A stretch of DNA of 46,030 nt from an uncultured Lachnospiraceae bacterium. GTDB lineage: Bacteria > Bacillota > Clostridia > Lachnospirales > Lachnospiraceae. The translations under genes and the position numbers were made by a program. Where the stretch lies: assembly GCA_902776305.1 (NCBI GenBank), contig CACYPS010000022.1, positions 1 through 46,030 on the forward strand, read 5' to 3'. Position 1 is the stretch's first letter; the number at the start of each line of letters is the position of its first letter. The notes under the pieces were generated by a model, which saw only the letters and a program-made list of their open reading frames with translations, did not search any database and was not told where the DNA came from. This document shows, in pieces, positions 1 to 46,030 of this stretch.

Positions 1-1271
1 CACGTGACCAGCGCATTACTGTCTCCCTGGCTTCCGCCCTTCGTGATGAAGTCAAGCCCGTCAAATTCTCCGCCGGCGAACTGTCCGTAGGCCGCAAGCG
101 GCAGGACCTCATCCTGAAGATCCAGTCCCGATGCGCCGAAGCTCCTGCACAGAGCCTGCGTCACATCGCCGCCACTCGCATAGAGGCCATGGAAAAGATT
201 GTCCCTGCGCAGAATTCTCATGGCGATCTGCGCCAGAGCATTGTTAATCAGAAGAGTAACGTCCTCCAGAGAACAGTTATACCGGCTCATATACGGCTCA
301 AAGTCAATCCTGTTCTCATGATAGATTCCGTCACCTACAACGGAAGAGACCTCAAAGTCAGCCGATTTTTCGAGAATTGCATCGACGACTCTGTTGATTT
401 CCCGCTCTCTCCGCTCTTCTCCCTCGAGGAATTCACGAGTTCTCACCAGAACATTGTTCACTTCCTGAGACATCCAGAGCTCCTCCAGCTGCGCTGTCGT
501 ACTGGAGTTAACACTGCCTACCACAACTAAGATACGATTATCTCTGCGTTCGATTCTGGGTTTAATGATTTTTCTTGCAAGCGTTGCGGTGAACACGCCC
601 GGATCGACGGCAAGGATCTTCTCGCCGCTCTCGATACAGGCTTCCGCAATCATATCAAGGTCTTCCTGCGTCACGCAGTCCAATACTATTATCCGATAGC
701 CGTCTTTCTTACAGTTCCTGATCTTCTCTGCCAGAGCACTGCGGCCGGCCATCATCTCACACATTTGAATGGAAGCCACTTTATACCGGCTTCCTTCACG
801 AAAGAGGCTGACTACTTCTGAAGTACGTACGGGACATTTGGGATCGAGAGCGATATTTGTCCTGTGAAGGGGAACCCCGTTCACCAGCATATATCCTCCG
901 ATCACAATTCGCCCGGACGAGGGAAAACACGGTGCCGCAACAGCGATATAGTCATCGCCCAGACTATCCAGCATCGCATCCGTCTCGCTTCCCAGATTTC
1001 CCCGGAGCGTGGAATCGATGCGTTTGCCGTACAGAAGCACGTGATCGTCTTTTAACGTTTCCGTTGCTTCATATGTCCTCTTGTATGCCGTTTCCGGATC
1101 GACGCCGCGGCTGTCCGTAGGATATATAAGACAGTCACAGATATCTATGATCTCCTCGTCCCGGTCATTGAGGTTCATCACAGTTGCTGCACGATATTGC
1201 ATTTTGGTCAGGAGAACGCCTGTCGCATTCGCCCCGGTCAGATCATCAGCCACAACTACACAAGCCGCCAT
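1..1271 (-). CDS. Four-carbon acid sugar kinase (DUF1537 family), C-terminus cut by window edge
   Basis: Predicted ATP-dependent kinase that phosphorylates a four-carbon sugar acid such as threonate or erythronate in the cytoplasm. About 423 residues are visible; only the last few are missing off the left edge. Seen directly: N-terminal VVADDLTGANATG, the substrate-loop motif RIDSTLRGNLGSE (about residue 80), the linker GSVNSSTTAQLEE between the two domains, and the nucleotide-binding glycine motifs ASGGDVTQAL and FITKGGSQGDSNALV near the cut end. The ATG at 1269-1271 is preceded by a strong AAGGAG. It is a different subtype from the second DUF1537 gene at 3467-4891, so the cluster carries two paralogous kinases. 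In known pathways this kinase pairs with a PdxA2 dehydrogenase or an OtnC aldolase; neither is in the window, so one is expected beyond the left edge. Family assignment is firm; the substrate is inferred. Confidence 0.88.
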   Translation of the reverse strand, partial: MAACVVVADDLTGANATGVLLTKMQYRAATVMNLNDRDEEIIDICDCLIYPTDSRGVDPETAYKRTYEATETLKDDHVLLYGKRIDSTLRGNLGSETDAMLDSLGDDYIAVAAPCFPSSGRIVIGGYMLVNGVPLHRTNIALDPKCPVRTSEVVSLFREGSRYKVASIQMCEMMAGRSALAEKIRNCKKDGYRIIVLDCVTQEDLDMIAEACIESGEKILAVDPGVFTATLARKIIKPRIERRDNRILVVVGSVNSSTTAQLEELWMSQEVNNVLVRTREFLEGEERREREINRVVDAILEKSADFEVSSVVGDGIYHENRIDFEPYMSRYNCSLEDVTLLINNALAQIAMRILRRDNLFHGLYASGGDVTQALCRSFGASGLDLQDEVLPLAAYGQFAGGEFDGLDFITKGGSQGDSNALVT

Positions 1272-1294
1272 ACGAATCTCCTTCTTTATTAACA

Positions 1295-1317
1295 TCAAGA
1301 ACGCCTTGACGTTCTTG
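1295..1317. repeat. Family A hairpin (CAAGAACGCC...GTTCTTG)
   Basis: Inverted repeat CAAGAACG / CGTTCTTG, the terminal hairpin of the dispersed REP-like family A. It sits 24 bases upstream of the left-hand kinase start and is followed directly by a family C copy, the same order as at 7473-7607. Confidence 0.7.
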
Positions 1318-1319
1318 CC

Positions 1320-1380
1320 GTGCCTATGCATGCGTAACAATACTCCAGTGGAGCATTGTGTAGCTAAGGCTTTAAATCTC
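1320..1380. repeat. Family C repeat, copy 1
   Basis: A block of about 60 bases that recurs at 7548-7607. Shared text includes GCATGCGTA, the palindrome CTCCAGTGGAG, then CATTGTGTAGCT and AGGCTTT. Both copies lie next to a family A hairpin. Confidence 0.7.
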
Positions 1381-1478
1381 TGACGCTTACTTTGTATCCC
1401 ATGTCTGAAACAAGTTTCATTTATCGCATTCATCTCACGACTTCTAAAGTCACGAGCCTTCTGCGTCAGAGATTAAAA
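1371..1478. repeat. Short element with 16-bp terminal inverted repeats (AATCTCTGACGC)
   Basis: The ends TTTAAATCTCTGACGC (1371-1386) and GCGTCAGAGATTAAAA (1463-1478) are inverted copies. Inside are two further small hairpins (GAAAC/GTTTC near 1406 and CGACTT/AAGTC near 1438). There is no coding capacity. The same two arms occur fused with no interior at 39600-39619. It resembles a minimal foldback or MITE-like element. Confidence 0.6.
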
Positions 1479-1500
1479 CATCATTGCACATCTAAAACTT

Positions 1501-1603
1501 ATAGGGACTGTCGTATCAGGCATTGTCGCCGCAATATATTGAAGAAATTTGCAAATAATATCTGCACTTCATTGCGGCTTCACGCCTATGCAACAGTCCC
1601 TAT
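1501..1603. repeat. Foldback element, 103 bp, copy 1 of 3
   Basis: The arms ATAGGGACTGT (1501-1511) and ACAGTCCCTAT (1593-1603) are perfect inverted repeats around a centre containing ATTTGCAAATAA. Related copies are at 21566-21659 and 39684-39782. It lies 18 bases downstream of the gntP-family stop codon. With the hairpin at 1295, family C and the 1371-1478 element, it fills the 350-base gap between the permease and the left-hand kinase; no gene is seen there. Confidence 0.75.
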
Positions 1604-1621
1604 GTTAGCTTTTTACATATG

Positions 1622-3028
1622 TCAGTGCATAAAGAGACTCAGAACAAGCACCTCTACAACGCCGACTGCCCACGCAATTGTGGAAGTTATAGACCAAATC
1701 TGAAGCTGATCCTTTGCCTCGCTGACGCCCAGAGTACGGTTAACGACCCAGAAATAGGAATCGTTGAAATAGCCGAAGAACAGAGAGCCTACGCAGCATG
1801 CGATAGCGCCAAGTGTCGGATTCACGCCGCCCGCGATGAGGATCGGTGCGGAGATGGAAGCAGCCGTTGTCATGGCAACTGTTCCGGAACCCTGAATGAA
1901 ACGCATAGCCGTGGAGATGACCAACGGCAGAATAATAATCGGAATAGCTGTCTGAGACAGACCGTCTGCCATGTATGTGCCGAGACCGGAATCCTTGATA
2001 ATCTGTCCGAGAGCTCCGCCGCCGCCTGTAACAAGCATGATGATACCTGCGGAAGCCATGCCTTTTTCCATCTCAGCCAGAGCTGTAGCGCGATCAAGAC
2101 GGTTTCCGAGTGTGAAGATTGCAACAATCAGTCCGAGACCTACAGCGACGATAGGCTGTCCGAGGAAGACCAGGACCTGCATGAAGCCGGTCGTCATCTT
2201 GAGAGCAGATGCGACAGTGTTGATCAGAATGAGGATGATCGGGAGGATCAGAGGCATAAATGACTCAAGTGTACCGGGAACCCCTGTCATATCCATGCTG
2301 AATGCAGCGTCATAATCCGGGTCCTGATACTTTGCCGGATGCACTTCATCATTGTCATCCATGAGCCAGTAATACTTCTTTGCAAGAACAGTGCGGGCAT
2401 AAACAATACATGCAATTGCCATCGGCAGTGCAAGAACAATTGACAGAAGGATAAAGAAACCTACATCGATTCCGAAGATACCGCATACGCCGAGCGGGCC
2501 CGGAGTCGGAGGAACCAGAGAGTGTGTGATAACAAGACCTGCAGCGAGGGATACACCCAGTGCTATGACAGATTTCTTGGTTGCCTTGGAAAGGGCTTTT
2601 GCGATAGGTGCAAGTACGACAAATCCCGAGTCACAGAAAATCGGGATAGAGACAAGGAATCCTGTGAAAGCCAGAGCTTCTTCTTCACGGCCCTTGCCGA
2701 AAAGCTGCAGGAATGTATGGGCCATTCTCTTTGCGGCGCCGGTCACCTCAAAAATCTGACCCATCATAACGCCGAATCCGATGATTATGCCTATGCTTCC
2801 CAGTGTTCCGCCAAAACCGGACGTAATCGAGTTGATTATACCGAAGATCTTTCCGTCTTCCAGAGTAATATTCAGTAGGGGCATACCGCCGATAACACCT
2901 ACAAGGACAGTTGTCACGATCAGAGCCAGGAAGGCCTGAATCTTAGTCTTAAGAACCATGATAATCAGAAGAATTATACCGATTGCGAGTGCAATCAACA
3001 TTCTCTGTCCACTTAATCCGTTAACCAT
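1622..3028 (-). CDS. GntP-family gluconate/sugar-acid permease
   Basis: Proton-coupled inner-membrane importer of the GntP family, which takes up gluconate and related sugar acids. About 468 residues with a dozen hydrophobic segments, the usual family size. Visible family features include SIPIFCDSGFVVLAPI (about residues 130-145), HSLVPPTPGPLGVCGIFG (about 170-188) and FFGYFNDSYFWVVNR near the C-terminus. I prefer the ATG at 3026-3028 because GGAG lies six bases upstream; an in-frame ATG at 3038-3040 would add four residues but has no ribosome binding site. It lies between the two DUF1537 kinases on the same strand, so four-carbon sugar acids are a more likely substrate than gluconate. The substrate is inferred from context. 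Confidence 0.9.
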   Translation of the reverse strand: MVNGLSGQRMLIALAIGIILLIIMVLKTKIQAFLALIVTTVLVGVIGGMPLLNITLEDGKIFGIINSITSGFGGTLGSIGIIIGFGVMMGQIFEVTGAAKRMAHTFLQLFGKGREEEALAFTGFLVSIPIFCDSGFVVLAPIAKALSKATKKSVIALGVSLAAGLVITHSLVPPTPGPLGVCGIFGIDVGFFILLSIVLALPMAIACIVYARTVLAKKYYWLMDDNDEVHPAKYQDPDYDAAFSMDMTGVPGTLESFMPLILPIILILINTVASALKMTTGFMQVLVFLGQPIVAVGLGLIVAIFTLGNRLDRATALAEMEKGMASAGIIMLVTGGGGALGQIIKDSGLGTYMADGLSQTAIPIIILPLVISTAMRFIQGSGTVAMTTAASISAPILIAGGVNPTLGAIACCVGSLFFGYFNDSYFWVVNRTLGVSEAKDQLQIWSITSTIAWAVGVVEVLVLSLFMH

Positions 3029-3101
3029 ATTTTTCTCCATTCTGGAGCACTTTTTTCAAATAAGAACTAAATCCGCTCATGCAGCATTTATAGCCGGCTC
3101 T

Positions 3102-3136
3102 GCTGCCCGGCAGTGCTCCGGTCCGGGCAGCTTTCT
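3102..3136 (+). terminator. Terminator-like hairpin with no obvious plus-strand gene
   Basis: GCTGCCCGG (3102-3110) pairs with CCGGGCAGC (3122-3130), followed on the plus strand by TTTCTATTTTATT. No plus-strand gene precedes it, so it may end antisense transcripts or be part of a repeat. Confidence 0.4.
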
Positions 3137-3140
3137 ATTT

Positions 3141-3203
3141 TATTCTTCATCGCGCAAAGAGATTCTCGTCTTCATCGTAAGTACAATCTCGCGATGAAGA
3201 ATA
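3141..3203. repeat. Family B repeat closed into an inverted repeat
   Basis: TATTCTTCATCGCG (3141-3154) and CGCGATGAAGAATA (3190-3203) are inverted copies. The left arm begins the family B unit also found near 9171, 9236 and 42764. It directly abuts the family A element starting at 3202. Confidence 0.65.
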
Positions 3204-3299
3204 AAAGCCTCCGGCGGATCGCAGACATGCGCAGTGGAAGGCGCTTACGCGCCGCGCATGTCGCGTCAAGAACGCCGAAGAACGCCGAGGCGTTCTTGA
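3202..3299 (+). repeat. REP-like family A element, best-preserved copy
   Basis: A multi-hairpin repeat with, in order: AAAAGCCTCCGGCGGATC, a hairpin of GCAGACATGCGC with GCGCATGTCGC enclosing GGCGCttacGCGCC, then the terminal hairpin CAAGAACGCC/GGCGTTCTTG. Related copies lie at 4963-5050, 7473-7549, 21666-21753 and 41197-41273, with lone hairpins at 1295 and 37439. Together with the neighbouring family B and E repeats it fills the 438-base gap between the permease and the second kinase; no gene is seen there. Confidence 0.75.
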
Positions 3300-3302
3300 A
3301 TC

Positions 3303-3370
3303 TTCTTTGTGCAATACTCGTGACCTAAGTCTATGACACGCGCGTAAAGTGACACTCGTCTTCTTCGCAT
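3303..3370 (+). repeat. Family B repeat, diverged copy
   Basis: Contains GCAATACTCGTGACCTAAGT, CTATGACACGCGCG and ACTCGTCTTCTT, matching the units at 9171-9300 and 42764-42830. Confidence 0.6.
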
Positions 3371-3373
3371 CGT

Positions 3374-3464
3374 ATGATTAAGACACCAAGCGTGCCCCAG
3401 GTACCATTCTTCCCACTCGAGCAAGCTCAGTGTCAGAATGATACTTTTGACACTGCAATTATCA
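3374..3464. repeat. Family E palindromic element, copy 1
   Basis: Begins ATGATTAAGACACCAAG and ends with GAGCAAGCTCAGTGTCAGAA, TGATACTTTTGACAC and ATTATCAT. The two ends are imperfect inverted copies, and GTGTCA/TGACAC forms an internal hairpin. It stops three bases short of the second DUF1537 gene's stop codon. Copies are at 21399-21514 and from 45911. Confidence 0.6.
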
Positions 3465-3466
3465 TC

Positions 3467-4891
3467 TTATTTCGCTGTAAGGATCTCCACCGCCTCGCGC
3501 AACGTCGTATTTTCACCGACATTGCCCGGGAAGATGACATACGGAGTCTGCGGGAATTTGCTCTCCTCACCTGTCTGCCATACCGGGATGCCGGGTCTGA
3601 TCTGACCCAAAACATTGGCACATCTGACAGCGAGCGCCTTCGTTCCTACATCGCTGGATGTAATTCCGCCCTTGGCGATGACAAATGCCGGCGTCACCGT
3701 AAGTCTTCCTACCAGCGACTGAACCGCATCGGAAATTCTGACAGAAAGTCTGAGTTCATCTTCCTTGTCACCGGTATCCGCCGTGATCAGCGCCCTGGTC
3801 GTGTAGCAGCATACTGTCTTTCCGCTGCGGATGCACTCTTCTTCTCTGGCAAGGCAGCGTTCTACTTCCTTTTCAAACGCCTCCTCATCTCTGACCAGCG
3901 TCGCATCCAGCTCGACAAATTCGATATCCGTGAGCTTCTTCAGCTCCTCGAGCTGAGCCGTTGTTTTGTTGGTGTGAGAACCTACGACGATAACGCCGCC
4001 GTTGTCTGTCTCGCGGACGACCATCTGCTTTCTGGTAAGAAGCGGCTGGTCTGTCACGCCGCCCATAACTTTGACGATAGCCGCTGCCGTGCGGAACATA
4101 AATACTTTCCCCTTGGCCATCGCGCGGAACAGTGCAACGCAGAATACTTTCAGATCCGCATAGTCTACCGAATTCACAATGATCTTGTTGAAATCTCTGA
4201 CCGCCAGAAGCTGCTCCTCGATCTTGTCGTATGCCATATCGTGGATATCTTCGAGGGAAATGCAGGTGACATCTTCCGCTTTATATGCACCGCCGGTCTT
4301 TTCTTCCACATAGGCGGGCATGGAAGCTGCTTTGTAGCCGAATGTCTTGTCTTTTGCAAATTCCGTCTCGCAGGCATTGACGAGCTCATCACCGTATTTG
4401 ACATAGTGCACATTGTTGATGGTGTACCGTCCGCCCTCCTTGAAGAACGGGCATAAAATCTCACCGTCGATCTGTTTTCCGGTGTACTTTTCATAGTCAG
4501 CTTTCAGGAGCTGTGTCTCGAGCGGATAGTGACCGCGCAGCGTAGAGTCGCTCCGGCTGATATAAATGTATTCTTTTCCCGTTTCCTTCGAGACGGCGTC
4601 CACTGTTTCCGCAATCTCATGATGAGCTTTCGTTGTCTGCTCAGCTGTGAAACCGCGGGAATTGGTCATTACATAAAAAAGGTTGTTCTCCTCCTCAAAT
4701 CCGGCTTTGATGCTGTCATGATCCCATCCTGTATAAACATGGATATCATGAACGGTCTGAACGCCGGTGGGATCGTCATCGAGAACGACAATCTTTTTAT
4801 TGTTCGCGGCGATTTCCGCTGCAAGGAGAGCATCTACCGCTGCCTCATCTATTTTCTTATATGAATTAATAATATCTGTGCTGATCGCCAT
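3467..4891 (-). CDS. Four-carbon acid sugar kinase (DUF1537 family), complete
   Basis: ATP-dependent kinase for a four-carbon sugar acid, 474 residues, full length for the family. Visible motifs: VVLDDDPTGVQTVHD near residue 35-50, the substrate motif SRSDSTLRGHYPLE near 110, PFFKEGGRYT near 150, the interdomain GSHTNKTTAQLEEL, and the C-terminal nucleotide-binding segments FVIAKGGITSSDVG and FPGNVGENTTLREAVEIL. The start at 4891 has AAAGGAG nine bases upstream. It lies between the dehydrogenase and the permease on the same strand. Having two non-identical kinases suggests either two stereoisomeric substrates (for example threonate and erythronate) or a second step in the same route. Family is firm; substrate specificity is inferred. 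Confidence 0.92.
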   Translation of the reverse strand: MAISTDIINSYKKIDEAAVDALLAAEIAANNKKIVVLDDDPTGVQTVHDIHVYTGWDHDSIKAGFEEENNLFYVMTNSRGFTAEQTTKAHHEIAETVDAVSKETGKEYIYISRSDSTLRGHYPLETQLLKADYEKYTGKQIDGEILCPFFKEGGRYTINNVHYVKYGDELVNACETEFAKDKTFGYKAASMPAYVEEKTGGAYKAEDVTCISLEDIHDMAYDKIEEQLLAVRDFNKIIVNSVDYADLKVFCVALFRAMAKGKVFMFRTAAAIVKVMGGVTDQPLLTRKQMVVRETDNGGVIVVGSHTNKTTAQLEELKKLTDIEFVELDATLVRDEEAFEKEVERCLAREEECIRSGKTVCCYTTRALITADTGDKEDELRLSVRISDAVQSLVGRLTVTPAFVIAKGGITSSDVGTKALAVRCANVLGQIRPGIPVWQTGEESKFPQTPYVIFPGNVGENTTLREAVEILTAK

Positions 4892-4962
4892 TTTGCATAT
4901 CTCCTTTAGTCAATTCCGACAGACTCTTTGCTTACACCGTGCCGTCTTGCTCGAAACTTTCG

Positions 4963-5050
4963 AGAACGCCTCGGCGTTCTTGTCGCGACATGCGCGGCGC
5001 GTAAGCGCCTTCAAGCGCCTTCCACTACGCATATCTGCGATCCGCCTTAT
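4963..5050 (-). repeat. REP-like family A element abutting a stop codon
   Basis: Reverse-orientation copy of family A: terminal hairpin GAGAACGCC/GGCGTTCT, then GCGACATGCGC, GGCGCGTAAGCGCC, and GCGGATC next to the dehydrogenase stop codon at 5047-5049. Lies between two genes transcribed in the same direction. Confidence 0.7.
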
Positions 5051-5934
5051 TCCGGTCTCCTGACCTCACAGTCGGCAAGCTGCTCAAAGTACTGAACGAT
5101 TCCGCCATGGTCATCATTCATATGGCCATGTATCTTAAGGGACTGCAGAATCTCATAAAGCTGTGCGGTATAGGGAATCGGGACGTCAATTGCATGTGCG
5201 GAATTGACACAGTTTTTAATATCCTTGTGATTAATGCGGATAGGTCCGCCGGGCTTGAAATTGCGGTCGATAATCATCGGGATTTTTGCATCCATGACTG
5301 CGCTTCCTGCCAGTCCGCCGCGGATCGCCTGATAAACCTTCTCCGGATCTGCGCCTGCCTTTGCGGCAAATACAAAAGCCTCCGAGACAACCGCAATCGT
5401 ATTATTCACGATCATCTGATTTGCGAGTTTTGCCGTTGAGCCGCTGCCGCTCGGTCCTATAAGAAGAGCTGAATTGCCGAGGATATCAAAGATCGGCTGC
5501 ATAGCATCAAAGTCTTTCTGATCACCGCCGCACATAATTGCGAGACTTCCCGCAACTGCGCCGGGCTCTCCGCCGGAGACCGGTGCATCGACAAATCCGA
5601 CGCCTTTTTCTTTCAATTTCTCATAGCAATACTGTGACTCGACAGGAGTAACAGAACTCATGTCACATACAAGAGCCCCTTCCTTGATAGTGGATGCTAC
5701 GCCGCCTTCTCCGAAGAGAATGGATTTTACGATGTCTCCGTTCGGGACCATCGTGATGATGATCGGGCACTCTGCGCCGATCTCGGCATATGACGCTTCT
5801 TTTGCACCGTTCGCCACTACATCGGCAACAGCTTCCTTGTTAAGGTCTGCGCACAGTACCTCCGCGCCTGCCTTCAGTAAGTTCTTTGCCATCGGTCTGC
5901 CCATTATGCCGAGTCCTATGAATCCAACTTTCAT
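5047..5934 (-). CDS. 3-hydroxyisobutyrate-dehydrogenase-family oxidoreductase (tartronate semialdehyde reductase / threonate dehydrogenase type)
   Basis: NAD(P)-dependent beta-hydroxyacid dehydrogenase, 295 residues. Visible: the Rossmann motif GFIGLGIMGRPMAKNL at residues 4-19, the substrate-binding motif DAPVSGGEPGAVAGSLAIM (116-134), and GSGSTAKLANQ with catalytic Lys169. The start at 5934 follows GGAAGGGG. It is the first gene after the promoter at 6048-6076 and precedes kinase and permease, as in LtnD/OtnK-type threonate pathways, where the dehydrogenase oxidises the acid and the DUF1537 kinase phosphorylates the keto acid. GarR-type tartronate semialdehyde reductase is the main alternative; the sequence alone does not separate them. 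Confidence 0.88.
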   Translation of the reverse strand: MKVGFIGLGIMGRPMAKNLLKAGAEVLCADLNKEAVADVVANGAKEASYAEIGAECPIIITMVPNGDIVKSILFGEGGVASTIKEGALVCDMSSVTPVESQYCYEKLKEKGVGFVDAPVSGGEPGAVAGSLAIMCGGDQKDFDAMQPIFDILGNSALLIGPSGSGSTAKLANQMIVNNTIAVVSEAFVFAAKAGADPEKVYQAIRGGLAGSAVMDAKIPMIIDRNFKPGGPIRINHKDIKNCVNSAHAIDVPIPYTAQLYEILQSLKIHGHMNDDHGGIVQYFEQLADCEVRRPE

Positions 5935-6021
5935 GGCTTCCCCTTCCTTTCCTTTTTGAGAGCAATCTTTCGTGTTTCAGCCGTTCTTTCCTGCAGTAAA
6001 AGAGCGGCTGTTCCGTTCAGA

Positions 6022-6034
6022 ATACCGGTATACC
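6022..6034. promoter_or_regulatory. Probable operator of the FCD-type GntR regulator
   Basis: ATACCGGTATACCG contains two overlapping palindromes, ATACCGGTAT and CGGTATACCG. GGTATACC is the core found in operators of FCD-type GntR regulators such as UxuR/ExuR. It lies just downstream of the -10 box of the minus-strand catabolic promoter, where a bound repressor would block transcription. Confidence 0.5.
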
Positions 6035-6047
6035 GCTTGTTGTTAAT

Positions 6048-6076
6048 ATAGTATCATACCGAAATATCTACGTCAA
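6048..6076 (-). promoter_or_regulatory. Promoter of the sugar-acid operon
   Basis: On the minus strand TTGACG (6071-6076), a 17-base spacer and TACTAT (6048-6053). It reads toward the dehydrogenase at 5934, leaving a leader of about 110 bases that contains the candidate GntR operator. Confidence 0.6.
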
Positions 6077-6201
6077 GAAAATACTGTTCTACGCGCTTCC
6101 AAAAAAGATGACTTTAAATTGTTAAAATCGCACAAGCGACGTCTGTCAGCAAAATCCGCACACTCCTGCCGCCCCGCAAAGTGTGCCGGAAAATGTATCC
6201 C

Positions 6202-6280
6202 GCAGCGCCTCGGTTTGGAAAATATCAGATAACGCTGACCCGAATCCCGCGCCAAGTCTCGCGAGCGAGACTTGAATGTA
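6202..6280. repeat. Family D repeat, copy 1 of 3
   Basis: Contains CGCTGACCCGAATCCCGCGC followed by the hairpin CAAGTCTCGCGAGCGAGACTTG and AATGTAT. The same block, inverted, occurs at 20613-20665 and 24254-24345. It occupies the middle of the 467-base gap between the dehydrogenase and the GntR regulator; besides the promoter and operator no other feature is seen there. Confidence 0.7.
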
Positions 6281-6401
6281 TTTGTGCCGTCCTTTTGCAG
6301 TGTGCAGAGAGAAATGTCTTAACGCACAGTTGACATCCGAATTTAGCCACCATAAAATGAAGAATATAGATGGCACGAAACGATTTCAGAATAGGAGTTA
6401 T

Positions 6402-7067
6402 ATGTCCAGATTTAAGCCCTTACAGGAAAAAGCATATGAATATTTAAAAGATAAGATCGCCCGCGGAGAGCTGGAGTATGGGAAGTTCTACTCTGAAACG
6501 AAGATGGCCTCGGAAATCGGCATTTCCCGGACACCGTTCAAAGACGCTCTTGTCCGTCTCATGCAGGACCGGTACATTGATATCGTTCCGAGCAAGGGCT
6601 TCTGTCTGCATGTCCTTTCCCTCCAGGACATAACCAACACTTACCAGTCCCGCACTGCCGTGGAAGGTTTCTGTGCCTTTTTCCTTCACACACGGAGAAA
6701 AGAGTCTGAGGCAGTTGCCGTAATTCGCGCCATTGAACGGGATCTTGAGCAGATGGAGCAGGCTATCCGGGATGGGGCGCCGCTTTCGGAGATTCTGGAC
6801 CTCGACCTGGATTTCCATCGCCGCATTGTGGAATTCAGCGGAAATGACGAGCTGATCAAGCTTTATGAATCCCACAACCATCAGCTCTACGACATCGCCA
6901 TGAAGACCTTCGAGCTCGAAGATCGCCCTGCAAATGCGGCAAAGGAGCATCGTGAAATCCTCCGGAATCTTGTTTCGGATGATGAAAATGCAGCGGCGGA
7001 CACATATATGAGTGTCATGAAACATATGGACAATACCAAAGATACTGTTATAAAACTTATGGGCTGA
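6402..7067 (+). CDS. GntR-family transcriptional regulator, FCD type
   Basis: DNA-binding regulator, 221 residues. Residues 1-70 form the winged helix (YEYLKDKIARGELEYGKFYS, ASEIGISRTPFKDALVRL). The rest is the all-helical FCD ligand-binding domain with DLDLDFHRRIVEFSGN, EHREIL and a late His (MKHMDN), which normally bind a metal and a carboxylate effector. The start at 6402 is chosen because AGGAG ends four bases upstream and the domain begins there; an in-frame upstream start lacks a ribosome site. It is divergent from the sugar-acid operon and is the natural candidate to bind the GGTATACC site at 6022-6034, probably as a repressor released by the pathway substrate. Confidence 0.9.
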   Translation: MSRFKPLQEKAYEYLKDKIARGELEYGKFYSETKMASEIGISRTPFKDALVRLMQDRYIDIVPSKGFCLHVLSLQDITNTYQSRTAVEGFCAFFLHTRRKESEAVAVIRAIERDLEQMEQAIRDGAPLSEILDLDLDFHRRIVEFSGNDELIKLYESHNHQLYDIAMKTFELEDRPANAAKEHREILRNLVSDDENAAADTYMSVMKHMDNTKDTVIKLMG

Positions 7068-7118
7068 CGGCTATTACCGAGACCCTTATGACGTCTTTAC
7101 AACAACCTTATAACAACG

Positions 7119-7177
7119 TAAAAACCACTATATATAAATGACCGTTCTGTGTCATTCATAGATAGTGGTTTTTTTAT
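7119..7177 (+). terminator. Rho-independent terminator after the GntR regulator
   Basis: AAAACCACTAT (7121-7131) pairs with ATAGTGGTTTT (7162-7172), with an inner AATGAC/GTCATT arm, followed by TTTTTATC. Begins about 50 bases after the regulator stop codon. Confidence 0.8.
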
Positions 7178-7247
7178 CTATATCAACTACGAGATTCACA
7201 CTGCTTTATTCCTGTCTGTGAAAGGCTCATAGATTATTTTTTCTTTA

Positions 7248-7370
7248 TTATCCTTTGAAGGCGTTGTCCAGTGCCGGACTCCATTTGCAGTATAGCGTAT
7301 CTGAATTTGCTGCGTAGGATACGATTCCTGTAAAGACGGCGATTACTGCCACAGCGATTATGATTTCCAT
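7248..7370 (-). CDS. Small membrane peptide, 40 residues, unknown function
   Basis: A short gene with ATG at 7368-7370 and AGAGGAG five bases upstream on the minus strand, ending at TAA 7248-7250. The peptide starts MEIIIAVAVIAVFTGIVSYA, one N-terminal hydrophobic helix of about 18 residues, followed by a polar tail (ANSDTLYCKWSPALDNAFKG) with one Cys and one Trp. It could be a single-pass membrane microprotein or a processed secreted peptide. It stands alone between the GntR terminator and a repeat cluster. I do not recognise a family. The good ribosome site and clean membrane helix support it; its shortness limits certainty. Confidence 0.5.
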   Translation of the reverse strand: MEIIIAVAVIAVFTGIVSYAANSDTLYCKWSPALDNAFKG

Positions 7371-7472
7371 ATCGGCTCCTCTGCTCCGTTTTGTCTTACA
7401 TGCTTTTATACGACTCCCGTGAGCAGAGGGCCAGTTTTTTAATAAATTTGCTTTTATTTATTTCTTTTTAAT

Positions 7473-7549
7473 CAAGAACGCCTCGGCGTTCTTGCCGCGC
7501 CGCGCATGGTGCGAAGCATCTTCCTTAATGCGCGGTTGCGATCCGCCGT
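7473..7549. repeat. REP-like family A element, diverged copy
   Basis: CAAGAACGCCTCGGCGTTCTTG hairpin (7473-7494), then CCGCGCCGCGCATG, CATCTTCC, ATGCGCGG and GCGATCCGCC. Family C follows directly. Confidence 0.65.
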
Positions 7550-7607
7550 GCCTAAGCATGCGTAGCACTGCTCCAGTGGAGCATTGTGTAGCTGAGGCTT
7601 TTTAATC
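7548..7607. repeat. Family C repeat, copy 2
   Basis: Near-identical to 1320-1380: GTGCCTA, GCATGCGTAGCA, CTCCAGTGGAGCATTGTGTA and GAGGCTTTTTAATCTTT. Ends about 65 bases beyond the SGNH gene's stop codon on the transcript side. Confidence 0.7.
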
Positions 7608-7672
7608 TTTCCGCACGCGGAAACTGCACAGGCATATCATTTAAGTACCGGCCGTTCGGCGAATTTTCTTGC

Positions 7673-9163
7673 TTACTCCTCCCCATATTTATGGAGGATC
7701 TCATCGCCCGCCACATACGACGCATCGACCTTCTTCCCGTTCTCCCTGTCGAACACGACAATATTAAGTCCCGGTCCCTGGAGATCATAATTGTTCAGAT
7801 CCACTATGATCTGAGATCCGCTTCCCTCTTCCGCTGAGCGGCTCAGGGCCAGCACACTGACGCCGTCGACCTTTTCCTCATAAAGGTCGGAGGTGAGGGA
7901 GAAATCGCTTGTCTCATAGACCACATTTCCCCGGTCAATGACTGCGATGTAGGCGTGATTGCCGGCGGCGGAGTCAACATTTGCAAGCCCCAGCGCTTTC
8001 AACGACGCCTTCACCGTATCGGTCATGGACGGTGTAGTATCCCCGGAAGCCACAAATACATAGAGGTAGTTATCGGTGTCATATGTCTCGAGCATCCGGG
8101 CAAAATAGGAGGCTGTCCGGTTGTCCGTCGCCAACGACTGACGTGCCCGGAAGTGAAGATAACTCTCATAGTCTTTTTCGAGGAATGCATAGCCCTGCTC
8201 TTCCCGTCTGTCCGGCAGGTCACACAGACCCTTCAGCTCTTTTCCGAGGACAGCTGAAAATTTTTCGGCACCGCTCAGATTAAGATGCATCCCGTCGAGC
8301 GTATCCGTTGTGCAGTCAAGACCGAGCGAGGTGGTCTTATCGATGAGGTTGAGGCAGGAGATGTGGTGTGCATTTGCAAATCTCTCCACCGCATAGCTCT
8401 CATTAATTCTCTGCGGATACAGATTGTCTGTCAGAAGCCCCGGTCCGAACACCGGCAGTGTCAGGAACACAAGCTTCGTGCCGGTCTCCTCGCAGAGCTG
8501 CACGGTCTTCTCCATATACTCGGTGACAATTTCCGGAAGTTCGTAGGTCGTATCCGGCGTCACCGGCTCGAAGTATCCGGAATCTCTCCCCTGCGCAAGG
8601 ATCCAGGAGCCGTATGCCGCCCCGGAATCCTCATGAATCACTTCTTCTTCCGTCAGATTTGTCCAACGGGAGTGATATTCGTACCACGGGAACAGGAAGC
8701 GGGTCAAATCATCTTCCTCCTTCCCGACGCCGCGAATCATCTCGTATCTTGATTTTGAGAAAAACGGCATGTTATCCGTTATATAGTGGAGATCCTCCGT
8801 TCCCTCGTAGGTCGTCTGATAATCGCCCATCCCGACCTCAAGGACGACCATCTTCGGGTGCTGGCGCTCGATCGCATCCTTCAGTACATAGTAGGAAAGT
8901 GCGGCTGTCTGATCGCCTGTCCCGAGGTTATAAGAGGAGATGCCGTATTCATTGTAGAGAGTCATGGGGAAGACGCCCTGCTTGATTTTGGATGTTCCGA
9001 GGAACAGGACGTCGAAGCGGTCCTTGTCCTTCCGATAGAAGTCTCTCGGGAGTACATAGTTCCCGTCATCCGGCGTGAAGGCACGGAAAAAGAACCCGGC
9101 CGTGAGGGCAAGGATGATCAGGAACAGTATGTATGTGACAATACGCTTCGCAATACTTTTCAT
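7673..9163 (-). CDS. Membrane-anchored SGNH/GDSL-type protein of an MBOAT acylation cassette (DltD-like)
   Basis: Predicted cell-surface acyl-transfer or esterase partner of the MBOAT protein, 496 residues. Residues 8-29 form one N-terminal membrane anchor, so the rest faces outside. SGNH features: FDVLFLGTSKIKQGVFP with nucleophile Ser58, YNLGTGDQTAAL (block II position), LEVGMGDY (about 108-115), and the C-terminal pair Asp290/His293 in DTLDGMHLN. A further domain of about 170 residues follows (ASYFARMLETYDTDNYLYVF onward) that I do not recognise; it ends with VAGDEILHKYGEE. It is the last gene after MBOAT and ACP on the same strand, separated from ACP by a 144-base gap filled with repeats. 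By analogy with DltB/DltC/DltD it would move an acyl group to a wall polymer or polysaccharide. The acyl group and acceptor are unknown. Confidence 0.78.
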   Translation of the reverse strand: MKSIAKRIVTYILFLIILALTAGFFFRAFTPDDGNYVLPRDFYRKDKDRFDVLFLGTSKIKQGVFPMTLYNEYGISSYNLGTGDQTAALSYYVLKDAIERQHPKMVVLEVGMGDYQTTYEGTEDLHYITDNMPFFSKSRYEMIRGVGKEEDDLTRFLFPWYEYHSRWTNLTEEEVIHEDSGAAYGSWILAQGRDSGYFEPVTPDTTYELPEIVTEYMEKTVQLCEETGTKLVFLTLPVFGPGLLTDNLYPQRINESYAVERFANAHHISCLNLIDKTTSLGLDCTTDTLDGMHLNLSGAEKFSAVLGKELKGLCDLPDRREEQGYAFLEKDYESYLHFRARQSLATDNRTASYFARMLETYDTDNYLYVFVASGDTTPSMTDTVKASLKALGLANVDSAAGNHAYIAVIDRGNVVYETSDFSLTSDLYEEKVDGVSVLALSRSAEEGSGSQIIVDLNNYDLQGPGLNIVVFDRENGKKVDASYVAGDEILHKYGEE

Positions 9164-9170
9164 GGGTTTT

Positions 9171-9300
9171 ATTCTTCATCGCGCAATACTCGTGACGTAA
9201 GTCTGTGATACATGCGCAAAATGACAATATTCTTTCTTCATCGCGCGATACTCGTGGCCTGAGACTATAATACTCGCGCAACGTGATACTCGTCTTCTTA
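9171..9300. repeat. Family B repeat, two tandem units inside an operon
   Basis: Two units of about 63 bases, each with TTCTTCATCGCGC(A/G)ATACTCGTG and AAGTCTGTGATA or GAGACTATAATA, then GCGCAA and a TGACAATATTC or TGATACTCGTC end. They fill the gap between the ACP gene and the SGNH gene, where they could affect RNA stability or the dose of downstream gene product. Confidence 0.65.
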
Positions 9301-9307
9301 CTCGTTT

Positions 9308-9547
9308 TTACTCATTCTGAAGTCTGTCGATCAGCTCGCACATAGCGTCGACCGTATTGAAATTCTCCGGCACAAGGTCAGTAGCCTTCACCTTGATATC
9401 GAACTCGTCGTTGATCTCGCTGACGATAGAGATGATATCGAAAGAGCCGAGGATCTTGTCGTCGATAAGAGCTTCCTCTCCCTCAAAGTCAACATCCGGT
9501 CTGGTCTCCTCAAGAATCTCCAGAAGTACGCTTTTGATTTCGTCCAT
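9308..9547 (-). CDS. Acyl carrier protein (DltC/ACP type)
   Basis: A 79-residue acidic carrier protein. The phosphopantetheine attachment Ser is Ser35 in ILGSFDIISIVSEINDEF, and the four-helix ACP pattern is clear. The start at 9547 has GGAGAAAA upstream (reverse of ttttctcc). It lies between the MBOAT and SGNH genes on the same strand, so it most likely delivers an activated acyl group to the MBOAT. The motif is GSFD instead of the common DSLD/DSM, as often seen in dedicated carriers outside fatty-acid synthesis. No DltA-like ligase to load it is present in the window. Confidence 0.9.
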   Translation of the reverse strand: MDEIKSVLLEILEETRPDVDFEGEEALIDDKILGSFDIISIVSEINDEFDIKVKATDLVPENFNTVDAMCELIDRLQNE

Positions 9548-9607
9548 TGTTTTTCTCCTTTTCTTATAATTAATGTAATTAAAACTTTCCGCTTGCCTCT
9601 TTCTATC

Positions 9608-9637
9608 TCTGACACGGGGTACAGACCTGTGTCAGAA
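9608..9637. repeat. Inverted repeat at the end of the MBOAT gene
   Basis: TCTGACAC and GTGTCAGA flank GGGGTACAGACCT, ending at the MBOAT stop codon (9632). May attenuate or stabilise the transcript between MBOAT and ACP; no clear U-tract. Confidence 0.45.
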
Positions 9638-11239
9638 CTGCTGATACATAAACGCCCCGACATCAAACCCCGGACCGTAAACGCCGAAAATCAGAATCGC
9701 CCAGATCGCTGCAAGTACAACGATCCATCGGAACACGACCTGCTGGTCAGCGATCACATCGCGGATCCGGACGCCGCGTTCATTTACGACATCAACCGCG
9801 ATCTGCAGAATGATCGCCAGCATGAGAATCGAAAATTCTCTCTCCGACACACCGAGCCTAAAAACAGATCCGTCGGTCAGCACCCATGGGTTGAAGGTCG
9901 AAAACGTCTTTTTCAGCATTTGCACTGCGACAACCGTGTTTGGCGTGCAGTCGAAGTAACGTCCGATCGTGACCAGGAATGTCGTCCTGACCATGCTGAA
10001 CGCTTTCCATCCCGCGGACTTTCCGTTGATATGGAAAATTGCCCGCATTCTCTCATATACCCTCTCGAGCAGAGTATGACTCGATACCAGAGTGGCGTGG
10101 TATATACCGAAGATCACATAGCGCCAGCTGGCTCCGTGCCAGATACCTACGAGAACAAATACTATGAACGATGCCAGTGTCGTCGGTATAACTTTGCCGA
10201 CATAGGGTCCGAGAGTCTTTTTGAGGTTCTTCTGCATTTTTGCAAACGGCTTCGACAAGGCCAGCGGATAGAACACATAATCCTTCATCCAGTTACCGAG
10301 CGTCATATGCCACCTCGTCCAGAACTCGGACACGTCAAGCGCCATATACGGCTGACGGAAATTCTCGGCGAGATGCACCCCGAAGAGCTCGGAAACGCCG
10401 ATGACGATGTCGATACCGCCCGCAAAGTCGCCATACATCTGAATTCCGTAAAACAGCACGCCGAGGAAAACAGTGATGCCGCTGTAAGACTTCGCATCAT
10501 ACTGCGTAATGATCTCCTGAACGATGATCGCACACCTCTCAGCTATGACCATTTTCTTAAAATAGCCCCACAGCATGCGGTAGATGCCGGTCCGGAAGTT
10601 CCTTTCATTGAAAGAGCGCTCTGCGTAAAGATCCGGTGCAAGTGTATCGTGACGGCTGATAGGTCCCTGGATAATCTGCGGGAACCATGATGCAAACAGC
10701 GCGAACTGAAAGATGTTTCTGTCTGCGTCATATTTTTCATTATAGACATCGATGAGATATCCTGTCGTCTGGAACGTGTAAAACGAAATTCCGAGCGGCA
10801 GAATGAAACTGACGACCGGAATCTGCACCGGCACATGCAGGCGGGACAGAAGTCCGTCCACATTGACGGTGAAGAAATTGGCATATTTCAGCACGATCAG
10901 CATGCCTAAGTTTATGAGGAGGGAAAGAAGAAAAATCTTGTGCCGTTTGTCCCGTGCCTTTGCGCGGATGGCCTTCTTTTCGTCCCTCGTTAACGGGTGT
11001 TCGGAATTTTTTATCGTCTGACGGGTCTTCTCGGTGATGCGCTGCATGGTGAGCGCGCCGTAGAAGGTATTTGCGATCGTAATGACAATGAAGATGCCGG
11101 CCTTCAGACCGCCGGAGATGTAATAAAAGAGAATGCTGAATAAAAGCAGGAGCATCCACTGGTATTTGCGGGGAACAAGGTAATAGAGAAGAACGGCAAT
11201 GCCTACGAACGCTATAAAATTAAGAGAAAATACCGCCAT
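9632..11239 (-). CDS. MBOAT-family membrane O-acyltransferase (DltB/AlgI-like)
   Basis: Polytopic membrane acyltransferase, about 535 residues. Diagnostic features: LPLGISFYTFQTTGYLIDVY, QIIQGPISRHD, DVSEFWTRWHMTLGNWMKDY, and the catalytic His in VGIWHGASWRYVIFGIYHA. The ATG at 11237-11239 is chosen because AGGTGG lies just upstream and the first membrane helix starts there; an in-frame extension to 11362 would run through the promoter. It is the first gene of the MBOAT-ACP-SGNH set. The cassette should move an acyl group from the carrier protein across the membrane to an extracellular glycan or polymer. A D-Ala (Dlt) function is less likely because no DltA is nearby. Confidence 0.92.
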   Translation of the reverse strand: MAVFSLNFIAFVGIAVLLYYLVPRKYQWMLLLLFSILFYYISGGLKAGIFIVITIANTFYGALTMQRITEKTRQTIKNSEHPLTRDEKKAIRAKARDKRHKIFLLSLLINLGMLIVLKYANFFTVNVDGLLSRLHVPVQIPVVSFILPLGISFYTFQTTGYLIDVYNEKYDADRNIFQFALFASWFPQIIQGPISRHDTLAPDLYAERSFNERNFRTGIYRMLWGYFKKMVIAERCAIIVQEIITQYDAKSYSGITVFLGVLFYGIQMYGDFAGGIDIVIGVSELFGVHLAENFRQPYMALDVSEFWTRWHMTLGNWMKDYVFYPLALSKPFAKMQKNLKKTLGPYVGKVIPTTLASFIVFVLVGIWHGASWRYVIFGIYHATLVSSHTLLERVYERMRAIFHINGKSAGWKAFSMVRTTFLVTIGRYFDCTPNTVVAVQMLKKTFSTFNPWVLTDGSVFRLGVSEREFSILMLAIILQIAVDVVNERGVRIRDVIADQQVVFRWIVVLAAIWAILIFGVYGPGFDVGAFMYQQF

Positions 11240-11291
11240 GACACCACCTGTAAAAGCTCTTCGTTTTCCTGACAACCTAACATTAACCCCA

Positions 11292-11320
11292 AGTATAGGG
11301 CAATGTAATATACTTGTCAA
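11292..11320 (-). promoter_or_regulatory. Consensus sigma-A promoter of the MBOAT-ACP-SGNH operon
   Basis: On the minus strand TTGACA (11315-11320), exactly 17 bases, then TATACT (11292-11297). It sits about 55 bases upstream of the MBOAT start. One of the strongest promoter matches in the window. Confidence 0.8.
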
Positions 11321-11387
11321 ACAAAACCCGGCGCGCCGGCGTGCGTAAGAGTCGGCTTGCATCTACATCTGCGCACCGGTCGCAAAA

Positions 11388-11418
11388 AAAAAAGGGGCTG
11401 CACAGGCAGCCCCTTTCC
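11388..11418 (-). terminator. Strong rho-independent terminator (minus strand)
   Basis: AAAGGGGCTGC / GCAGCCCCTTT with a short loop; on the minus strand the stem is followed by a run of T (the A-run at 11383-11393 on plus). It would end transcription of the small ORF at 11456-11650 or of any antisense RNA before the MBOAT promoter. Confidence 0.8.
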
Positions 11419-11455
11419 ACACGGTCCGTTTCCTGTCAAGAATACTTCTAGTGAC

Positions 11456-11650
11456 TCACAGCTGAAATCTATTCATTCCCTGTAACCCCAATTTGGATTC
11501 CTGTACACACAGCACCCGAACATCAGAGAATTCTCCGTCAGCTATTTGGTAGCCTGATATATCGAACATCGTCTCATCAACATCTGTATCTATGGCGTGG
11601 ATCGTGTAAACCGGCTCAGCGACTTTGTAAGCCGGTCCGATGACAGGCAC
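11456..11650 (-). CDS. Possible small protein, 64 residues, unknown
   Basis: A short open frame with a GTG start at 11648-11650 and AAGAGG immediately upstream (too close to be ideal). An in-frame TGA lies shortly before, so no longer start is available. The translation has mixed composition (DETMFDISGYQIADGEFSDV, RVLCVQESKLGLQGMNRFQL) and does not look low-complexity. The strong terminator at 11388-11418 directly follows it, which supports a real short transcript. No family is recognised. It may instead be a non-coding RNA with a terminator. The surrounding 669-base gap (11240-11908) otherwise holds the MBOAT promoter, this ORF and the inverted repeat at 11723-11759. Confidence 0.3.
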   Translation of the reverse strand: MPVIGPAYKVAEPVYTIHAIDTDVDETMFDISGYQIADGEFSDVRVLCVQESKLGLQGMNRFQL

Positions 11651-11722
11651 CCTCTTATATAGTAAGGGAGTTGTCCGTCATCCTTACTTTTATTTTAGCA
11701 GAATCATGATATACTGTCAGTG

Positions 11723-11759
11723 TTGGCACACTTTTTCTCATTGAGTAAAATTGTGCCAA
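11723..11759. promoter_or_regulatory. Inverted repeat, possible operator upstream of the double-HTH gene
   Basis: TTGGCACA (11723-11730) and TGTGCCAA (11752-11759), perfect inverted half-sites 21 bases apart, about 150 bases before the start of the 606-residue regulator. Spacing of near three helical turns centre to centre fits a dimeric or two-headed DNA-binding protein. TGGCAC also resembles half of a sigma-54 site, but the -12 part is poor. Confidence 0.4.
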
Positions 11760-11908
11760 GAGCTGACGCTCATCTGCCTGTCCGACCCGGCGCGAGCATA
11801 AGCCGCACGTAGAAATCGGCTTTACTGATGGTGATCCGGACGGACACATCTGCCCCGGCAGGAAAATAATCCGGATACAGCACCCGGCTAAACATAAGGA
11901 GACACATA

Positions 11909-13729
11909 ATGCTCTCAGACAGAATCACCACCCTCTTCCACATCCTGCAGTGCACCAACACGGACATAGCCCGCTTCGCCGGATGTTCCCCCTCCAATAT
12001 CTCCCGCCTGAAGAGCGGCACAAGAGAACTCGGTCCGGAAAGCCGCAGCGTTCAGCGCCTGGCGGAAGGTGTATATCGATATGCAGACTATGAAAATATG
12101 CTGCCCGTCCTCGGAGAATTATGCGGAACAGATGAAACTTGTTTCGAATCCATGCTCCCGGCTGTCCTATCATGGCTGTATGCGGAAAGCAGCTTCACTA
12201 CACCGCACTTTGTCACGCCAAAGAGTAAATTAGCCAGAGAAAACCGGCGGCGCAACTTTGGTGAGAGACTTGACCGGGTCATGAATCTTCTGGAACTCTC
12301 CAACTCACAGGTCGCCTCCGCTTTAAATGTGGATGTTTCACTTGTCAGCCGATACCGGAGCGGTATTTATCATCCCAACAGGAATGAACGCATTAAGGAA
12401 AAACTGTCGGAGAGGCTGCTGTTATATGCAGAGAGAACCGGATTCACAGAAGAACTGGCAAAACTGTGCGGTGCTGACCCGACACGGCTGAACGCAGAGA
12501 TAATAGCCGATTGGCTTTATGATACGGAAAAAGAGCGGGCGTCTGAGATGGCGGAAACCTTTTTTCAGTCTATTGATACCTTCTCGCCGGGACAAAGCCA
12601 GTCCACCGCGGGTTCGGAAATTCCGCCTGTCACAGAACTGAAGCGCTACTGGGGAACCTCCGGTCTTCGGGTGGCTACCATAAGGTTTCTTGCAAATTGT
12701 GTCCGGGAAGGCGGAGAAATGCTTCTCTATTCAGATGAGCCGATGGATTGGATGATGGGATCGAATGAGTATTTTATCATGTGGGCATTTCTTATGAAGG
12801 AATGTGTCAAAAATAATGTCCGCATAAGAATCATCCATAATGTCGACAGGATAGGAACGGAGATGATATTTGCCATCAAAGAGTGGTTTCCCTTATATGC
12901 TTCGGGTATGATAGAACCCTACTTATTTAAGACCGTAAAAAATCCGCGCTTTTGTCATACTATTTTCATCCAACCCGGCCATGAGGCTATTCTCGGAACT
13001 TTCCCGGCAGGCGTCGGTGAGAAGAGATGGTATGATTATATTACGGACAAAAGCAGACTGGAGGCAATGGAGGGAAGCTTTCATGCGATGCTTTCCGACT
13101 CCTCTCCGTTCCTGAAAACATATTCTGCCGAAAAATCAGATGCTTTCTGGAAAGTCTGCATGAAGTACAGATCAAAAAAATGGATCTCCATTCTCTCCGG
13201 TCTGTCCATCGGCACGATGCCGGCAGGTCTTCTTGAGCGGATGCTTGACCGCCAGGGAATTACAGGCTCTCTTCGGGAACATATTATAAACATCTATAAA
13301 GAGCGCAGGTTTCAGCTGCGCTATACACTCGATACGGGCGGGATAGATGAAATCATATGTCTGCCGAACCTTGAGAGTGTTCTGCGCGGCGATGTGGCTG
13401 TAAATCTTGGCGCTGAGATGATTGAACATACCCTCTTTTACACATACGTGGATTACGTAGAGCACACAGAAGCGGTCCGGAAATTGGTGAACAGGGAGAA
13501 GAATTACCATTTGACACTGCTGCCCGAAGCTCCTTTCCGCGATCTGCAGGTATTCATCCTTCGGGATGCGGTCGCAGTTCTGAAGTGCAGGGAGCCATAT
13601 ACGGCATTTGTCTTTTTCAACGAACAGCTTGCTCAGTCGGTCCAGGAGTATCTCGATTCGCTGATTGAACAGTATGCGACGGATCGGTTCACGGTGAATC
13701 AGGTTTTGAAGGAGATGCTTACGCTATAG
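11909..13729 (+). CDS. Large putative regulator with two helix-turn-helix modules, unknown family
   Basis: A 606-residue cytoplasmic protein I cannot assign to a characterised family. Residues about 1-45 contain an XRE-like helix-turn-helix (NTDIARFAGCSPSNISRLKS). Residues about 110-160 contain a second, similar one (LSNSQVASALNVDVSLVSRY, then RSGIYHPNRNERI). Residues about 250-380 form a folded middle region beginning YWGTSGLRVATIRFLANCV and including NVRIRIIHNVDRIGTEM and CHTIFIQPGHEAILG, a beta-strand/His pattern faintly like PLD-type sensor domains. The C-terminal 230 residues have no recognised motif. There are no membrane segments. The start at 11909 has AAGGAG upstream. It is convergent with moaA and alone in its transcription unit. 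A ligand-sensing DNA-binding protein is the most likely role; target genes are unknown. Confidence 0.8.
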   Translation: MLSDRITTLFHILQCTNTDIARFAGCSPSNISRLKSGTRELGPESRSVQRLAEGVYRYADYENMLPVLGELCGTDETCFESMLPAVLSWLYAESSFTTPHFVTPKSKLARENRRRNFGERLDRVMNLLELSNSQVASALNVDVSLVSRYRSGIYHPNRNERIKEKLSERLLLYAERTGFTEELAKLCGADPTRLNAEIIADWLYDTEKERASEMAETFFQSIDTFSPGQSQSTAGSEIPPVTELKRYWGTSGLRVATIRFLANCVREGGEMLLYSDEPMDWMMGSNEYFIMWAFLMKECVKNNVRIRIIHNVDRIGTEMIFAIKEWFPLYASGMIEPYLFKTVKNPRFCHTIFIQPGHEAILGTFPAGVGEKRWYDYITDKSRLEAMEGSFHAMLSDSSPFLKTYSAEKSDAFWKVCMKYRSKKWISILSGLSIGTMPAGLLERMLDRQGITGSLREHIINIYKERRFQLRYTLDTGGIDEIICLPNLESVLRGDVAVNLGAEMIEHTLFYTYVDYVEHTEAVRKLVNREKNYHLTLLPEAPFRDLQVFILRDAVAVLKCREPYTAFVFFNEQLAQSVQEYLDSLIEQYATDRFTVNQVLKEMLTL

Positions 13730-13810
13730 AAGCCCCCGCCGAATCCGAGAAGAAACAGATAAGGCGCACCCGTAAAAGAGCACACAAATCCGGCTCGTAA
13801 TTTGCTTCTT

Positions 13811-13856
13811 CAGGGTCAGGCGACCATGCTTGCATGGTCATACTGACCCGGATTTT
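13811..13856 (+). terminator. Terminator-like hairpin, also a repeated element (copy 1)
   Basis: GGGTCAG (13813-13819) pairs with CTGACCC (13843-13849), enclosing GACCATGC-TT-GCATGGTC, followed on plus by GGATTTTTC. It is about 80 bases after the 606-residue gene. A near-identical hairpin without the T-run lies at 34598-34634, so this is a repeat used as a terminator. Confidence 0.65.
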
Positions 13857-13870
13857 TCGCCGGGCTTCGT

Positions 13871-13917
13871 GAATGAGATAGGAGGATGATCTGTCAGATC
13901 ATCCTCCTATCTCATTC
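13871..13917. repeat. Perfect 22-bp palindrome with 3-base loop containing the 3' end of moaA
   Basis: Arm 13871-13892 is the exact reverse complement of arm 13896-13917, separated by GTC. The right arm encodes the last codons of moaA (ATG AAT GAG ATA GGA GGA TGA on the minus strand), so the end of the gene is mirrored in the downstream DNA. There is no T-run on either side. Confidence 0.85.
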
Positions 13918-14876
13918 ATCGTCGCACGCTCTGTCACATCCTCCGCGCTCTCGAAACAGTGCGCGCGAGGCTTGGCATATATGGCAGCTTCCATAGTCTC
14001 CGTCAGATGCCGTCTTTTCTCATTCTCCGCTTCATTTGCCCGGAGAATCTCGCGAAGATCTGCGCCCGTGTTATAGCAGAGACATCCTTTCAGGAAGCCT
14101 GTGGATGTGAGGCGTATGCGGTTGCATTTGTCACAGAACTTTCCGTGGATGGCGCTGATCAGGCCTATGCTGCCCTGATATCCGGGAATATGATAATAAA
14201 CCGCAGGGCCGAAACCGTGCATAGCCTTATCCGCCGTAAGATCCGGGTATCGCTCTCTGAACTGCTCAAGCATCTTCGTATGGCTGTATACCGGAAAATC
14301 TTTTCCGTGACCGATGGGCATCATCTCAATAAAGCGGACGTCAAGCGGCCTGTCCTTAGCCAGATCAATCAGATTCCATATCGCTTCCTCTCCGAGATTC
14401 AACGATACGGCGTTGATTTTCGTTCGGATTCCCGAAGCGCAGGCCGCGTCGATCGCGGCAAGGACCACATCAAGCCGGTCAAAGCCTGTGATCTTGCGGA
14501 ACGTGTCTCTGTCCGTGCTGTCGAGGCTGATGTTCACGGCATCCAGGCCGGCTTTCAGCAATGCCGGCAGATGCTCCTTTAAGAGGATTCCGTTTGTCGT
14601 CAGGGTGACTTGCTCGATTCCCTCAATGTTCTTCAGCATTTGGACCAGGGTTGGCAGACTCCGGCGAAGCAGGGGTTCGCCGCCGGTCAGTTTCACGTGG
14701 CGTATACCGAGTTCCGCTGCAGTCCTCACGACCTGAACGATCTCCTCGAAAGTCAGGAGTTCACTCATGCTTGTGAGGTGAATGCCCTCCGGCATACAGT
14801 ATGTGCATCTCAGGTTGCATCGGTCCGTAACCGAGATGCGTATGTAATCTATGTCTCGTTGGTATTGATCGCGCAC
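13899..14876 (-). CDS. moaA: GTP 3',8-cyclase MoaA (molybdenum cofactor biosynthesis)
   Basis: Radical SAM enzyme that starts molybdopterin synthesis by converting GTP to 3',8-cyclo-GTP. 325 residues. The radical SAM cluster Cys are 20, 24 and 27 (DRCNLRCTYC), KLTGGEPLLR follows at 62-71, and the second Fe-S cluster is held by Cys248, Cys251 and Cys265 (FCDKCNRIRLTSTGFLKGC). The C-terminus ends in Gly-Gly, which in MoaA is needed for activity. The start is GTG (14874-14876) with GGTGAG upstream, six bases after the stop codon of the MoeA-like gene, so the two are co-transcribed. No MoaC, MoaE or molybdoenzyme gene is in the window. Confidence 0.95.
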   Translation of the reverse strand: MRDQYQRDIDYIRISVTDRCNLRCTYCMPEGIHLTSMSELLTFEEIVQVVRTAAELGIRHVKLTGGEPLLRRSLPTLVQMLKNIEGIEQVTLTTNGILLKEHLPALLKAGLDAVNISLDSTDRDTFRKITGFDRLDVVLAAIDAACASGIRTKINAVSLNLGEEAIWNLIDLAKDRPLDVRFIEMMPIGHGKDFPVYSHTKMLEQFRERYPDLTADKAMHGFGPAVYYHIPGYQGSIGLISAIHGKFCDKCNRIRLTSTGFLKGCLCYNTGADLREILRANEAENEKRRHLTETMEAAIYAKPRAHCFESAEDVTERATMNEIGG

Positions 14877-14882
14877 ATCAAC

Positions 14883-15941
14883 TCACCATCCCTTCCCGAA
14901 CCCGCAGTTCGGGAAAGTACAAATCTTACAATTCAGACAGAGCCCGCCCTGCCCGAGTGTCGAAAGCTCGCCGGCTGTGATTTCATCATCCGCCATGACC
15001 CTCGGCAGCACCAGATCAAATATCGTTCGCTTCGCGTACATCACGCAGCCCGGAAGGCCCATGATGACCACCGTCCGAGGATTCGGTCCCTCTTTCACCT
15101 CGTAATATGCAAGGAGGAACATGGCTCCCGGCAGGACCGGCACACCGTATGTGACGATTCTCGCACCTGTATTTTTGATGGCCAGCGGAGTCCGGTCGTC
15201 CGGATCCACGCTCATGCCGCCGGTACAGCAGACGATGTCTGCCCCCTGCTCTATCATGCGCAGGATAGCCTCCGTGACTTTCTTATCGTCGTCATTCCAG
15301 ATCTCGTGAGCAATCACTTCGGCGTCATACTCTTTGAATTTCCCTTCGATCACCGGGGTGAAGGTATCCTGAATTCTTCCGTAAAAAACTTCATTCCCGG
15401 TGGTCACGATGCCGACCTTCTTATTCTGAAACGGCAGGAGTTTCAGGATCGGTTCTCCTCCGGTCGCCTTTTCGGCGGCTGCCTTGGCCGACATCATTTT
15501 ATCTTCTTCAATGACCAGCGGAATGATCCGAGTACCTGCCAGCTTATCACCCTTCTTAACGGGACAGTTGCCGTGGCGGGAGGCGATCATCATTTGCCCG
15601 AATCCATTGACCGCGCGCATACCGGCCTCATTGACCTTCAACAGTCCGTCGCATGCGGCAGAGAGTTCAATCTTGCCTTCCTTGACGCCGGATTTATCCA
15701 TATGATCGCCGATGCACATGCTGATGAGGACCTCGGCGGCATCATTTTCGTGCATCATCCCCTCTTCCTTCTCCCACACATAGAGCTCGTCCTTCCCGAC
15801 ACTGAGCAGGACAGGAATGTCTTCCCTTGTCACGATGTGACCTTTTCTGAAGACAGCATCCTTGGTTACCCCCTTGATGATCTGTGTGATATCATGGCAG
15901 AGCACTGCGCCTTCCGCGTCGACTGTTTTAATTAACTTCAT
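14883..15941 (-). CDS. Molybdopterin-binding protein, MoeA/MogA-like, with C-terminal cysteine motif
   Basis: A 352-residue protein with a MoCF-type molybdopterin-binding domain in its second half: VGIVTTGNEVFYGRIQDTF (about 175-193), GADIVCCTGGMSVDPDDRTP (about 230-249), and GVPVLPGAMFLLAY plus VVIMGLPGC (about 264-300). The N-terminal 160 residues are unlike classical MoeA domains I-II. The tail CLNCKICTFPNCGFGKGW has four Cys and could bind a metal or Fe-S cluster. The start at 15941 is chosen for GGGAGAGG upstream; an in-frame extension to 16079 runs through promoter and repeat sequence. It is followed directly by moaA. A role in molybdate insertion or cofactor handling is inferred from domain and neighbour. 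Confidence 0.85.
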   Translation of the reverse strand: MKLIKTVDAEGAVLCHDITQIIKGVTKDAVFRKGHIVTREDIPVLLSVGKDELYVWEKEEGMMHENDAAEVLISMCIGDHMDKSGVKEGKIELSAACDGLLKVNEAGMRAVNGFGQMMIASRHGNCPVKKGDKLAGTRIIPLVIEEDKMMSAKAAAEKATGGEPILKLLPFQNKKVGIVTTGNEVFYGRIQDTFTPVIEGKFKEYDAEVIAHEIWNDDDKKVTEAILRMIEQGADIVCCTGGMSVDPDDRTPLAIKNTGARIVTYGVPVLPGAMFLLAYYEVKEGPNPRTVVIMGLPGCVMYAKRTIFDLVLPRVMADDEITAGELSTLGQGGLCLNCKICTFPNCGFGKGW

Positions 15942-16027
15942 TTTGCCTCTCCCTGAGAATATGATACTTCCCGATTCTGTCCGTTGGTGAATATTATACA
16001 CAACAATTCTACCGTAAGCGAGAAAAA

Positions 16028-16112
16028 GCTCAAACTTCCCGCTCCACACATTCATAAAGCCATAATCAGAAAAATGCATTCGAAACGGCTTCGCTGAACG
16101 GTCTGTACTTTA
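16028..16112. repeat. Solo left end of the inverted-repeat element at 16122-16385
   Basis: CTCAAACTTCCCGCTCCA at about 16029, then a 23-base spacer, then AAAAATGCATTCG with GAACGGTCTGTACTT. This repeats the layout of the left end of the neighbouring element about 94 bases further on, so the element end seems duplicated. Confidence 0.5.
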
Positions 16113-16121
16113 ATTAATAAC

Positions 16122-16385
16122 TCAAACTTCCCACTTCATATCTGCAATACAGTCGATATCATTAAAAATGCAAACGGAGGGCGTCGTCGAGCGGCCGGTA
16201 CTTGAATTTTTCAAGCTAACAGCGCCGAAAAATTCTTAGTACCGCTGCCAGCGAGACCGAGCGGGATAAGTGAGATAGGAAATCTTCGATTTCCGTGATC
16301 GAACTTATGCTGTGCAGCGTCCCGACGATGCATTTTTAAATGATGAGACTTACAAAGAACTGCAAGTGGGAAGTTTTAGTTAATA
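16122..16385. mobile_element. Non-coding element of about 265 bp with long imperfect terminal inverted repeats
   Basis: The left end has CTCAAACTTCCCACTTCA, a 25-base spacer and AAAAATGCAAACGG. The right end on the minus strand has CTAAAACTTCCCACTTGCA, a similar spacer and AAAAATGCATCG. The outer 60 bases can therefore fold back. Inside are strong hairpins: GGTACTTGAATTTTTC with GAAAAATTCTTAGTACC (16197-16243) and GGAAATC-TTC-GATTTCC (16278-16294). No ORF. It lies between the fumarase terminator and the MoeA-like gene and, with the solo end and the moeA-like leader, accounts for the 518-base gap. MITE-like by structure; a structured RNA is the alternative. Confidence 0.6.
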
Positions 16386-16387
16386 AT

Positions 16388-16446
16388 AAAAGAAAAACCG
16401 GCTATACTCTGCAAATCCTGTTTTTGCAGCTATAGCCGGTTCTCTT
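16388..16446 (-). terminator. Rho-independent terminator of the dehydratase operon
   Basis: AACCGGCTATA (16396-16406) pairs with TATAGCCGGTT (16431-16441), with an inner CTGCAAA/TTTGCAG arm. On the minus strand it is followed by TTTTCTTTTA. It starts about 15 bases after the beta-subunit stop codon. Confidence 0.85.
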
Positions 16447-16459
16447 TTATAGAAAAAGG

Positions 16460-17086
16460 TTATTTAATGAACTTTACTTCCTTGCAGATCTTCTCGATCT
16501 CCTCGTCCTTGCGCTTATTGTACTCGACTTTCTTCTCCTCGAAGTAGTTGCGTCCCTGCGCGTCGATGGATACGATCAGCGGGCCAAACTCTTTGACTCT
16601 GCAGTTCCAGAGTGTCTCCGGCATGCCGAGATCTCTCCACTCTGCTCTCTCGATCTCCTCGACCGCGACCGCTGCCACAACAGCGTTACCGGCCGGAATA
16701 ACCACATGGATGCATCCGAAGTCCTTACATGCAGCGGCAGTCTGCTCTTTCATACCGCCCTTGCCGACGATAACGCGAACGCCGGTCGTCTTTACGAACT
16801 CATACTCGAACTTTTCCATACGCATGGAAGTTGTCGGTCCGACGGATACCATCTCGAACTTGTCGTTTTCAAGCGGGCGAATAATCGGGCCTGCATGAAG
16901 AATCGCATTGTTGCGTACGTCTACCGGAATCTCTCTTCCTTCTTCCACAACACGGCGATGTGCCACGTCACGGCAGGTCGTCAGGCTTCCGGAGAGATAA
17001 AGAATATCGCCGATCTTGATATCAGCAAGGTCTTCAGCAGAGATAGGTGTTACCAGAATTTTCTTTCCATTTTCGTATTTAACCAT
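16460..17086 (-). CDS. Class I fumarase / L-tartrate dehydratase, beta subunit
   Basis: C-terminal-type subunit of the two-subunit Fe-S hydro-lyase, 208 residues. Visible: [20 protein letters not shown] (about 29-48), [26 protein letters not shown] and [14 protein letters not shown], all typical of the FumB/TtdB beta domain that binds substrate. Its ATG overlaps the TAA of the alpha-subunit gene by one base, so the two are translationally coupled. The complex interconverts fumarate and malate, or dehydrates L-tartrate to oxaloacetate; family members cannot be separated by eye. Ends before a clear terminator. Confidence 0.92.
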
Positions 17087-17985
17087 TATAATTCCACCCC
17101 CGAATGTGTTGTGATTTCATAGTTAAGGTCTGCGTCAAAGATGATGTGTCCGCGTCTGTGGCTCCAGCAGCCGACATTGACAGCGACGCCGATTGCGGAC
17201 GGGTGACGGGCCGTGTTCTCGATGTTGACACCCATGACGGAGTACTTTCCGCCCATACCCTGCGGACCGAGGCCGATGGCATTGATGCCGTCCTCGAGGA
17301 GCTTCTCCATCTTGGCAGCTCTCTCGTTCTCGTTGTGGGAACCGATCGGACGCATCAGGGCTTTCTTTGAAAGAAGTGCCGCTGTCTCGACAGATGTTGC
17401 GACGCCGACGCCGACAAGGAGTGGCGGACATGCGTTCAGACCATAGGATGTCATGCGGTCCATGACAAATTTCGTCACGCCCTCATATCCTTCGCCCGGC
17501 ATCAGAACGGTTGCGCAGCCCGGAAGTGTGCATCCGCCGCCGGCCATGTAGGTGTAGATCTCGCATTTGTCGGAGTGCGGAACGATATCCCACCATACGG
17601 TCGGGGTGCCTTTACCGACGTTCTTGCCTGTATTGTACTCATCAAATGTCTCAACAGAGTTATGTCTCAGCGGAGTCTCAAATGTAGCCTTGACAACCGC
17701 CTCTTTCAGAAGCGCTTCCAGATCGTCGATGAGCGGGAACTTGGTGCCGCATTTTACCCAGAACTGCAGTACGCCTGTATCCTGGCAGGACGGGCGGTCC
17801 AGCTTGACGGCCAGTTCCTGGTTGCGGAACATAGTGTCATAGATAACTTTGGGCATGGGATCAGTTTCCTTCTCCCGGAGTTCCGAGAGCTTGGCGATAA
17901 CGTCGTCCGGCAGCTTCTTTCCGGTGAATCCAACAAACTTGGCGATCATGTCGGTCATTTTCCTGACCTGTTCTTCATGTGTCAT
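17086..17985 (-). CDS. Class I fumarase / L-tartrate dehydratase, alpha subunit
   Basis: N-terminal-type subunit carrying the oxygen-sensitive [4Fe-4S] cluster, 299 residues. Candidate cluster Cys lie in [17 protein letters not shown] (about residue 62), [18 protein letters not shown] (about 150) and [17 protein letters not shown] (about 190). The start at 17985 has GGAGG upstream. It lies 120 bases downstream of the SLC13 carrier gene on the same strand, so carrier and enzyme probably form one dicarboxylate (malate, fumarate or tartrate) utilisation operon. An anaerobic lifestyle fits this cluster type. Confidence 0.92.
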
Positions 17986-18105
17986 AACATTTCCTCCAGT
18001 TATAAAATCTATCTTTAGCTTCCTTTTAAAAAACTTGTTGATGGGTTACTGAAAATGCATCTGCTCTCAGTTTTCTTCTAAGAGGCTGTGCGTATTTTTG
18101 TAAGT

Positions 18106-19371
18106 TTACGGATAGAACGGGAACAGTATCGGCAGCAGCACCATGCAGATCACGAAGGAGATCAGAATGAGCGGAAGTCCGGATACCACATAGTCCTTGA
18201 ACTTGAAACCGCCGAGGCCTACGACCATCGTGTTGGCCGGCATACCGATCGGTGTTGCATAAGCACAGGAGCAAGCGATAACTGTTGCAATAATCATGGA
18301 TCTCGGGTCCGCACCGAGGCTTGCTGCAAGTGAGCTTGCGATCGGGACCATGAGAGCCGTTGTCGCTGTATTTGACATAAAGTTCGTCAGCGCACATCCT
18401 ACGATGAAGATGACGAGGAGAAGGATCATCGGGTTCGGGTTTGTGCCAAGGAAACCTACGATCGTGTCCGCAATCAGAGCACCGGCTCCGGTGGAATCCA
18501 GTGCAGTTGCCAGAGCGAGTGAACCGCCGAAGAGCAGGACGACCTTAAGATCGATGGATTTCAGGGCTTCCTTCTCATTGATGACGCCTGTCAGTACCAG
18601 GATACATGCTGCAATGCAGGCTGTCACCTGAAGCTTGATACCGATCTGGTCTTCGAAAATCATTGCAAGGATGCAGATGATCAGGATTGCCAGGGATACA
18701 TACTGTTTCCACTTCGGGACATCGTCGAAATTTCTGCTTTCCGTGACCTGCTCAAGCTCCCGTCCTCTCGTATCAGGAAGGAATCTGTAACCGATGAATG
18801 CCATGTAGACGATACCGGCGATGAGCATCGGAACGCCTACCGGTGCGTACATGAAGAAGCTTGTCGGCTCTCCCATCTCCTGAAGAGCATTGACGCCCAT
18901 GAGGTTGCCCGGTGCTCCGATGATGGAGAGGTTTCCGCCGAGGGCTGCTGCAAAAACCAGCGGCATGAGAAGGCGGCTTCTCGAGTAACCGGATTCATCT
19001 GCTATACCGCAGACGACCGGGATCAGAACTGCCGCGGTTCCCGTGTTGGAGAGGAAACCGGACATGAGGCCTACGATCGTCATGACGGCTATGATCAGTA
19101 TTCTTTCGGACTTGGCAAATTTGGTAACAATACCGCCGATCTTGTTCGCCATTCCGGTTTCGAACAGCGCCTGGCCGACTACGAACATGCCTACACAGAG
19201 GATTACGTTACTGTTGATGTATCCTGCAAATGTCTGCTGCACATCCAGAACGCCGGTAAGATTAAGGCCGAGGGCTACGATCGTAGCCGTAAGTCCCAGC
19301 GGGATTTTTTCAAGGATAAAGCTTATAATGGCAAATGCCAGAAAAAGCAATGTGATGGTTGTCTGTGACAT
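18106..19371 (-). CDS. SLC13/DASS-family anion carrier (di- or tricarboxylate)
   Basis: Inner-membrane carrier of the SLC13 (ArsB/NhaD-like) superfamily, 421 residues with about eleven hydrophobic segments. Visible: the two pseudo-symmetrical signature regions GFLSNTGTAAVLIPVVCGIA (about 106-125) and NFMSNTATTALMVPIASSLA (about 331-350), both with the SNT substrate/Na+ motif, plus an internal charged loop (FLPDTRGRELEQVTESRNFD). The start at 19371 follows GGGGGAT. First gene of the carrier-dehydratase operon and divergent from a LysR regulator. Substrate most likely a C4-dicarboxylate such as tartrate, malate or fumarate; inferred from the neighbours. Confidence 0.9.
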   Translation of the reverse strand: MSQTTITLLFLAFAIISFILEKIPLGLTATIVALGLNLTGVLDVQQTFAGYINSNVILCVGMFVVGQALFETGMANKIGGIVTKFAKSERILIIAVMTIVGLMSGFLSNTGTAAVLIPVVCGIADESGYSRSRLLMPLVFAAALGGNLSIIGAPGNLMGVNALQEMGEPTSFFMYAPVGVPMLIAGIVYMAFIGYRFLPDTRGRELEQVTESRNFDDVPKWKQYVSLAILIICILAMIFEDQIGIKLQVTACIAACILVLTGVINEKEALKSIDLKVVLLFGGSLALATALDSTGAGALIADTIVGFLGTNPNPMILLLVIFIVGCALTNFMSNTATTALMVPIASSLAASLGADPRSMIIATVIACSCAYATPIGMPANTMVVGLGGFKFKDYVVSGLPLILISFVICMVLLPILFPFYP

Positions 19372-19523
19372 CAGGTATATCCCCCTTTTCTATATGAGCT
19401 TTCAGCATTATGTTATTTCAATACTTCTTATTCATACTTCTCTGACGGTGGCCACCTGTCTTTGTTGTGTCTTTATTGTAATCCCTGGTTCTCCAAAAAA
19501 CAATTTAATAGAAAATTCGTATG

Positions 19524-19540
19524 CATAAAAAATTTTTATG
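19524..19540. promoter_or_regulatory. Candidate LysR-regulator operator
   Basis: CATAAAAAATTTTTATG is a perfect palindrome around one central base, in the 235-base gap between the divergent SLC13 and LysR genes. It has the A/T-rich dyad form of LysR recognition sites and lies 66 bases before the regulator start. Confidence 0.5.
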
Positions 19541-19606
19541 GACTTGTCTGCACTTGCGGAGTAGAATCTAAATGTATTCCAAACATGTTCCTACCGAGGT
19601 GAAAAT

Positions 19607-20497
19607 ATGACACTTGCTCAGCTCCGTTATTTCTGCACCGCTGCCCGCTATCACAGCATCACACAGGCAGCCAAATCTCTTTATGTCACACAGCCGACAA
19701 TTTCCATAGCGATCCGCGAGCTCGAAAAAGAGTTCTCGCTGACACTCTTCAACCACTCGGGAAGCCATCTGTCCCTGACGGAAGAGGGGGAAGTCTTCTA
19801 TAATAAGGTATCTGCCATTCTGGCGGACTGCGAGGACCTGCAGGCCAACTATACGGCGTCCAATGCATCAAAAGCGATCGTCCGCCTCGGAATTCCGCCC
19901 ATGCTCAGCACGCTGTTCTTCCCGGAGCTTCTGGACCGCTTTCACGAGGTACATCCCGATGTGTGGCTGGAACTGCAGGAGTTCGGTTCGATCCGTGCCT
20001 GCGACCTTGTGCAGAACGATGTGCTAGATATAGCGCTCATCAATATGGAAATCCCCAATGTAGACAAGTTCCATACCAGACAGCTGGCCTCTGAACCCCT
20101 TTACTACTGCGTCTGCAGCGGTCATCACTATGAACATGAGCCGGAAATCCGTATTGAGATGCTCGACGGCGAATCTTTGATACTATATAATCAGGATTCT
20201 GTTCAGAACCGTATACTCCAGGCACAGTTCTCCGCGCTGGACATACACCCGCATGTCATCATGCGCAGCAGCCAGATACCGACGATCCTGAAATTCATGC
20301 GGCAGGGGCGCTGCGGCTGCTTCCTCTATAAAGACATGATTCCGCTGTTTCCCGAGATCATCGGTATCCCCCTGAAACCCGAAATACGCACAAAGGCCGG
20401 TCTTGTATGGCGCAGGGGACGCTATCTGAACAGCGGGATGCAGAAGTTCCTGGACTTCTGCAGGGAGAGTTATGAGTTGGGGGAGTTGACGCAATGA
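19607..20497 (+). CDS. LysR-family transcriptional regulator
   Basis: DNA-binding activator/repressor, 296 residues. Residues 1-60 carry the LysR helix-turn-helix (MTLAQLRYFCTAARYHSITQ, then AAKSLYVTQPTISIAIRELE). Residues 90-296 are the periplasmic-binding-protein-like effector domain. The start at 19607 has GAGGTG five bases upstream. It is divergent from the SLC13-dehydratase operon and should control it in response to the transported dicarboxylate. The stop codon is followed by AGAGCT/AGCTCT complementary segments 20512-20606, a weak long-range terminator. Confidence 0.92.
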   Translation: MTLAQLRYFCTAARYHSITQAAKSLYVTQPTISIAIRELEKEFSLTLFNHSGSHLSLTEEGEVFYNKVSAILADCEDLQANYTASNASKAIVRLGIPPMLSTLFFPELLDRFHEVHPDVWLELQEFGSIRACDLVQNDVLDIALINMEIPNVDKFHTRQLASEPLYYCVCSGHHYEHEPEIRIEMLDGESLILYNQDSVQNRILQAQFSALDIHPHVIMRSSQIPTILKFMRQGRCGCFLYKDMIPLFPEIIGIPLKPEIRTKAGLVWRRGRYLNSGMQKFLDFCRESYELGELTQ

Positions 20498-20612
20498 AGA
20501 ATAAAAAGAGCTACCGCACCAAGACGACGCGCAACAAAATACAGTTGGCATTTTCATGTAACGCCCACCTCTTCTGTTGCTGCGACGCTCAGCACGGCAG
20601 CTCTATTTTCAT

Positions 20613-20665
20613 TACATTCAAGTTTTGCTCGTGAGACTTGGCGCGGGATTCGGGTCAGCGTTAGC
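20613..20665. repeat. Family D repeat, copy 2, supplying a stop codon
   Basis: TACATTCAAG...CTTGGCGCGGGATTCGGGTCAGCGTTA; the final TTA is the TAA stop codon of the AlkD-like gene on the minus strand. Same block as 6202-6280 and 24254-24345. Confidence 0.7.
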
Positions 20666-21350
20666 TCCGCACCTTCAAACTTCTCAGATACTCCTTCTGC
20701 TCCGGCGTTATCCTGTAACTCTCGACAGCTTTCTGAATCGTCTTATTGTGCGTCCACGGCTCAAGCCGCCTCTCCTCAATGTACGGCAACACCGCCTCGT
20801 ATTGCTTGGCCAGCGCCGTCGCAAAATACCAGGCAATCATCATCCTGATATAATACTCCTCCGACTGTACCTCCGCCACCATCTCCGGATATTCCGGATC
20901 GAAATCCTCATCCAGATAGTGCTGCATCAGCATCCCGACAGCGAATCTGACCGTGTACGTGTGCTCCGACCGAATCCACTCTTTTATGGAATCAAGGAGT
21001 TCCGGCCTGTGCTTTTTAAAGACTTTCGGCGACATCTGGTCGCACGTGGCCCAGTTGTCCACAAAGGGTAAAAATCTTTCCACCCCCTGTACACATCTGC
21101 CGTAGTCTTTGAGCTCGGATATAACAAATGCATGCACCTGGTTCTCATCAAAGAACTCATGCGGCAAATTCTCAAGGAACTCTCCTATGTCCTCCCGCTT
21201 TACCATTTGCTTTGCGATCTTTCGAAGGTCCGGTGTCCTTACGCCGATCATTTTCTCCGTTTCCATGCCCGGGATCAATTTGGCCTGAAAATCACGGTAT
21301 TTCAGGTCCTGACGGTCATACAGTTTTTCTCTGATTTCCTCATTTATCAT
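20661..21350 (-). CDS. DNA alkylation repair protein, AlkD-like HEAT-repeat family
   Basis: 229-residue all-helical protein of the AlkD-like glycosylase family, which removes bulky or cationic alkylated purines. Visible: IGVRTPDLRKIAKQM (about 36-50), LPHEFFDENQVHAFVISELK, FLPFVDNWATCDQMSPKVF (about 93-111, the region carrying the conserved Trp/Asp), YYIRMMIAWYFATAL and EPWTHNKTIQKAVESYR. The start at 21350 has AAGGA upstream. It is a stand-alone gene. Its stop codon lies within the edge of a family D repeat, so the last residues may have been changed by repeat insertion. Catalytic activity on specific lesions cannot be judged from sequence. Confidence 0.88.
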   Translation of the reverse strand: MINEEIREKLYDRQDLKYRDFQAKLIPGMETEKMIGVRTPDLRKIAKQMVKREDIGEFLENLPHEFFDENQVHAFVISELKDYGRCVQGVERFLPFVDNWATCDQMSPKVFKKHRPELLDSIKEWIRSEHTYTVRFAVGMLMQHYLDEDFDPEYPEMVAEVQSEEYYIRMMIAWYFATALAKQYEAVLPYIEERRLEPWTHNKTIQKAVESYRITPEQKEYLRSLKVRS

Positions 21351-21398
21351 CGCTTTTTCCTTATATCTTTATCTGCGTATTCTATATCGTATAATTAT

Positions 21399-21514
21399 AT
21401 GATTAAGACGCCAAAAGTCGATTACGGATTGTTTCGTGCTTTCGCACTCCCACAATCCTGTCCTACATGAGCAAGCTCGGTGTCAAAATGATACTTTTGG
21501 CACGTAATCATTAT
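21399..21514. repeat. Family E palindromic element, copy 2
   Basis: ATGATTAAGACGCCAAAAGT at the left end mirrors ACTTTTGGCACGTAATCAT at the right end. An inner TGTTTCGTGCTTTCGCAC segment makes a second hairpin. Same family as 3374-3464 and 45911-46030. Confidence 0.7.
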
Positions 21515-21565
21515 ACTGGATTCGCACACCTTGCCGAAAGTTCTTCCATCAGATTTATAAAAAAA

Positions 21566-21659
21566 GAGCTGTCACATTAAAGTGTCACCAGTATATATGG
21601 CAGATGCTGTTTGCAAATGTCTGCCATATGTAGTGGCGCACTGTCTAATGTGACAGCTC
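21566..21659. repeat. Foldback element, 94 bp, copy 2 of 3; probable terminator on minus strand
   Basis: GAGCTGTCACATTA (21566-21579) and TAATGTGACAGCTC (21646-21659) are perfect inverted arms; an inner ATGGCAGA/TCTGCCAT arm surrounds TTTGCAAAT. On the minus strand it is followed by TTTTTTTATAAAT, so it can act as terminator for the oxidoreductase gene ending at 21751. With families A and E it fills the 400-base gap. Confidence 0.8.
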
Positions 21660-21665
21660 ATATTT

Positions 21666-21753
21666 TCAAGAACACCTCAGCGTATTTGACACGACATGCA
21701 CGGCGCTAAGGCGCCTTCCTATGCGCATGTCTGCAATCCTCCTGAGGCTTTTA
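21666..21753 (-). repeat. REP-like family A element touching a stop codon
   Basis: On the minus strand it reads TAAAAGCCTCAGGAGGATTG, GCAGACATGCGC, GGCGCCTTAGCGCC, GTGCATGTCG, and a decayed terminal hairpin. The TAA at its start is the stop codon of the oxidoreductase gene. Confidence 0.7.
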
Positions 21754-22992
21754 TTCAGCTTTATTTCCGTATCTCTCCTGCATATACGCATCCATATTGT
21801 CCGCGATCTGCTTGGAAACGGCGACCGCCGCAACGACCGTCTTGGCACCTGTGACGACATCACCGGATGCAAATACGCCCTCCATCGTCGTCTCGCCATG
21901 ATCATCTGTCTGCAGTCTGCCGCGCTCATTCAGATGGAGCGCATGATCACGGTTGACCAGCTGGCTGCGCGGCACCTGGGAAATTGAGATTATGATGCTG
22001 TCCGCTTCAATAAGCGCTTCGGTGGAGTGATCTTCCACTTTTTCGCCCGTCTCCGGATCGTCGATCATATCGCAGAAGATTGCTCCCTCGTCCACTATGC
22101 GGACGATCTGCTTGCGATACTCGAAATGTACGCCGTCCAGCTGTGCATAATCAAATTCATGCTTCGACGCTGCAACCTCATCACCGCGAACATAGACTGT
22201 AACGTCGCGGGAACCGTGGCGGATCGCCGTGCGGGCTACGTCCATAGCGGCATTACCGGCACCGATGATCGCTACCCTGTCGCCGAGCTCATACACATCC
22301 GGATTATTGAGATAATTGATTGCATAGAATACATGACCGAACGTCTCGCCCGGAACGCCGAGCTTGCGCGGTTTCCATGCGCCGGTTCCGACAAAGACAC
22401 TGCGGTAGCCGTCATCCAGCAGATCCTGTATGCTTGTAGATCCGCCGAGAGCAAAGTTCGGGCGGAACAGAATGCCCATATCGCGCATTCTGCGATAGTA
22501 GCGGTCCAGAATGGACTTGGGCAGACGGAATTCCGGGATACCGTAGCGGAGGATTCCTCCGATTTTTTCGCGGCCTTCGAATACCGTGACTTTGTATCCA
22601 CGTCTTGCCAGAATAATGGCAATCGTGATACCTGCGGGACCTGCGCCGATAACGCCGACTTTCATGCCGTTTGACGGAGCGCAGCTCAGGTCAAGTCTCT
22701 CAAAACAGGAGTCGGAGATATAATTTTCAATAGATGAAAAATGTACCGGCTCTCCTTTCTTCCCTCTGATGCAGTGACCTTCACACTGTCCTTCATGATT
22801 GCATACAAGCGAGCAGATGACAGACAGCGGATTGTTCTCGAACAGGATCTCAGCGGCCTCCATCATCTTGTTCTCTTTGAACAGGCGAATGACCTCCGGG
22901 ATATTTGTCTGGATCGGGCATCCCTGCATGCGGCAGAGCGGCTTCTTGCACTGGAGACAACGGTTGGCTTCATTTAATACATGTACAGGCAT
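21751..22992 (-). CDS. NAD(P)-dependent oxidoreductase of the glutamate synthase small-subunit (GltD) type
   Basis: 413-residue flavin/Fe-S oxidoreductase. The N-terminus has two Cys clusters, RCLQCKKPLCRMQGCPIQTN (11-30) and CSLVCNHEGQCEGHC (60-74), for [4Fe-4S] centres. Then GVIGAGPAGITIAIILARRG (FAD motif, about 114-133), GGILRYGIPEFRLPK, the NAD(P) motif AIIGAGNAAMDVARTA (about 240-255), and the FAD-closing motif GVFASGDVVTGAKTVVAA. It lacks the large glutamate-synthase subunit next to it, so it may be a stand-alone NADPH-oxidising electron-transfer protein, as in many anaerobes, or the partner of an enzyme elsewhere. The start at 22992 has GAAGGAGGAAG upstream. Confidence 0.9.
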   Translation of the reverse strand: MPVHVLNEANRCLQCKKPLCRMQGCPIQTNIPEVIRLFKENKMMEAAEILFENNPLSVICSLVCNHEGQCEGHCIRGKKGEPVHFSSIENYISDSCFERLDLSCAPSNGMKVGVIGAGPAGITIAIILARRGYKVTVFEGREKIGGILRYGIPEFRLPKSILDRYYRRMRDMGILFRPNFALGGSTSIQDLLDDGYRSVFVGTGAWKPRKLGVPGETFGHVFYAINYLNNPDVYELGDRVAIIGAGNAAMDVARTAIRHGSRDVTVYVRGDEVAASKHEFDYAQLDGVHFEYRKQIVRIVDEGAIFCDMIDDPETGEKVEDHSTEALIEADSIIISISQVPRSQLVNRDHALHLNERGRLQTDDHGETTMEGVFASGDVVTGAKTVVAAVAVSKQIADNMDAYMQERYGNKAE

Positions 22993-23152
22993 AGTTCTTC
23001 CTCCTTCAGCATATATGACTATTGACCTGGTTAAACACTTATATTTTGATCCGGCTGCTCGCAGAAAACGTTAAGAGCGGCTTTCGCTGCATTTGTCTAA
23101 TCCTGCTGAATGCGGAGATCAGACCGTTGATGCAGAATTTATAAGACACATC

Positions 23153-24117
23153 TCACTTTGATGTTCCCTGAGATGTATTTACAATGATGATTCCCGCGCT
23201 GACCAACAGCAGCGCAAAGAGACCTGTCAGCGAAAATGCCTCCCGCCCCTCTCCGAGAAACAGAGCCGAGAGCAGCACGCCCATCACGGGGTTAATAAAT
23301 CCGAGAATCGATACCCGGCTCACAGGGTTGTACTTGAGCAGGACTCCCCAAAGTGTGTACGCACCGGCGGAAATGAATCCCATGTAAATCAGATTCAGGA
23401 TGCATCCCGTGCTGTAAAATGTAAGATTGCCTCCCATGACAGCCCCGATTGCAAAAAGTATGGCGCCGCCGATCAGGAACTGATAACCGCTGAGTACTAC
23501 CGGACTCTCGTCTTTCGAAAATATCTTGATCAGGCATCCCGAAGCCGCATAGAAGAAGTCGGCTGCAAACATCGCACCCTCGCCGGCAAGAGTCACCGCA
23601 CCACCGGACATCAGTGCTTTTCCGCCTCCCATAATGAGGAGAATGCCGGCAAAACCGAGACGAGGCAACCGATGAGCTTTTTCAGGGTCATTTTCTCAAA
23701 ATGAAAAATGTAAACGGCGAACAGGATGGCGATAAAGTTACCCGATGCGTTGATGATCGATCCGCGTACACCTGACGTGTGTGCCAGGGCCATGAAGAAG
23801 AAATAATACTGTCCTACCGTTTGGAACATCGACAGAATGGTAACATTCTTCCATGATGTTTTCTTGGGGAGCAGAAATTTTCTTGCTATTATTGAACCGA
23901 ACAGGATCGTCATGCACCCGGCAATCATAAAGCGGGCGCCAGCCAGCATGATGCGGGAAGCAGTGTCGTCCGGACCTATTCGGAAGAGTTCATATGCGAT
24001 TTTTATTGCAGGTGAGGCACTGCCCCACAGAACGCAGCAGAAGATTGCTGTGAGCAGGGTGACCGGGAACCATGACCAAATGACCCGGTTTTGTTGCTGC
24101 ACTTCTTTGTCTGCCAT
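23153..24117 (-). pseudogene. DMT-superfamily (EamA) permease gene split by a frameshift
   Basis: The reading frame from 24117 (AAGGAGG upstream) encodes the first EamA half up to KLIGCLVS, then runs out of frame and stops at 23611. The second half continues in another frame from about 23660 (GFAGILLIMGGGKAL) to 23153. Restoring one base near 23655-23662 (the CGTCTCGG stretch on the minus strand) would join ...GCLVSGFAGILLI... into one protein of about 320 residues with ten membrane segments, normal for the family. So this is either a recent single-base deletion that inactivates a drug/metabolite exporter, or a sequencing error. Programmed frameshifting is unlikely because no slippery heptamer is seen. 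A cre box sits in its leader. Confidence 0.85.
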
Positions 24118-24133
24118 GATAAAAAACCTCCTT

Positions 24134-24154
24134 GCGCTTATGAAAGCGCTTACA
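24134..24154. promoter_or_regulatory. CcpA cre box with overlapping hairpin
   Basis: TGAAAGCGCTTACA (24141-24154) matches the cre consensus TGWAARCGYTWNCA at every position. It lies 24 bases before the permease start, beside the ribosome binding site, where CcpA would block transcription when preferred sugars are present. GCGCTT/AAGCGC (24134-24149) also forms a small hairpin. Confidence 0.7.
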
Positions 24155-24253
24155 TTTTACATAATAGTACCTTTTTCTGCATCCTGCAAGACCTAAGTCT
24201 GTACTTTTTTGAGAGCATTGCTGTGATGGGGACGTTCGCTGAAGGCAAGGTAC

Positions 24254-24345
24254 AATATTCAAGCCTCGCTCGAGAGACTTGGCGCGGGATTCGGGTCAGC
24301 GCTATCTGACATCTTCCAAACCGAATCCCTGCGCATCCTCGCGGA
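24254..24345. repeat. Family D repeat, copy 3
   Basis: ATTCAAGCCTCGCTCGAGAGACTT then GGCGCGGGATTCGGGTCAGC, CTATCTGACATCTTCCAAAC and CGAATCCCTGCGC. It matches 6202-6280 in reverse orientation over nearly the whole length. With the tandem repeat that follows and the cre region it accounts for the 499-base gap. Confidence 0.75.
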
Positions 24346-24353
24346 GCGTATAT

Positions 24354-24540
24354 CTTATCGGAAGTTGCTCAGCAACTCCCGATAAAAGGCCGATTCATCG
24401 GCCGCATTTTGATTATCGGGGTCACGAAGAGGTTCCGATAATTTTTCTTATCGGAAGTTGATCAGTAGCTCCCGATAAAAGGCCGATTCATCGGCCGCAT
24501 TTTGATTATCGGGGTCGCGAAGAGGTTCCGGCAATTTATC
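24354..24540. repeat. Tandem duplication of a 93-bp hairpin unit
   Basis: Two units, 24354-24446 and 24447-24540, differing at only a handful of positions. Each has CTTATCGGAAGTTG, CTCCCGATAA, the palindrome GGCCGATTCATCGGCC, then GATTATCGGGGTC and GAAGAGGTTCC. TTATCGG/CCGATAA and GGCCGAT/ATCGGCC form nested hairpins. Located 77 bases before the lipoprotein gene. Confidence 0.85.
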
Positions 24541-24616
24541 TTTCAGAAGCCCTTCATTTCATATATAATAAAGAATAGTTACTTCAAATCTTCACACGTA
24601 CACAAGGAGCATTATT

Positions 24617-25930
24617 ATGAGAAAACGCATACTATCACTGTTTTGCGCCGGTGCCCTTCTCTTCACCGCATGCGGTCAATCCGCAGCGACAACCCAGACG
24701 ACCGCGGAAAGCGCAGCTGCCGGAGCAACTGAAGTCACAACGGAGTCTGTAGAAAGCACCGCCGACGCTTCAAGCAATACCGGCGACGTTTCAGACAATG
24801 CTGCCGATGCCTCAGACAATACTGCCGATAAAGAAGATGCTATTCCCTACTGGACAGAAAACTCAGAAGTTATGAAATCTATCGTCTCCTATGTATCGGA
24901 AGTTACGGATGAATCCTCCGATTCTTTTGTTCCCGTATCCGACCGCATAGTCGTTTTCGACTTCGATGGAACACTCTACGGCGAACTTTACCCGACCTAC
25001 TTTGACGAATGCCTCATGCTTCACCGTGTCCTGCATGATGACACCTACGAAGCTCCGGCAGAAGTCAAAGAGTACGCCCAGGCTTCCGAGGAAGCTTATC
25101 AGAAGGGCCTTCCGCAGCCTGAAACATCTCTCTCGACCTCAGCGATCACTGCCGAAGCCTTCAAAGGCATGACAGTTGAAGATTACCGCGACTATATCCG
25201 TGATTTCATGAGTGAACCGGCATTCGGTTTCGAAGGCATGACCTACGGCGAAGGCTTCTACCTTCCGATGGTCTCCTTAGTCGAATATCTCGCTGACCAT
25301 GACTTTAAGGTCTTCATCAGCAGCGGTTCCGAGAGAGCCTGCGTACGCGAGCTGACCGAGGGCGTTCTGGACAAATGGGTCCCCTCCGATCAGGTCATCG
25401 GCAGCACCTTCTCACTCGAGGCAACCGGTCAGGGTGATGAGGATGGACGCAAATACTCCCTGAAAGCCGACGACAAAGTCATTATGAAAGGAAGCCTTGT
25501 CACAAAGAATCAGAAGACAAATAAAGTCTTCTCCATCCTCGACGAAATCGGCAAGACCCCGATTCTCGTGTTCGGCAACAGCTCCGGCGATCTGGCTATG
25601 GCGCAGTACACCGTGACGAACGGAGGAAAAGGCTATATGCTCCTCTGCGATGATACAGATCGTGACTACGGAAATCTTGAAACCGCTGAGAAATTCGCTA
25701 AGGAATGTGCAGAAATCGGTCTCGAGACGGTTTCCATGAAAAATGATTTCGCAACCATCTACAAAGAAGATGCTGTGAAGGTACCGGTAACACCGGCAGA
25801 TACATCTTCTGCAGAAGCAGCCGAATCCGAGACGGAGAGTGCCGCGGATTCTGTGGTTGAGTCCGTTGTTGAAAGTGCGGCAGAGTCTGTTGCTGAAGCT
25901 GCAGAAGAGGCGCTTGATCAGGCGGCATAA
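24617..25930 (+). CDS. Secreted HAD-superfamily lipoprotein
   Basis: 437-residue extracytoplasmic phosphatase-like protein. Residues 1-18 are a lipoprotein signal peptide ending in LLFTAC, with lipidated Cys19. Residues 20-75 are a Ser/Thr/Ala/Asp-rich linker. The HAD domain has motif I VVFDFDGTLYGE (Asp115, Asp117), motif II FISSGSERACV (about 233-243), a motif III Lys around VIMKGSLVTKNQKTNKV, and motif IV LVFGNSSGDLAMAQY (about 322-336). The last 50 residues are Glu/Ser/Ala/Val-rich, a probable surface stalk. The core resembles phosphoserine-phosphatase-like HADs; secretion with spacers on both sides is unusual. The start has AAGGAG upstream. A role in scavenging phosphate from organic phosphates is inferred. 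Confidence 0.85.
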   Translation: MRKRILSLFCAGALLFTACGQSAATTQTTAESAAAGATEVTTESVESTADASSNTGDVSDNAADASDNTADKEDAIPYWTENSEVMKSIVSYVSEVTDESSDSFVPVSDRIVVFDFDGTLYGELYPTYFDECLMLHRVLHDDTYEAPAEVKEYAQASEEAYQKGLPQPETSLSTSAITAEAFKGMTVEDYRDYIRDFMSEPAFGFEGMTYGEGFYLPMVSLVEYLADHDFKVFISSGSERACVRELTEGVLDKWVPSDQVIGSTFSLEATGQGDEDGRKYSLKADDKVIMKGSLVTKNQKTNKVFSILDEIGKTPILVFGNSSGDLAMAQYTVTNGGKGYMLLCDDTDRDYGNLETAEKFAKECAEIGLETVSMKNDFATIYKEDAVKVPVTPADTSSAEAAESETESAADSVVESVVESAAESVAEAAEEALDQAA

Positions 25931-26124
25931 AGTAAAACACATTCTTGTGCAGACGTCATAAGGCAGAACATGTTTGCACCGACGGCATTTATAGAAATTT
26001 TTCGACACAAATTAACTACATCATCCGATTTATCTCATGCAACACTTTTACAAAAGTTTCACTACTTGTAAAGAGAGTCTGAAGCAACAAAGATAACAGT
26101 TGAGCTTCTAAGAAAGGATATGTC

Positions 26125-27075
26125 ATGAAAATAGTTTTAATGGAGCCCCTGGGCGTAGCTCCCGAAATCATTGAACGTCTTGCTAACAAGCTGAGAGACG
26201 ATGATCACACATTCACAGCCTACGATTCCTTCACCACCGACACAGATGAACTGATCCGCCGCGCGGACGACGCCGACATCCTCATAATTGCCAACCACCC
26301 GCTTCCCGGTCAGGTCATTCAGGCTGATAAGAACCTGAAATTCATCTCCGTAGCGTTCGTCGGAATAGATCACGTCGACACCGATGCCTGCAAAGAGAAA
26401 AATGTAGGAATCTCCAACACAGGCGGCTACTGTGATGACGCCGTCGCAGAGCTCGCAGTCGGTCTCACACTGGACTGTCTCCGTAACATCACGGAGTGCA
26501 ACGCCGCAGTACAGGCAGGGCTCGGAAAAGGCACACTTGCCGGCAACGAGCTTGCAGGACGCACGGTCGGTATCATCGGAACCGGCGCAATCGGCTGCAG
26601 GACCGCAGAAATCTTCAAAGCTTTCCGCTGCCGCGTAATAGGCTACAACAGAAGTGTCAGACCGCGCGCGAAGGAGCTCGGCATTGAATTGATGCCTTTA
26701 GATGAGGTTATGAAGCAGGCGGATATCATTTCCATCCACACTCCGCTCACGCCAGACACCCGTGGGCTGATCGGTGAAAAAGAGATTGGTCTGATGAAGC
26801 AGGGCGCGATTCTCATCAACACGGCAAGAGGTCCCGTTGTGGATGATCAGGCGCTTGCTGAAGCTCTCAAAGCAGGCAAGATCAAAGCCGGCATTGATGT
26901 CTATGAGAAGGATCCGCCGCTGCCGACGGGCCACCCGCTTCTTGGCGTGTCGAATCTTGTTTGCACGCCGCATGTCGGATTTGACACGAGAGAGTCGATT
27001 GATCGGCGGGCGGAGATGGCATTTGAGAATGTGTATGCGTATTTGGCAGGAAAGCCGATTCGTACTATGCTGTGA
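26125..27075 (+). CDS. D-isomer-specific 2-hydroxyacid dehydrogenase
   Basis: NAD-dependent reductase/dehydrogenase of 2-hydroxyacids, 316 residues. Visible: the Rossmann motif TVGIIGTGAIGCRTAEIFKA (about residues 145-164), catalytic Arg in INTARGPVVDDQALAEAL (about 236), the Glu in GIDVYEKDPPLP (about 265), and the His in CTPHVGFDTRES (about 283), giving the Arg-Glu-His set. The start at 26125 follows AAAGGATATGTC. It is monocistronic, ending in the terminator at 27082-27120. Members act on lactate, glycerate, phosphoglycerate or branched acids; the substrate is not evident. Confidence 0.9.
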   Translation: MKIVLMEPLGVAPEIIERLANKLRDDDHTFTAYDSFTTDTDELIRRADDADILIIANHPLPGQVIQADKNLKFISVAFVGIDHVDTDACKEKNVGISNTGGYCDDAVAELAVGLTLDCLRNITECNAAVQAGLGKGTLAGNELAGRTVGIIGTGAIGCRTAEIFKAFRCRVIGYNRSVRPRAKELGIELMPLDEVMKQADIISIHTPLTPDTRGLIGEKEIGLMKQGAILINTARGPVVDDQALAEALKAGKIKAGIDVYEKDPPLPTGHPLLGVSNLVCTPHVGFDTRESIDRRAEMAFENVYAYLAGKPIRTML

Positions 27076-27221
27076 TTTCTTTGCCGGCTGCTTTCTTTTA
27101 CGGAAGCAGCCGGCTTTTTTGCTCTCGCTTCCGTAATCCTTGTCTTGGTTTCTCTGCCGGTTGCTTTCTTTTACGGAAGTACTCGTCCTTTTTGTGCCTG
27201 CTTCCGTAATTCTCGCATTGG
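27076..27221. repeat. Tandem 73-bp duplication carrying the terminator
   Basis: Units at 27076-27148 and 27149-27221 both read TTTCT(T/C)TGCCGG, TGCTTTCTTTTACGGAAG and CTTCCGTAAT. Only the first unit keeps a perfect terminator hairpin. TTACGGAAG/CTTCCGTAA units recur at 30150-30280. Confidence 0.75.
27082..27120 (+). terminator. Rho-independent terminator after the hydroxyacid dehydrogenase
   Basis: GCCGGCTGCTT (27083-27093) pairs with AAGCAGCCGGC (27104-27114), followed by TTTTTTG. Confidence 0.85.
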
Positions 27222-27262
27222 GATGTGCTTTGAGATGCCGCCCGGCTGACACACTGCCCTCC

Positions 27263-27291
27263 TTGAGTTTGTGGCCTTGTACCGTTATAAT
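27263..27291 (+). promoter_or_regulatory. Promoter of the GPH symporter-DUF89 operon
   Basis: TTGAGT (27263-27268), 17-base spacer, TATAAT (27286-27291). A second TATAAT at 27303-27308 is also possible. The symporter ATG is about 50 bases downstream. Confidence 0.6.
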
Positions 27292-27345
27292 AGAATAGCG
27301 ACTATAATACTGTTACAGGATAATACACTACTAAGGAGATATATC

Positions 27346-28773
27346 ATGGGCGACAAGAGAAGTCTGACCGCTAAAGAAAAAGCATCGTATGGACTCGGCG
27401 CAATAGGAAAGGACATGGTCTATATGCTGTCAGCGAGCTATGTCCTCTACTATTTTCAGGACATCTGCGGCGTCAGCGCAGTAGCTATGGGAATTATTCT
27501 CATGGCAGCCCGCGTGTTTGACGCCTTCAATGACCCGGTCATGGGTGTCGTTGTTGCAAAGACACGCACAAGATGGGGAAAATTCCGCCCATGGCTTCTG
27601 ATCGGCACGATCACCAACGCCATCGTTCTTTGCCTTATGTTCGCGGCTCCGCCTGCACTATCCGGCGGCGGTCTCGTAGCTTATGCGGCGATCACCTATA
27701 TACTCTGGGGAGTGACCTACACAATGATGGACATTCCCTACTGGTCAATGATTCCCGCGTTCACAGAAGGCGGTAGCGAGCGCGAAGGCCTCACTACTCT
27801 TGCCCGTTCCTGCGCCGGCGTCGGCTCAGCCATTATTACGATCATAACGATGATCAGTGTCCATGCGCTTGGAGTAAAATTTGCCGGAGACGGCGCGGGT
27901 GCACAGATGCTTGAGCGCGTTGGCTTCAAATATTTTACGATAATCATTGCCATTTTATTCGTAGTATTTATTGCTCTCACCTGTGCAAATATCCGCGAAA
28001 AATCCACCGTGGACATGCAGACTGCTACAATCGGGCAAATGTTCAGCGCCCTTGTCGGAAACGACCAGACGATGGCGGTCGTTGTGGCAATCGTCCTCAT
28101 CAACAGTGCGATGTACATTACGTCGAACCTTGTGATCTATTTCTTCAAATACGATTTCGGCGGCAGCGGCTGGTACAATTCCTATACGCTGTTCACCACC
28201 TTCGGCGGTGCGGTACAGATTCTGGCAATGATGCTGTTTTACCCTTTGCTCAGAAAATTTGTGACGAGTCTCCGCATTTTCTTCATCTGTCTTGCGATGG
28301 AAATGCTGGGATATGCAGTTCTTCTGCTGCTCTCCTTCACGAATATGTCAAATGTATTTCTCCTCTTCATTCCGGGCTTTCTTATATTTGCGGCCGCAGG
28401 AATGTTGAATGTTCTGACGACCGTTTTCCTTGCAAATACTGTCGATTACGGCCAGCTGAAGACAGGCAGACGTGACGAGAGCGTCGTATTTTCCATGCAG
28501 ACATTTGTCGTCAAGCTGGCGAGCGGCTTTGCAGCTCTGGTTGCCTCGATCGCTCTTTCCGTGTTCGCGCTGAGCAGCGAGGCTACGACGGAAGCGCAGC
28601 AGTCGGTAGACTTTTCTGCCGGTGTTTCCCTCGCTTCCAAGGCCGGGCTTCGTATGACGATGACAATCCTGCCCATAATCGGGCTTGTTGCGGCGTTCTT
28701 TTGGTTCAGGCAGAAATACATATTGACAGACGAAAAGCTTGCGGAGATTGAGGAGAAGCTGCGAGAGGGCTGA
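27346..28773 (+). CDS. GPH-family (glycoside-pentoside-hexuronide) cation symporter
   Basis: Membrane sugar:cation symporter, about 475 residues with twelve predicted helices. Visible family features: EKASYGLGAIGKDMVYML (about 10-27), FDAFNDPVMGVVVAKTRTRW with GKFRPWLLIG (about 60-88), YWSMIPAFTEGGSERE (about 130-145) and the late VFLANTVDYGQLKTGRRDES (about 360-380). The start at 27346 is chosen for AAGGAG seven bases upstream; an in-frame extension to 27271 overlaps the promoter. It is followed after 23 bases by the DUF89 gene, so the two are co-transcribed. Substrate (a glycoside, pentoside or glucuronide) is not evident because no hydrolase adjoins. Confidence 0.92.
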   Translation: MGDKRSLTAKEKASYGLGAIGKDMVYMLSASYVLYYFQDICGVSAVAMGIILMAARVFDAFNDPVMGVVVAKTRTRWGKFRPWLLIGTITNAIVLCLMFAAPPALSGGGLVAYAAITYILWGVTYTMMDIPYWSMIPAFTEGGSEREGLTTLARSCAGVGSAIITIITMISVHALGVKFAGDGAGAQMLERVGFKYFTIIIAILFVVFIALTCANIREKSTVDMQTATIGQMFSALVGNDQTMAVVVAIVLINSAMYITSNLVIYFFKYDFGGSGWYNSYTLFTTFGGAVQILAMMLFYPLLRKFVTSLRIFFICLAMEMLGYAVLLLLSFTNMSNVFLLFIPGFLIFAAAGMLNVLTTVFLANTVDYGQLKTGRRDESVVFSMQTFVVKLASGFAALVASIALSVFALSSEATTEAQQSVDFSAGVSLASKAGLRMTMTILPIIGLVAAFFWFRQKYILTDEKLAEIEEKLREG

Positions 28774-28796
28774 GAAGGATTATGAGGAAATAAGGC

Positions 28797-29639
28797 ATGA
28801 GAATAAATGACAGCTGCGCAGCATGTCTCTATGATAAACAGAAGAACAAGGCAGATGATCCGAAGTATCTTGCCCGGATAAGGGAATTGCTCGACAACCG
28901 CGGTGAGGATGACACCAGCCCATACATGGTATACCTGTTTAACAAGGTCCATGAAGAGTTTTTCGGAGCAGGTGCTGATTACACCCAGGTCAAGAAGACC
29001 TACAATGATCTTGTTCTCGGGATGGAGGAAGACCTACGAGCGGAAATCAAAAACGCCGCGGACCCGATTGCCAAAGCGCTGGTCATGGCCAGAATAGGTA
29101 ACTATATCGACTTCGGAGCAATGAATCATGTCGATACAGATACCTTCCTTGGTCTGTTCCGGGATACTGAGCTGCGGGAGGACGAGAAAAAGGTATATGC
29201 ATCTTTCCTGCAAGCGTGCGCAAGGGCTGAGAGCTTTCTTCTTCTGTGCGACAACTGCGGTGAGATCGTGCTCGACAAGCTCCTCATCGAGCAGCTGTCC
29301 CTGCGATTCCCGCAGCTGAAGTTCTATGCTATGGTCAGAGGAGGAAATATCCTCAATGATGTTACGGAGGCGGATGCTGCTTACGTCGGTCTGGATCAGG
29401 CAGCGGAAATCGTGTCAAACGGTGCTCCTGTCGGCGGGACGATTTACTCCCTGCTGCCGGAAGAAGCCCGATCGGTCCTTGATGGGGCAGATGTGATCCT
29501 GTCGAAAGGGCAGGGAAACTATGAGTCGTTATCAGGACGGGGCTATCATGTCTTCTACGCGCTTCTGTGTAAGTGCGACTTGTTTACAAGCCGGTTTGAC
29601 GTGCCGAGGCTGACGGGGATATTTGTGGAGGAGAAGTGA
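28797..29639 (+). CDS. DUF89 / ARMT1-like metal-dependent damage-control phosphatase
   Basis: 280-residue protein of the DUF89 metal-dependent phosphatase family, which removes phosphate from unwanted or damaged sugar- and cofactor-phosphates. Visible: N-terminal SCAACLYDKQ (Cys7, Cys10), the metal-binding LLLCDNCGEIVLDKLLIE (about 141-158), and DVILSKGQGNYESLSG (about 237-252). It is co-transcribed with a sugar symporter, which suggests it protects the cell from a phosphorylated by-product of the imported sugar. It ends 15 bases before the convergent methionine-sulfoxide reductase gene with no room for a separate terminator. Family firm; substrate inferred. Confidence 0.88.
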   Translation: MRINDSCAACLYDKQKNKADDPKYLARIRELLDNRGEDDTSPYMVYLFNKVHEEFFGAGADYTQVKKTYNDLVLGMEEDLRAEIKNAADPIAKALVMARIGNYIDFGAMNHVDTDTFLGLFRDTELREDEKKVYASFLQACARAESFLLLCDNCGEIVLDKLLIEQLSLRFPQLKFYAMVRGGNILNDVTEADAAYVGLDQAAEIVSNGAPVGGTIYSLLPEEARSVLDGADVILSKGQGNYESLSGRGYHVFYALLCKCDLFTSRFDVPRLTGIFVEEK

Positions 29640-29654
29640 GCGCTTCAGAAACAC

Positions 29655-30110
29655 TCAGTGAAAGACTTTCTTCTCCAACATGATAACAAGTTCTTGAAGT
29701 CCTTCTAAGTCTTCCTTCGTGAATCGCCCAAGTGACGGGCTGTCGATATCAAGGACTCCAACGACAGCTCCGTTCTGATGTATCGGAATGACGATTTCCG
29801 AGCGGGATGCGCTGTCACAGGCGATGTGCCCCTTGAATGCATGAACATCGGGCACAAGCTGCGCCCTGTCTGTGGCAGCAGCTGTGCCGCAGACGCCTTT
29901 TCCATATTGAATTTCAACACATGCCGGGTTGCCCTGGAAGGGACCGAGGACCAGCATGCTGCCTTCTGTGAGATAGAATCCTGCCCAGTTGATGTCCTCT
30001 AAGGAGGTGTAAAGCAGGGCGGAGATGTTTGCGAGGTTCGCGGTGAGGTGCGGTACACCTTGAACGAGCGCCTCGGCTTGTTGTATAAGAAGCTTGTAAT
30101 CTGTATTCAT
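29655..30110 (-). CDS. Free methionine-(R)-sulfoxide reductase (GAF domain, fRMsr)
   Basis: 151-residue single GAF-domain enzyme that reduces free Met-R-sulfoxide with thioredoxin. The three family Cys are visible in ACVEIQYGKGVCGTAAAT (about 80-97) and HIACDSASRSEIVIPI (about 112-127), and ENINWAGFYL-like DINWAGFYL is near residue 38. Length is typical. Start at 30110 has AGGAATATATAGG upstream on the transcript. Stand-alone gene for repair of oxidative damage, convergent with DUF89. Confidence 0.92.
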   Translation of the reverse strand: MNTDYKLLIQQAEALVQGVPHLTANLANISALLYTSLEDINWAGFYLTEGSMLVLGPFQGNPACVEIQYGKGVCGTAAATDRAQLVPDVHAFKGHIACDSASRSEIVIPIHQNGAVVGVLDIDSPSLGRFTKEDLEGLQELVIMLEKKVFH

Positions 30111-30149
30111 CCTATATATTCCTTTCTATATAGTGTAGGGTTCTTGTCT

Positions 30150-30280
30150 TAATTTACCGAAGCAGCGGCAAAAACCCCCGTTACTCCGTAAATCCGGAGC
30201 TCGCGGCATTGATTTTCCTTGCGAGTTACGGAAGTAGCCGGCAAAACCTCCATTACTTCCGTAATTTCTATCCCGACGGC
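30150..30280. repeat. TTACGGAAG/CTTCCGTAA repeat units
   Basis: Two units of about 45 bases: TTACCGAAGCAGCGGCAAAA with CCCGTTACTCCGTAAAT, and TTACGGAAGTAGCCGGCAAA with TCCATTACTTCCGTAATT. Each is itself a foldback. The same words occur in the tandem repeat at 27076-27221. Lies between the divergently placed ends of the fRMsr leader and the ABC exporter 3' end. Confidence 0.65.
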
Positions 30281-30298
30281 ATTCCTGCCAATCCAAAA

Positions 30299-32119
30299 TC
30301 ACCCCTCGCCCCACAGCAACTCCTCATACTGCCTCGTATAGAGCTCATAATAGTACCCTCTCTCCCGCATAAGCTCTCTGTGGGTTCCCCGGCCGATAAT
30401 CTTCCCGCCCCTCACGACCAGGATCACATCCGCGTCCACGATGGTCGAAAGCCGGTGAGCGATGACAAAGGACGTTCGTCCCCGAATCACCGCATCGATC
30501 GCATTCTGGATAGCCTTCTCCGTCACCGTGTCGATCGATGACGTCGCCTCGTCAAGTACCAGGATCCGCGGGTCCGCGAGAATCGCTCTCGCAAATGAAA
30601 GCAGCTGTTTCTCACCCGTCGACAAAATGTTTCCGCCCTCGCCAACGTCCGTATCCAGCCCTTTCTCCATCCTATCCAGAACAAATTCCGCTGAAACAAT
30701 GCGAAGTGCACGCATGATTTCCTCGTCAGTAGCGTCAGGTTTCCCGTAACGCAGGTTCTCCCGGATCGTCCCGGAAAAAAGATGCGGAGACTGCAGGACA
30801 TAGCCGATATTGCTGTGCAGCCACAGCTGTGACCTCTCCCTGGCGTCTCTACCGTCGATGAGCAGCTGTCCTTCCGTCGGCTCGTAGAAACGGCAGACAA
30901 GATTGACCAGCGTAGACTTGCCGGCTCCGGTCTCCCCGACGATAGCGACATTTGTCCCGTGAGGAACCTTCAGGTCAAAATGGCGGAGCACGTAATCATC
31001 GCCGTCCGGATATTTGAATGATACATCCCTGAATTCTATATCACCCACAAGTTCCTCCCAGTTCTCTTTTCTGGGATGGAACGAATCCCCGTATTTCTCG
31101 ATTACGTCTATCCTGTCCGCGACATCCGATTCCTCCGCAAGAAGACGGGTGACGCGCTCGATATTGGCCTGAATGGAGATGAAACCGGAAAGCGTCTCGA
31201 TGATGCTTTGGATCGGGTCGAGCATCTCCAGCGCGTAGGACATGAAGACGGAAAGCGTTCCGATCTGCATCAGCCCCTCCAGCGTCAGGCGGCCGCCCTG
31301 CCAGAGAACAAGTGACAGCACAAGCGCGGACATCATGGTCACCGTCGAGATAAAAAATGCCGAAAAATGCGCTTCGCGAATCGACATCCGCCGCATATGC
31401 GCCGTCTCGCCCTTAAAGTCACGAATCATTTTCTCCTCAACGCCGAGAATCTTGACCGTCTTCGCACCGGTAATTCCCTCATTGTAATTTCCGGTAATTC
31501 TTGAATTGATTTCACGGATCTTCCGGTTATATTCCAGAAGCTTCTTTTGAAAATGCATCATAAGCCCCACAGCGATCGGCACAAGCAGATAAATAAGACA
31601 CGCGAGCCGCCAGTCAATAATGAGCATGACGACAAGGACTCCGATCACATAGGAACCGTTCCACACAAGATTCATCATTCTCCAGGAGATGACCTCCCCG
31701 ATCAGCCCGGTATCCGACATGACACGCGAATGAATATACCCGACAGAATTCCTGTTAAAGTAAGAAAATGACAGCGTCTGCAGATGGTCGAACGCATCAT
31801 TCCGAAGATCTCTGTCCACAGACATCTCGACCTTCCCGCATTCCACAGAGCTGACATAATTGATCACGCCCTGCACGAGCAGAAGGGACACATACAACGC
31901 GGCAAATATCTCTATACCGTTCAGCGTCATCTCCCCGATAAAGTGATTCAGAGCATACCTGTTGAACAGCGGAAAGGCCGCGTCCATCGCGCTGGATATC
32001 GCGCCGAGCAGAATCATAAAGATGATTTTCACCCGGTATTGTTTCAGATACGGAAACAGCCTGGGGATCCCGAAGAAGGGGAGGCTTACCTGTTTCTCAT
32101 CGTGCCTAATTTTTCTCAT
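30299..32119 (-). CDS. ABC exporter half-transporter with the canonical ATPase site (second subunit)
   Basis: 606-residue fused membrane-ATPase protein. Six membrane helices in residues 20-310, then the ATPase domain: Walker A VGETGAGKSTLVNL (about 395), a signature degenerated to LSTGEKQLLSFARA, Walker B RILVLDEATSSID with the catalytic Glu, and the H-loop FVIAHRLSTI. The start at 32119 (GGTGGAG upstream) gives the normal N-terminus; a longer in-frame start at 32272 lies inside the upstream gene. Its first 14 bases overlap the end of the partner gene. Degenerate signature here and degenerate Walker B in the partner give one active and one inactive ATP site, as in the TM287/288 type of multidrug exporter. 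Confidence 0.93.
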   Translation of the reverse strand: MRKIRHDEKQVSLPFFGIPRLFPYLKQYRVKIIFMILLGAISSAMDAAFPLFNRYALNHFIGEMTLNGIEIFAALYVSLLLVQGVINYVSSVECGKVEMSVDRDLRNDAFDHLQTLSFSYFNRNSVGYIHSRVMSDTGLIGEVISWRMMNLVWNGSYVIGVLVVMLIIDWRLACLIYLLVPIAVGLMMHFQKKLLEYNRKIREINSRITGNYNEGITGAKTVKILGVEEKMIRDFKGETAHMRRMSIREAHFSAFFISTVTMMSALVLSLVLWQGGRLTLEGLMQIGTLSVFMSYALEMLDPIQSIIETLSGFISIQANIERVTRLLAEESDVADRIDVIEKYGDSFHPRKENWEELVGDIEFRDVSFKYPDGDDYVLRHFDLKVPHGTNVAIVGETGAGKSTLVNLVCRFYEPTEGQLLIDGRDARERSQLWLHSNIGYVLQSPHLFSGTIRENLRYGKPDATDEEIMRALRIVSAEFVLDRMEKGLDTDVGEGGNILSTGEKQLLSFARAILADPRILVLDEATSSIDTVTEKAIQNAIDAVIRGRTSFVIAHRLSTIVDADVILVVRGGKIIGRGTHRELMRERGYYYELYTRQYEELLWGEG

Positions 32120-33980
32120 CAATCTCCACCGTCCTATAATCCCGATCAACTGCTTCAGCATCATCTTCCACATCAATCCCCGCCGTCTGCAGCTCATAAA
32201 TCCTGCGATACAGACCGCCCCTCTCAAGCAGCTCCTCGTGCGTACCCTGCTCCCGAATCCTGCCCTGATCAAGGACTATGATATGGTCCGCATTCATAAT
32301 CGTCGTAATGCGGTGCGCTATCAGAATGACCGTGGACGACCCGGTATTCTCCCGGATCGCACGGCGGATCTTCATATCCGTCTCGGCGTCGACCGCCGAA
32401 AGAGAATCGTCGAACACCATGATCGGAGGTTTCCGCAGCAGCATCTGCGCGATCGCAGTCCGCTGCTTCTGTCCGCCTGACAAGGTCACTCCTCTCTCAC
32501 CGACAAATGTATCATATCCCGCCGTAAAGCTCTCGATTGTATCGTCAATCCCCGCGAGTTTGGCCGCATGGCGGATAGCCTCTATATCAGGCTCATTTCC
32601 GGCAATGCCGATATTTTCTGCAAGTGTTCGTGAGAAGAGGAACGGCTCCTGAAGGACCATACCTATATTTTTATGCAGATACTGTCTGTCAATATCAGAA
32701 ATATCCACGCCTCCGATCGTGATCCGGCCATTTCCCGGCGCAGTATCATACAGGCGGTCCAGAAGGTACATGAGTGTGGATTTTCCCGATCCGGTGCCGC
32801 CCAGAATGCCGAGAGTCGAACCGGCGGGAATGGTCAGGGTGAGATTCCTTATGGCGGGACCGGATGCATTTTCATAAGAAAATGATACATCCTCAAATGC
32901 AATATCCCTGTCCATCGGCGGCCTTTGCGGATTCTCCCGGTCCGTCTCCGGCTCGGAATTCATGATGTATCTGAGACGTTCGATGGAAATGCCTGCCTTG
33001 CTCATCTCCGAAATGACACGGCCAAGCTGCCTGACCGGCCAGATCAGCATCATATTATAAGAAGTCATCGCGATAAAATCGCCGACCGTCAGCGTCCCGT
33101 GAATGCAGGCGACGGATCCGAACAGGACAATGAACAGAACCTGCAAGCCCGTCAGAATGTCCGCGACGGACCAGAACATGGATGAGATAGTCATCAGGCG
33201 GATCCAGAACCCCGTGTAGTAATTATTCTGCTTTTCGAATCTTGTCCGCTCGTAATCCTCTCTTCCGAACGCGCGCACGACCCGCACGCCGGTCAGATTT
33301 TCCTGCACGATGGACGAGAGAACGCCCTCCTCAACGTCGACTTTTTCAAATGCGCTCCCGATCTTGTAATGGAACACCAGCGAATATCCCACGATGACCG
33401 GAATCATGACGGCCGACCCCAGCATGACCCTGAAGTGAATCCGTCCCATAAAAAAGAGTGACAGAGCAATCAGAATAATCGTGCGGAAAAGCTGCGAAAG
33501 CTGCTCCGAGACAAATCGCTTGATCGTCTGCACGTCCGAAGTGCAGCGCTGAATGATGTCACCAGTGCTGTTCTCCCCGTGCCAGGTGTCGGGCAGGTAC
33601 ATGATGTGTGCAAATAAATCATCTCTCATTTTCTGCACAAATGTCTCTGCCCCTCTCGCATTCATCGTCCGGAAAATATACCGGCAGATGGCCGCCACTA
33701 ATCCTACTCCGAGTACCGCTGCCGCAAGTATGACCGGTCTGTTCCGCAGACCCTCGACACCCCCGCCCGCGGAGACGATGCCGCTCACGCCGGCAGGAAA
33801 AACCGCCGGTTTTGTGCCTATGACAGAATCGACGGTAAAAGAGATAATCTTCGGATTGACCATGTCAAGCAGCGATACCAGTCCCGCGAACAGCATGCCG
33901 AGGACAAAGTACCGCTTTGAGCCTGAAAGAAAATGCAGTATTAAATTGATTTTGGACGGGTATTTCTGCTTGGTCTGCAC
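32106..33980 (-). CDS. ABC exporter half-transporter with the degenerate ATPase site (first subunit)
   Basis: 624-residue half-transporter with six membrane helices then an ATPase domain: Walker A LGGTGSGKSTLMYL (about 396), canonical signature VTLSGGQKQRTAIA, Walker B IMVFDDSLSAVD where the catalytic Glu is replaced by Asp, and the H-loop ILIAHRITTI. Start is GTG (33978-33980) with GGAGGAG upstream. Translationally coupled to the second subunit by a 14-base overlap. The pair should form a heterodimeric exporter of drugs, lipids or peptides. There is no adjacent dedicated regulator. Confidence 0.93.
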   Translation of the reverse strand: MQTKQKYPSKINLILHFLSGSKRYFVLGMLFAGLVSLLDMVNPKIISFTVDSVIGTKPAVFPAGVSGIVSAGGGVEGLRNRPVILAAAVLGVGLVAAICRYIFRTMNARGAETFVQKMRDDLFAHIMYLPDTWHGENSTGDIIQRCTSDVQTIKRFVSEQLSQLFRTIILIALSLFFMGRIHFRVMLGSAVMIPVIVGYSLVFHYKIGSAFEKVDVEEGVLSSIVQENLTGVRVVRAFGREDYERTRFEKQNNYYTGFWIRLMTISSMFWSVADILTGLQVLFIVLFGSVACIHGTLTVGDFIAMTSYNMMLIWPVRQLGRVISEMSKAGISIERLRYIMNSEPETDRENPQRPPMDRDIAFEDVSFSYENASGPAIRNLTLTIPAGSTLGILGGTGSGKSTLMYLLDRLYDTAPGNGRITIGGVDISDIDRQYLHKNIGMVLQEPFLFSRTLAENIGIAGNEPDIEAIRHAAKLAGIDDTIESFTAGYDTFVGERGVTLSGGQKQRTAIAQMLLRKPPIMVFDDSLSAVDAETDMKIRRAIRENTGSSTVILIAHRITTIMNADHIIVLDQGRIREQGTHEELLERGGLYRRIYELQTAGIDVEDDAEAVDRDYRTVEIDEKN

Positions 33981-34050
33981 TTTCTCCTCCGAATCCTATA
34001 TAGTCTCCTTATAGTTTGTATTGTACTACATATATCTCCCGTTTGAATTT

Positions 34051-34584
34051 TTACCTTATCCACTTATCCGTTAACGTCGGCCTCTCATATCCCCAGTCCT
34101 CCTCCGCTCCGGATGTGACCAGCTCGAACCCATTTTTCTGAAGAACTCTGGCAGACGCTTTATTCTCGACCATCGTGCTGGCAGTTATGATCTCAATATC
34201 TGTCGACTCTTCGAGATATCGAATCATCAGCTTCAGCGCATTTGATGCGATGCCCTGCCCCCATTTTCGCTCAAGGAGTCTGTAACCGACGCTTACTTTA
34301 TGAATTTCTTCACGATAACCGTACATTTCCGCAAGACCGCAGAATTCATTGTCCTTGAATATGCCGAGGATAATAGACTCCTGAAAGCACTCATCATAGA
34401 GGTGCCCTATCACATAATTTATGTCATCATATTTTTTCTCGAAGAGGAATGTCGGAAGATAGCGGTACACCCTCGGGCTGTTCACCAGCTCCAGAAGCGC
34501 ATCTGCATCGCGCGGTTCGAGTTTCTTCAGAACCAGATTTTTGTCCTGCAGATATGGAATTTCCGAAAAAAGTTTGATCTTCAT
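34051..34584 (-). CDS. GNAT-family N-acetyltransferase (RimJ/RimL type)
   Basis: 177-residue acetyltransferase. RimJ/L-like features: LVLKKLEPRDADALLELVNS (about 17-36), the acetyl-CoA segment VGYRLLERKWGQGIASNALK (about 99-118), and NKASARVLQKNGFELVTSG (about 141-159). The substrate is unknown; such proteins acetylate ribosomal proteins, antibiotics or small amines. The leader carries the GGGTCAG hairpin 14 bases before the start. It shares strand with the ABC genes downstream but is separated from them by about 70 bases. Confidence 0.9.
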   Translation of the reverse strand: MKIKLFSEIPYLQDKNLVLKKLEPRDADALLELVNSPRVYRYLPTFLFEKKYDDINYVIGHLYDECFQESIILGIFKDNEFCGLAEMYGYREEIHKVSVGYRLLERKWGQGIASNALKLMIRYLEESTDIEIITASTMVENKASARVLQKNGFELVTSGAEEDWGYERPTLTDKWIR

Positions 34585-34597
34585 AATTTTCTCATCC

Positions 34598-34634
34598 AGG
34601 GTCAGGCGACCATGCTTGCATGGTCATCTGACCC
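34598..34634. repeat. GGGTCAG hairpin element, copy 2
   Basis: GGGTCAG (34599-34605) / CTGACCC (34628-34634), enclosing GACCATGC-TT-GCATGGTC, almost identical to 13811-13850. Here it lies in the leader of the GNAT gene, not after a gene. Confidence 0.75.
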
Positions 34635-34643
34635 GCCAATCAA

Positions 34644-34672
34644 AGTTTGAAAGTTTACTTTCAAACTTTAAA
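34644..34672. repeat. Perfect palindrome AAAGTTTGAAAGT/ACTTTCAAACTTT
   Basis: 13-bp arms around TT, followed on plus by AAAAAAG. Lies between the terminator at 34671-34699 and the GGGTCAG hairpin; possible operator or stem-loop. Confidence 0.6.
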
Positions 34673-34699
34673 AAAGAGGGTGCCTTTAATTGGCACCCT
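34671..34699 (-). terminator. Terminator overlapping the acyl-CoA synthetase stop codon
   Basis: GGGTGCC (34679-34685) pairs with GGCACCC (34693-34699); on the minus strand it is followed by TCTTTTTT. The TAA stop codon is in the loop, so the last codons form the stem. Confidence 0.8.
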
Positions 34700-36380
34700 T
34701 ATACTTATTCTCATCTGTCTTACGAATCAGAGCTCTCTTGATCTTGCCGCCGACAGTCTTTGGCAGTTCATCCACGTATTCTACGACGCGCGGATATTTG
34801 TAAGGAGCCGTCAGCTTCTTAACATGACGCTGCAATTCTTTTGTCAGCTCATCCGAAGGTGTATAACCCTTGGCCAGCACGATGGTCGCCTTAACGACCT
34901 GCCCGCGGATAGGATCCGGAGCGCCGGTAATAGCACACTCCACTACGGCGTCGTGAGCGATCAGAGCAGACTCTACCTCAAAAGGACCGATACGGTAGCC
35001 GGAACACTTGATTACGTCATCGTTACGACCGACAAAACGATAATACCCATTACTGTCACGCCAGAGAACGTCGCCGGTATTGTATCCGATACCGCCGAGC
35101 TTCTCCTCTGTCATCTCCGGGTCCTTGTAATAACCCGTAAAGAGACCGACAGGCGGATGGTGCTTCACATCCATCATGGTAAGTGAACCTTCTTCACCGT
35201 CCTCACAGATCTCACCATCCGAATTCAAAAGCTGAATATCGAACAACGGATTCGGCTTTCCTGTAGAACCCTCGATGGGCTCGAACCATTCGCTGCCGAA
35301 GTTAGCGATCAGGACCGGACCTTCGGACTGGCCGAAGCCCTCGTAAATCTGATGGCCGGTCAGCTCTTTCCAGCGCTTTACGACCTCGGGATTGAGCGGT
35401 TCACCGGCTGTCGCGCAGTGATGGAGTGCGGACAGATCGAACTGTGAAAGATCCTCCTGAAGCATGAAACGGTACATGGTCGGCGGCGCGCAGAAAGTCG
35501 TCACCTTATACTTTTCTACCTTGGAGAGAAGGTTCTTCGGGTTGAACCTGCCTACCATATCATAGCAGAAGATCGTGGCACCGCAGACCCACTGTCCGTA
35601 AATCTTGCCCCAGCCGAACTTGGCCCAGCCGGAATCGGACACGCTCATATGCAGGTGATTCTCCTCCACATGCTGCCAGTATTTTGCCGTGACGATATGT
35701 CCCAGAGGATATGCAAAATTGTGCTGAACAAGTTTCGGCATTCCCGTGGTGCCGCTGGTGAAATAAACCAGCATAATATCGTTCCAGCGGGTCGCCTCTT
35801 CCCCTGTCGGGCGTTCAAAGACATCTGAACATGTGTCAAATGCATCGTGGAGCCTCTTCCATCCCTCTCTCGGCTCACCGACCAGGAATTTATACTGCAG
35901 CGAAGGAATCTCCGCCTCTGACAATTCTGTCTGGTTCACGACAAAATCGTCATCTACACAGATGATACCTTTCACGGAGGCTGCATTGCCGCGGTAAACG
36001 ATATCCTTCTTGGTCAGCTGCAGGGTCGCAGGGATCAGGATGACGCCGAGCTTGTGAAGAGCTGTTGCACAGATCCAGTATTCCCAGCGGCGGCGGAGGA
36101 TCATCATGACCACATCGCCTTTTTTGAATCCCAGCTCCTTAAGATAGTTGGCTACCTGATTGGAACGACGGCTGATTTCCGTGAAGGTAAAGATATGCTC
36201 CTCATCCTCCTCGTTCACCCATACAAGCGCTTTCTTGTCAGGTTCCTCTTTTGCCCATGCATCCACAACATCATAACCGAAGTTAAAATCCTCCGGTACG
36301 TTGATCTTCAGTTTGTCTCTGAACTCCTCATAGCTTGAAAACTCAATCTGGGGAAGATATTTGTTCAGTAAGTAATCCAA
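34686..36380 (-). CDS. AMP-forming acyl-CoA synthetase (medium-chain/acetyl-CoA synthetase-like)
   Basis: 564-residue adenylate-forming ligase that activates a carboxylic acid to its CoA ester. Visible: MLVYFTSGTTGMPKLVQHNF (A3 motif, about residues 204-223), YEGFGQSEGPV (A5), YNTGDVLWRDSNGYYRFVGR (A7/A8, about 440), KCSGYRIGPFEVE, and the C-terminal catalytic Lys in LPKTVGGKIKRALIR. It follows the XRE-cupin regulator after 49 bases on the same strand. The substrate is unknown; similar pairs in gut Clostridia are annotated as medium-chain or aryl acid ligases. The transcript ends at the terminator built into its stop codon. Confidence 0.92.
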   Translation of the reverse strand: MDYLLNKYLPQIEFSSYEEFRDKLKINVPEDFNFGYDVVDAWAKEEPDKKALVWVNEEDEEHIFTFTEISRRSNQVANYLKELGFKKGDVVMMILRRRWEYWICATALHKLGVILIPATLQLTKKDIVYRGNAASVKGIICVDDDFVVNQTELSEAEIPSLQYKFLVGEPREGWKRLHDAFDTCSDVFERPTGEEATRWNDIMLVYFTSGTTGMPKLVQHNFAYPLGHIVTAKYWQHVEENHLHMSVSDSGWAKFGWGKIYGQWVCGATIFCYDMVGRFNPKNLLSKVEKYKVTTFCAPPTMYRFMLQEDLSQFDLSALHHCATAGEPLNPEVVKRWKELTGHQIYEGFGQSEGPVLIANFGSEWFEPIEGSTGKPNPLFDIQLLNSDGEICEDGEEGSLTMMDVKHHPPVGLFTGYYKDPEMTEEKLGGIGYNTGDVLWRDSNGYYRFVGRNDDVIKCSGYRIGPFEVESALIAHDAVVECAITGAPDPIRGQVVKATIVLAKGYTPSDELTKELQRHVKKLTAPYKYPRVVEYVDELPKTVGGKIKRALIRKTDENKYKGAN

Positions 36381-36429
36381 AGCCGCTTCACTCCCTTTCT
36401 ACATACTTGGTTTGAGTGTTTATTTCCCG

Positions 36430-36978
36430 TCACTCTGCGATAACCGTCAGGAAACGAGCCTTTACGTCTCCGCCGCAGCGCTGTCCGTGGGGTATAGTCG
36501 GGTTAAAATAAATCGAATCTCCGGGATTCATAACAAACTCCCTGTCTCCCAGAGTAACGATAACAGTGCCTTCCAGTACAAGGTTAAATTCCTGGCCTTT
36601 ATGCGTGATCAGTTTCGCCACTTCATCTGTGGGCTCCAGAGTTACCAGGAGAGGCTGCATGATCTTATTTGCATAACGGAAAGCAAGATCCTCAAAATGA
36701 TACTCCGGATTACGGTTGATAACCTTACCGCCGCCTCTGCGGATCATGTGGAACGTATCCAGCTTTGCACTCTGTCCGGTACAGATCTCCGTAAAGTCTA
36801 CCTTGAATTTTGTTGCGATAGAATAAATCACGCTGATCGGCACATCTTTGCCGTTCTCCTCGTAGGATGCATAGACCTCAGGACTCAGACCCAGTTCCTG
36901 TGCCAGTTCTTCTATTGTATAGTCGCTGACTTCACGCAGCTCTCTCAGCCTTGCGCCGATCTCGTTATATTCATCCAT
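36430..36978 (-). CDS. XRE-family regulator with cupin sensor domain
   Basis: 182-residue regulator. Residues 5-60 are the helix-turn-helix (IGARLRELREVSDYTIEELA, LGLSPEVYASYEENGKDVP). Residues 110-182 are a cupin barrel (TLEPTDEVAKLITHKGQEFN, VLEGTVIVTLGDREFVMNPG, PHGQRCGG). The start at 36978 has AAAGGAG nine bases upstream; an in-frame extension to 37143 has no ribosome site. It is the first gene of a two-gene operon with the acyl-CoA synthetase, so the cupin probably senses an acid or acyl-CoA related to it. Confidence 0.88.
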   Translation of the reverse strand: MDEYNEIGARLRELREVSDYTIEELAQELGLSPEVYASYEENGKDVPISVIYSIATKFKVDFTEICTGQSAKLDTFHMIRRGGGKVINRNPEYHFEDLAFRYANKIMQPLLVTLEPTDEVAKLITHKGQEFNLVLEGTVIVTLGDREFVMNPGDSIYFNPTIPHGQRCGGDVKARFLTVIAE

Positions 36979-37185
36979 TGTGTCGTCTCCTTTCACAGGC
37001 TTTTGCAGTATCTCCGTCTGTGCTGTCACGAACCCGATTTTTACATTCTCTTCCGGATACGCATATAAACGCACAGAAAGCAGTATCGTTGGAACCGATG
37101 CACGGTCTCTGTAACTTCCATATATTGATGTAAGATAACACATTCTACAGTGAATATCCAGCTATTTTATGCATCTAATAAGAAC

Positions 37186-37195
37186 GAATGCATTC
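37186..37195. promoter_or_regulatory. Small palindrome GAATGCATTC upstream of the XRE-cupin gene
   Basis: A perfect 10-bp palindrome about 200 bases before the regulator start; a possible autoregulatory operator. Apart from this and the family A hairpin at 37439-37461, the 561-base gap (36979-37539) shows only a weak minus-strand reading frame without a ribosome site. Confidence 0.3.
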
Positions 37196-37438
37196 ATTTT
37201 TGCGGAAATACGCTCTCCACATCATGACTTTGCCTCTGATGCCGGCTTGCTTTCACCTGTTCATTTGCTTCGAAATTTCCTGAGGAGATCCGCGCACACA
37301 TTTTCCTCAATGTATGAACCTCCCCAATCCCGGCCCTCGAACCGGACGCGAGTCTTGCTGCATTTTTTCTGTCCGTACCGCTGCTTCACGCCTTCCCTGT
37401 ACAACTTGACATCTTTTCGGTCGCCCATCATAATGAGT

Positions 37439-37461
37439 TCAAGAACGCCTCGGCGTTCTTG
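37439..37461. repeat. Family A terminal hairpin, solo
   Basis: TCAAGAACGCC/GGCGTTCTTG followed by CCGCGATGAAGAATAA, joining the family A hairpin to a family B end. Confidence 0.65.
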
Positions 37462-37539
37462 CCGCGATGAAGAATAAACCTTAATGAATAATGCAGAGGT
37501 ACTCAGCACCTGCGCATACCGATAAAAAGAGGATGAAAT

Positions 37540-38016
37540 ATGAGCACTACCGTAACATGTAATAACACACTGGTCCTTACTATTCCGGACGGTTTTCGCG
37601 AGATGGGCGCGGAAGAACGAAATAAATTGAACATGTTAGAGGACGGTCCGGGCAAAGTCTTCACCGATCCGGACAGACATATAATCGTTTCCGTCGGTTG
37701 GAGACCGCTTGGCTTTGTGACGTCCCTGCTTCTCGGGGCAAAAGACGCCGTGAGTAACATGAAGACTTCCATCAGGAGAGCCATGGAGCCCTACGATTTT
37801 CATGAAGGACCGTCTTGCCGAAGGGCTCTGGGCAGCGAAACGGCTGAAGGCTTCAGTTACGACTACGTAGCGCAGGATATCGACATGTACAGCGAAGCCT
37901 ACGTTGCTAAACATAACAAAGTCTTCTATTATCTCTATGTCTATGCCAGAGCAGAGCTCAAGGAAGAGAGCCTTCGGGTATGGGATGAAATTTTGGCGTC
38001 TGCCGGATGGGTATGA
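37540..38016 (+). CDS. Hypothetical protein, 158 residues
   Basis: Cytoplasmic protein of unknown function, starting at an ATG with GAGGATGAAAT upstream. It reads MSTTVTCNNTLVLTIPDGFR, then GPGKVFTDPDRHIIVSVGWR and GFSYDYVAQDIDMYSEAYVA, with a C-terminal WDEILASAGWV. The pattern of amphipathic strands followed by a final helix resembles small proteins that bind or clear substrates, but no family is recognised. It has no signal peptide or membrane segment. It lies 33 bases before a HAD phosphatase gene on the same strand and likely shares its transcript. Confidence 0.75.
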   Translation: MSTTVTCNNTLVLTIPDGFREMGAEERNKLNMLEDGPGKVFTDPDRHIIVSVGWRPLGFVTSLLLGAKDAVSNMKTSIRRAMEPYDFHEGPSCRRALGSETAEGFSYDYVAQDIDMYSEAYVAKHNKVFYYLYVYARAELKEESLRVWDEILASAGWV

Positions 38017-38049
38017 GAACAAAGAACGGTGAGAAAGGAGACCCTGAAT

Positions 38050-38670
38050 ATGATCCGAAATATTATCTTTGATATGGGAAATGTACTCCTCCGCTTTGAC
38101 AGAGGAATCTTCATGAATCGTCACGCCGCAGACTGTACCCCCGAGGAACGAACCCTGCTTCTCAGGGAGGTATTTCTGAGCGCAGAGTGGATCATGCAGG
38201 ATCGGGGAACACATACGCCCTCCGAGACAGTGGAAATCATATGCGAACGCCTCCCCGAGAAGTTGCACAAAACAGTGGAAGGGCTGGTCAACTGGTATGT
38301 CGGCGATATCATGCCGGTGGACGGAATGGCGGAACTGATAGGAGAACTAAAACAAAAAGGTTACAAAATCTATCTGCTCTCAAACGCAGCCAAAGACTTC
38401 CCGAACTACTGGAATAGGATTCCGGGACATGAGTATTTTGACGATCTGTGCGTCAGCGCTTTCCACGGATTCATAAAACCGCAGCCGGAAATTTACAGAT
38501 GTGCCTTGGAAAAGTTCGGCGTTCTCGCAGAAGAATGTGTTTTCATCGATGATGTGCCGGCCAATATTGAGGCGGCCCTGAATATCGGCATGAAGGGAAT
38601 CGTTTTTCACGATGACGTTAAAGAACTGCGCAGGAAGCTGGCACAGATGGATATAAAGCTGCCGCAATAA
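38050..38670 (+). CDS. HAD-superfamily phosphatase (YihX-like)
   Basis: 206-residue cytosolic sugar-phosphate-type phosphatase. HAD motifs: I NIIFDMGNVLLRF (Asp8), II KIYLLSNAAKDFP (about 111-123), III FHGFIKPQPEIYRCAL with Lys (about 146-161), and IV CVFIDDVPANIEAAL (about 171-185). A four-helix cap lies between motifs I and II. The start at 38050 has AAAGGAG nine bases upstream; an in-frame upstream GTG at 38029 is less likely. The substrate is unknown; YihX acts on alpha-glucose-1-phosphate. Confidence 0.9.
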   Translation: MIRNIIFDMGNVLLRFDRGIFMNRHAADCTPEERTLLLREVFLSAEWIMQDRGTHTPSETVEIICERLPEKLHKTVEGLVNWYVGDIMPVDGMAELIGELKQKGYKIYLLSNAAKDFPNYWNRIPGHEYFDDLCVSAFHGFIKPQPEIYRCALEKFGVLAEECVFIDDVPANIEAALNIGMKGIVFHDDVKELRRKLAQMDIKLPQ

Positions 38671-38671
38671 G

Positions 38672-38734
38672 CAAAACCGCTATAAATAGCAGATACATGC
38701 ACATGCCTCTGCTATTTATAACGGTTTTTTCTTC
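38672..38734 (+). terminator. Rho-independent terminator after the HAD phosphatase
   Basis: AAAACCG.TATAAATAGCAGA pairs with TCTGCTATTTATAACGGTTTT, followed by TTC; long stem, U-rich 3' arm. Confidence 0.85.
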
Positions 38735-38762
38735 AGACTGCCCCTTTCATCTCGGCTCTCAC

Positions 38763-39497
38763 TCAGATTGTGAATCTGTTCAAATGCACCTGCTTACAGA
38801 CTGAATTGATGGAGTCCTTACTATACCCTTTTTCCTTTGCAAGGGTAAGATATTCCTTCGCCCCATCCTTGTCTCCGAGTTTGCCGATGCAGAGCGCGTA
38901 ATTCCCGTAGGTGATGGCTATATCTTCGGCGCACGCGGACATAGGATCCGATTCGATAAGTGATATGCTTTTTTCATACTGTACTTTGGCTTCCGCATAA
39001 TGCCCCAGCTTGATATAAGCCGCACCGATATTTGAATAGACAATCGGGTCGCCGGGATACAGTTCTTCAGCGATCCGATAGTATTCTATCGCTTTCTCCG
39101 GTAAACCGAGACGCCAGTATGCTCTCCCGAGCCTTAAGAGCACAGTGTTGTTTTCCGGATCGATCTGCATCGCTTTAGCCAGGGTTCGAAGCTCACTCTG
39201 ATAATTCTTTTTATCCGCATATGCCTGTGCCTCCGAGATGAGAACCGCGACTTCGGCATCTCTTTTTTGATTCTCTTCTTCGGACTTTTTCTCTTCTGTG
39301 AAAAACTTCGTTCCGCAGTGCTCGCATCGATATTCACCCGCCCGTGTTTTTATAACGTTGCTGCTTCCGCAGTATGAGCACCTGATTTGTCGCAGTCCGG
39401 ACCCTTCCGATTTCACTTCCCATGTGACTTTCTTCCCGCAGACAGGACAAAAAGTTGCATTTTCCGGCAGGGCGCTCCCACAAGATATACAGAACAT
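38763..39497 (-). CDS. Double zinc-ribbon protein with TPR repeats
   Basis: 244-residue protein. Two zinc ribbons: Cys3/Cys6/Cys17/Cys20 (CISC...CPVC) and Cys40/Cys43/Cys58/Cys61 (CSYC...CEHC). A charged linker follows, then about three tetratricopeptide repeats (residues 85-225: AQAYADKKNYQSELRTLAKA, LGRAYWRLGLPEKAIEYYRI, IGAAYIKLGHYAEAKVQYEK). No membrane segment. A scaffold or protein-interaction role is likely; the partner is unknown. It sits between the HAD terminator and the rtcB gene. Confidence 0.88.
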   Translation of the reverse strand: MFCISCGSALPENATFCPVCGKKVTWEVKSEGSGLRQIRCSYCGSSNVIKTRAGEYRCEHCGTKFFTEEKKSEEENQKRDAEVAVLISEAQAYADKKNYQSELRTLAKAMQIDPENNTVLLRLGRAYWRLGLPEKAIEYYRIAEELYPGDPIVYSNIGAAYIKLGHYAEAKVQYEKSISLIESDPMSACAEDIAITYGNYALCIGKLGDKDGAKEYLTLAKEKGYSKDSINSVCKQVHLNRFTI

Positions 39498-39571
39498 GTC
39501 TTAATCTCCCGATTTTAATCTCGCTTTGTGATACTGAACTGTTTTCATTTAACATTGTATCATGTTGCGAT

Positions 39572-39590
39572 TCGGGATTGAATCCCCGAA
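39572..39590. repeat. Small inverted repeat TTCGGGATT/AATCCCCGAA
   Basis: Imperfect dyad just before the fused-arm palindrome at 39600-39619, in the 309-base gap between the TPR gene and rtcB. Confidence 0.4.
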
Positions 39591-39599
39591 CTTAATTCG

Positions 39600-39619
39600 A
39601 TCTCTGACGCGTCAGAGAT
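39600..39619. repeat. Perfect 20-bp palindrome made of the two arms of the 1371-1478 element
   Basis: ATCTCTGACGCGTCAGAGAT. Its half-site AATCTCTGACGC forms the terminal repeats of the element at 1371-1478. Here both arms meet without an interior, followed by TAATAAAT. Confidence 0.7.
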
Positions 39620-39683
39620 TAATAAATGACGTCCGCTGCGCTCTTCATCCCCGGATGTATATCTTCCAATGTACGAAAAGTAA

Positions 39684-39782
39684 GGGGCTGTCGCATTAGA
39701 CGGTGTCACCACTATTTATGGCAGACATTTGCAAATAACGTCTGCCACATATAGTGATGGCGCGCCTTAGTGCGACAGCCCC
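39684..39782. repeat. Foldback element, 99 bp, copy 3 of 3
   Basis: GGGGCTGTCGCATTAG (39684-39699) and TTAGTGCGACAGCCCC (39767-39782) are inverted arms; inner ATGGCAGAC/GTCTGCC arms surround ATTTGCAAATAA. It ends 25 bases beyond the rtcB stop codon on the minus-strand transcript. Confidence 0.8.
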
Positions 39783-39806
39783 ATCAACTGCAAAAATATG
39801 ATAATT

Positions 39807-41009
39807 TCAGTCAGAAGCCTTAAAGTTATAAATCGGCTTCATCACATCGATTATATCCACGGAATCGCGGATCACATCGATAATATCCTCCAGAGACTTG
39901 TATGCCATCGGCGCTTCATCCAGCGTGGATTCGTTCACGGATGTGGTATAAACCCCCTTCATCGTCTCCCGGTACTCCTCAAGACTCAGCTGCTCCTTCG
40001 CTGTGCGGCGGGACATAATTCTTCCCGCCCCATGAGGCGCCGAATAATTCCATTCTTCATTGCCCTTGCCGACAGCAAGAACACTTCCGTCCCTCATATT
40101 AATCGGGATCAGAACCTTCTCCCCGGCATGGGCTGCAATCGCGCCCTTCCGAAGGATCATCTCTTCCGTATCGATATAGTTATGAATCGTATGGAAGGCT
40201 TCTCCGCCGGTAATTCCGGTCCTCTCAAGCAGGATCTCCGCCATCTTCTCACGGTTTCTGCGTGCAAATCGCTGGCAGATCTCCACGTCGTGCAGATAGT
40301 CGGCCAGATACTCTCCGTAAAGGAAACATAAATCCTCCGGCATCGTTGATTCCTTTTTGTCCCAATATATCTGTTCCAAAGCGGCCTGGATTTCCTTTCG
40401 TCTTCCCTGTTCCTTAAGGGTACGGATAATCTCATCCCGCTGCTGAAAATATGTCTCTTTTCCCTTGTTAAGGTCGATCGCGAGGCGCTGATACAGCTCT
40501 GCGACCTGCTTTCCCAGATTGCGGCTTCCGCTGTGAATGATCAGATACTTCGTTCCGTCTGCCGCCTCATCGACCTCGATGAAATGGTTACCGCCTCCCA
40601 AAGTTCCCAGGCTGCGCTCCAGACGCTTAGTGTCCCTCAGGCTGCGGTAGCTTCTTAATTCCTGCAGATCGAATCGTTCCTGTCTTCCCTCCCAGACATT
40701 CATACCTGACGGGATATAGTGCGCTGCCTCATCCAGCTTTTCAAAATCAAGAGCAGACTTACCCAGATTGACGGTGTACATTCCGCATCCGATGTCGACG
40801 CCGACAATATTCGGAACAGCCTTATCCACCACTGTCATGGTCGTTCCGATCGTGCAGCCCGCACCTGCATGTACATCCGGCATGATACGGATCCTGCTTC
40901 CCGCCGTGAATTCGTAATCACACATACGGCGGATCTGCTCGATTGCTTCCTCTTCAATTACATTTGCATAACAGATCGCTGTATTGACTTTTCCCTTGAT
41001 CTCTAACAT
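39807..41009 (-). CDS. rtcB: RNA-splicing ligase RtcB
   Basis: 400-residue GTP- and Mn-dependent ligase joining RNA 2',3'-cyclic phosphate or 3'-phosphate ends to 5'-hydroxyl ends; compact bacterial form. Visible metal and guanylate motifs: DVHAGAGCTIGTTMTV (about 38-53), GVDIGCGMYTVNLG, TLGGGNHFIEVDEA (about 135-148), LIIHSGSRNLGKQVAEL, and the catalytic His in NYSAPHGAGRIMSRR (about 335-349). The start at 41009 has GGGGAAGTGAG upstream; an in-frame ATG at 41048 is possible. No RtcA cyclase, RNA damage sensor or archease lies nearby. A role in repair of cleaved RNA is inferred. Confidence 0.93.
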   Translation of the reverse strand: MLEIKGKVNTAICYANVIEEEAIEQIRRMCDYEFTAGSRIRIMPDVHAGAGCTIGTTMTVVDKAVPNIVGVDIGCGMYTVNLGKSALDFEKLDEAAHYIPSGMNVWEGRQERFDLQELRSYRSLRDTKRLERSLGTLGGGNHFIEVDEAADGTKYLIIHSGSRNLGKQVAELYQRLAIDLNKGKETYFQQRDEIIRTLKEQGRRKEIQAALEQIYWDKKESTMPEDLCFLYGEYLADYLHDVEICQRFARRNREKMAEILLERTGITGGEAFHTIHNYIDTEEMILRKGAIAAHAGEKVLIPINMRDGSVLAVGKGNEEWNYSAPHGAGRIMSRRTAKEQLSLEEYRETMKGVYTTSVNESTLDEAPMAYKSLEDIIDVIRDSVDIIDVMKPIYNFKASD

Positions 41010-41196
41010 TATTCTCACTTCCCCTTTAATGATCCTATTACTTACCATACCATATTACTCAGGGAAATTCACTATACCCGTAGTGTAAAACATCGACAGA
41101 AAATGACGCTGCCGCAAAATTGCCGGCAGCGTCACAACAAAAGGGCTCAACCAGGATCTGACAAAATTTTCCGTCAGAAACTCCGCGTAGAGTCCT

Positions 41197-41273
41197 GCGA
41201 ATCGCAGACGTGCGCAGTGGTAGGCGCCTTGGCGGACGCGCACGTCTCGTTAAGAACGCAGAGGCGTTCCTGA
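41197..41273 (+). repeat. REP-like family A element between rtcB and GH1 genes
   Basis: CGAATCGCAGACGTGCGCAG, AGGCGCCTTGGCGGACGC, GCACGTCTCG and terminal hairpin AAGAACGCA/AGGCGTTCC. Directly followed by a family B end (ATCGCGCAATATTCGTAAC) that runs into the GH1 stop codon at 41297. Confidence 0.65.
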
Positions 41274-41296
41274 CTCATCGCGCAATATTCGTAACT

Positions 41297-42754
<1,458 letters not shown>

Positions 42755-42761
42755 TTATTCT

Positions 42762-42830
42762 TCATCGCGCAATACTCGTGACGCGAGTCTATGATACGCG
42801 CGCATATTGAAATCCGGCTTCATCGTAAAT
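42762..42830 (+). repeat. Family B repeat between PTS and GH1 genes
   Basis: TTATTCTTCATCGCGCAATA, CTCGTGACGCGAGTCTATGA, TACGCGCGC, GGCTTCATCGTAAATACAATCTCG. The second half matches 3170-3190. It lies inside the PTS-GH1 operon. Confidence 0.7.
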
Positions 42831-42913
42831 ACAATCTCGTAACGGTCAGATACTTCCCGGCATGAAAGACTGACCGTCCCATCGTTTTCAATAGTACTAC
42901 TTTGGTTGGGTAA

Positions 42914-44821
42914 TCAGGCTTTTGCGGTATAGATCTGATCTCCCACCTTAACAGGACCTGAGGCTTTAATCACATCAACGGAGGTAAATTCGTCTGCATT
43001 GGTCACCAGAACCGGTGTAAATGTCTTGAAATCCTTTTTGATGGCATCCAGATCGAATTCCAGGAGCAGATCTCCGGCTTTCACTTTGTCGCCGTCTTTT
43101 ACCTTTGGCGTGAAATATTTTCCGTTCAGAGTGACAGTCTCTAAGCCTACATGCATCAGCATTTCAGCGCCGGAATCGGTCATCAGGGCGATGGCGTGCT
43201 TTGTGTCAAATACTGAGGCGACAGTAGCATCCACCGGACTGTAGAGTTTTCCTTCGGAAGGCAGAATGGCTACGCCCTGACCCAGAACGCCGTCTGCAAA
43301 TGTAGCATCCGGAACTTTGGAAAGCTCTACAAGTTCACCGTTCATAGGAGAGCATACAGTCAGGTCAGAAAGCCCCGCTTCCGCGTCGTTCACAGAGTCG
43401 TCCTCCTCGGGAATTTCTACAGGATCATCAAATCCGACGATCTGAACCAGGATAACAGCTATTACACAGGCGACAGCGGTACCGATCAGTACGCCGATGA
43501 CAGAACTGGAATAATTGCCGGCAGTTCCGAGAGCCTGGCAGTTCTGCTGAGCCGCTTCATTGTAGATCGCGTTGGGGATGGACAGGAAGCCTGTAAGACC
43601 TGCATAGACAAAGTAGCGGGCACTGAAGAAGGATGCTACGATGGAGCCGATAGCACCGCCGATACAGCCGCAGATAAAAGGCTTCTTGAATCGAAGCGTT
43701 ACACCATAGATAGCAGGCTCTGTGATACCGAACAGACCGGTGGCTGCGGAAGAGACTGCGACGTTCTTGATTTCGGAATTTCTTGACTTCAGGAATACGC
43801 CGAAGCAGGCTGCTGTCTGAGCGCAAACCGCGATACCCATGTAGGGCTGCATCTGGTCAAATCCGATGTTAGCATAGTTGGCAATGGACAGCGGTGTGAA
43901 ACTCCAGTGGACGCCGAACACGACAAGTACCTGCCAGAAAGCACCGAGGATCGCAGATGCGAGCCAGGGCAGGAATGCGTACACTGTGTTGTAAGCGGCA
44001 GCAAGACCGTTTGCCAGCAAAGTGGAAACAGGACCGATGACAACGATGGTCAGCGGAACCATGATTACCGTACACAGGAAAGGAGTACCGATAGCCTTGA
44101 AGGTATCGGGAAGCATGTTTTCGACTTTCTTTTCGACCCAGCTGAGTACAGCCACCAGCAGGATAGGCGGGATAACTGTAGATGTATAGGTAACAGAAGT
44201 CAGCGGGATGAAGAAGAACTTCAGGGGAGTTCCCTCGCTGATAGAAGCGGCAATGCTTGCCCAGGTGGGATTCGTCAGAGCCAGGCAGCACCACAATGCT
44301 ATATAGGGGTTGCACTTAAAATGCCTGGATCCTGCCACCGCGATAAAGACCGGCAGGAAGGTGAACGGCGTCCAGGAAATCATGTCATAGACCTGATTTG
44401 CACCGGTTGCCGAGATATCGACGAACAGTCTGATAATGATCAGAAGACCCTGCAACAGACCGGCAGCTGCCAGAACATAAACGAACGGGGCAATACAGCC
44501 GGACATCATGGCGATGACACGGTTGAGCAGGCTCTCTTTTATTTCCGGAGCATCCTGCGCGAATGTCATCATACCTGATAAATGCTCGTACACATCCTTG
44601 GCGTGAGTTCCTATGACGATCTGGTACTGACCGCCTGCCTGAATGATCTGAATAACGCCGGGCATTTGCTCGATTTTCTTTGTCACGGACTCGTCAGGGG
44701 TTTCTTTCAGGACAAGACGCAGTCTGGTGGCGCAGTGTGTTGCTGTTAAAATGTTGCTTTCGCCGATAGCTTCTTTAATATCGGCTGCAAGCTTGGCATA
44801 ATCACGTACTTTTTTTGCCAT
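42914..44821 (-). CDS. Beta-glucoside PTS permease, fused IIBCA
   Basis: 635-residue fused enzyme II that imports and phosphorylates beta-glucosides. IIB: Cys30 in TATHCATRLRLVLKE is the phosphate carrier. IIC: about ten membrane segments from residue 100 to 455. IIA: ending part with GVAILPSEGKLYSPVDATVA and the active-site His in EMLMHVGLETVTLNGKYF. This B-C-A order is that of BglF/BglP. The ATG at 44819-44821 has GGAGG ten bases upstream; an in-frame upstream ATG at 44848 is less likely. It is the first gene after the RpiR regulator's terminator and should feed the GH1 enzyme. Confidence 0.94.
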   Translation of the reverse strand: MAKKVRDYAKLAADIKEAIGESNILTATHCATRLRLVLKETPDESVTKKIEQMPGVIQIIQAGGQYQIVIGTHAKDVYEHLSGMMTFAQDAPEIKESLLNRVIAMMSGCIAPFVYVLAAAGLLQGLLIIIRLFVDISATGANQVYDMISWTPFTFLPVFIAVAGSRHFKCNPYIALWCCLALTNPTWASIAASISEGTPLKFFFIPLTSVTYTSTVIPPILLVAVLSWVEKKVENMLPDTFKAIGTPFLCTVIMVPLTIVVIGPVSTLLANGLAAAYNTVYAFLPWLASAILGAFWQVLVVFGVHWSFTPLSIANYANIGFDQMQPYMGIAVCAQTAACFGVFLKSRNSEIKNVAVSSAATGLFGITEPAIYGVTLRFKKPFICGCIGGAIGSIVASFFSARYFVYAGLTGFLSIPNAIYNEAAQQNCQALGTAGNYSSSVIGVLIGTAVACVIAVILVQIVGFDDPVEIPEEDDSVNDAEAGLSDLTVCSPMNGELVELSKVPDATFADGVLGQGVAILPSEGKLYSPVDATVASVFDTKHAIALMTDSGAEMLMHVGLETVTLNGKYFTPKVKDGDKVKAGDLLLEFDLDAIKKDFKTFTPVLVTNADEFTSVDVIKASGPVKVGDQIYTAKA

Positions 44822-44999
44822 ATTGTCATTTCCTCCTCTATAAAACATAGTTTTATATCTGACTTACTCTGTCGGATGCCAGTGCTGTCAGCAACTCATG
44901 CTTCGCATTCGTTGGACAGTACTTGGCTCCTTTTTGAAATCTACTTTCCCAAAGGATGGCCGGTCCGAAGGGAAGACAGATAATCACTGTACGGTACCG

Positions 45000-45015
45000 A
45001 TTTGTTAAAACAAAT
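45000..45015. promoter_or_regulatory. Candidate operator of the RpiR regulator
   Basis: ATTTGTTAAAACAAAT, a perfect palindrome in the leader region of the PTS gene about 180 bases upstream of its start. Similar AATTTGTTTT words occur just beyond it. No licT-type antiterminator site was recognised. Confidence 0.45.
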
Positions 45016-45055
45016 TTTATAGAAATTTTTGACAATTTTCAGCATTTGAAGCATA

Positions 45056-45095
45056 GAAAAAACAAGTCCCTTTTTTTGAGACTTGTTTTTTTAAA
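45056..45095 (-). terminator. Bidirectional-type terminator between RpiR and PTS genes
   Basis: AAACAAGTC / GACTTGTTT with a T-rich loop, followed by T runs on both strands (AAAAAA before, TTTTTTT after). It ends the RpiR transcript about 15 bases after its stop codon. Confidence 0.8.
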
Positions 45096-45110
45096 ATAAC
45101 AATTTGTTTT

Positions 45111-45884
45111 TTATTCCTCTACAAGACGGCTTGCAAGCCGTTTAGCCAGAAGTTCCGCCACCGCTACAGCAGGCACCTGAGAAGTATAATCAATATCTTC
45201 AGTCCCTCTCCCGCAGTCACCCCAGATCCGGCGATGGGTTATAAAATACGGCAAAGTAATATCCGAGAACCTGGCAATTGTATTCTGATCCGTGTTCGAG
45301 ACACAAATCAGACGGCAGCCATTATTCTTCAACTTTTTGGCAAGCATTACGGCTTTTTCTGCCTCCCCCGACACGGAGAACACGACAGCGATCGTATTCA
45401 CTTTCTCATCCAGCTGTTGAACCGGATAGAAGGGATCGGTCACTGAGAGCGCGAACTTGCCATAGTAAGTAAAGCATCTGGCTGCGTGTTGGGCCACATA
45501 TCCGGAACTGCATATGCCTGCACAGAGCACATGGTCTGCTTTTGCAATAGCTCCCGCTGCTTCATCCAGCAGCTTCTGATAGGTATCGTTCTCAAACCTC
45601 TTCAGAGAAAGCTGCAGCTCGTCTAAACCATCCGGGACCTGAATTGGATTTTTCTGCCCCAGATATTCCCTCATCCTGAACTTGAACTCTGCATATCCGT
45701 TACAATCTACCTTTTTGCAAAAACGCAGGATAGTAGTGGTCGAGACATGGGTTTCCGCTGCCAGCTCCCTGATTCTCATGTAGGGAACAGCAGCCTGATG
45801 CTGAATGATATACTGATATACGCCGAATTCCAGTTCATTGAAGCTTTTGACCTGCTCTGCTGTAAACATACTCGCTGTCCTCAT
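45111..45884 (-). CDS. RpiR-family transcriptional regulator
   Basis: 257-residue regulator of sugar use. Residues 1-75 are the RpiR helix-turn-helix (MRIRELAAETHVSTTTILRF, CKKVDCNGYAEFKFRMREYL). Residues 105-250 are an SIS domain binding a sugar phosphate (DHVLCAGICSSGYVAQHAAR, VNTIAVVFSVSGEAEKAVML). Same strand as the PTS-GH1 operon and separated from it by a terminator, so it has its own transcript. It should sense a phosphorylated sugar from the beta-glucoside pathway. Confidence 0.92.
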   Translation of the reverse strand: MRTASMFTAEQVKSFNELEFGVYQYIIQHQAAVPYMRIRELAAETHVSTTTILRFCKKVDCNGYAEFKFRMREYLGQKNPIQVPDGLDELQLSLKRFENDTYQKLLDEAAGAIAKADHVLCAGICSSGYVAQHAARCFTYYGKFALSVTDPFYPVQQLDEKVNTIAVVFSVSGEAEKAVMLAKKLKNNGCRLICVSNTDQNTIARFSDITLPYFITHRRIWGDCGRGTEDIDYTSQVPAVAVAELLAKRLASRLVEE

Positions 45885-45910
45885 GCTGTAGAAATACCAC
45901 TGATATCATT

Positions 45911-46030
45911 ATGATTAAGATGCTAAAAATCAAGTATGAATGCGAAGTAGTGGGCAAGCCATAGTTTTGGGTATAGCCAATAAACCCACCTGTTTTTCAA
46001 GGTGGACGAGTTGCCGCCGATATAGTATAA
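45911..46030. repeat. Family E element, copy 3, cut by the right edge
   Basis: ATGATTAAGATGCTAAAAATC at its left end matches 3374 and 21399; GGGCAAGCCATAGTTTTGGG follows. A CCACCT/AGGTGG hairpin lies at about 45990-46005. The right arm would lie beyond the window. No gene is seen in these 146 bases. Confidence 0.5.

Follow-up and report, generated by a model that had tools for sequence, protein, structure and literature searches.

In the window (the whole stretch of 46,030 nucleotides analyzed here), a 606-residue protein is probably a dimeric, self-repressing regulator that reads a composite palindrome with two helix-turn-helix (HTH) heads and senses through a phospholipase D (PLD) fold lacking its catalytic residues. 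We consider this reading, taken as a whole, the best explanation of the data, with our confidence lowered a little because some family members have no operator core, the core limits of one comparison were uneven and the helix/arm correspondence has exceptions. The family is real and unusual: its parts (XRE-type HTHs and a TrmB-like dead PLD fold) are known, and their combination has no name in the libraries searched, which is consistent with an earlier note, made from the letters alone, that proposed a large one-component regulator. A candidate operator can be read from the sequence as well. The features are collected in the table.

Features of the regulator locus, with the basis of each assignment
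Feature	Positions	Strand	Basis
Regulator gene, 606 aa, two HTHs and two PLD-fold lobes	11909..13729	+	ORF, relatives, predicted model
HTH1 (residues 2-61, with recognition helix at ~28-36)	11912..12091	+	Model helices; sub-threshold Pfam
HTH2 (residues 107-177, with recognition helix at ~143-151)	12227..12439	+	
PLD-fold lobe 1, residues 241-402, without HKD motif	12629..13114	+	Predicted model, alignment
PLD-fold lobe 2, residues 403-606	13115..13726	+	Predicted model, structure search
Terminator-like hairpin 3' of regulator gene	13836..13848	+	Consensus match only
Operator candidate, 37-bp inverted repeat	11723..11759	.	Conserved palindrome in close loci; core family-wide
Operator fixed-spacing part, 33 bp	11725-11757	.	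Close relatives
Operator inner core	11736-11746	.	TCTCATTGAGT; family consensus TGTCAWTGACA
Operator arms	11725-11730 and 11752-11757	.	GGCACA/TGTGCC in window
Predicted extended -10 of regulator promoter, TGATATACT	11707..11715	+	By eye, aligned loci
Divergent promoter-like site CTGACA-17-TAAAAT	11692..11720	-	Consensus scan, partly in aligned loci
64-aa remnant of relatives' divergent lipoprotein gene	11456..11650	-	Similarity to L027, L089
Terminator-like hairpin after remnant	11389..11418	-	Consensus scan

The reading frame starts with ATG, is unbroken and is conserved in relatives. The ribosome site described in the earlier note is AAGGAG at 11896-11901, 7 nt upstream of the ATG, and the absence of a membrane segment agrees with a maximal 19-residue Kyte-Doolittle mean of 1.16. 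GC by codon position is 0.52/0.40/0.55, with a higher third-position value (0.63) in the neighboring genes, so that the codon usage, previously called good, is acceptable and not identical to that of the neighbors. The gene converges with moaA and precedes a terminator-like hairpin (a consensus match only), as the proposed monocistronic layout facing moaA implies.

Both XRE-like HTHs reported previously were recovered, at different levels of support. HTH2, of the Cro/C1 type, exceeds the Pfam cut-offs (HTH_31 at 117-194, Xre-like-HTH at 121-174, HTH_3 at 126-157). HTH1 stays under them by sequence (best E 0.0089), and its helices, 17-24 and 28-36, are present in the predicted model. The single HTH of the shorter family members aligns with HTH2, whose helix motif DxSxxSR is, like the operator core, near-invariant.

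Past the HTH region, no family was matched in Pfam, NCBIfam or PHROGs, as expected from the roughly 440 residues noted to hold no recognized domain. A PDB sequence search with the single protein gave weak matches only (E at least 0.64, none past residue 226), and a search with a profile of 55 rows retrieved HTH proteins plus a single chance match, neither PLD nor TrmB being among them. When the whole predicted model was searched with Foldseek, the best matches were two-lobed phospholipase D enzymes (E 3.3e-5); each lobe also matched PLD enzymes individually, and the predicted fold corresponds to the PLD-like effector domain of the TrmB family. The earlier guess of a PLD- or TrmB-like middle region is thus in accord with the predicted fold, and the last 200 residues, which had gone unmentioned, form the predicted second lobe.

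The catalytic motif HxKxxxxD does not occur in the window protein. An HKD string is found in 2 of 55 relatives, aligned to window residue 408, off the expected strand, and at window residue 352 a Lys occurs in 2 of 55, preceded by Gln instead of His. Judged from the model, the regulator is PLD-like in fold, and by motif it is not a PLD enzyme. Residues S275, D276, H310, R314, E318, W326, P328, Y330 and G333 are retained in 50-54 of the 55 aligned relatives.

Close relatives (92, 56, 54, 54 and 49% identity, one of the 54% sequences being a contig-end fragment) come from assembled Clostridia genomes with goat, red deer and RUG samples named in their titles, a single one being labeled Anaerolineaceae; L029 is 45% identical, and the frameshifted L025 copy was excluded from protein alignments. 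More distant relatives, including fragments, were found at E up to 0.001 in 15 of 61 near genomes, at E up to 1e-40 in 37 of 299 genomes of the family sample, at E up to 1e-10 in 41 of 392 of the order sample and 29 of 291 of the class sample, and at E up to 1e-20 in 31 of 299 of the phylum sample; these samples overlap, and each counts the genome of the window itself. The members fall into three layouts. Those of about 600 aa, the window type, have two HTHs and two lobes; those of about 500 aa have one HTH and two lobes; and those of about 480 aa (L048, L055 and L120, for example) have two HTHs and match over lobe 1 alone. Among 72,556 plasmid records two matched, both from Lachnospira eligens, at 20% identity, with a best core of 2 mismatches in the 1 kb upstream of the gene. 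This distant one-HTH relative (L202 4995-6497, NC_012780.1), on the large L. eligens plasmid and annotated as 'hypothetical protein' (WP_012740606.1), adjoins genes for a TetR-like protein, an acyltransferase, an ACP and an adenylate-forming enzyme. A literature search by title and beginning of abstract returned no title describing the regulator family, which does not prove absence, and the ten papers containing TGTCAATGACA were, by title, on other subjects, none on this family.

The inverted repeat noticed earlier upstream of the gene (TTGGCACA/TGTGCCAA, 11723-11730/11752-11759) lies within a larger palindrome, whose 33-bp part of fixed spacing is present in all 8 close loci (one of which, L022, is almost a duplicate of the window); because of this conservation the repeat is not a chance one, and it becomes a candidate palindromic operator. 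The arms differ among these loci (GGCACA, GGACAA, GTCACA, TTCACA) and keep 5 or 6 of 6 positions complementary, with the CATTG center unchanged in 8 of 8. In the 4.08-Mb genome the operator was found once within 3 mismatches, in front of the regulator. It overlaps the predicted promoter of the regulator, and a consensus scan proposes another forward promoter (TTGGCA-17-TAAAAT, 11723-11751) that likewise overlaps it; from this overlap we infer a local autorepressor.

The operator center recurs before distant members as TGTCAWTGACA. To limit circularity, the core was tested on 40 members fetched afterwards, from the 56 loci L106-L161; omitted were repeats of earlier loci (L106, L107, L109, L111, L151), partial or stop-holding loci (L122, L153-L156, L159-L161), L128 and L149 with short upstream DNA, and L127. 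Upstream versus downstream, the core was found exactly in 7/40 versus 0/39, with at most 1 mismatch in 17/40 versus 1/39 and with at most 2 in 26/40 versus 2/39, and 19 of the 40 upstream regions reached p <= 0.05 against their own shuffles. Fourteen of the 40 have no good core upstream (at least 3 mismatches). Five of the omitted loci, checked afterwards, gave a best core of at most 1 mismatch in one case (L149, 1 mismatch; L153, 2; L127, L128 and L154, 4, with only 52 bases available for L128). Across 16 genomes, 15 of them picked for an exact core at their family gene, we counted between 1 and 10 exact copies of the 11-mer per genome, 75 in total versus 34 for the reversed control, so the core is not a frequent repeat.

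We compared the arms with the number of HTHs after aligning sites on the core. The aligned set took in 35 of the 60 two-HTH members and 18 of the 38 one-HTH members, 25 and 20 staying outside it, and the core limit was looser for the former (at most 4 mismatches with CAWTG) than for the latter (at most 2); the near-identical loci L022, L059, L008, L041, L052 and L051 were skipped. Symmetric pairing at offsets 11-14 was seen in 22, 22, 23 and 24 of 35 two-HTH members (expected 9.4), versus 2, 5, 6 and 7 of 18 one-HTH members (expected 4.9), which is chance. Pairing at offset 16 is above expectation in one-HTH members (10/18), and on the right their sites carry a TGNCA on one side only, near +12 to +16, so that our initial rule of arms only with two HTHs was too simple. 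At L135, L139, L140, L148 and L152 this right half-site stands about one turn from the core with no symmetric left partner.

The arms also vary with the recognition helix of HTH1. The helix SPSNISRLKSG goes with GGCACA arms in the window, L023 and L027 (GTCACA/TGTGCC in L026), SSGNISKLKTG with GGACAA in L024 and L029, and DR[TS] helices with GTGACA in L004, L005, L031 and L057, arms that occur with other helices too (L042). TTCC..GGAA arms accompany 7 of 13 SRY helices and 0 of 16 other helices (Fisher p 0.001, relatedness ignored; near-identical loci L022, L059, L008 and L041 skipped). Exceptions are L042 and L134 (arms of the TGACA type, no DR helix), L108 (GTGCCA beside a DRSN helix) and the 6 of 13 SRY helices without TTCC..GGAA arms. 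These associations, together with that of HTH number, lead us to read HTH2 as contacting the core and HTH1 the arms.

Of 57 loci, 47 have a divergent gene upstream of the regulator. By our own hydropathy rule, applied to genes called with a simple long-ORF script, 29 of these 47 neighbors are exported-like, versus 60 of 392 other genes and 14 of 56 downstream neighbors. The proportion is 26/33 for regulators of at least 560 aa and 3/14 for smaller ones. The count covers 57 of 65 loci, after removal of near copies (L090, L091, L103, L180), L104 (no upstream gene), L025 and L173 (frameshifted or split) and L094 (tandem regulators); L085, the sister of the window, is not in it. L094 (8155-11854) has two family members in a same-strand tandem, preceded by a divergent gene.

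The divergent neighbors are of several kinds (zinc-ribbon, SLH, leucine-rich, Ig-like, DUF4214, lipoproteins), and several have no Pfam match at all; these assignments displaced our first guess, from gene sizes, of efflux functions. Five loci with short (one-HTH) regulators carry a look-alike divergent gene of 100-108 aa without a Pfam match (L194 7150-7452, L195 6959-7285, L197 5812-6120, L198 5536-5838, L199 4705-5010). The products share EIRLKTGFFxTxLYxL, and for four of the five BLAST links them to other loci at 1e-10; the likeness of L198 was judged by eye only.

In the window, the divergent gene is a remnant with 58% identity over 36 aa to L027 3794-5413 and 64% over 25 aa to L089 4012-5226, and its frame carries stops in the sister genome. 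The intact lipoprotein gene adjoins the regulator in L089-L091 and lies nearby in L027 and L023. The TAAAAT of the divergent promoter-like site is present in the window, L022, L023, L026 and L027 (TAGAAT in L025), and its CTGACA, among the aligned close loci, only in the window, L022 and L027. The operator center (11741) would fall near -56 of this site, a usual place for activation. Of the targets proposed in the earlier note, cofactor genes were rejected, as moaA is convergent, no link between it and the regulator was found and the 4.08-Mb genome has no second operator within 3 mismatches. Control of envelope genes fits the exported-like neighbors of the relatives; in the window the divergent gene beside the operator is the remnant.

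Together, these data suggest a cytosolic one-component transcription regulator, whose dimer would most likely place four HTHs on one composite palindrome. HTH2, common to the family, would bind the inner core, and HTH1, present in two-HTH members only, the outer arms. Occupancy of a site that overlaps the regulator's own promoter would probably cause self-repression. The site of relatives occupies the space between the regulator and the divergent, usually exported-like gene, which is probably the real target; in the window genome this presumed target is reduced to a remnant. The two PLD-fold lobes without catalytic HKD would serve as the sensor, and a small, perhaps phosphorylated ligand in an altered lobe-1 pocket would alter DNA binding.

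Other explanations were weighed against this one. HTH1 and HTH2 might divide the site otherwise, for instance as a tetramer on core-type half-sites, in which case the two-head code would be wrong and autoregulation right; many arms (GTGACA, GGCACA) do resemble a core half-site, and one-HTH members have their extra one-sided TGNCA about 12-16 bp from the center. We think this unlikely, though worth serious thought, given that one-HTH members have symmetric arms at offsets 11-14 no more often than chance and that the TTCC..GGAA arms, which do not resemble the core, go solely with SRY helices in HTH1. That the palindrome is instead a leader element, folding as an RNA hairpin where the transcript begins (its 5' end), is very improbable. 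Its arms change and remain complementary, and it starts just after the predicted -10 in 6 of the 8 close loci (boxes placed by eye), as a leader would; in L024 and L029, however, it lies upstream of the predicted -10, also by eye, and would not be transcribed, which speaks for DNA. Its center forms a palindrome of its own that is found again, at varying distances, in distant members, and the symmetry of the arms tracks the number of HTHs.

As to the target in the window, the regulator might now control the divergent operon at 7673-11362 (-), which encodes a DltB-like MBOAT protein, a small carrier with a PP-binding match (9308-9547) and a 496-aa protein of no clear family, and which resembles a Dlt-like acyl-transfer set. 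The order of genes is the same in the sister genome L085, the first gene is the MBOAT one and the second has the PP-binding match, and a divergent promoter-like site adjoins the operator. Against such control of acyl transfer at the envelope, the remnant and the terminator-like hairpin following it intervene, and that MBOAT gene occurs only in the window and its sister among 26 loci compared; this MBOAT/ACP operon is thus only a possible target, and an improbable one. Very improbable is a sensor body that is really an enzyme with a new active site, a reading that would account for the near-invariant polar residues S275, D276, H310, R314 and E318. The PLD catalytic motif is missing at the aligned strand, and TrmB, a solved relative of the fold, is titled a sugar-binding transcriptional regulator.

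On the preferred reading of a two-headed regulator with a sensor body, a broader picture may be sketched, which we put forward tentatively and with some doubt. A widespread, unnamed Clostridia family would use a disabled two-lobed PLD as a cytosolic sensor with a new pocket; each HTH would read its own element of the composite operator, arms and recognition helix diverging together against a fixed core; and the regulators would adjust the output of divergent genes for surface or exported proteins, a phosphodiester from lipids or the envelope being perhaps the signal. The family is directly testable and is carried by about a tenth of the sampled Clostridia genomes, and the paired change of helix and arm against a fixed core offers a natural data set on how HTHs choose DNA. 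The neighbors suggest a layer of control over exported and surface proteins in gut and rumen bacteria.

Among known systems, archaeal TrmB and TrmBL2 (PDB 2f5t, 3qph, 5bpi) share the PLD-like effector fold with the predicted model, which would extend the idea of a dead PLD as a sensor to bacterial proteins whose DNA-binding head is a different one. The regulator differs in having two PLD lobes per chain, in coming from Clostridia instead of archaea and in giving no match by sequence: no TrmB model matched the window protein, nor was one among the matches listed for the 55 members (25 of 40 families). In place of the winged HTH that forms the TrmB head, it has two XRE-type HTHs, and these heads match XRE-type Pfam models. 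Two-lobed PLD enzymes (Streptomyces PLD, PLD3/PLD4) match both lobes in fold, whereas the regulator has no HKD motifs and carries DNA-binding heads; the Foldseek rmsd over both lobes is 17-20 Å, so either the lobes are arranged unlike those of the enzymes or their arrangement in the model is unsure. Compared with XRE-type controller proteins such as C.BclI (PDB 2b5a), the regulator adds a second HTH and a large sensor, and its candidate operator is composite, with two kinds of half-site.
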